From positions 1 to 30,769 of the IMG/VR virus record IMGVR_UViG_3300009373_000027: a stretch of DNA of 30,769 nucleotides; one strand, given 5' to 3'. This DNA comes from a virus. Under the pieces are notes generated by a model. That model saw only the letters and a program-made list of their open reading frames with translations, ran no database searches and was not told the origin of the DNA. Both the position numbers and the translations under genes were made by a program. Below, in pieces: positions 1 to 30,769 of this stretch; within the stretch, counting starts at the first letter, position 1, and every line of letters starts with the position of its first letter.

Positions 1-79
1 GACATTTCTATCACTATCGGGTCCGTAACCACAGTATTCGATAGAGACGGCGTGGCCATTGGGGCCCAGAGCGAACCGC

Positions 80-382
80 CTAAGGGTCAGTAATGCTGGT
101 CTTCTTGTATGAGTAAACGGCGCTTGATGACGCATCGCCTCCGCCGGATCCGCCGTCGGTGCCATATTCATCGATTAGGACTTTCTCTATCTCTCTGGCC
201 ACCGACGCAGACGAGGCGTACCTGTAAACGAACCAATGGCCCTTTTTCGGCACATTGTGGTCGCCAAACAGGCGCGAGTCCACATCAGACGTGATGCCCG
301 TATACCATGTGCCAAAGGGGCCACCCTCTTTTTTGATATGAGCGACGATCTCGTTAATGATGGTTTGCTTGGTTTTTGCCAT
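80..382 (-). CDS. Small GIY-YIG-like protein
   Basis: This 100-residue protein is the only convincing leftward gene. It begins with a helical stretch and then has a WYTGIT motif near residues 26-31, which resembles the GIY half of GIY-YIG nuclease folds. A conserved-looking C-terminal segment rich in Gly, Asp and Ser (TDGGSGGGDASS) is followed by a YSYKK motif. The start codon is preceded on the minus strand by a strong AGGAGGG ribosome binding site. It is divergent from the HTH gene that begins at 449. The fold assignment rests on the short motif and overall pattern; the family is short, and catalytic Arg and Glu residues cannot be assigned with certainty. It may be a degenerate nuclease-like domain rather than an active enzyme. 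Confidence 0.6.
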   Translation of the reverse strand: MAKTKQTIINEIVAHIKKEGGPFGTWYTGITSDVDSRLFGDHNVPKKGHWFVYRYASSASVAREIEKVLIDEYGTDGGSGGGDASSSAVYSYKKTSITDP

Positions 383-405
383 GATCTAACCCTCCTGCAG
401 GCTTG

Positions 406-419
406 ATTGTGGCTACAAT
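406..419. promoter_or_regulatory. Candidate operator in divergent intergenic region
   Basis: A perfect 5-bp inverted repeat (ATTGT, four-base spacer, ACAAT) lies between the leftward gene ending its 5' side at 382 and the rightward HTH gene at 449. The location suits autoregulation by the adjacent HTH protein. The arms are short, so chance is possible. No convincing -35/-10 pair was found next to it. Confidence 0.3.
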
Positions 420-448
420 GCCCCAACAAGCGTGTACCACTGCTTAAC

Positions 449-685
449 ATGGAAAGCAATAGAAACCAAAACCATAGAACATTCAGGTTCTTACGATCAC
501 AATCGTATGGGTTCCCCCACATTATCGGCTTTCTTCTGAAGGCGGCCGGCAGCTCACAAGCCCTGATAGCAAATGAGCTGTCCGTAACCCGTCCGTTTAT
601 CGCCCAGGTGATTGCCGGAACACGGGACTCGAAGAAGGTAAAGAGATCCATCGCGGAAGTCCTTGGCTTTAATCCCTGGTCCTGA
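449..685 (+). CDS. HTH DNA-binding regulator (Ner/BcepMu gp16-like)
   Basis: The protein has about 78 residues when started at ATG 449. An upstream in-frame TTG at 407 falls inside the candidate operator and was not chosen, although ATG 449 lacks a strong ribosome binding site. The C-terminal half reads as a lambda-repressor-like helix-turn-helix: a helix with GSSQALIANEL, a turn with SVTRPFIAQVIAG, then a basic segment and a helix ending in LGFNPW. This pattern is typical of Ner-like and BcepMu gp16-like phage regulators, which bind DNA as small dimeric repressors. It probably controls the divergent early genes around it. The first 30 residues are basic and unassigned. Confidence 0.65.
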   Translation: MESNRNQNHRTFRFLRSQSYGFPHIIGFLLKAAGSSQALIANELSVTRPFIAQVIAGTRDSKKVKRSIAEVLGFNPWS

Positions 686-767
686 TTTGTGCTGAATCTC
701 AATCTCATGGGGCAATGGTACCAACGAAAATGCAGCCTGTCAGCACCAATTACCAGCACAAAATTCG

Positions 768-784
768 CTTTCGATTTTCGAAAG
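768..784. promoter_or_regulatory. Perfect palindrome in intergenic control region
   Basis: CTTTCGA and TCGAAAG form a perfect 7-bp inverted repeat around a three-base TTT centre. It sits in the AT-rich stretch between the HTH gene ending at 685 and the gene at 889. It is a candidate binding site for a dimeric repressor, most simply one of the two neighbouring regulators. A role as a small hairpin in RNA is also possible. Confidence 0.4.
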
Positions 785-804
785 ACAAATCCACAAGCGG
801 ATAT

Positions 805-855
805 CCAACACCAAATTCCAGAGCGAAATTCCAACACCAAATTCCAACACCAATT
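805..855 (+). repeat. Three direct repeats upstream of CII-like gene
   Basis: The 16-base block CCAACACCAAATTCCA occurs at 805-820 and again at 831-846. A third, shorter copy (CCAACACCAATT) overlaps the second at 844-855. Together with the palindrome at 768-784 they fill most of the 686-888 intergenic stretch, where I see no gene. Such clustered repeats suit operators or an origin with iterons. An open frame crosses this stretch, but it lacks a ribosome binding site and overlaps the better-supported gene at 889. Confidence 0.6.
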
Positions 856-888
856 TTGCGTCGATTTTTTGTGTCAAGGAGAATGTAA

Positions 889-1236
889 ATGGCTGATACT
901 TATGGAGAAGTGTTTTCAGAAATGGTGGATGAGCAGGCTAAGTATGACGATCGAGCTACGGTTTTCAGGAAGCTCGACATCTCCCGGAACCAATTCTACA
1001 ACGTCACAAATCCCAATCGTCAGACCTCTGCCGGCAACTCCTATCCGTTCCCCACCGAATGGGGGGTGAGGGCCACAAGAGAGTTCAAGGACTACTCTTG
1101 GATCAAGATGGTCAATAAGGATTGCGATTGCTTGTGCATCACTCCTGAGGAAATCGAAGCCCTCAAAAGCGGCAAAGATCATGAAGAAACCCTGGCCTTA
1201 CTGCAGGCGATCGTCAGCAAGGTTAACAAAGCCTAG
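889..1236 (+). CDS. Putative phage regulatory protein (CII-like)
   Basis: The protein has 115 residues and starts at ATG 889, seven bases after an AAGGAG ribosome binding site. Around residues 25-60 it has the pattern FRKLDISRNQFYN followed by TNPNR and PTEWGVRATREFKDYSW. This resembles phage CII/CP76-type regulators that read a helix-turn-helix followed by a helical oligomerisation region. The C-terminal third contains a CDCLCITPEEIEAL segment and a helical end. The position directly after a repeat-rich control region fits a regulator of early or replication genes. The family call is from pattern memory and could be wrong. Confidence 0.5.
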   Translation: MADTYGEVFSEMVDEQAKYDDRATVFRKLDISRNQFYNVTNPNRQTSAGNSYPFPTEWGVRATREFKDYSWIKMVNKDCDCLCITPEEIEALKSGKDHEETLALLQAIVSKVNKA

Positions 1237-1250
1237 TGAGGGATCCGACA

Positions 1251-1427
1251 ATGCCATTGACCAGCCTACCAACACTGCAGGATTGCATCCGGGCCTACAA
1301 CCGAGGGAACGCAACGCCGGTTCAGCGTTTGATCTACCACTTCGAGCCTCGGGATGAGGAGAACGCTCCTGATGAGATCGACATGTTCCGGATGCTGCTC
1401 TACCGGATTGTGAAGGGGGAGAAGTAG
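1251..1427 (+). CDS. Small hypothetical protein
   Basis: The gene encodes about 58 residues. I chose ATG 1251 because a GAGGGA sequence lies seven bases upstream; an in-frame GTG at 1236 overlaps the previous stop and is less well placed. The protein is acidic in its centre (PRDEENAPDEIDMF) and ends in a helical LLYRIVKGEK. It is not recognised. It lies immediately between the CII-like regulator and the replication-organizer-like gene, 1 base before the latter, so it is probably co-translated with them. Confidence 0.5.
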   Translation: MPLTSLPTLQDCIRAYNRGNATPVQRLIYHFEPRDEENAPDEIDMFRMLLYRIVKGEK

Positions 1428-1428
1428 A

Positions 1429-2241
1429 GTGCCAAAGGCGCCATCTTTTCAGTTTTACCCGGCAGACTGGCTAAAGGACCACAAGCTGAAAAGGTGTTCC
1501 TTCAAAGCCAAGGGGGTGTGGATCGATATCCTGTCAAACGCCTTTGAATGTCCCGAAAAAGGACTTCTAAGAGACGAAAACGGGCCGTATTCTCGACAAG
1601 AAATACTGGCAATGCTGACGGGAAGACAACGCGAAAAACGCGAGGGATTTAACGAGTTGGTGGAGAAGGGCGTCATAAAGCAGCTTGATGATAAAACGTA
1701 TTATTCCAAGAGGATGTACGAGCAATGGCGTCTATCAGAGATCCGCTCGAAGGCTGGATCTAAGGGGGGTAACCCCTCTCTTTTGCTTAAGCAAAATCCG
1801 AACAAAACAGACAAGCAAATCCTAACCCCTTCATCTTCTTCTTCATCTTCTAGTAATAGCTTATCTAAAGATAAGCAACCTCCGGTTGCCGCTTCCGACC
1901 ATTTCGAGACCAAGGTTGGCACTCATTTCGAGAACATCAAATCCCTCTGTGATTCTATCGAGTTGAAACCCAACAAGAACGGCCGTCCCTTCAATCCCTT
2001 CGAGTGGGTCCAGCAAAAAGCAAACCAGCGCGGGCACCCGGAAGCGATCGAGAAATGCCTGACCCGGATCGATAAGGAGTGGGACCTGATCAACTCCCCC
2101 TGGGGATACATCGAAAAAGTCTACACTGCCGAGAATCAGAACGCCAACGAGCGTGAGGCGATCGCAATCCACGAGAAGATGAAACAGCTGGAGCCTGAAG
2201 CCCTAAAGAAGCTCACTGCCGGCATCATGGAGTCGATATGA
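1429..2241 (+). CDS. Replication-organizer-like protein (DUF1376-type N-terminus)
   Basis: The protein has 270 residues and a GTG start at 1429, preceded by GGGGAG. The N-terminus reads FQFYPADWLKD, then a C-S-F-K-A-K-G-VW-I-D-I-L pattern typical of the DUF1376/YdaU winged-helix family found in phage replication proteins. These resemble DnaD- or primosome-type organizers that help load the helicase at the phage origin. A serine run (about eight Ser, near residues 135-142) forms a flexible linker to a C-terminal helical domain that includes a WVQQKANQRGHPEAIEKCL region. It overlaps the downstream nuclease gene by four bases (ATGA). The exact partner and origin are not visible. Confidence 0.65.
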   Translation: MPKAPSFQFYPADWLKDHKLKRCSFKAKGVWIDILSNAFECPEKGLLRDENGPYSRQEILAMLTGRQREKREGFNELVEKGVIKQLDDKTYYSKRMYEQWRLSEIRSKAGSKGGNPSLLLKQNPNKTDKQILTPSSSSSSSSNSLSKDKQPPVAASDHFETKVGTHFENIKSLCDSIELKPNKNGRPFNPFEWVQQKANQRGHPEAIEKCLTRIDKEWDLINSPWGYIEKVYTAENQNANEREAIAIHEKMKQLEPEALKKLTAGIMESI

Positions 2242-2546
2242 GGGCGAAACAGCAAACCGAAGCAGAGATAACCAGGGCAATCCGAGGATCCCTCAAGACC
2301 CTCGGCATCTTCCACTGGAAGCAATGGCAAGGTCCAATGAGCCAACCCAAAGGCATATCTGACATTATCGGGATTTTCAAAGGCAAGCCGTTGGCCATCG
2401 AAATTAAGACGGCCAGGGGAAAACTGAGCGAATACCAGCAAGCTTTTGCTGAAACCTGGAAGAGGGAAGGTGGCATCTTCATCGAGGCTCGTGGCGTCGA
2501 TGACGTGATCGACGGTCTGGGAATAAGAAGCAGGTTTCTATTCTAA
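2238..2546 (+). CDS. VRR-NUC family nuclease
   Basis: The protein has 102 residues and starts within the stop of the previous gene (ATGA), so the two are translationally coupled. It shows the core of the VRR-NUC domain: GISD at residues 39-42, then EIK at residues 55-57, and a following GKLSEYQQAF segment. In this PD-(D/E)XK-type family these Asp, Glu and Lys residues bind the metal and cut DNA. Phage-encoded single-domain members are thought to act as structure-specific nucleases or Holliday junction resolvases during replication and recombination. All expected core residues are present and the length is normal for the minimal domain. Confidence 0.85.
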   Translation: MRAKQQTEAEITRAIRGSLKTLGIFHWKQWQGPMSQPKGISDIIGIFKGKPLAIEIKTARGKLSEYQQAFAETWKREGGIFIEARGVDDVIDGLGIRSRFLF

Positions 2547-2566
2547 CTCAAGCAGAGGAGAGCAAA

Positions 2567-2764
2567 ATGCACAAGGTCAATTTGGCACAGGTCAAGAAGG
2601 GACCGGGAAAGGGACGGTGGTATTGGAACATCTCATACAACCGGAATGTCTTGGTACGGTCGGAGGCAAACTACGCCACCAGGGCGGAAGCTGTCAGATC
2701 GGCTGAGGGTATCCGGAACGCATTCGTGAAGGGCCGCATTGCATTCAACTACTACCAGAATTGA
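2567..2764 (+). CDS. Small DUF1508-like protein
   Basis: The 65-residue protein starts after an AGGAG site. It contains GRWYWNISYNRNVLVRSE followed by YATRAEAVRSAEGIRNA. This is the strand-turn-strand-helix pattern of the DUF1508 (YegP-like) fold, in which small basic domains often occur as repeats. Only one copy is present here. No molecular function is established for the family in phages. It follows the nuclease gene by 20 bases and is probably in the same transcript. Confidence 0.5.
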   Translation: MHKVNLAQVKKGPGKGRWYWNISYNRNVLVRSEANYATRAEAVRSAEGIRNAFVKGRIAFNYYQN

Positions 2765-2775
2765 GTGGAACCCAT

Positions 2776-2842
2776 GCGCCGGGAACACCGGGGGCTGGTA
2801 TACCCCCCGGGCAAGCGTAGAGGGGCTATGTGTTCCCGGCGC
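2776..2842 (+). other. Nested inverted repeats, likely structured RNA or DNA element
   Basis: The outer arms GCGCCGGGAACAC (2776-2788) and GTGTTCCCGGCGC (2830-2842) are perfectly complementary over 13 bp. A second inverted repeat, CCGGGGG with CCCCCGG (2788-2794 and 2804-2810), lies inside at the left. The rest of the interior (about 2811-2829) is free to form another arm. The element fills most of the 112-base gap between two small genes and is not followed by a T-run, so it is not a simple terminator. Confidence 0.6.
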
Positions 2843-2876
2843 GACTACGGCACCTATTCGAAGCAATAGAGGATCT

Positions 2877-3155
2877 ATGAAGCGTTTCCCAGGGGAATCA
2901 ACGCTGGAATACAGACAGCGCCGTCGGCAAGACAAGATAGACGCCAAGCTCAGCCTACTGGGCAAGGTTTTCTTTTTCGGCGGCACCTACAGAAAGAAAC
3001 CGGCGCCCAGGAGAACAGATCGACCGAGGCCGATATCCGCCGCTGTGGGGAAACGCTACAAAGGGGAATCCCTGGAGGAATTCAAAGCTCGGCGCATGGC
3101 TGCCAATGCCCGGCGCCGGCAGAGAGAAAAGAACAGGGGTTTGGGGGCGGGATGA
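2877..3155 (+). CDS. Small very basic hypothetical protein with an internal repeat
   Basis: The protein has 92 residues from ATG 2877, which follows an AGAGGA site. An upstream in-frame extension to 2739 would run through the nested inverted repeat and was not chosen. It is rich in Arg and Lys. A short motif of the type R-x-x-GES-x-x-E-[YF]-x-x-R occurs twice, at about residues 3-17 and 60-74, separated by a FFFGGTYRKKPAP segment. The charge suggests nucleic acid binding, but the family is not recognised. It shares an ATGA overlap with the next gene. Confidence 0.6.
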   Translation: MKRFPGESTLEYRQRRRQDKIDAKLSLLGKVFFFGGTYRKKPAPRRTDRPRPISAAVGKRYKGESLEEFKARRMAANARRRQREKNRGLGAG

Positions 3156-3304
3156 GACGATATGAGTTTGTATTTCAGGTTCGGGGCAAGGTGCGCCGGA
3201 TTGTCTTCGAGTCGGAAAACATGAGAACAGCAATGGATGAGTTCTGTGAGAACTATCCAAAGGTGAAAATAATCACGAAGATAACTGACCTGGGGGCAGC
3301 ATGA
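3152..3304 (+). CDS. Tiny hypothetical protein (50 residues)
   Basis: This short gene starts in the stop codon of the preceding gene (ATGA at 3152-3155) and ends in the start of the next (ATGA at 3301-3304). The protein begins MRRYEFVFQVRGKVRR, then has an acidic helix containing MRTAMDEFCENY, and ends in KIITKITDLGAA. The strand-helix-strand pattern looks like a small folded domain. It is not recognised. The two four-base overlaps are good evidence that it is translated by coupling. Confidence 0.55.
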   Translation: MRRYEFVFQVRGKVRRIVFESENMRTAMDEFCENYPKVKIITKITDLGAA

Positions 3305-3483
3305 AAAAAGTAATCAGAAGGCGACTGCCAAGATGGATACTGACACTATTGATGCTCTACGGCGTCTTTACCGAGACCGGTATTGTCACGGCGATTGCCA
3401 TTGGTCTCATTTATGCGTGGATCGAGGCAACTGATTTCATCCCCGACGTGCGGGAAAGCTTCATCGACAGATTCATAGGATGA
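3301..3483 (+). CDS. Small membrane protein
   Basis: The 60-residue protein has a basic start (MKKVIRRRLPR) followed by a hydrophobic stretch of about 30 residues that could form one long or two short membrane helices, split near FTETG. The tail contains an acidic FIPDVRESFIDRF segment. The charge pattern would place the N-terminus in the cytoplasm. A holin-like role is possible because of size and topology, but no endolysin is seen nearby, so the role is open. It is coupled to both neighbours by ATGA overlaps. Confidence 0.55.
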   Translation: MKKVIRRRLPRWILTLLMLYGVFTETGIVTAIAIGLIYAWIEATDFIPDVRESFIDRFIG

Positions 3484-3701
3484 AATACGACATCACCCAC
3501 ACCCACTTCCGGGATATCTACGGACGGCTTCTATGGGTGGATCCGATCGAGCATGAATACCGGCTATACAGGATCGGAGAAACCTTCGATCTTGACGGCA
3601 TCAAATACGAGGTCAAGAGGATGGCCGTTGTCGACAACACACAGCATGTCAACGTTGCGGTCATCGAAGAGGATGTCAATATCGTAGAACCCCATCTTTG
3701 A
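3480..3701 (+). CDS. Small hypothetical protein
   Basis: The 73-residue protein starts in the stop codon of the membrane protein gene. It looks like a compact beta-rich domain, with alternating hydrophobic strands (LLWVD, YRLYRIGETFDLDGIKYEVKRMAVV, VNVAVIEEDVNIV). It has no signal peptide or membrane helix. I do not recognise the family. Its place in a chain of coupled tiny genes suggests an accessory function expressed with them. Confidence 0.5.
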   Translation: MKYDITHTHFRDIYGRLLWVDPIEHEYRLYRIGETFDLDGIKYEVKRMAVVDNTQHVNVAVIEEDVNIVEPHL

Positions 3702-3710
3702 GAGGCAACC

Positions 3711-3836
3711 ATGACAAGACGCAGACTGATTATCCTCCTGCTGCTGTATATGCTTCTTTTGCTGATAGCACCATTGCCGGACAACCTTGGTTTCATCCGG
3801 CCGGATCCGTTAGCGGACCTCGTCGTAAACTACTGA
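3711..3836 (+). CDS. Tiny single-pass membrane protein (41 residues)
   Basis: A 41-codon gene preceded by GAGAGG six bases upstream of ATG 3711. The protein starts MTRRRL, then has an uninterrupted hydrophobic run of Leu, Ile, Met and Tyr (about residues 6-22), then a short polar tail with NLGFIRPDPLADLV. It is probably an inner-membrane peptide with the N-terminus inside. It could be a lysis accessory or superinfection factor, but nothing proves this. It lies 13 bases before the exported protein gene at 3850. Confidence 0.45.
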   Translation: MTRRRLIILLLLYMLLLLIAPLPDNLGFIRPDPLADLVVNY

Positions 3837-3849
3837 AACAGGAGGGACC

Positions 3850-4161
3850 ATGAAGACAGTTACATTGTTCATCGCATTGTTGGCAGTATTGGCCGCGGCG
3901 CCGGCCGCAGCTCAAGAGGTCGAAGATAAGCCGGTAGACCGGCTGGTATACCTGCAGTTGAAACAGCAATCGATGCAGCAGGCATATCTGTATCACCAGG
4001 CGATGATGGAGTTATCCCGGATAAGCGCCGAAGAGCTGGCCGGCGAGATCAGGCGGCTCGGCATACAGAGGGCAGCAAAAAAGGCGGAGGAATCAAAAGA
4101 CGAGATAACCAATGCCATGGAGCAGCTGGAGGAGAAAAAGGATGGAAGGACCGATAATTAA
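3850..4161 (+). CDS. Exported helical protein with signal peptide
   Basis: The 103-residue protein has a strong AGGAGGG site before its ATG. It begins MKTVTLFIALLAVLAAAPAAAQ, a classical Sec signal peptide with a likely cleavage after AAA near residue 21. No lipobox Cys is present, so it is not a lipoprotein. The mature part is helical and charged, with many Gln, Glu and Lys residues. It probably acts in the periplasm or at the envelope. A spanin-like role was considered, but the features are not diagnostic. It overlaps the next gene by 20 bases. Confidence 0.6.
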   Translation: MKTVTLFIALLAVLAAAPAAAQEVEDKPVDRLVYLQLKQQSMQQAYLYHQAMMELSRISAEELAGEIRRLGIQRAAKKAEESKDEITNAMEQLEEKKDGRTDN

Positions 4162-4636
4162 GATTCAGCTTGAAGCACTACGCGAAAAGGTTGCGGCGGC
4201 GATGGTGGCGCGTTCGGAAGAATTCGACTCCATGATTGCCGCGGCCCTGGAGAAAGAGCTGACCGCTGAAAGCCTGCATTTCCGTGTAGAAGAAGAGGTC
4301 CGGAAAGCCGTCGATGAAGCAATCAAGTCCCTGAGCGAACACCACACGATCAGGTCTATAGTGACAGACATCGTGGCGGCATGCCTTAGAGACCACGAGA
4401 ACAGGATGGCCAGGATAGGCATAGGAGAGCCGATTGGCGAGGGACCCGAAGAGAAGGCAAGCCCATATGTCGTGACGTTCAGCAACGCTGCCGGCGATGT
4501 GGTTGGGCGGTTGGATTACGGCAACCGGGAAATGAAATTCGAGGGCAATGCCGAGGAGTCAGCCCGGCTGCTTTTTGATTACTTGTCAGAGTTGGCCGAA
4601 CAGGAAAGGAGGGAGAGCGATGCTGGACCGGGATAA
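4142..4636 (+). CDS. Hypothetical helical protein
   Basis: The protein has 164 residues from ATG 4142, which follows a GGAGGAG-rich region. A longer start at 4112 lacks a good site. The first 100 residues are charged and helical (LEALREKVAAAMVAR, EEVRKAVDEAIKSL). The last 60 form a beta-hairpin-like YVVTFSNAAGDVVGRLDYGN followed by a helix. I do not recognise the family. It overlaps the start of the Tas-like gene by 17 bases, so the two are likely co-expressed. Confidence 0.55.
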   Translation: MEGPIIKIQLEALREKVAAAMVARSEEFDSMIAAALEKELTAESLHFRVEEEVRKAVDEAIKSLSEHHTIRSIVTDIVAACLRDHENRMARIGIGEPIGEGPEEKASPYVVTFSNAAGDVVGRLDYGNREMKFEGNAEESARLLFDYLSELAEQERRESDAGPG

Positions 4637-5486
4637 ATTGAGGGCGATGGTTCGAGGGGCGTATGACATCCAAAAGCTGCGTATCCAGATGGGGAACAGG
4701 ATCGTCGTCAATTTCAAATCCAAACTGGGTATCGACATCAAAGAGAAAGAAGAAGCTGCCGACAAAGATAAGAAGAAGGTCATCAATGCTTTGCGTGTGG
4801 AGTACCGCAGGATCACAGACGGCGTAGCTTCTTTCCCTACCCCCAGGCGCTTTAAGGGAACTGAGATCATATCAGAGTATTCTGAGCTGGTTCTTTTGCG
4901 TCAATACATTTCCTTAGAGGAATCGGAGGCAAATCACTTTAGGGATATTGGCCATGTCTTAAAGTCCTTTCCGATCTATGCCGAAGTCCTTGAAAAAACC
5001 AAGGGCGTTGGCCCTGCTATGGCTGGCGTAATAATATCAGAGCTTGACCCCGCCAGGGCCGAATATCCGTCGAGTTTTTGGAAGTTTGCCGGCCTGGATG
5101 TTGCCGAGGACGGGAGAGGGCGCAGCCGCCGCAAGGAACACCTTGTCAAAGTAGAGTACATCAACAAGGACGGCGAAGAGGCAGAAAAGGATTCCATTAC
5201 CTTTAATCCGTTTCTGAAAACAAAACTGGTCGGTGTTTTGGGACCTTCTTTCTTGAGAGCAAAGAGCCCGTATTCTGATGTCTACTATCGATACCGGCAC
5301 CGGATAGACAACCACCCAAGTCACGAAGAGAAGACGCCAGGTCACCGGCACAACATGGCTACCAGGTACATGATAAAGCGCTTCCTGGTGGACCTTCACT
5401 GTAAATGGAGAGAACTTGAGGGCCTTCCGGTATCTGAGGAATACTCGGAGGCGAAGCTCGGCATGAAACACAATAGGGCAGGATAG
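4620..5486 (+). CDS. tas: Tas-like protein: stand-alone Nop/Transposase_20-type RNA-guided DNA-binding protein
   Basis: The protein has 288 residues from ATG 4620, behind an AAGGAGGGAG site; an upstream extension to 4548 is not needed. Residues 1-115 are helical, with a charged coiled-coil-like stretch near 40-66. Residues 128-161 read KGVGPAMAGVIISEL then YPSSFWKFAGLDV, the helix-hairpin-helix and 'ayaGl' pattern of the IS110 C-terminal (Transposase_20) domain, which is structurally related to the Nop domain of box C/D snoRNPs. The C-terminal part (SPYSDVYYRYRHR, then NMATRYMIKRFLVDLHCKW) matches the end of that domain. The IS110 RuvC-like DEDD half is missing and no HNH motif is seen. The gene stops 4 bases before a 36-nt repeat array, which is the arrangement of TIGR-Tas systems. 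It would therefore be a nuclease-less Tas that binds 36-nt guide RNAs and double-stranded DNA. The alternative is a decayed IS110 transposase, but no element ends are visible. Confidence 0.8.
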   Translation: MLDRDKLRAMVRGAYDIQKLRIQMGNRIVVNFKSKLGIDIKEKEEAADKDKKKVINALRVEYRRITDGVASFPTPRRFKGTEIISEYSELVLLRQYISLEESEANHFRDIGHVLKSFPIYAEVLEKTKGVGPAMAGVIISELDPARAEYPSSFWKFAGLDVAEDGRGRSRRKEHLVKVEYINKDGEEAEKDSITFNPFLKTKLVGVLGPSFLRAKSPYSDVYYRYRHRIDNHPSHEEKTPGHRHNMATRYMIKRFLVDLHCKWRELEGLPVSEEYSEAKLGMKHNRAG

Positions 5487-5489
5487 GAA

Positions 5490-5900
5490 AACGAGCCGTT
5501 CTATCCAAGAAAACCATGGTGCAATAGCGAGCCGCTCTATCCAAGAAAACCATGTTGGAATAGCGAGTCAGCAATGGGGAGCAAACCATCTGGCACAAGC
5601 GAGCCAATGATCCAGAGAAAACCAACCATGATGAGCGAGCCATCGCCACAATAGGAACCCAGAATTACTGAGCGAGCCAATGGACCAAAGAAGACCATTC
5701 AAGACGAGCGAGCCATGTAGAGGGAGTAGCCCATAAGCAAACAGCGAGCCAACGACGCCGAGCAAACCATGTGAAACAGGCGAGCCGTCAACCGGTAGCA
5801 AACCAAATGAAGAGAGCGAGCCAATTTCACCGAGAAGCCCAATCGATACGAGCGAGTCATGGCCACAGAAGTGTAGGAACCCAGAAGTGTTAGGCGAGCC
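5490..5900 (+). repeat. TIGR-like guide RNA array (11 dual-spacer units plus terminal repeat)
   Basis: Each unit is an 8-nt repeat (consensus AGCGAGCC), a 9-nt spacer A, a 10-nt repeat (consensus GAGMAAACCA) and a 9-nt spacer B, 36 nt in all. Units start at 5490, 5526, 5562, 5598, 5634, 5671, 5707, 5743, 5779, 5815 and 5851; a last 8-nt repeat is at 5893-5900. Nine units are exactly 36 nt; unit 5 is 37 and unit 11 is 42. Spacer pairs A/B: 1 GTTCTATCC/TGGTGCAAT; 2 GCTCTATCC/TGTTGGAAT; 3 AGCAATGGG/TCTGGCACA; 4 AATGATCCA/ACCATGATG; 5 ATCGCCACAA/GAATTACTG; 6 AATGGACCA/TTCAAGACG; 7 ATGTAGAGG/TAAGCAAAC; 8 AACGACGCC/TGTGAAACA; 9 GTCAACCGG/AATGAAGAG; 10 AATTTCACC/ATCGATACG; 11 ATGGCCACAGAAGTG/GAAGTGTTA. 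This matches the 36-nt, two-spacer guides of TIGR-Tas systems and lies directly behind the Tas-like gene. It is unlike CRISPR, which has longer repeats and spacers. Confidence 0.85.
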
Positions 5901-5906
5901 CAATCT

Positions 5907-6131
5907 ATGACCCCTGTAGAGTCCGCCATAGAAGGATGGGACCAGATAGCACAGATGTTCAACGTGTCGGTGAGGTCGGCTCAGCGCCGCAAGGAAGAGC
6001 TCGAACAAGCCGGCGCGATTTTCTACCGCTGGAAGAGCAGCAAGGGGAGGAAGGTACGCATTGTGTGTGCGTTCCCTTCCTCCCTTCGTACCTGGATGGC
6101 CGAAAAGGCGAAAAGAGGCGAAAGCTTCTAA
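5907..6131 (+). CDS. Small HTH DNA-binding protein
   Basis: The 74-residue protein starts six bases after the last repeat of the guide array. It has a clear helix-turn-helix at residues 10-36: GWDQIAQMFNVSVRSAQRRK followed by EELEQAG, then a wing-like IFYRW segment and a basic RKVRIV strand. This pattern is common in small phage regulators and in recombination directionality or packaging proteins. Its ribosome binding site would have to lie in the terminal repeat (AGG at 5892-5894, a long spacing), so translation may be weak or the array repeat may serve a double purpose. It could bind the iterons just downstream. Confidence 0.65.
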   Translation: MTPVESAIEGWDQIAQMFNVSVRSAQRRKEELEQAGAIFYRWKSSKGRKVRIVCAFPSSLRTWMAEKAKRGESF

Positions 6132-6142
6132 AAAGATGAAGT

Positions 6143-6210
6143 TGTCGTTCCCCATGTGTCGTTCCCTATATGTCACTCCCTATTGTCACTCCCTATGTGT
6201 CGTTTTGACA
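6143..6210 (+). repeat. Tandem 14-bp iterons upstream of terminase
   Basis: Four copies of a 13-14 bp repeat with consensus TGTCRYTCCCYATG lie head to tail at 6143, 6157, 6171 and 6184. A degenerate fifth copy at 6198-6210 reads TGTCGTTTTGACA, which is itself an inverted repeat (TGTC/GACA). The array starts 12 bases after the HTH gene and about 120 bases before the small terminase gene. It could be a binding site for the HTH protein or small terminase (packaging initiation), or origin iterons. Confidence 0.7.
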
Positions 6211-6264
6211 CCCTCCCCAATGTAGATCATCCTACTACTCATCGTGTAGTACCTCCTCAGTTGG

Positions 6265-6295
6265 TCCTGCCTGTGTATCAGGGGCCCAGGCAGGA
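6265..6295 (+). promoter_or_regulatory. Strong hairpin upstream of small terminase gene
   Basis: TCCTGCCTG (6265-6273) and CAGGCAGGA (6287-6295) form a perfect 9-bp stem with a 13-base loop, and pairing can extend a little further outward. No T-run follows, so it is not a standard terminator. A smaller inverted repeat (ACTAC/GTAGT) lies just upstream near 6233-6250. With the iterons at 6143-6210 they make the whole 6132-6331 gap structured; it may be part of a packaging site or an RNA regulatory leader. Confidence 0.55.
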
Positions 6296-6331
6296 TCCAG
6301 CCAACAGCAAAAAGCTCATCTTGGGGTAGAC

Positions 6332-6916
6332 ATGGCAAAGCCAGAAGAGCCCAAGAAACGCAAAGCAATAGACTGGGAAGCGATCGAGCGCGAATACCGT
6401 GCCGGCCAGCTATCTATCCGCGAAATTGCCCGCCAGCACCATATAACCGACGGTGCCATCAGGAAACGCGCCAAGCGTGATGGCTGGAAGCGGAACCTGG
6501 CGAAGAAGGTGCGCGAGGCAGTACGCGAAAGGATGGTACGCAGGGAGGTACGCACCCAGGACGCAAGCGATGAAGAGATAATCAACCACGTTGCAGAGAG
6601 AGCAGCCGATGTGTTAGTGCTGCATCGAGAAGACATCGCATCTCTCCGCGAGCTAGAAACCGCCCTCATCGAAGAGCTGAAAGACAATCCCACCAAACTA
6701 TATCTTGCCCAGTACAAGGGCAAAATCATCAAGAAGACAGTCGGCTTGACAGCATCCGAACGCGCAATGGCCGCCAACAATCTTGCCAACGTCCAGCATA
6801 AACGGATCCAGCTGGAGCGGCAGGCGTATAGCATCGATGGCAATCCGGAAGAAGAAGACATGGATGAGATCCCGATCACCTATGTTCCTGCGCCCGAGAG
6901 GAAGGATGACGAATGA
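6332..6916 (+). CDS. terS: Terminase small subunit
   Basis: The 194-residue protein has an N-terminal helix-turn-helix (residues 15-52: AIEREYRAGQLSIREIARQ, then a TDGAIRKRAKRDGW recognition helix), a long charged central helical region, and an acidic C-terminus. This is the usual layout of small terminases, in which the HTH binds the packaging site and the centre forms the oligomeric ring. It directly precedes and overlaps the large subunit gene by four bases. Both the pattern and the neighbour support the call strongly. The start has only a weak GGGG ribosome binding site. Confidence 0.85.
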   Translation: MAKPEEPKKRKAIDWEAIEREYRAGQLSIREIARQHHITDGAIRKRAKRDGWKRNLAKKVREAVRERMVRREVRTQDASDEEIINHVAERAADVLVLHREDIASLRELETALIEELKDNPTKLYLAQYKGKIIKKTVGLTASERAMAANNLANVQHKRIQLERQAYSIDGNPEEEDMDEIPITYVPAPERKDDE

Positions 6917-8226
6917 CGCCGGCAGCCCTGCCCGAAAAGCTCTCATTCCTCATAGGCAAGAAGGCCCGGTACAAGAGCATACGTGGCGGCAGGGGGTCTT
7001 CAAAATCGTGGAGTGTAGCTAGGGCCCTCCTTCTACTTGCGGTCAGCCGAAAACTCCGCATTCTCTGTGCCAGGGAAGTTCAGAACTCCATTAAGGAGTC
7101 GGTGCATCAGCTACTCTCAGACCAGATCCAGCATTTGGGCCTGGGCGCGAAATACCGCGTACTGGACCAGGAGATTAGAGGTAAGAACGGGAGCAAGTTT
7201 GTCTTCAGTGGGTTGGCCGACCAGACCGTCGAGTCCATCAAGTCGTTCGAGGGCGTTGATATCGCATGGATTGAAGAAGGGCAGGTCATATCTGATAGGT
7301 CCTGGAAGATCCTGATCCCCACAATTCGGAAAGAAGACAAAGAGAAAGAGACCGAATCTGAAATATGGGTAACCTGGAACCCGAGGCTTGACACGGATCC
7401 GACGTTTGTCCGGTTTGTGACACAACCGTTCCCGGGCACGATATCGGTCGAGATGAACTGGCGGGACAACCCATGGTTTCCGGAGGTTCTCAACAAAGAG
7501 CGGCTGCATGCAAAGGCGACCCTTCCCAAGACAGAGTATGACAACATTTGGGAGGGCAAGTGTCTCCCCGCAGTTGAAGGCGCCATCTTCCATGAAGAAA
7601 TGGAACAGATGAGGCGGGAGAAGAGAATCCGGAACGTGCCGTATGATCCCATGCTCAAGGCGCATGTGGTCTGGGATCTTGGGTTTAACGACGCAATGGC
7701 GATCGGCGTTGTGCAAAAGGTGGCATCCGAGGTCCGGATCATCAGGTACATCGAAGACTCTCACAGGACGCTGGCGGACTATTCCGTGGAGCTGAAAGAG
7801 CTAAGGTATAATTGGGGAAAGCTGTGGCTGCCGTTCTCCGACGGCTTCTCGAAAGACCACAAAACAGGGAAGGGATCCGATCAGATACTAAGGTCCCTGG
7901 GATGGAACGTAGCCAAAAAGGAGGAAGTGGCCAACACCGGCATTGAGACCGGCATCAAGTTGACCAGGATGGTCTTCCCCCGAATCTACGTTGATGAAAC
8001 GAATTGCGCTCGTCTTATCGAGTGCTGGAAGCAATACCGCCGGCACATCAACAAGCAGACAATGGAGGCCGGCGCACCACTACACGACGAGTACAGCCAT
8101 GGCGGCGACTTCACCCGCTATGTCGCAATAAACGTTGATAGCATGCGTAACGATATAGATCCGAGACCCATCCCAATGGGCCGGGTTGCCAGCTATCAAC
8201 CGCTTGATGCAGAGGTAGGCTATTAA
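6913..8226 (+). CDS. terL: Terminase large subunit (ATPase-nuclease)
   Basis: The 437-residue protein packages DNA into the procapsid. It has the Walker A motif GGRGSSKS at residues 25-32 and a Walker B-type IAWIEEG near residues 117-123, with the catalytic Glu following. The C-terminal nuclease domain shows VVWDLGFND with Asp255, a SDGF near 311 and HDEYSHGGDF with Asp392 and Asp399, the metal-binding acidic residues of the RNase H-like fold. The length is typical for the Terminase_3/PBSX-like group. It starts in the stop of terS (ATGA) and its stop overlaps the portal start (TAATG). Confidence 0.95.
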   Translation: MTPAALPEKLSFLIGKKARYKSIRGGRGSSKSWSVARALLLLAVSRKLRILCAREVQNSIKESVHQLLSDQIQHLGLGAKYRVLDQEIRGKNGSKFVFSGLADQTVESIKSFEGVDIAWIEEGQVISDRSWKILIPTIRKEDKEKETESEIWVTWNPRLDTDPTFVRFVTQPFPGTISVEMNWRDNPWFPEVLNKERLHAKATLPKTEYDNIWEGKCLPAVEGAIFHEEMEQMRREKRIRNVPYDPMLKAHVVWDLGFNDAMAIGVVQKVASEVRIIRYIEDSHRTLADYSVELKELRYNWGKLWLPFSDGFSKDHKTGKGSDQILRSLGWNVAKKEEVANTGIETGIKLTRMVFPRIYVDETNCARLIECWKQYRRHINKQTMEAGAPLHDEYSHGGDFTRYVAINVDSMRNDIDPRPIPMGRVASYQPLDAEVGY

Positions 8227-10583
8227 TGGCGTTCTTCCGCAGAAAGAAAAAGCCTGAAGATCCGGACATGCCGGAATCGATGGTCAGAGACCTTCGAGAA
8301 AAGGCCTACTATGAGGATGACAGCGACGCTGAAAGGGATCTATACGCCGGTGGCGACGATGGGGCCGATAATGACCGCATGGCGGCCATAGAACGCCTTG
8401 CAGCGTCTTTGGTCCGCAAACGGGAGATAGCAGTTACCGCCAGGGCATCCTGCGGCATAGAGGCGATATGGCGCGAGGACGAATTGGCATTCGAGGGAAT
8501 GGACGAAGCGGCCCTTAGAACCCGGATGATCGATTACGCGGCGGAGAACGCACCTGCGCGGATGTCCCGGAAAGAGCCTAAGCGGTCTAAGGTGGTCATT
8601 AACATAGTAAGGCCGAAGTGCGAGACGGCCGAAGGGCGATTTGCAGACATCCAGCTCCCGACAGATGACCGGAATTGGGGGCTGAAGGTAACCCCGGTAC
8701 CGGAGCTCGTTAAGGGGCTTAGCGACAGCAGGCCGGTCCGCCTGCGATCGAACGGACAGCCTTTAGAGACAGACGGCAAACCGGTGACAGTTGGCGATGT
8801 AGCCCGCTCCGATGTCGAGACGGCCAAAGAGAAGATGGCCGCGATGGAGGAGGAAATAGACGATCAGCTGACCGAGTGCTCGTATAAGGCCGAATGCCGG
8901 AAGGCGATTCGGAATGCCGTTCGTCTCGGGACCGGGATTATGAAAGGCCCTGTCGTGTCAAAGGACGTTAAGCGAGCGTGGCGGCGCATCCAGGACGGCG
9001 AGGAAGTCGCGCATGTCCTCTCTGTTGTCGAGGAGCACAAGCCCACAAGCAAGAGCGTCGATCCCTGGGACGTGTATCCGGATCCGGAATGCGGAGAGGA
9101 CTTCAGAAAGGCCGGGTATATATGGGAGCGTGAAACCATATCTCCCAGGGGATTAAGAGAGCTAATCGGAATTGAGGGTTATCTCGATGACCAAATCCGA
9201 GAGGCTCTCAACGAAGAGCCGGCCATCCTCCAAGTCGCCCAGGGAAAAGAAACCCCCCTTCTCGTCAAATACAACAGGGTGGCGAGGGGCAGCTCATACG
9301 AGAAATGGGAGTACAACGGGGACCTGGACAAAGAAGACCTCGAGGCGATCGGCATCGACTGCAGCGAGATCCAAGACGCGACAATTACCGCCTGCGTCGT
9401 GATGGTCAACGATAGACCCATAAAGGTGATGCTTAACGACCTGGACACCGGCGATCTTCCGTATGATTTCTTCCAGTGGACACTGCGGTCCGGAATTGTC
9501 TGGGGCATGGGAGTGACGCGAGAGTTGATCTGGCAGGCGCGGGTAATTATAGCCGCATGGCGAGCCATGATGGACAATGCCGGCGACAGCGCCGGCGCCA
9601 ACATCGTCATTGGTGACGGCATAGAGCCCATGGACGGCAACTGGGAGATTACCGGCAAGAAGCTATGGAAGGCATTGCCTGATACAAACACCAAGGACGT
9701 CTTAAAGGCCTTTGCTCAATTCCAAATCGAGAACAACCAGGAGGACCTGCAAAACATCATCGAGCTGGTATTAAGGTTTGCGGACATGGAATCCGGCATT
9801 CCGATGTTCTTCCACGGCGAGCAGAAGACCATGCCGGAAACCCTGGGGGCAACCAATATCCTGGTCGATTCGCACAACGTCGCCCTAAGGGCAAGAGTCA
9901 AGCTGTGGGATGACTATGTCACGCGCCCGCATATTACCCGGTATTACGACTGGAATATGCAATACAACGAGAAAGACGAGATCAAGGGCGATTACAGCGT
10001 AGACCCCCGAGGGACGTCCATACTGTTAGAGAGGGATTTGCAGCAGCAGGACATGAAAGAGATCCTGGGCCTGCGAGAGGATCCGGAGATCGCGGACATA
10101 ATCGACTGGGAAAAGGTGGCAAAGGTCCTCTTGGCCGCCCGGAACCTTGATGTCATTCTCCCGAAAGAGAAGATCGAGGAAAACCGCAAGAGACGAGCCG
10201 AGCAACCGGCGCCTGTCGATCCGAAAGTCGAAGGCAGCCTGAAAGTCGCCCAGATGAGAGCCGAGGGCGATTACGCAAAAGCTCAGCTGAACCAAGAGTC
10301 CGATATGGCAGAGCTGGAGTTCAAGGCGGAACAAGCCGAAATCGACCGGCAGCATGAAGAGAGAATGAAGCAGATCGAACGCGAATTGAAGATGATGGAG
10401 CTTGCCATCACTCAAAAGGTCTCCCTCGATAAGATCAAGGCGGATCTGGCCAGAGATTCTCAAAAGCTAAATGTCCAGGTTGGTCTGGCAAAGGATAAGA
10501 ATACGAAGCCGGCAGAGGAAGTCATCCCTGCGCCAACAGAGCCCGCGGGAAGGGCGGCGGAAGGAATGGCGTTTCAGCAATAA
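8226..10583 (+). CDS. Portal protein (large, podovirus-type)
   Basis: The 785-residue protein follows the large terminase, as portals do. It forms the dodecameric ring through which DNA enters and leaves the head. The core contains RSKVVINIVRPKCETAEGR near residue 120, a wing region, and DNAGDSAGANIVIGDG and MFFHGEQKTMPETLGATN segments around residues 455-550 that resemble P22-like and other large portals. The last 130 residues are a long charged coiled coil (Glu, Lys, Gln-rich) that may form the barrel. The identification is by position, size and pattern. The first 30 residues are very charged and probably disordered. Confidence 0.85.
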   Translation: MAFFRRKKKPEDPDMPESMVRDLREKAYYEDDSDAERDLYAGGDDGADNDRMAAIERLAASLVRKREIAVTARASCGIEAIWREDELAFEGMDEAALRTRMIDYAAENAPARMSRKEPKRSKVVINIVRPKCETAEGRFADIQLPTDDRNWGLKVTPVPELVKGLSDSRPVRLRSNGQPLETDGKPVTVGDVARSDVETAKEKMAAMEEEIDDQLTECSYKAECRKAIRNAVRLGTGIMKGPVVSKDVKRAWRRIQDGEEVAHVLSVVEEHKPTSKSVDPWDVYPDPECGEDFRKAGYIWERETISPRGLRELIGIEGYLDDQIREALNEEPAILQVAQGKETPLLVKYNRVARGSSYEKWEYNGDLDKEDLEAIGIDCSEIQDATITACVVMVNDRPIKVMLNDLDTGDLPYDFFQWTLRSGIVWGMGVTRELIWQARVIIAAWRAMMDNAGDSAGANIVIGDGIEPMDGNWEITGKKLWKALPDTNTKDVLKAFAQFQIENNQEDLQNIIELVLRFADMESGIPMFFHGEQKTMPETLGATNILVDSHNVALRARVKLWDDYVTRPHITRYYDWNMQYNEKDEIKGDYSVDPRGTSILLERDLQQQDMKEILGLREDPEIADIIDWEKVAKVLLAARNLDVILPKEKIEENRKRRAEQPAPVDPKVEGSLKVAQMRAEGDYAKAQLNQESDMAELEFKAEQAEIDRQHEERMKQIERELKMMELAITQKVSLDKIKADLARDSQKLNVQVGLAKDKNTKPAEEVIPAPTEPAGRAAEGMAFQQ

Positions 10584-10696
10584 TGGCAATGATGAAATAT
10601 AACACGGCCCCAAGCCGGAACAAGCATGTGAACTCGGGGCCGCCAAGAAAGGCCGGAAAGACCGGCAAAAAGGGAACCAGGAGCCCTAAAAAATGA
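10583..10696 (+). CDS. Tiny basic protein (37 residues)
   Basis: A 37-codon gene starts in the portal stop (TAATG) and ends in the start of the next gene (ATGA). The peptide begins MAMMKYNTAPSRNKHVNSG and continues with a very basic tail containing KAGKTGKKGTRSPKK. It has no hydrophobic segment. The overlaps on both sides argue that it is translated. It could bind DNA or fill a capsid role, but the family is not known to me. Confidence 0.5.
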   Translation: MAMMKYNTAPSRNKHVNSGPPRKAGKTGKKGTRSPKK

Positions 10697-11073
10697 GATT
10701 TGAATCAGGGAAGTTCTATTCACACGACGGCGGCAGGCAAATTGCTGTGCATGGTCCGATTGAAACCTACAAGTGGGGGCCGTGCTTTGTCATCGAGGAG
10801 GCCGACAAAACCGGTCACGCCATTAGCGTCTCTGAGGTAGACCAGGTGGCATCTGAGAATGATTGGGTCGAGATCGGCAAAGAAGAGTGGATGGAGAACT
10901 TCAAAGACTCGGCATGCGACGAATGCGGGAAGGTGTTTCAGGATGGCCAGAAGTTTGTCACGATCGACAAGCAAATGCTCCATGTTGAATGCTTTGCCGA
11001 TCGGGTAAAGGAGAGGGAGGGCGGTGAGGAAATTATCGAGCCTGCTCAAGGGGCTCCTCAAGCCGAAGCCTAA
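10693..11073 (+). CDS. Hypothetical protein with zinc-finger-like Cys/His cluster
   Basis: The 126-residue protein has an N-terminal beta-rich half (KFYSHDGGRQIAVHGPIETYKWG then CFVIEEAD). Its C-terminal half holds CDEC at residues 75-78 and LHVEC with His97 and Cys100, spaced like a treble-clef or zinc-ribbon knuckle. The last 20 residues are acidic and Pro-rich. It sits between the portal and the scaffold genes and is coupled to the tiny basic gene before it. Its function is not known; a structural or DNA-binding role is possible. Confidence 0.6.
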   Translation: MRFESGKFYSHDGGRQIAVHGPIETYKWGPCFVIEEADKTGHAISVSEVDQVASENDWVEIGKEEWMENFKDSACDECGKVFQDGQKFVTIDKQMLHVECFADRVKEREGGEEIIEPAQGAPQAEA

Positions 11074-11347
11074 GCCCTTTCACGCCCGTTTGCCCGGGCA
11101 ATCTGACGAAGGGACGGTTGGCGAGCTGGACCCATCCTCGTCTACGTGGCGATTCGTGTCTGGGTGGGGCAGGGACCAGCTTAGGGCAACCAGGAAGCTC
11201 AACGACGATACGAGCCTAAATGCAGAGCAGACAGCAGCATTGCGAGGAGAAATCAGAGCATACAAGAAGTTGCTCATGCTGTCGGACCCCGGAAAGGGGA
11301 TGCCGGAAATCGAGGGACCCGACGACCCAACGTTTGCAGGATACTAG
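11024..11347 (+). CDS. Hypothetical protein, GTG start
   Basis: The 107-residue protein starts at GTG 11024, just behind GGAGAGGGAGG, and overlaps the previous gene by 50 bases in another frame. The N-terminus is basic (LKGLLKPKPKPF), followed by a polar middle and a helical AEQTAALRGEIRAYKKLLML segment, then an acidic tail. The strong ribosome binding site supports the unusual overlap. It is not recognised, but short helical proteins at this position are common in phage head gene clusters. Confidence 0.55.
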   Translation: MRKLSSLLKGLLKPKPKPFHARLPGQSDEGTVGELDPSSSTWRFVSGWGRDQLRATRKLNDDTSLNAEQTAALRGEIRAYKKLLMLSDPGKGMPEIEGPDDPTFAGY

Positions 11348-11404
11348 GCTTTAGGAGATTCGCACGAAAAAAAACCTTCGAATATCTTTGACAGGGGAGA
11401 GAAG

Positions 11405-11704
11405 ATGAAACTTTTGCTTCTGGTTGGAATTTTGCTTGTGGCGTTTTCGGTGACACCTTCGGCCAAGGGGGAGACAACCTATACAAAAGTGACCGAGGAC
11501 AATACGGTCGAAACGGCAGGGGAAGTGATTGTGCAGGCGTCGGAAGATATCACGGCCACGAAGACATACACACTTGACGAGATAGATGCCCAAATCGCAT
11601 CGCTGCAGGCCGACAAAGCCGCGATCGACGTTGAAATTGCCATATGGCAGGCGATCCGGACAGACGTGGCAGCCGAAGCAGCGAAGGCTGTTTTGGCGAA
11701 GTAG
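11405..11704 (+). CDS. Small exported protein
   Basis: The 99-residue protein follows an AGGGGAGA site. It begins MKLLLLVGILLVAFSVTPSAKG, a clear signal peptide with a likely cleavage near residues 20-23 and no lipobox Cys. The mature part has Thr-rich strands, then a helical coiled-coil segment (LDEIDAQIASLQADKAAIDVEIAIW) and an Ala-rich end. An exported protein among head genes is unusual; it may act at the envelope. It is the last gene before a rho-independent terminator. Confidence 0.6.
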   Translation: MKLLLLVGILLVAFSVTPSAKGETTYTKVTEDNTVETAGEVIVQASEDITATKTYTLDEIDAQIASLQADKAAIDVEIAIWQAIRTDVAAEAAKAVLAK

Positions 11705-11794
11705 AGAGGACGATCAGGAATAGAGCTGATCTGTAAATAAAACCAGGGCTTGCCGTAGGCCTGGCCGGGCCGAAGGCAACGCGAGAAAGAACAA

Positions 11795-11840
11795 GGGCGG
11801 CAGTGGGGTGCCTCACCATCTCATTGCCGCCCTTTTCTTT
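11795..11840 (+). terminator. Rho-independent terminator
   Basis: GGGCGGCA (11795-11802) pairs with TGCCGCCC (11825-11832), an 8-bp GC-rich stem whose loop can pair further (GTG with CAC). A TTTTCTTT tract follows at once. It separates the portal-side genes from the scaffold and capsid genes and may set their relative transcript levels. The rest of the 11705-11914 gap shows no gene. Confidence 0.85.
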
Positions 11841-11914
11841 GCCCTGGGGATTTCGACGAGCCGGGAAACCGCCTCAAGCTATCCGCCGCCAAGCGCCGGG
11901 TAAGGAGAATGCAG

Positions 11915-12811
11915 ATGGGAGATCCACTGTCGCCTGAAGAAGCCAAAGCGTACCGCGAAGAACTCGAAAAGGATTTCGACAATGACGATTTCGGGGCAGT
12001 CGACGAGGCTCCGACTGAAGAGCCGGATCCGGACCTTGGAGGCGGAGACCCGGGTGAAGGGGAAGGCTCGGGCGAAGGCGAAGGCTCGGGGGATCCCAAC
12101 GAGGATCCCTGGGAGGGAGTCAATCCCGCCCTAAAGGCCGAATTCGATCGCATGTCGGAAAAGGCCGGAAAAGTCGACGAGTTTGCTACGCGCTTGCATC
12201 AGGCGGAATCGAGAATTGGCGCTGTAACCAACCAGCTTCACGAAGCCGAGAAAGCGGCAGAGGAAGCGAACAAGAAGCCCACGGAAGAACAGATAGCAGC
12301 GGCGGCGGCTTCCAATGAGAGGTGGGAAGAGCTAAAGGCCGATTTCCCCGAATGGGGGGAGGCTATTGAAGGGCAGCTTGCAGTGCTGCGCGAAGAAGTC
12401 GCCGGAAGGCCAGCCGGGATCACCAAAGAGGACTTAGACGCCGCCATAGAGGGAGCCAACGCGGACGTCGACGCCAAGATCCAACTGGGAATCCTAAAGT
12501 ATGCCTACCCGAAATGGCAAGAAATCAAAGACTCAGACGATTTCAAGACCTGGGTGAAGGCACAGCCGGAAGACATTCTCGCAAAAACAAGAAGCCCATC
12601 TGCATACGACGCCATCGATGTTCTCGACGCCTACACGGAGCAACGAGGAACCAAGAAAACGGCAGGCGAGATCAACCGAGGCAGGAAGGAGAGGCTAAAG
12701 CTGTCGGTCAGGCCAGGCGGCAAGAAAACCAAGCCGCCCAAGTCCGAAGAGGACATGACCGACGAGGAATACAGAGCAAAAGTCGGCGCCGAGGTATTCG
12801 CCGAAGACTAA
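11915..12811 (+). CDS. Scaffold-like protein
   Basis: The protein has about 298 residues from ATG 11915, which lies seven bases after GGAG; an ATG at 11909 is only one base from that site and is less likely. The first 60 residues are very acidic, with an EGEGSGEGEGSGD low-complexity run. The middle is coiled coil (residues 80-180), and the end is basic (KKTKPPK). This acidic, helical, basic-ended layout, directly before the major capsid gene, is typical of scaffolds that guide procapsid assembly and then leave. No protease motif is seen. Confidence 0.75.
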   Translation: MGDPLSPEEAKAYREELEKDFDNDDFGAVDEAPTEEPDPDLGGGDPGEGEGSGEGEGSGDPNEDPWEGVNPALKAEFDRMSEKAGKVDEFATRLHQAESRIGAVTNQLHEAEKAAEEANKKPTEEQIAAAAASNERWEELKADFPEWGEAIEGQLAVLREEVAGRPAGITKEDLDAAIEGANADVDAKIQLGILKYAYPKWQEIKDSDDFKTWVKAQPEDILAKTRSPSAYDAIDVLDAYTEQRGTKKTAGEINRGRKERLKLSVRPGGKKTKPPKSEEDMTDEEYRAKVGAEVFAED

Positions 12812-12826
12812 ATAGAGGTAACAGCC

Positions 12827-13867
12827 ATGATACAGAAATATGGAACAGTAGCATCCCGGAACTTGATCCGGGCCGAAATGAAGATGCTGAAGCATGCTCA
12901 ACCGATCCAGGTGCTTACCAAATTCGGGGATCAGAAAGAGCAACCGCTAAACAAGACAGACACCATCGTTTTCCGGCGCTTGCAGCCGTTTAACGCAACA
13001 TCCGCCGAAGTGCCGAACATCACCGCTACCAACTTCCTTACGTCCGAGGGAGTGACGCCTACGGCAAACACCATCAGCTACACCGACGTTACAACAACGC
13101 TGAACCAGTATGCCGTGCTGTTTAAGTTTTCGTCCAAGGTGGACCTGACCTACGAGGACGATATCCCCAACGACATGGCGAAGCTGACCGGCGAAACTCT
13201 TGCCGAAGTGGGAGAGCTGGTTGTTTACGGCCAGGTGAAAGCCGGAACCGGCGTTATCTATGCCAACGGCACTACCAGGGCGGGGCTAAACACACCGATC
13301 AGCCTATTGGATCTTAGGCTTGGTGCGCGGACCATGGAGAGCAACCGAGCCAAGCCGGTTACGACCTCCATAAAGCCGGGGCCTGATTTCGGTACAAGCT
13401 CCGTAGAGCCTGGCTACATCGTGTTCATCCATACGGATATGGTGGCAGACGTCCGCGACCTTCCCGGGTTCACCAAGCGGGTCGACTACGGCAGCGCCAT
13501 CAAGCCGGTTCATTCGAGGGAAATGGGGGCCTGTGAGGAGTTCCGTTTCGTCACGTCACCCCTGTTTGCTCCCTGGCTGGCAGCCGGCGCTGTTGTCGGG
13601 ACCTCCGGCATGGTTGCAGCCGATTCGACCAACTGTGATGTTTATCCCGCCATTGTGATGGCAGAGAGCGCCTGGGGAGCTGTGTCCCTGAAAGGACATG
13701 GACACACCGCGGTGTCTCCGACCATCCTTCCGGCCAGCGAAAAGAACCACGCCAATCCTTCCGGCATGTTTGGGTATGTAGGTGCGGATTTCTGGATGTC
13801 ATACGTTCGTCTCAATGAGAACTGGATGACCAGGATCGAGGCCTGCGTAACAGATATATCCGGATAA
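12827..13867 (+). CDS. Major capsid protein (N4 gp56-like)
   Basis: The 346-residue protein forms the head shell. Segments such as TIVFRRLQPFN, TPTANTISYTDVTTTLNQYAVLFKFS and GYIVFIHTDMVADVRDLPGF fit the N4 gp56-type major capsid family, a branch of the HK97 fold. It comes right after the scaffold-like gene, with an AGAGGT site, as expected. The length is a little short but within what the family shows. No internal deletion is visible. Confidence 0.85.
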   Translation: MIQKYGTVASRNLIRAEMKMLKHAQPIQVLTKFGDQKEQPLNKTDTIVFRRLQPFNATSAEVPNITATNFLTSEGVTPTANTISYTDVTTTLNQYAVLFKFSSKVDLTYEDDIPNDMAKLTGETLAEVGELVVYGQVKAGTGVIYANGTTRAGLNTPISLLDLRLGARTMESNRAKPVTTSIKPGPDFGTSSVEPGYIVFIHTDMVADVRDLPGFTKRVDYGSAIKPVHSREMGACEEFRFVTSPLFAPWLAAGAVVGTSGMVAADSTNCDVYPAIVMAESAWGAVSLKGHGHTAVSPTILPASEKNHANPSGMFGYVGADFWMSYVRLNENWMTRIEACVTDISG

Positions 13868-13913
13868 AGCATTTCAAAGACCCGGTGAGTAGACCCCGGG
13901 CAGGAGGCATATA

Positions 13914-16112
13914 ATGGGGGACGCAAAACTGAATAACTGGCTGTACCACGTCCCGAGCAATAGGGCTCGTCGCGGGCTTCGAGGCGTCTTCTCGAACTTC
14001 CTCAACGACGACGCCGGGATGACCTTCAAGGACATCGTCTTTGGGGCCGGTACAACGCCAATCACCATATCGAGCGCTTTTACAACCGCTATCGAGGTTT
14101 CAGGCGACGGCACGACCGTACTGAGCGTAACCTCTGGGTTCAGCGGTACAAACGCAATCAGCCTTGCCGGGACAGCGTCTACGGCAGGCATTAACATTTC
14201 CGGCGATCATACGACCGCCATCACGATCGGCGCACAAACCACCGCGGGCATTGCCATTACCGGTGCGACGGGAACCGGAATCTCCATTACCGGTGCTTGC
14301 TCCACCGCGGCCCTGCAGCTTGGCGTATCTGGTACGCCGGCCGGCGACTTTGTTTGGTACGGCACAACCGCCGCATACCTTGTTCGCTTTGACGCGGACG
14401 GCGACACCAACGGATCTGTCCTGATAGGAGCCGACACCAAGGGGCTGATGTTTAACCTCTACGGTGACGTAACGGGCTGTGGTGTGTTTTGGGATCCAAG
14501 CACCGACACGAACGGAACGCTGACTATTGGTGGCACCGGCGGCAGTAAGGGCGTCGACGTCCTGATGTACGGAAACAGCAATGGTTGTTACGTGCAATGG
14601 GATCAGAGCGCGGACGATTTGATTATAGCAGGAACCGCTGCCCGCGTTCTGCACGGGGCGGACGGTGCCGGAAACGATGTCATTTTCTACGGCGCAGTAG
14701 CTTCGTATGCCGTCACATGGGACGCAGACGGCGATACGAACGGGTCCCTTTCCATCGGCGCTGATACCAAGGGCGTCCTATTCAGCCTGTATGGCGACGT
14801 CACCGGGTGCGGGGTCTTTTGGGACCCCTCAACTGATACCAATGGCACGTTGACCATAGGCGGATCGGGCGGCTCAAAAGGCGTTGATGTTATCTTCTAC
14901 GGCGCCACAAACGGCGCCTACATGCAGTGGGACCAAAGCACCGACGACCTGATCCTCTTTGGTGCAGCTCAGCTCTTGGTTTCTTCCGGAGCATTGAGTG
15001 TTGGTGCAGACGGGGCAGCGGGTACGATAACATTGTATCCGGCAACACCGGCCAAGGGAACCACTACACTCACCATGACCGACAACAGCGGCGCGACAGT
15101 TACCAACATCAATGTCGCCGCTCAAGCCGGCGCACGGACCTATACCATCCCGGATACGGGCGATACGGCCTCTTCGTTCCTTATGACCGACAGCACTATA
15201 CTGTGGTGGTCCATTGCCATCGGGGTCGTGGGAGAGGATACGGACGGCATCGCAACCAATTCGGGCGGTATTGCAGGCGGCGTGGCAGAGATTACCACCA
15301 ACTCCTATAGCGATAGCGCCGGCAACGTCTTCTGTAAGGTCTATGACGCCGGCGATACCACTTGGGCAGACCTTAACAATGCATCGTCGTTGACCGGATG
15401 GTCAAACAACTATCAGTTGCTTCCGGACGCTGCAAGCGAGGCCATTGGCGATGCGTTTGCGATCGGCCAGGCAACTGCTGCCGGGAAGTTCTGTGAGGTT
15501 GCGTTTGACGACCTTGCAACCGGCAACGGGGCACTGGCGACCTGGGGCGCTGACGGTGGTAAATGGCAGTATTCCACTGGTCTCGGCACATGGTCTGACC
15601 TGACCGTGTTCGACAATACCGACGCGACAGCGCAGGACGGCAAGCGACCGCTACAGCAAGCTGGCTGCATTTCGTTTGCCCCACCTTCAGACTGGGCGCC
15701 TTGCGCCTATGACGGCGATACTGGATACTGGATTCAGTGGGTTGTGACCGCCGCCCAATTGACTCAGACTCCGATCATCGATGACACCAACAAAGACGAG
15801 CCGTTCATCGTTGTGCCGAATGCCGACGCGTTCGACCCGCCTTTCAAGTGCTCCATCACCCGATGCCGGGTAACGAACATGAACGCTACGGTTCACAATC
15901 AGGCGATCAAGTTTGTGATCGGAAACTTCACAGACGGAACGTTCAGTCAGGAGATGACCTGGACGGCTTCACAGAAATACGACACCTTCACTCTGTCTTC
16001 GGCCCTTGCCGCCGATCCGGGAGACCTGATCGGTATTTGTGTGACCGACGACGGAGGGGCAGGAACCAATCCGGCGATGATTCTCGAACTCGAATTGTCG
16101 CTTGAAGATTAA
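13914..16112 (+). CDS. Large repetitive beta-structured protein, likely head fiber or decoration
   Basis: The 732-residue protein starts behind AGGAGG. Residues 40-140 are Gly, Thr, Ala and Ile rich with many short strands (SGTAITIGAQTTAGIAI-like), typical of trimeric beta-helix fibers. A 110-residue module occurs twice, at about residues 146-255 and 256-365; it contains FDADGDTNGS, GADTKG, GDVTGCGVFWDPSTDTNG and GGSKGVDV. The C-terminal 300 residues are a non-repetitive region with strands and WY-rich loops that could be a binding domain. The position just after the capsid gene suggests a head fiber or decoration protein; a tail fiber is the alternative. Confidence 0.65.
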   Translation: MGDAKLNNWLYHVPSNRARRGLRGVFSNFLNDDAGMTFKDIVFGAGTTPITISSAFTTAIEVSGDGTTVLSVTSGFSGTNAISLAGTASTAGINISGDHTTAITIGAQTTAGIAITGATGTGISITGACSTAALQLGVSGTPAGDFVWYGTTAAYLVRFDADGDTNGSVLIGADTKGLMFNLYGDVTGCGVFWDPSTDTNGTLTIGGTGGSKGVDVLMYGNSNGCYVQWDQSADDLIIAGTAARVLHGADGAGNDVIFYGAVASYAVTWDADGDTNGSLSIGADTKGVLFSLYGDVTGCGVFWDPSTDTNGTLTIGGSGGSKGVDVIFYGATNGAYMQWDQSTDDLILFGAAQLLVSSGALSVGADGAAGTITLYPATPAKGTTTLTMTDNSGATVTNINVAAQAGARTYTIPDTGDTASSFLMTDSTILWWSIAIGVVGEDTDGIATNSGGIAGGVAEITTNSYSDSAGNVFCKVYDAGDTTWADLNNASSLTGWSNNYQLLPDAASEAIGDAFAIGQATAAGKFCEVAFDDLATGNGALATWGADGGKWQYSTGLGTWSDLTVFDNTDATAQDGKRPLQQAGCISFAPPSDWAPCAYDGDTGYWIQWVVTAAQLTQTPIIDDTNKDEPFIVVPNADAFDPPFKCSITRCRVTNMNATVHNQAIKFVIGNFTDGTFSQEMTWTASQKYDTFTLSSALAADPGDLIGICVTDDGGAGTNPAMILELELSLED

Positions 16113-16118
16113 CCAAAT

Positions 16119-16188
16119 ATCGCGGGATAGGGCGCATGCCCCGAAAGGTCGTTTCCTGGGCGGCTTTCCCGCGATTAACCCAGGAAAC
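16119..16188 (+). promoter_or_regulatory. Interleaved inverted repeats (pseudoknot-capable leader)
   Basis: ATCGCGGGA (16119-16127) pairs perfectly with TCCCGCGAT (16167-16175). GTTTCCTGGG (16151-16160) pairs perfectly with CCCAGGAAAC (16179-16188). The arms alternate left-left-right-right, so both stems together would form a pseudoknot, or each excludes the other. A small GGGC-GCAT-GCCC hairpin lies inside the first. The element fills the gap before the gene at 16212. Confidence 0.65.
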
Positions 16189-16211
16189 CATAAACCTACA
16201 GGAGGGTTGAT

Positions 16212-16568
16212 ATGAAGACCATGAAGTTTGGCGTAGAAGAGAGAATCGTGCTGTCGACACTACAGTTGCAGAGCTCATTCCAGAACTTGAAGCTCTTGCG
16301 GGAATTCCGCGAGGAATTGTCGTTCGACGATCTTGAGAACAAAAGACTCGGTTTCAAGATCACGGGCAATCAGACAACGTGGAACGTCGCTGCTGCAAAG
16401 GAAAAAGAGGTCAAGGTTGGCGACACGATTCATAAGCTTGTTTCTGACCATCTCAAGCAGTTGGATCAAAAAGAGCAACTCGGCATGGAGCACGTTTCTC
16501 TTTATGAGAATTTCTGCTTGGAAGAAGACCACGGAGAATTGAAAGATGACTCTAAATCTGAACGATGA
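16212..16568 (+). CDS. Hypothetical protein
   Basis: The 118-residue protein has a strong AGGAGGG site. It looks mixed alpha and beta: ERIVLSTLQLQSSFQNLKLLREFREELS forms a helical pair, then there is a KRLGFKITGNQTTWN hairpin and a charged helix (IHKLVSDHLKQLDQKEQL). The C-terminus is acidic. I do not recognise it. It follows the structured leader at 16119-16188 and overlaps the next gene by 23 bases. Confidence 0.55.
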   Translation: MKTMKFGVEERIVLSTLQLQSSFQNLKLLREFREELSFDDLENKRLGFKITGNQTTWNVAAAKEKEVKVGDTIHKLVSDHLKQLDQKEQLGMEHVSLYENFCLEEDHGELKDDSKSER

Positions 16569-17025
16569 AGCGGTAAGGGGCGGGACACTGTGTCTGTCCA
16601 AGGCCGGCTTGGCCGAGGGAACTAATGATGCCACCATCAAGATCGCGGCCGATAATGGGGCCGGGGTCGACTTCGCGATCAACGGTACTCTTTATCACAA
16701 AGCGGATACAGACAATATCGACCCGACAGCATGCACAGAGCAGGCGTTGGGAACCACATGCCTGTATCTGATCACGCTGACTACGGCGGGAGTGGTGGAT
16801 GCCATCAAGGGGACGGAAGTCGATTCGGACGATCTGGCCAGCGGAAAGACCCCGTGCGAATGGCCTTCGCCGGCAGAAGATACGTGTGTAATCGGCGCCC
16901 TCAAGATTGTCGCCGGCACAACGGCGTTCCAGCTTGGCGTAGACGACCTGACAGACGACATCGGGACCGGATCGGTCACATACTACGATCTGTTTTCCGT
17001 GCCGGTAGACCCGATTACGTCATAA
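16546..17025 (+). CDS. Putative virion structural protein
   Basis: The 159-residue protein is poor in basic residues and rich in Thr, Asp, Ala and Gly, as in surface virion proteins. It starts at ATG 16546 with a GGAG site 11 bases upstream, inside the end of the preceding gene. It contains beta-strand-like segments such as TIKIAADNGAGVDFAING and CVIGALKIVAGTTAFQLG, and four Cys residues that might pair. It is the last gene before the 18-bp palindrome and the second terminator. The precise role is not known. Confidence 0.5.
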   Translation: MTLNLNDEAVRGGTLCLSKAGLAEGTNDATIKIAADNGAGVDFAINGTLYHKADTDNIDPTACTEQALGTTCLYLITLTTAGVVDAIKGTEVDSDDLASGKTPCEWPSPAEDTCVIGALKIVAGTTAFQLGVDDLTDDIGTGSVTYYDLFSVPVDPITS

Positions 17026-17030
17026 CCTAA

Positions 17031-17048
17031 AGGGTCTGGCCAGACCCT
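17031..17048. repeat. Perfect 18-bp palindrome
   Basis: AGGGTCTGG followed directly by CCAGACCCT is a perfect palindrome with no spacer. It lies five bases after a gene end and 14 bases before the terminator stem at 17063. It may be a dimeric protein site or part of the terminator structure. Confidence 0.6.
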
Positions 17049-17062
17049 ACTGGAAAGAGAAA

Positions 17063-17104
17063 GGGTAGCAGTGAGGTGCTTTCCTCTACTGCTGCCCTTT
17101 TTTT
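17063..17104 (+). terminator. Rho-independent terminator
   Basis: GGGTAGCAGTGAGG (17063-17076) pairs with CCTCTACTGCTGCCC (17083-17097), a long stem with one bulge and a six-base loop, followed by seven Ts. It resembles the terminator at 11795-11840 in its GGG-x-x-GCA start. It ends the capsid-region transcript before the connector genes. An open frame through the stem at 17071 is only an upstream extension of the next gene. Confidence 0.9.
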
Positions 17105-17118
17105 ATTGGGAGACTGAT

Positions 17119-17553
17119 ATGCCACCTAAGAAGAAGACAGACGCGACCGATGTCCCAAATGGTCCAGACCTGACATTGGACGAAGTCGGCGAGGGGAAAG
17201 GTATCGAGAAGGCAGAAGAGAACGACATCTTAACCGAAGCGTTTATGAATGAGGTTCTTACGGTTGTCGTCCACCAAGACGGGGTACCGGGCTCGTACCC
17301 GGTAGTTGTCGTGAACGTGAATGGGAAGAATCAAGCGGTCGTCCGCGGCAGGCCTCAGAGAATAAAGCGCAAATATGTTGAGGCGCTCGCAAGATCCCGG
17401 GTTACCAGGTACGAGCAGGAAACCCTGGATCCCACGAGGCCGGAAAACATCCAGATGAAGGATATCACTGCGCTAACGTATCCTTTCACCGTAGAGGACG
17501 ACCCGAATCCCGACGGGCGCCCTTGGCTGCAAAGCATCCTAAACCAGCCCTGA
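17119..17553 (+). CDS. Hypothetical structural protein
   Basis: The protein has 144 residues from ATG 17119, which follows GGGAGA. It starts with a basic MPPKKKTDATD, then an acidic linker, then a compact beta region (VLTVVVHQDGVPGSYPVVVVNVNG and RGRPQRIKRKYVEALARSRVTRYEQE). The second part looks like an oligomeric head-to-tail adaptor piece, but it is not a recognised family. It lies just after the terminator and before the adaptor gene, so it is probably the first gene of the tail transcript. Confidence 0.55.
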   Translation: MPPKKKTDATDVPNGPDLTLDEVGEGKGIEKAEENDILTEAFMNEVLTVVVHQDGVPGSYPVVVVNVNGKNQAVVRGRPQRIKRKYVEALARSRVTRYEQETLDPTRPENIQMKDITALTYPFTVEDDPNPDGRPWLQSILNQP

Positions 17554-17565
17554 TAGGGGGGCCGA

Positions 17566-18234
17566 ATGAACTACCTTGCGCTATGCAAAAGGCTCCGGCA
17601 GGAAGCAGGGCTTTCCGGTACCGGTCCGGCGAGCGTCTTAGAGCAAACCGGAGAAATGCTTCGGGTTGTCGATTGGATAGATGGCGCCTATGAGGACGTT
17701 CAAAACCTGCATAATAGCTGGCGATTTCTGCGGACCGATTTCGACTTCTCTACGATAGCAAGCACTTCGGAGTACACCCCTGCGGCAGCCGGGCTTGACG
17801 ACCATGCCTCATGGATCAAGGAGGATCTCCGCCTATACAGCTCCGTCGCGGACGAAGATTTTCTCGAATACTGTCCGTGGGATGAGTTTAGGACGACGTA
17901 TCAATTTGGATCTCGTCGGACTCAAGAAGAGCGCCCAAAGGTAGTAACGGTAAAGCCGGATAACTCTCTCAGGTTCTGGCCGATTCCGGATGCTGTCTAT
18001 ACGGTAGACGGCGAGTACTACAAGGCCGCCGAAAGCATGTCGGCAAACGACGACGAGCCCAATTTCCCTGCCCGGTTACACATGATCCTCGTCTGGAAAG
18101 GCCTGATGTACTACGGCACATGGGCAGCTGCGGAAGAATCGTATGCCCGGGGGGAGAGGGAATACAACCGCGTCAAGGCCCTCCTTGAATTCTCTGAGCT
18201 GGAAGATTGGGGGCATGGGGACCCGCTTGCATGA
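17566..18234 (+). CDS. Head-tail connector/adaptor protein
   Basis: The 222-residue protein has a GGGGGG-type ribosome binding site. The N-terminus (LCKRLRQEAGLSGTG, then MLRVVDWIDGAYEDVQNLHNSW) is typical of phage adaptor proteins of podoviruses, which attach under the portal. The middle has KVVTVKPDNSLRFWPIPD and YTVDGEYYKAAE strands, and the C-terminus is a helix (ARLHMILVWKGLMYYG, then AEESYARGEREYNRVKALLE). Its place between the capsid and tail genes supports the call. It overlaps the next gene by four bases (ATGA). Confidence 0.75.
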   Translation: MNYLALCKRLRQEAGLSGTGPASVLEQTGEMLRVVDWIDGAYEDVQNLHNSWRFLRTDFDFSTIASTSEYTPAAAGLDDHASWIKEDLRLYSSVADEDFLEYCPWDEFRTTYQFGSRRTQEERPKVVTVKPDNSLRFWPIPDAVYTVDGEYYKAAESMSANDDEPNFPARLHMILVWKGLMYYGTWAAAEESYARGEREYNRVKALLEFSELEDWGHGDPLA

Positions 18235-20273
18235 AATTTCCGAAGCCCAAACCGGAATATGTCCGTTTCAAGGGCGGCCTGGATCTCGAATCACCGGCGC
18301 TGTCGGTCCACCCAGGAGCCCTGCTGCGCTGCATGAATTATATGTGCGGTTCGGAGGGCGGATACTCCCGGATAGACGCATACGAGCGGTTTGACGGCCA
18401 GACATCCCCTTCGGACGGAACGTACTACTATTGCCCCTGCAGTTTCACAGATGGCGGCCCGAGCGTTGGCGACACGGTGACGGGGGCCGACTCGGGAGAG
18501 ACCGGCGAAGTCATTACCGTTGGCACCAATTACATCAACGTCACCAAGCTCTCAGGCGACTTCAACGACGATGAAGTCTATACGGTAGGCGGCAACCCAA
18601 AGGGCACGTTTACGGCGGCCCAGGTCGAAAAGGGAGAGTCCACGGCCCTGCTTCATGCAACCGCCCTAAACGCTACGGCGGACGTCTACAGGGCGGACAT
18701 CGCTGCGCCTACGGGCAGCGGCGCTATCCGGGGCCTGGTGATCCTGAACGGGATACTCTATTGCTTCCGAGACAACGCCCTCGGAACGGCGGGCCTGATC
18801 TACAAGCAAACATCAAGTGGTTGGGCAGCGGCATCACCGACAAATGAGATCAGCTTCAATACCGGCGTTGGCCTGATTGCAGACGGCGATACGATTACGG
18901 GCGCCTTGTCGGGTGCAACCGCAACCGTTGACCGAGTGGTCCTGGAATCGGGAACATGGGGGGTGGATGCTGCCGGCAGGCTGATCATATCCAGCATCGC
19001 AGGCGGCCCTTTCCAGAGCGGCGAGAATCTTACCGTAACGGGCGTCGAGGCTACGACCTCAAGCCTTGCGATGGCGATTACCATCTCCCCAGGCGGACGG
19101 TATGAGTTTTCGGTATACAACTTCACCGGGTCAACCGCGACCAAGAGGATATACGGCTGTGACGGGGTCAATCGGGGATTTGAGTTTGACGGGACGGTCT
19201 ATGTGCCGATCGATACCGGGATGACCGCCGACACACCGGAGCATGTGGCGGCATATAAGAACCAGCTCTTTTTCTCCTTCAAGGCATCTTCTCAAAACTC
19301 CGGAGTCGGCAAGCCCTATGAATGGACCCCTGTTACCGGGGCATCAGAGATCGCCCTGGGCGATGACATTACCGGGTACCAAACGCAAGCAGAATCCCTG
19401 CTCATCTATTCCAGGAACACCATCAATCAACTCTTGGGCAATAACGTAGACGATTTTGCTTTGGACCCCGTAGACGACGACTCTGGGGCTCTCCCATACA
19501 CGATTCGAAACGTCCTCGGCAGGTCCTACAGTCTGGACGATAGGGGCATCATCGATGTTTCGAGGGTACAGGCATACGGCAATTTCGACCTTGCCACCGT
19601 TAGCAGGCGGGTCAGATCGATCGTAAGCAGCATGAAGAGCGTAGCTGTAGAGTCGGTCGTTTATCGGTCCAGGAACCAATACCGTCTTTTCGGCAGTGAC
19701 GGAACCGGTATTTGCGTAGCTTTCGGCCAGGGCAGAAACGGCCTGGAATTCTATTTCACTCAGTTTGAATACCCGGTCAATGTTTCATGTGCAACATACG
19801 GAGAGGACGCGTCCGGCGAGAGTGTGGTCTTTTTCGGCTCAGACGCCGGCATGGTCTATGAGGCAGACAAGGGCAGCAGTTTTGACGGCGAGGACATCGA
19901 GGCTTGGCTATGGCTGCCGTTTAATCACTCGAAATCCCCGTCCGTCCTCAAGTCGTATCGAAAAGCAACGATCGAGATGTCGGCAATCGGATACTCGACG
20001 TTTAGGGCAACCGCCGAGTTCAGCTATGCGGATTCAGACCGGCAGACACACCTATCCGAAACCATGGAGACCCAGGGATCCGGCGGCTATTGGGATGTCG
20101 ATAACTGGGATGAATTCTACTGGGATACGAGCGTTGTAGACAGCCCGTCTATTCCTCTGGCCGGCGACGGCTCCAATATCAGCCTTGTGATCTATAGCAA
20201 GACCGACCTGGATCTTGGACACAAATTCGACGGGATGCTGATGACCTATATCCTAAGGAGGCTTGTAAGATGA
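18231..20273 (+). CDS. Tail hub / stabilization-like protein
   Basis: The protein has 680 residues from ATG 18231 (coupled by ATGA); an in-frame start 24 bases earlier is not needed. It begins KFPKPKPEYVRFKGGLDLESPAL, a start seen in phage tail or packaged-DNA-stabilization proteins. The rest is beta-rich with propeller-like repeats of short strands and Gly/Asp turns (GDTVTGADSGETGEV, GDTITGALSGATATV), which may be paired 60-residue insert domains. The C-terminal part (RKATIEMSAIGYSTFRATAEFSY-like region) also looks like tail structure. By order and size it may be the P22 gp10-like protein. The assignment is moderate. Confidence 0.6.
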   Translation: MKFPKPKPEYVRFKGGLDLESPALSVHPGALLRCMNYMCGSEGGYSRIDAYERFDGQTSPSDGTYYYCPCSFTDGGPSVGDTVTGADSGETGEVITVGTNYINVTKLSGDFNDDEVYTVGGNPKGTFTAAQVEKGESTALLHATALNATADVYRADIAAPTGSGAIRGLVILNGILYCFRDNALGTAGLIYKQTSSGWAAASPTNEISFNTGVGLIADGDTITGALSGATATVDRVVLESGTWGVDAAGRLIISSIAGGPFQSGENLTVTGVEATTSSLAMAITISPGGRYEFSVYNFTGSTATKRIYGCDGVNRGFEFDGTVYVPIDTGMTADTPEHVAAYKNQLFFSFKASSQNSGVGKPYEWTPVTGASEIALGDDITGYQTQAESLLIYSRNTINQLLGNNVDDFALDPVDDDSGALPYTIRNVLGRSYSLDDRGIIDVSRVQAYGNFDLATVSRRVRSIVSSMKSVAVESVVYRSRNQYRLFGSDGTGICVAFGQGRNGLEFYFTQFEYPVNVSCATYGEDASGESVVFFGSDAGMVYEADKGSSFDGEDIEAWLWLPFNHSKSPSVLKSYRKATIEMSAIGYSTFRATAEFSYADSDRQTHLSETMETQGSGGYWDVDNWDEFYWDTSVVDSPSIPLAGDGSNISLVIYSKTDLDLGHKFDGMLMTYILRRLVR

Positions 20274-21877
20274 GCACATATACTTCACCGACAGACGTTG
20301 TGGCCGGCACCCTGGCTAAGGCGGCAGCTGTCAACAACCTCGACGCCGCGGTCGCGGCTGCGTTTGCCTTGCTGCCAACGGAGGCGAATATCACACGCGG
20401 AACGGTGAACTTCGGTACAGACGCTGGTGCTGCGGACGCCTATGTCGTAACACTGCCCCATGTGCCGTCTGGCTATGTTGACGGTCTACTGGTGTCCTTC
20501 CTGCCCGCGGCCACCAATACGGGCGCCTCGACCATAAACGTTAACGCTCTGGGTGTGAGGTCGATCAAGCTTCCGAGTGGCGCGGATCCGGCAGCTGGAG
20601 ACCTTACCATCGGTGTGCCGGTAGAGATGCGCTACAGCACGACTACGGGCTATTTTCATATCCTCAGAAGCGCCACGACCGTTGTAGCTGCCGGCAATGG
20701 CCTCGATGTCTCTTTGGCTTCAGGGACCTACACGCTTTCGGTGGACCTCAAAGCCAATGGCGGGCTTGTGATCGAATCGACCGAGCTTGCCGTTGATCTC
20801 GGAGCTTCGGCCATAACCGGGACCTTGGCCGTAAGCGATGGCGGTACGGGGGTCGCAACTCTCGCTGCAGGGGGGATTCTGCTCGGAAACGGAACGGGCG
20901 CGGTCCAGGTGCTTGCCCCAGGGGCAACGACTGAGATCCTTGTTGGCGGCGGGGCGGCAACGGCGCCGGCATGGGGAAGCGACATCCCCACAGCAGTCAC
21001 TATCGGAGCTGCCTACATTTACCGCGCTGGTGGCACTGACGTTCCGGTTACAGACGGCGGGACGGGGGCTTCTACTCTGGCGGCAGGCGGAATAGTTCTC
21101 GGCAATGGTGCAGGCGCAGTCAACGTATTGGCTCCAGGCGCGACAACGGAGATCCTTGTGGGAGGCGGAGCTGGAACGGATCCGGTATGGACCGCCGCGA
21201 CGGGCACCGGCGCACCGGTGAGAGCCGTGGGTCCGACGATTACCGGCAGCATGACCGCGAACATCATCAATGCCAGCGCGATCATCGTAACGGCTTTTTC
21301 CGCCACAAGCGCACGTGCGGGTACTGCCGCAACCGGGTTGTTATCCTCAACGAACATCATTGCAGGAGACGGGACCGACGCCAACATCAGCATCTATATC
21401 CGGCCAAAGGGTACAGGATATGTCGGCATCATGCCGAGCGGGCAGACCGCATTAACCGCCCTCGATGTCCGGACCACGGCAACATGGACCATAATTCAGG
21501 CCAGGGCTATCAACGACAGCTCACACGCCGTAGTCCGGGCCACAGGGCTGCAGGCCGATTCATCATCCGTCATTGCATACATCAAGGGAGATCCGACAGG
21601 GCTCGTAAAAATCGGATCCGACTCAAACCACGATGTTCAAATTCTGGCTGCCGGCGTTCTCGGTATTGTGGTGCAAGACATTACCGGATCTGTCGGCATC
21701 GGGCTTACTCCTACCGCAAACATGGTCGGGCTTTCCGTCGAAGCCGGCGTTTTGACACTGAAAGAAACGACCACCCCAACGGCTGACGCTAACTACGCCA
21801 AGCTTTACAGCAAGAACGACAACAAGCTCTATTTCCAGGATGGTGCGGGGAATGAGCACACAGTAGCTTTTGTATAG
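20270..21877 (+). CDS. Tail fiber protein with duplicated module
   Basis: The 535-residue protein starts in the stop of the previous gene, behind AAGGAGG. Residues 1-150 form a head-proximal domain with TINVNALGVRSIKLPSG and EMRYSTTTGYFHIL, typical of tail fiber attachment regions. A 48-residue module (GGTG-x-x-TLAAGG, then LGNG-x-GAV, then LAPGATTEILVGGGA) occurs at about residues 188-235 and 260-307. The C-terminus ends in KLYSKNDNKLYFQDGAGNEHTV, a common fiber end. It would bind the host surface. The duplication makes the gene prone to length change. Confidence 0.75.
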   Translation: MSTYTSPTDVVAGTLAKAAAVNNLDAAVAAAFALLPTEANITRGTVNFGTDAGAADAYVVTLPHVPSGYVDGLLVSFLPAATNTGASTINVNALGVRSIKLPSGADPAAGDLTIGVPVEMRYSTTTGYFHILRSATTVVAAGNGLDVSLASGTYTLSVDLKANGGLVIESTELAVDLGASAITGTLAVSDGGTGVATLAAGGILLGNGTGAVQVLAPGATTEILVGGGAATAPAWGSDIPTAVTIGAAYIYRAGGTDVPVTDGGTGASTLAAGGIVLGNGAGAVNVLAPGATTEILVGGGAGTDPVWTAATGTGAPVRAVGPTITGSMTANIINASAIIVTAFSATSARAGTAATGLLSSTNIIAGDGTDANISIYIRPKGTGYVGIMPSGQTALTALDVRTTATWTIIQARAINDSSHAVVRATGLQADSSSVIAYIKGDPTGLVKIGSDSNHDVQILAAGVLGIVVQDITGSVGIGLTPTANMVGLSVEAGVLTLKETTTPTADANYAKLYSKNDNKLYFQDGAGNEHTVAFV

Positions 21878-21892
21878 TCAAGAGGAGCCATT

Positions 21893-22990
21893 ATGGCATT
21901 GCTGGATCCAGAGAAGAAACCAACATTGGCCGATGTTGAGCCCTATGACCCGGATGCCCCGGTTGTTCCGGATTCGGGCCTTGATGCTTCATCGTATCAA
22001 GTAGGCGGGCTTTTATCCGATGAGCCGGCACCCACCTATGGCGCTCCTGATGCCTATACGCCCTCGGAAGAAGCGACCGTGAAGGGGCAAATGGGCGGCT
22101 TGCTCGATTCGGGGAGCAAATACATCCAAACGGCCAGAGAAAGAGGAAGGCGGGAGGCCCAAAGCAGGGGGCTTCTTAATAGCTCTATTGCCGCTGGCAC
22201 CGCAGAAAAAGCAGCGATCGAGAGCGCCCTTCCTATCGCGTTGCAGGATGCAAGGTCCTTTCAGGAAGCGGGAATGGCCGGATACCTTGGAGAGATCGAG
22301 GGGGCAAGAGCGACGCAGACGCATGAATCCGAGACGCAATTGGTCGGAACGAAGGCAGACGCCAGCGCCAAGCTTGCCGCCCAGGAAGGCGCGATAAAAT
22401 CCGGGCTATCCGCTCAAGACGCACGACAAAGAGCGTATCAAACCCAATATGAAGCGTCGGTAGCCGCCGGATTGTCAAAGCAGGAAGCCGAACAGCAGGC
22501 GGCACTTGCAGCGGACAAGGCGGAACGGGACTACACCTATCAGTCTCAGCTGCAGACCGAGGGGGCAGGGCAGGCCCAAACCCTCGAAGGCATACGGCAA
22601 GCCGGCGCCGATGTGCGACAGGACAGAGAGATCGCGGCGCAACAGGCCCTTGCGAACCTGGACATATCGTCTTCTGAAAAGAAAACGGCTACCGATCAAA
22701 TCCGGATGTTGGGCGACTCCTATGCGGAGCAAGTCGAGATGATACAGCGCGATCCGAATGTCTCGGCAGCGGCAAAGCAGACCGTTATTAGGCAATTGAC
22801 CGATATCTATGAGACCAACATGCAGCTGGTCACCCAAATGTACGGCATCACCCTATCCTGGGGAACCGAAGGCGAAGAAGGGGAGGAGGGTGAGGGTGTG
22901 CTGAACCCGGCGCCAATGCCGGCGCCGCCGGGAACAACGACGCCCCCGGTGAATCCAAATCCAATGCCGCCAGGGACTTACCACCCGTAA
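21893..22990 (+). CDS. Helical virion protein, ejection-type
   Basis: The 365-residue protein follows an AGAGGAG site. After an acidic, Pro-rich start, residues 60-290 form long Ala, Gln and Glu-rich helices (TARERGRREAQSRGLLNS, QQAALAADKAERDY) with many Ala-x-x-x-Ala patterns. The end is a Glu-Gly run and a Pro-rich tail (NPAPMPAPPGTTTPP). Such proteins in this location are usually internal virion proteins ejected with the DNA to help it cross the envelope. The family is not named; confidence comes from composition and place. Confidence 0.6.
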   Translation: MALLDPEKKPTLADVEPYDPDAPVVPDSGLDASSYQVGGLLSDEPAPTYGAPDAYTPSEEATVKGQMGGLLDSGSKYIQTARERGRREAQSRGLLNSSIAAGTAEKAAIESALPIALQDARSFQEAGMAGYLGEIEGARATQTHESETQLVGTKADASAKLAAQEGAIKSGLSAQDARQRAYQTQYEASVAAGLSKQEAEQQAALAADKAERDYTYQSQLQTEGAGQAQTLEGIRQAGADVRQDREIAAQQALANLDISSSEKKTATDQIRMLGDSYAEQVEMIQRDPNVSAAAKQTVIRQLTDIYETNMQLVTQMYGITLSWGTEGEEGEEGEGVLNPAPMPAPPGTTTPPVNPNPMPPGTYHP

Positions 22991-23449
22991 ATGGTACATC
23001 AGACACACGACATAAACGCGGTCAACCGCATACTGAACCATCCGAAGGTTTACGACCGTATAAGCGACGATTCATCCCCCAGGCCGTACTATGCGCCGCC
23101 TGAAGGCGTTTATATAATGGACGATAGGCGGTCGGGGGTAATCGCCCTGCAGCAGCTAAACGGTATAGCCTGCCAGGTCCACATTGCCGCTCTTCCAAGT
23201 ATGTGGGGCCGTGCCAGGGCTTTTGTAAAGCAGGCCCTATGTTGGGGATTCATGAACACGCAGTATATCAAAGTGGTTGCCCTGGTCCCGGATTTCAACC
23301 TTCCGGCGACAAGGCTATGCCACGATTGCGGGTTCACGATCGAGGGCGTTCTAACAAAGTCTTTTCTGAAGGACTGGAAGATGCACAATCAGACAATTTA
23401 CGGCATTACAAGCGCTGAATTCTACAGTCAGCGGAGAGGAAGGGCATAA
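22991..23449 (+). CDS. GNAT-like protein (DUF2824, P22 gp14-like)
   Basis: The 152-residue protein is a small acyltransferase-like fold: an N-terminal INAVNRILNHPKVYDRI, then a strand pair (GVIALQQLNG, ACQVHIAALPSMWGRARAFVKQAL), and a VVALVPDFNLPATRLCHDCGFTIEGV stretch typical of GNAT cores. This matches the DUF2824 family that includes P22 gp14, which sits beside the ejection genes. The conserved GNAT core pattern is visible, but acetyl-CoA binding was not proven. It starts directly after the previous stop. It may modify an ejection protein or help assembly. Confidence 0.7.
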   Translation: MVHQTHDINAVNRILNHPKVYDRISDDSSPRPYYAPPEGVYIMDDRRSGVIALQQLNGIACQVHIAALPSMWGRARAFVKQALCWGFMNTQYIKVVALVPDFNLPATRLCHDCGFTIEGVLTKSFLKDWKMHNQTIYGITSAEFYSQRRGRA

Positions 23450-24180
23450 TGCCACAGGCAGTAGTAGCAGCAGGGGCAGCAGTCGGAGGGTGGCTGGCGG
23501 GCGCAACCGGGTCGGCAGTCGTTAGCGCGATCGGCTCCGCGGTGGTCCAAGGTGCGATCACAGGGGCAATCATCGGCGCCGGCACAGCCGCCATTACAGG
23601 GGATGACATCCTACAAGGAGCGCTAAAGGGTGCGGCGATCGGTGGGATTGCTTCAGGAGTATTGAGTGCCGGCAGCATGGCTTTGAGTTGGGCAAGCGGG
23701 GGCTCTATCGGCACTTCTGCGACCGCGCAACTGGCAGCAAAGGGTGTCGATGCGGCTACCGGGGCTAAGATTGCAGCGGATACGTCTGCTAAGGCTCCTG
23801 GCCTGCTCGAATCGGCAGCGGCGCCGGACGCTGCGGGAACAGCCGCCGATGTGGCGACAAAAGCTCCCGTAGTGACAGAAGAGGCAGCGAAGAAGGGGCT
23901 GTTCTCGGGTCTGACCGACTCTCAGGCCAAGGTTGCAGCTGGCGTAGGCGAAGGCTTGTCTATGGGGCTTGCCACCGTTGGCGGGGCAATGATCCAGGGC
24001 GACCGGGAAGAACAGGCCGCCGAGGAAGCGGCCAGACGGGAAGAAGCCCGAATCCAGGGCAATCTCCCCGCAGAGTTTGAGAGAAGGATTGTCAACATAA
24101 CGCTTCCGGAAAAATGGAAGCGATACGAGGAACCTCTAAGTCAAATGGGGCTTATGGCACCCAAGGCGGTGGCGGCATGA
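23449..24180 (+). CDS. Glycine-zipper ejection-type protein
   Basis: The 243-residue protein starts in the stop of the GNAT-like gene (TAATG). The first 85 residues are Gly, Ala and Val rich with glycine-zipper periodicity (GAAVGGWLAGATGSAVVSAIG, ITGAIIGAGTAAITG, GALKGAAIGGIASGV), which suggests packed membrane helices. The middle is Ala-rich and polar, and the C-terminus is charged and helical (REEQAAEEAARREEARIQ). Such proteins are stored in the head and build a channel in the host membrane, like P22 gp7/gp20-type ejection proteins. The call is from composition and position. Confidence 0.65.
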   Translation: MPQAVVAAGAAVGGWLAGATGSAVVSAIGSAVVQGAITGAIIGAGTAAITGDDILQGALKGAAIGGIASGVLSAGSMALSWASGGSIGTSATAQLAAKGVDAATGAKIAADTSAKAPGLLESAAAPDAAGTAADVATKAPVVTEEAAKKGLFSGLTDSQAKVAAGVGEGLSMGLATVGGAMIQGDREEQAAEEAARREEARIQGNLPAEFERRIVNITLPEKWKRYEEPLSQMGLMAPKAVAA

Positions 24181-24668
24181 ACGAACAAGGCCTTTTAAGC
24201 GGTGGTCCTCCCGCCGCAGATCCGAAGCTTCAGGAAGCGGCAAAGATGTATCTGGCGAACGGTCTCCGCTTAATTCACAGCGAAGAGATATCTGACGGGA
24301 TCATCAAAAAGCTACAGACCGTTGATGACCCTATACCACAGATAGCCGATTCTACGCTCGATATCGTCAACCGGATAGAGTCGGGTGCATCAGGCAAGGG
24401 CGTATCTCTGCCGCCCGAATACCTGGCTCAAGTAGCCAATGTGTTGATGGGCGAAATCATAAGCATAGCAGAGATTGCCGGCGCTGAGCCATTGAGCGAA
24501 GAAGAGCGCTACAAGGCGTTTTCCCTTGCGGTAAGCAAGTACCTGTCCAATGCAGTCAAGACCGGCAGGATATCTCCCGATCAGCTTCAGCAGATGAAAC
24601 AGCAGGCCATGCAATCGCCACAGGGGCAAGAGATCGTCAACAAGGTGGGCGAGATAAAGGAGGCATAG
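24177..24668 (+). CDS. Hypothetical helical protein of the ejection cluster
   Basis: The protein has 163 residues from ATG 24177 (ATGA coupling); an extension to 24114 is unlikely. It is helical and acidic, with segments LQEAAKMYLANGLRLI, IADSTLDIVNRIESG and LAQVANVLMGEIISIAEIAG, and a Gln-rich C-terminus (QLQQMKQQAMQSPQGQ). The family is not recognised, but similar proteins lie between ejection genes in podoviruses. It could be a chaperone or a third ejection component. Confidence 0.55.
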   Translation: MNEQGLLSGGPPAADPKLQEAAKMYLANGLRLIHSEEISDGIIKKLQTVDDPIPQIADSTLDIVNRIESGASGKGVSLPPEYLAQVANVLMGEIISIAEIAGAEPLSEEERYKAFSLAVSKYLSNAVKTGRISPDQLQQMKQQAMQSPQGQEIVNKVGEIKEA

Positions 24669-24670
24669 TC

Positions 24671-25453
24671 ATGGTGGGGCTTCTCGAAGGCGCAATGACA
24701 GTGTTGGGGCATGCCGGCGCAGGCGGCTTTAGAGCTATGGGCGAAAATGCCTCTGAACGTATGATCAATGCTGAATGGATGCGGCGACAAGAGAACCTTG
24801 CCCGACTTCAGGACCAGTACGCTCAGAAAGCCGAAAGGCGTCAGCTCGAACACAGTAAGCAGCTTGAAACGCACAGGGGCGGCCTTCTAACGGCAGAGAG
24901 CGACCGGCAGCACAAGCGCGACATCAAAACCCGAGCGCAAGAGTTTGAGCAGAACCTAAGAAGGTCCCTTGAGACCGCAAAGACGGCCAAACAGATAGAG
25001 GACTCCGCGAAGATCCCGCTTCAGAAAACGTTTGAATTCCTCGTAGATGAACTGGGTATGTCCGAGGACGATGCTACCGCCGCAGTGCTCGGGACCTTGA
25101 AGCAATCCGGCAGCAAGGCGGATCTGGATAAACGGAAACTGTATGAGACCGTTTTCAGCAACACCATGGAGACTCTTTTGGCAAACGCCATCAATCCTGA
25201 CGAAGCCCAAATGAAAGAGGCAGAAAGGAAAGCAAGACGGTATGCAGCAGAGATATCCGGATGGGAGCCCGAAGGCAGCAAGGCGGGCGGCTTGCTTGAG
25301 GACGATGGGCAAGACGATTTCACCCGAAGACTGGGGGCCTCAAACCAGAGGAATCTAAGGGATCTGTTGTTCCCGAAACCGAAGCCAACGCCAAAAAAGA
25401 GCCAACACGCGCCTCTTGAGCCCGTGCCGGTGCTCGACAAGAAGTCTCACTAA
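24671..25453 (+). CDS. Helical virion protein, ejection-type
   Basis: The 260-residue protein has an AAAGGAGG site upstream. It starts with a Gly and Ala-rich stretch (LLEGAMTVLGHAGAGGF) and then has long charged coiled-coil helices (RRQENLARLQDQYAQKAERRQLE) until about residue 115. A helical middle with LVDELGMSEDDATAAVLG and a basic, Pro-rich end (KPKPTPKKSQ) follow. By place and composition it belongs with the internal virion proteins. It lies three bases before the giant gene. Confidence 0.55.
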   Translation: MVGLLEGAMTVLGHAGAGGFRAMGENASERMINAEWMRRQENLARLQDQYAQKAERRQLEHSKQLETHRGGLLTAESDRQHKRDIKTRAQEFEQNLRRSLETAKTAKQIEDSAKIPLQKTFEFLVDELGMSEDDATAAVLGTLKQSGSKADLDKRKLYETVFSNTMETLLANAINPDEAQMKEAERKARRYAAEISGWEPEGSKAGGLLEDDGQDDFTRRLGASNQRNLRDLLFPKPKPTPKKSQHAPLEPVPVLDKKSH

Positions 25454-25456
25454 GCC

Positions 25457-28400
25457 ATGAGCCTTGAATTTGTAAAAGATCCCAGGTGGGTCACATTGGA
25501 TCCCGAGACGCAACAGGGAATGCTCGCCCATGCCTTCTATGAGGATGTTGCATCGGACAGGCGATGGGGAGGGCTTACCCCTGAACAGCAGGACGGGATG
25601 AGGCAGGTCTTTCTCGAAGAAGCAGACTCCCTCGAGCGAGATAACCCGGCCCTTGATCGTACCCTACTGGGACACGCTAGGGATGTTGGTGTGTCCGCTG
25701 CAAAAGGGGTGGTCGGCCTTGGGGAGTCGGTTGTGGGGCTCCTGGACATCCCTACGGGCGGGCGCGTCGGCAAGGCCATGGAAAGCGGGCTCGGCTATGA
25801 TCCGGAGATCACCCGACAATACCTGGACACCCTCCATACACCGGCTCAACAATACGCCAACCGAAAAGCAGCCGAAGCGCAAGGGTTCCTTGATGTCGCC
25901 GCGACAATGATCGAGAACCCGAGCACCATTGCCCATTCGGTTATCGAGTCCTTTCCTCTTATGCTTGGGGGCGCCGCAGCTGCAAGGGGAGCAATAAAGG
26001 CGGGCGTCAAAATAGCACCGTGGATTGCAGGCGCCCTGGGAGAGGGTGCCGTAAGCGCCGGCATGGCAGCCGAACAAACGCGTCATCAGACCGAGGACGG
26101 CTTACTGACGCTGAAACAATCGGTGATCTCGACGGCTGCCGGGGCAGGAACCGGGGCAATTGCTATGGCAGGCGCCAGGCTGGCAAACAAATTCGGAATT
26201 GATGTCGATACGCTTCTCGCCGGCGGGAAGAGCACCGTTACGAAAAATGGTGTTGCCAGGCGAATCGTCGGCGGCGGCATAACGGAAGGTGTTTTCGAGG
26301 AGCTCCCCCAGTCTATTCAGGAGGAAATCTGGCAGAACGCCGCTCTTGACATGCCGCTGTTTGAGGGGGTCACAGGCGCGGGCGCGACAGGGATGCTTAC
26401 CGGTATGGCAATGGGGGCCGGCGCTAACATCCTGGCTAGGGCCCGAGAAGAGGATGCCGGCGGCGAGATCCCTATCGATGACATATCAGAAGCAGACAGC
26501 GCAGATGCCGCGATCGAGGCCTTCAAGGACTCGACCAGTTTCCCGGAACTGACCAAGCCTATCGAAATGCCCTACGTTCCCACCAGGCTCATGCCGCTCA
26601 TTCAGGATTTTCAGAGCCGGATCGGGATGCCCATTCCTGAGTATGACAGGCCGGAAGATACCGTAGCTGAGATAAACCGGATGCAGGCAGAGCAGATTGC
26701 CCGCGACTTTAGGGCGCAACCGAGGGTGTTTGAATCTCCGGACCGGGAAGCAAGGAAAGCCCGGCAGGCCTTCGAGATTGATTATCTCCAACATCCTGAG
26801 AAATACCGGGAACCGTTACAGGCGGAGACAAGAGGACCGGAGATAGAGGCCGGCAGGGAACGGCTTGGCACAAAAGAATGGCTGGAAGATATGGAACGCC
26901 GGCAGGCGGCCCCAGAGCCAGAGCCCCGCAAGCCACTTCCGCCAGGCCTCCTTGAAACCGGTCGATGGGAAGAACAGCCAGACATTGAAGCTGCAGCGAG
27001 CGAAGCCGCCACATCCCCCGAAAACGATCTTCCAGAACCCACACAGGCCCAGAAGGAAGCCGGCAACTATAGGAAGGGCCATATAACCCTTCATGGCATG
27101 CAAATAGCCATCGAGAACCCGCGGGGATCCGAGAGATCGGGAACGGACAAATCCGGCAAGAAGTGGTCCGTTACTATGGAGAACCATTACGGGTATTTCA
27201 ACCGAACCGAGGGGAAGGACGGTGACCAGGTCGATGTATTTATCGGCCCGGATATCGGCAGCAGGACCGCCTATATTGTCGATCAGGTGGATCCGGAAAC
27301 CGGCGAATTCGACGAGCACAAAACCCTACTTGGATTCAGGGATTTGGAGTCAGCAAGAGAAGGCTATCTTTCGAATTATGAAGAGGGCTGGCAGGGGCTT
27401 GGTGAGATCACAGAAGTGCCGATCGAGGAATTCAAAGAGTGGGTTGGTGATGGTACGCGAAAGGCTGAGCCGTTCTCTCCTGGTGAAATGGACCCGGAGC
27501 TTGCAGATATAGGTCGCAACCCTCAAGGCCGAATCATTTTTGAGAACGAAAAGGGTCGCTTTATAGAGGAAGATGGATATGAGGGCACCGTAAACGAGAA
27601 AGGCGAATTTATCCCTTTTACGCCAGAACAACTATATGCCGTCGGCGCCCATCACCTATTGACGCCAGAGGAAATACAGGAGTTTAAGGATGCCGGCACA
27701 ATACGAGGAGATGCGGGACAAGTTCTACCGGGAGAAGGTGGGCCTCTGGAGGCGGATGCACAAGACATCGAAGGTGCCGAAGGAGGTCCGGGAGAGACTA
27801 TACAACAACGCCCAGACGAAGGCAGCGAGGATATACAACTCGGAGAACCCGCAGAATCCAGTGAGCCCGCACAGCTGACAGAGAAGGAAAAGGAGACTCC
27901 CGAATCCGAGCAGACGCCCAAGCCCGAAGCGCCGAAGGAATCCAAGGCCAAGAGGATCCGGAAACAGCAGAAGGCGCGGAAGTCCCAGGTCCGGACCCTT
28001 CGCGGAGCCATCAAGAAGATGGGCGGCATCGATTTCCTGAATTTCAAAGGCGAACTGAGGGATATGGCCGTTGCCGTCAAGTTCCTATCGAAAAAGGGTG
28101 GAACTCCCATCGATCTTGCCGAAAGAAGCCTGCGAGAAGAGGGCTGGCTCGGAGAGAAGGAAAGCCTGCTTGACGTGCTGCGTGACAATCCGGAGATACT
28201 AAAACGCGGCCCGATAGAGAAGATAGGCGACCTGGAATCCAAGCCCGAAAGAGAGCTGACCGACCGAGAGAAACAGATTCGCAAAGAAATGCAGTGGGAA
28301 CCCGAAGCCCCTCCTGAAGGCGAATACGTCGCCATGGAAGCCGGGGATCTTCCGGAGGGAAAGACCCTTACCATCATCGAGGGGAATTCAGTCGATGGAT

Positions 28401-30769
28401 GGGATACCTACGAGGTTATAGAGAAGGATCCCTTTGGTATCACCCTTAGGGATGGAACCACGATCGAGCTGAACCCCCTGGATAAGGTTGAAGTGCTCAA
28501 GGACGATATCGAGAGACCGGAAGAGGAGGCCCGGATTGACAGGGAGAAAGAGCAGGCTTATGTTGCGGAAAGGGAGGGTTGGCATGAGATCCAAGAGCCG
28601 CCACAACAGATCGAGATTCCTTTTACGCAGAGGAAACGTGATATACCTTCCGAAGCCGTACCCGAAAGCGGCCGAATCCGAATGGCTACTACCGGAAGGC
28701 TCCGAGCCGCCTCCCGGGTGGTCAGGAACTTGGACGAGGCAGCGTCCCTACTATCCCACATCCGTAAATCCGCACAAGAGATCTTCTACGCAGTCACCGT
28801 TGGAAAAGAACACCAAGTCCTAGAGATCCATAAGTACTCAAAAGGCCTCAAAGGCAGCTCCCAGGTCAATGTGGTTGAAGTGGCCGGGCATGTCTTCAAC
28901 ATCCCCGGAGCGGAGAAAGTCTACTTTGCCCACAATCACCCGTCCGGCAGTAAAGACGCCTCAAGAGAAGACATAGAGATGACCGGACAGCTCGAAGGGA
29001 TTCTGGGATTGAGGAGCATCCCGTCAGAGTCGCTGATAATCGCGGGGAAGGAATACGCAGCTCTCGGGGGAGATATCAGGCCTCTGAAGCCAACGGCAAG
29101 GACCATCTCTTTACCGGAAAAAGAGCGGCAAGTGCCTAGAGGGCCTGCAACGGGTATCGGCATAAACAACTCGGACATTGCATCCATGGTAATCCGGGAA
29201 AGGTATGGCGGGAAGTCCGGGGTGTTGTATGTCGATTCTCAGAACCGGGAGCTCGGGTTTCTGGAAATGCCTACGGGCCAGCCGGTTCGAGAAGCCGCCG
29301 CGGAGATAATCGCGAAAGCCGAAAGCCTGAACGCTTCAGCAGCGGTTTTCTATTCCCAGGAAGACTACGACAAAACGCCTGAAGTCAGGAAGAGCTTCAT
29401 GAAACGCCTGACGCGTGCCCTCGCCGACAGCCTTATTGCCCACGACATCATGTTTCGGGATCGCTCGCTTCAGGATCGCGGTGAAATGCCGAGGGCTATG
29501 AGAAGCCTCGGCTACAAGAAGGGGCAGTACGAAAAGCTCCAAACAGACGAAACGCTGTATTCCACCGTGCCTGGCAAAGACGCCATCACCCTCAAAGATG
29601 TCCGGGAGATATTCAAGGGACAGTATGCTGGCCTCTCTAATGATGGTTCCATTTGGGTCAGAACCAAATCCGGACAGGGTCTGAGGATCGAGACCGTCAA
29701 GCAGATCGATCCGGACAATGCCTCATTCGAAGTCAACTACGGCAGGATGCAGAAGGGCGGAGAGCTGGTCTCAGGCAAGTATCAGTCCGGAACCATACAG
29801 ATTCAGAGAGATATCGGCGACAAATGGACCCTAGCGCACGAATCGGCGCACTTCATGGAGGACATGGGCATTATCAGCCCCGCAGAAGCGGCGGTCCTAA
29901 AGGCGTATATCCGGGGGCAGGTGAGAGACAACAAGCTGACTTCTCTGAACCCGAAGGATGTTGGCGGCAAAGAGGACCGGGCGCAGTTTATAGCCGATCA
30001 GCTGAAGCAGAGATCTAGGGTGTCTTCCCCGATCGAGACAATACTCAATAAGATTTCAGACTTCTTAGACAGGCTTATAAATCTCTTCACCCGGACCACC
30101 AGGGGAATCCTACGCGATATCGAGAGTGGCAAGGCTTACGAACGCACCCCCGGCCCCGCAACCGAGGAGGCCAAGCCGCAGTATCAAGTAGCCGGCGTTT
30201 CTACAGAGCCGGATGTTCTAACCAGGATCTTTGCCCAAGAGCCTACCCTGAAAGACCGCATATCCGAGTATGTCACTTCCAGCAAGACCAAAGAGGGCCG
30301 TGATTACGCAAGAGATAAGACGATCGCCGCGACACTGGACCGCCTGCATTTCATCAAGCAGCGTCTCGGAAACCGTGCTTACAAGGTTCACCGGATGCTG
30401 ACCGGAATAAAGTCGGCGTCCTTTGCCATGTTCCTTGAGCACGGCAAGCTGAAATGGAAAGAAGATGCCCTGACAGCCGATACCAAGGGGAAAGGGGTCC
30501 TGCCGTTCTTCCGATCGATCGGCCCAGACTGGAAGAAGCTCCTCTATTACGTTGTGGCAAAGCGCTCTCAGTTCCTTGCCACTGAAGGAAGGGAGAACCT
30601 TATCTCGCCGGCGGATCGGAGAGCGATCCTCGACTATGTGGGCGATAAGTCCAAGTCCGGGAAGAAGTGGTCCGATCTCAACCGTCAGCTGCAGGAGTTC
30701 AATCAAAACATCCTGGATATCGCAGAGGCCTCCGGATTGATCGATCCCGAGGGTAGGGCGATATGGCAG
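25457..30769 (+). CDS. Giant polyvalent virion protein (partial, runs off window)
   Basis: An open frame of 1771 codons runs to the window end with no stop, so the protein is larger. It starts MSLEFVKDPRWVTLD. Residues about 155-310 are glycine and alanine rich hydrophobic segments that may be membrane-active. Residues about 539-675 contain GHITLHGMQIAIENP, HYGYFNRTEGKDGDQVDVFIG and DEHKTLLGF, matching the inorganic-pyrophosphatase-like domain of polyvalent proteins. Residues about 1078-1205 form a RadC/JAMM-type domain with HNHPSG (1159-1164), Ser1169 and Asp1172 completing H-x-H-x7-S-x2-D. An HExxH motif (HESAH, residues 1461-1465) marks a zinc metallopeptidase. Such proteins are packed in the virion and injected to act early against the host. 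Linkers between domains are acidic and low-complexity. Confidence 0.85.
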   Translation, partial: MSLEFVKDPRWVTLDPETQQGMLAHAFYEDVASDRRWGGLTPEQQDGMRQVFLEEADSLERDNPALDRTLLGHARDVGVSAAKGVVGLGESVVGLLDIPTGGRVGKAMESGLGYDPEITRQYLDTLHTPAQQYANRKAAEAQGFLDVAATMIENPSTIAHSVIESFPLMLGGAAAARGAIKAGVKIAPWIAGALGEGAVSAGMAAEQTRHQTEDGLLTLKQSVISTAAGAGTGAIAMAGARLANKFGIDVDTLLAGGKSTVTKNGVARRIVGGGITEGVFEELPQSIQEEIWQNAALDMPLFEGVTGAGATGMLTGMAMGAGANILARAREEDAGGEIPIDDISEADSADAAIEAFKDSTSFPELTKPIEMPYVPTRLMPLIQDFQSRIGMPIPEYDRPEDTVAEINRMQAEQIARDFRAQPRVFESPDREARKARQAFEIDYLQHPEKYREPLQAETRGPEIEAGRERLGTKEWLEDMERRQAAPEPEPRKPLPPGLLETGRWEEQPDIEAAASEAATSPENDLPEPTQAQKEAGNYRKGHITLHGMQIAIENPRGSERSGTDKSGKKWSVTMENHYGYFNRTEGKDGDQVDVFIGPDIGSRTAYIVDQVDPETGEFDEHKTLLGFRDLESAREGYLSNYEEGWQGLGEITEVPIEEFKEWVGDGTRKAEPFSPGEMDPELADIGRNPQGRIIFENEKGRFIEEDGYEGTVNEKGEFIPFTPEQLYAVGAHHLLTPEEIQEFKDAGTIRGDAGQVLPGEGGPLEADAQDIEGAEGGPGETIQQRPDEGSEDIQLGEPAESSEPAQLTEKEKETPESEQTPKPEAPKESKAKRIRKQQKARKSQVRTLRGAIKKMGGIDFLNFKGELRDMAVAVKFLSKKGGTPIDLAERSLREEGWLGEKESLLDVLRDNPEILKRGPIEKIGDLESKPERELTDREKQIRKEMQWEPEAPPEGEYVAMEAGDLPEGKTLTIIEGNSVDGWDTYEVIEKDPFGITLRDGTTIELNPLDKVEVLKDDIERPEEEARIDREKEQAYVAEREGWHEIQEPPQQIEIPFTQRKRDIPSEAVPESGRIRMATTGRLRAASRVVRNLDEAASLLSHIRKSAQEIFYAVTVGKEHQVLEIHKYSKGLKGSSQVNVVEVAGHVFNIPGAEKVYFAHNHPSGSKDASREDIEMTGQLEGILGLRSIPSESLIIAGKEYAALGGDIRPLKPTARTISLPEKERQVPRGPATGIGINNSDIASMVIRERYGGKSGVLYVDSQNRELGFLEMPTGQPVREAAAEIIAKAESLNASAAVFYSQEDYDKTPEVRKSFMKRLTRALADSLIAHDIMFRDRSLQDRGEMPRAMRSLGYKKGQYEKLQTDETLYSTVPGKDAITLKDVREIFKGQYAGLSNDGSIWVRTKSGQGLRIETVKQIDPDNASFEVNYGRMQKGGELVSGKYQSGTIQIQRDIGDKWTLAHESAHFMEDMGIISPAEAAVLKAYIRGQVRDNKLTSLNPKDVGGKEDRAQFIADQLKQRSRVSSPIETILNKISDFLDRLINLFTRTTRGILRDIESGKAYERTPGPATEEAKPQYQVAGVSTEPDVLTRIFAQEPTLKDRISEYVTSSKTKEGRDYARDKTIAATLDRLHFIKQRLGNRAYKVHRMLTGIKSASFAMFLEHGKLKWKEDALTADTKGKGVLPFFRSIGPDWKKLLYYVVAKRSQFLATEGRENLISPADRRAILDYVGDKSKSGKKWSDLNRQLQEFNQNILDIAEASGLIDPEGRAIWQ
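27690..27878 (+). CDS. Overprinted small gene inside the polyvalent gene
   Basis: A 62-codon frame lies inside the giant gene in a different frame. AGGAG at 27678-27682 is seven bases before ATG 27690. The protein is basic and helical: MPAQYEEMRDKFYREKVGLWRR, later ERLYNNAQTKAARIYNSENPQNP; the KAARIYN ending is typical of small phage proteins of a YEEMRD...AARIYN type that I have seen elsewhere. By my hand count 53 of its 62 codons end in G or C, but only 25 of 63 do in the giant gene's frame over the same bases. The giant frame there is only an acidic Gly/Glu linker (about residues 745-807). Both facts indicate that the small frame is a real, probably older gene. Function is unknown. Confidence 0.7.
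   Translation: MPAQYEEMRDKFYREKVGLWRRMHKTSKVPKEVRERLYNNAQTKAARIYNSENPQNPVSPHS

What the first reader, a model, noticed from the sequence alone, without database searches (positions are those of the whole stretch)
4620..5900. Phage-borne TIGR-Tas-type system: nuclease-less Nop-domain protein with a 36-nt dual-spacer array
Seen directly: eleven units behind the gene at 4620, with two alternating short repeats (AGCGAGCC and GAGMAAACCA) and two 9-nt spacers per unit; nine units are exactly 36 nt. The protein has the IS110 C-terminal (Transposase_20) pattern without the RuvC half. From my knowledge of TIGR-Tas systems, guides are 36 nt with two spacers and Tas proteins carry a Nop domain related to this IS110 domain. 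Inference: this is a TasA-like stand-alone version, probably binding double-stranded DNA without cutting it, for repression of competitor or host genes.
Basis: partly seen in the sequence, partly recalled or inferred. Interest (0 to 1): 0.95.

Follow-up and report, generated by a model that had tools for sequence, protein, structure and literature searches.

The report
Phage TIGR-TasA guide-RNA array
A bacterial virus carries a small RNA-guided DNA-binding protein, with no cutting domain, next to an array of eleven short paired guides; it is a new example of the TIGR-Tas systems described in 2025, and comparison with about 190 related arrays shows how such arrays change over time.

Summary
Window 4620-5486 encodes a 288-aa Nop-domain protein without a nuclease. 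It is followed at 5490-5900 by a dual-repeat array of eleven units: edge (R)AGCGAGCCA, spacer A, loop (R)AGNAAACCA, spacer B. Nine units are exactly 36 nt, one is 37, and the last is irregular (42). A profile of the protein and its relatives matches the solved TasR (4.9e-40) and TasH (4.1e-29). The AlphaFold model aligns with both (Z 20-21) and starts where their nuclease domains end. A DNA pattern made only from the repeats pulled out about 190 viral loci, of which 139 encode a homologue, nearly all nuclease-less. A Microcystis phage (28% protein identity) has the same arrangement. This is TIGR-TasA: a new member of a known kind. Its targets are unknown: no self-targets in 26 phage contigs, no excess in 2.8 Mb of TIGR-phage DNA, none for guides 1-2 in IMG/VR. 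What may be new: arrays hold far more near-duplicate and half-identical units than chance (49 vs 1; 67 vs 9), so they probably grow by internal duplication and half-unit exchange. Silencing of a rival element or host gene is inferred, not shown.

The parts
4620..5486 (+). tasA: 288-aa solo Nop-domain protein, stop included; Pfam Transposase_20 over residues 122-175, PHROG 4285 over the full length
5490..5900 (+). TIGR dual-repeat array, eleven units (nine of 36 nt, one of 37, one irregular of 42), ending in edge repeat 5893-5900
5490..5561 (+). units 1 and 2, a near-duplicate guide pair: TTCTATCCA/TGGTGCAAT and CTCTATCCA/TGTTGGAAT (3 of 18 guide bases differ)
5634..5670 (+). unit 5, 37 nt, 10-nt spacer A, rare loop variant AGGAACCCA shared with unit 11
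5851..5892 (+). unit 11, irregular: 15-nt spacer A, CAGAAGTGT present twice, same loop variant as unit 5
5907..6131 (+). small ORF starting directly after the array; weak sub-threshold HTH matches only; no terminator-like site found between it and the array
6332..6916 (+). terminase small subunit
   Evidence: phrog_1206, 1.6e-40
6913..8226 (+). terminase large subunit: start of the packaging module downstream of tasA-TIGR
   Evidence: phrog_3717, 2.5e-60

Best explanation
It is a phage-borne TIGR-TasA system. The array, directly behind tasA on the same strand, is probably transcribed with it. TasA dimerises through its coiled coil and holds the tandem guide RNA by the box C/D-like ends of the edge and loop repeats; a host RNase cuts within the edge repeats, giving guides of about 36 nt. 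The two short spacers pair with opposite strands of an adjacent target of about 16-18 bp, which is unwound and bent. TasA has no nuclease, so it would act by staying bound, most likely blocking transcription or replication of DNA outside its own phage (a rival element or the host). Shown here: protein family, fold, missing nuclease, array architecture, conserved association, no detectable self-targets. Known from the founding paper for relatives: 36-nt guides (TasA, TasR, TasH) and tandem two-strand targeting (TasR, TasH). Inferred: co-transcription, target identity and silencing.
For: Profile A2 against PDB: TasR 9mty 4.9e-40 (from its residue 114 on), TasH 4.1e-29, IS621 only 0.0086. Model pLDDT 90, pTM 0.84. 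The eleven best Foldseek matches are all TasH or TasR; Z 21.1 with TasH from residue 65, 20.2 with TasR from residue 111 (1.7 A over 195), about 14.9 with IS110-family recombinases, about 7 with Nop5. 139 of 190 loci, nearly all fetched by repeat DNA alone, encode a homologue, nearly all 215-340 aa. Microcystis phage PP438412 has tasA plus a 36-nt array with edge TGCGAGCC and loop CGAAACCC. Edge-loop covariation across 131 arrays, r=0.90. Targeting and processing rules: PMC12045711.
Against: No target was found. No RNA data exist for this locus. No terminator-like site follows the array, whereas published arrays usually have one. The last unit is irregular, so part of the array may be decaying. 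The founding paper saw no block of conjugation or phage infection with TasR in E. coli and called the function of TasA unclear.
Confidence: 0.85

Rival explanations
1. A remnant or relative of an IS110-type RNA-guided transposase that has lost its DEDD half, with the array as a decayed bridge-RNA region.
For: Pfam names the domain Transposase_20, PHROG 4285 is labelled transposase, and IS621 and ISCro4 share the fold at Z about 14.9.
Against: TasR and TasH fit far better by sequence and structure. A regular 36-nt array is conserved next to the gene across 139 loci; IS110 has one bridge RNA, not an array. No DEDD domain is present.
Confidence: 0.03
2. The guides act on RNA rather than DNA, as box C/D RNPs or antisense RNAs do, each spacer pairing alone with a transcript.
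For: The fold is shared with Nop5 (Z about 7). TasA has no nuclease, and the paper read here reports no TasA target.
Against: TasR and TasH use tandem DNA targeting through the same Nop-tigRNA core, and TasR did not act on RNA.
Confidence: 0.12
3. TasA-tigRNA regulates, bends or helps package the phage's own DNA; the position next to terminase reflects that role.
For: tasA-TIGR lies just upstream of terminase here and in PP438412; terminase families are the most frequent large neighbours downstream. The founding paper suggests an aid to integrases.
Against: No self-target excess in 26 contigs: 4 hits at one mismatch or less against 2, 2 and 2 in controls. Many loci lie next to replication genes instead.
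Confidence: 0.08
4. Same TIGR-TasA machine, but the guides target host genes rather than rival elements (a sub-case of the best explanation).
For: No excess of targets in TIGR-phage DNA nor, for guides 1-2, in viral contigs (54 hits versus 87 for the flipped control).
Against: Hosts are unknown, so this was not tested directly; sensitivity is low for 16-18-nt targets in large collections.
Confidence: 0.35

Closest known systems
TIGR-TasA with dual-repeat array (Faure et al. 2025, PMC12045711; e.g. Flavonifractor plautii FpTIGR)
   Same: Solo Nop-domain protein, array directly beside the gene, edge/spacer A/loop/spacer B, 36-nt period, box C/D-like repeat ends, phage setting
   Different: Box D here is (R)AG instead of the UG of TasR arrays; no terminator-like site after the array; the last unit is irregular
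TIGR-TasR (PDB 9mty)
   Same: Nop core and coiled coil: Z 20.2, 1.7 A over 195 residues; same repeat logic
   Different: No RuvC domain: alignment starts at TasR residue 111
TIGR-TasH (PDB 9vzx, 9w04, 21kl)
   Same: Nop core, Z 21.1
   Different: No HNH domain: alignment starts at TasH residue 65
TIGR-TasA of Microcystis phage Mvi-JY20 (PP438412, annotated hypothetical protein)
   Same: tasA, array and terminase in the same order
   Different: 28% protein identity; edge TGCGAGCC and loop CGAAACCC; array ends in a terminator-like hairpin
IS110-family RNA-guided recombinases (IS621, ISCro4)
   Same: RNA-binding fold, Z about 14.9
   Different: No DEDD recombinase half, no bridge RNA

Membership tests
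TIGR-Tas (TasA) | Nop domain of the Tas family | tested here: met
TIGR-Tas (TasA) | no nuclease domain (TasA rather than TasR or TasH) | tested here: met
   alignments begin at TasR residue 111 and TasH residue 65; 288 aa; no nuclease family in Pfam or PHROGs
TIGR-Tas (TasA) | adjacent array of two alternating 8-12-nt repeats separated by spacers of about 9 nt, about 36-nt period | tested here: met
TIGR-Tas (TasA) | box C/D-like repeat ends shared by edge and loop and covarying between them | tested here: met
   both repeats run AG...CCA here; r=0.90 and 0.77 across 131 arrays
TIGR-Tas (TasA) | repeats and Tas gene associated in independent genomes | tested here: met
   139 of 190 loci; PP438412
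TIGR-Tas (TasA) | array processed into 36-nt tigRNAs bound by the protein | not testable with these tools
   needs small-RNA sequencing
TIGR-Tas (TasA) | tandem-spacer recognition of both strands of double-stranded DNA | not testable with these tools
   no target found; absence is not a test
TIGR-Tas (TasA) | rho-independent terminator after the array (typical in the paper, not defining) | tested here: inconclusive
   none on the plus strand in 3700-6950, but the scan is a simple consensus and the array runs straight into the next gene
IS110 transposase | N-terminal DEDD (RuvC-like) recombinase domain | tested here: not met
CRISPR array | single 25-36-nt repeat alternating with longer spacers | tested here: not met
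   repeats of 8-10 nt in two alternating types
box C/D snoRNP (Nop5) | Nop5 with fibrillarin and L7Ae, kink-turn RNAs | tested here: inconclusive
   Nop5 fold similarity Z about 7; partners and kink-turns not searched for

The most novel reading that the evidence does not exclude
TIGR arrays of phage TasA systems grow by internal duplication, drift and exchange of half-units rather than by capture of foreign DNA alone, so that guides follow variants of sequences in other replicons, and the phage uses them as a nuclease-free, many-guide silencer.
Probability: 0.3. Interest if true: 0.65.

Novelty: new member of a known kind. Interest (0 to 1): 0.42.

Why it matters
It adds a clear phage TasA with a full array to a family described in 2025 whose function, targets and way of acquiring spacers are open. 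The repeat pattern used here (GCGAGCCA-N9-AGNNNNCCA-N9-AGCGAGCC) recovers many such loci in viral metagenomes without a protein search. The set shows that arrays carry an excess of near-duplicate and half-identical units, which makes the open question of array growth testable. It also gives evidence against self-targeting in phage TIGR systems.

Tried and rejected
Close-relative search with the protein alone found nothing in viral contigs; the DNA pattern of the repeats did. Self-target search in 26 contigs: no excess. Cross-target search of 1689 spacer pairs in 2.8 Mb: no excess at the permitted gaps over flipped and mispaired controls; an earlier hint at central gaps of 2-3 was not reproduced. 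Codon-phase idea: variants of one guide in related arrays differ at positions 3, 6, 9, 12, 15 and 18 (QVLRI), and congruence of differences between loci gave P 0.005-0.06 but no synonymy signal, and none within loci. A scan for that putative target found only hits in other frames. The window's own units 1 and 2 differ at 1, 13 and 16, probably by chance. Palindromic targets: no excess with a within-array control. Guides 1-2 against viral contigs: 54 hits versus 87 for the flipped control. The genome-contig scan includes 9-nt minisatellites that mimic the pattern (L272, L277, L316, L325), so it was not used for counts. Rfam: no match. No tRNA. The plasmid collection has no relative. The published list of TIGR loci (table S1) was not available, so I cannot say whether this locus is already listed there.

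Full report
WHAT IS THERE. The window is a 30,769-base virus record of a tailed phage. Terminase, head and tail genes run on the plus strand. Upstream of the terminase genes, at 4620-5486, lies a gene for a 288-residue protein. Directly after its stop codon an array begins at 5490 and ends with the edge repeat at 5893-5900. Each unit is edge repeat AGCGAGCCA, spacer A, loop repeat AGNAAACCA, spacer B. There are eleven units: nine of exactly 36 nt, one of 37 (5634) and an irregular last one of 42 (5851). A chain of ten edge motifs at 35-37 nt spacing has no match in 300 random sequences of the same length and dinucleotide make-up, where the longest chain is 1 or 2. The plus strand of the array has stops in every frame. 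The minus-strand ORFs across it follow from the period being a multiple of three.

THE PROTEIN IS A TAS PROTEIN WITHOUT A NUCLEASE. Pfam finds Transposase_20 (6.6e-5) and PHROGs finds family 4285 over the full length (3.5e-36). A profile of 46 relatives hits TasR 9mty at 4.9e-40 and TasH at 4.1e-29; IS621 is far behind at 0.0086. AlphaFold gives pLDDT 90 and pTM 0.84. The first eleven Foldseek matches in the PDB are TasH and TasR chains. By structural alignment Z is 21.1 with TasH, 20.2 with TasR (1.7 A over 195 residues), about 14.9 with IS110-family recombinases and about 7 with Nop5. The alignments begin at TasR residue 111 and TasH residue 65, so the RuvC and HNH parts are missing. This is the TasA type.

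THE ARRAY AND THE PROTEIN GO TOGETHER ELSEWHERE. Of 190 loci (nearly all fetched this way; L002 and L003 came from protein searches), 139 encode a homologue of the window protein, nearly all 215-340 residues long; the closest are 61% identical. Some of the remainder are fragments that end close to the array. Microcystis phage Mvi-JY20 (PP438412), reached by protein search, has a 28% identical protein followed by its own 36-nt array with edge TGCGAGCC and loop CGAAACCC, a terminator-like hairpin and a terminase gene. Across 131 arrays the base before box D is a purine typical of the array and agrees between edge and loop (r=0.90); the last base of the two repeats also covaries (r=0.77). This matches the published remark that box motifs covary between edge and loop because one symmetric dimer binds both. 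It also means the freely variable guide is nearer 8+8 than 9+9.

HOW IT MOST LIKELY WORKS. From the founding paper (PMC12045711): Tas proteins bind tigRNAs of 36 nt cut out of the array. For TasR and TasH, spacers A and B pair with opposite strands of adjacent DNA, gaps of 1-2 bp being tolerated for TasR. From the reported 8-nt 3' overhangs I derived that one target strand reads spacer A followed by the reverse complement of spacer B. With no nuclease, this TasA can bind and bend DNA but has no known means to cut it. Interference with transcription or replication of a rival element or the host is the likeliest use; this last step is inference.

TARGETS. I tested targets with orientation-flipped and mispaired controls. 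In 26 phage contigs with about 590 units, spacer pairs have 4 self-hits at one mismatch or less, against 2, 2 and 2 in controls, so widespread self-targeting is not supported. In 2.8 Mb of TIGR-phage DNA, 1689 pairs show no excess. The most redundant guide of the window (units 1 and 2) has 54 hits in viral contigs in the predicted orientation and 87 in the flipped one. Targets may lie in hosts, or in elements absent from these sets. Variants of the same guide in related arrays differ at codon-congruent positions slightly more than chance (P 0.005-0.06), with one striking case (positions 3, 6, 9, 12, 15, 18), but there is no synonymy signal and a target scan failed. I treat this as unproven.

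HOW ARRAYS CHANGE. Among 158 non-redundant viral arrays (14,263 within-array pairs of units), 49 pairs differ at four or fewer of 16 guide bases, against 1 in a control with reversed spacers. A further 67 pairs share one spacer and differ in the other, against 9. In a related count near-duplicates are about three times more frequent among adjacent units than among units ten or more apart (14/1372 against 22/6530). The window shows this itself: units 1 and 2 are near-duplicates, and units 5 and 11 share a rare loop and part of spacer A. The simplest reading is growth by internal duplication followed by drift and half-unit exchange. Selection for guides against variants of one target could give part of the same pattern. 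The founding paper calls array growth an enigma; I did not find this observation in the papers searched, but the library is incomplete.

VERDICT. The observation and the classification are correct. It is a new member of a known kind, TIGR-TasA with a dual-repeat array. Function, targets and processing of this locus are untested.

Noticed in passing
L004-L190, viral loci: TIGR arrays contain many near-duplicate and half-identical units, enriched at short distance: a sign of internal duplication and half-unit exchange.
   Followed up: partly
L009 unit at 2683, L015 unit at 2230, L094 unit at 53 (array strand): Three variants of one guide differ only at positions 3, 6, 9, 12, 15 and 18 of the 18-base target, as codon wobble would give (QVLRI).
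   Followed up: partly
L002 3734-4800 (PP438412.1, Microcystis phage Mvi-JY20): Unannotated TIGR-TasA with a 36-nt array and terminator in a sequenced phage with a known host: a good model for finding targets.
   Followed up: partly
window 80-382, minus strand: Possible GIY-YIG nuclease-like ORF at the left end (Pfam E 0.0038, below cut-off).
   Followed up: no
window 2238-2546: Small endonuclease or Holliday-junction-resolvase-like protein (phrog_93, phrog_5702).
   Followed up: no
window 22991-23449: GNAT-like protein in the structural region (phrog_651 head morphogenesis, phrog_4470).
   Followed up: no
L044 6460-7785 and L111 761-2095, minus strand: TasA homologues of about 440 residues with extra sequence of unknown function; Pfam finds only Transposase_20 in them.
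   Followed up: partly
L272, L277, L316, L325 (genome contigs): Nine-base minisatellites in bacterial chromosomes imitate the TIGR repeat pattern and are false positives of the DNA scan.
   Followed up: partly
L280, L304, L305, L313, L314, L319: Same repeat pattern in archaeal MAGs (Altiarchaeales, Aenigmatarchaeota, Hadarchaeum, Thaumarchaeota, Bathyarchaeota), some with many units.
   Followed up: no
viral loci in alignment A4: ParB-like genes lie near a few phage TasA loci, as the founding paper also noted.
   Followed up: no
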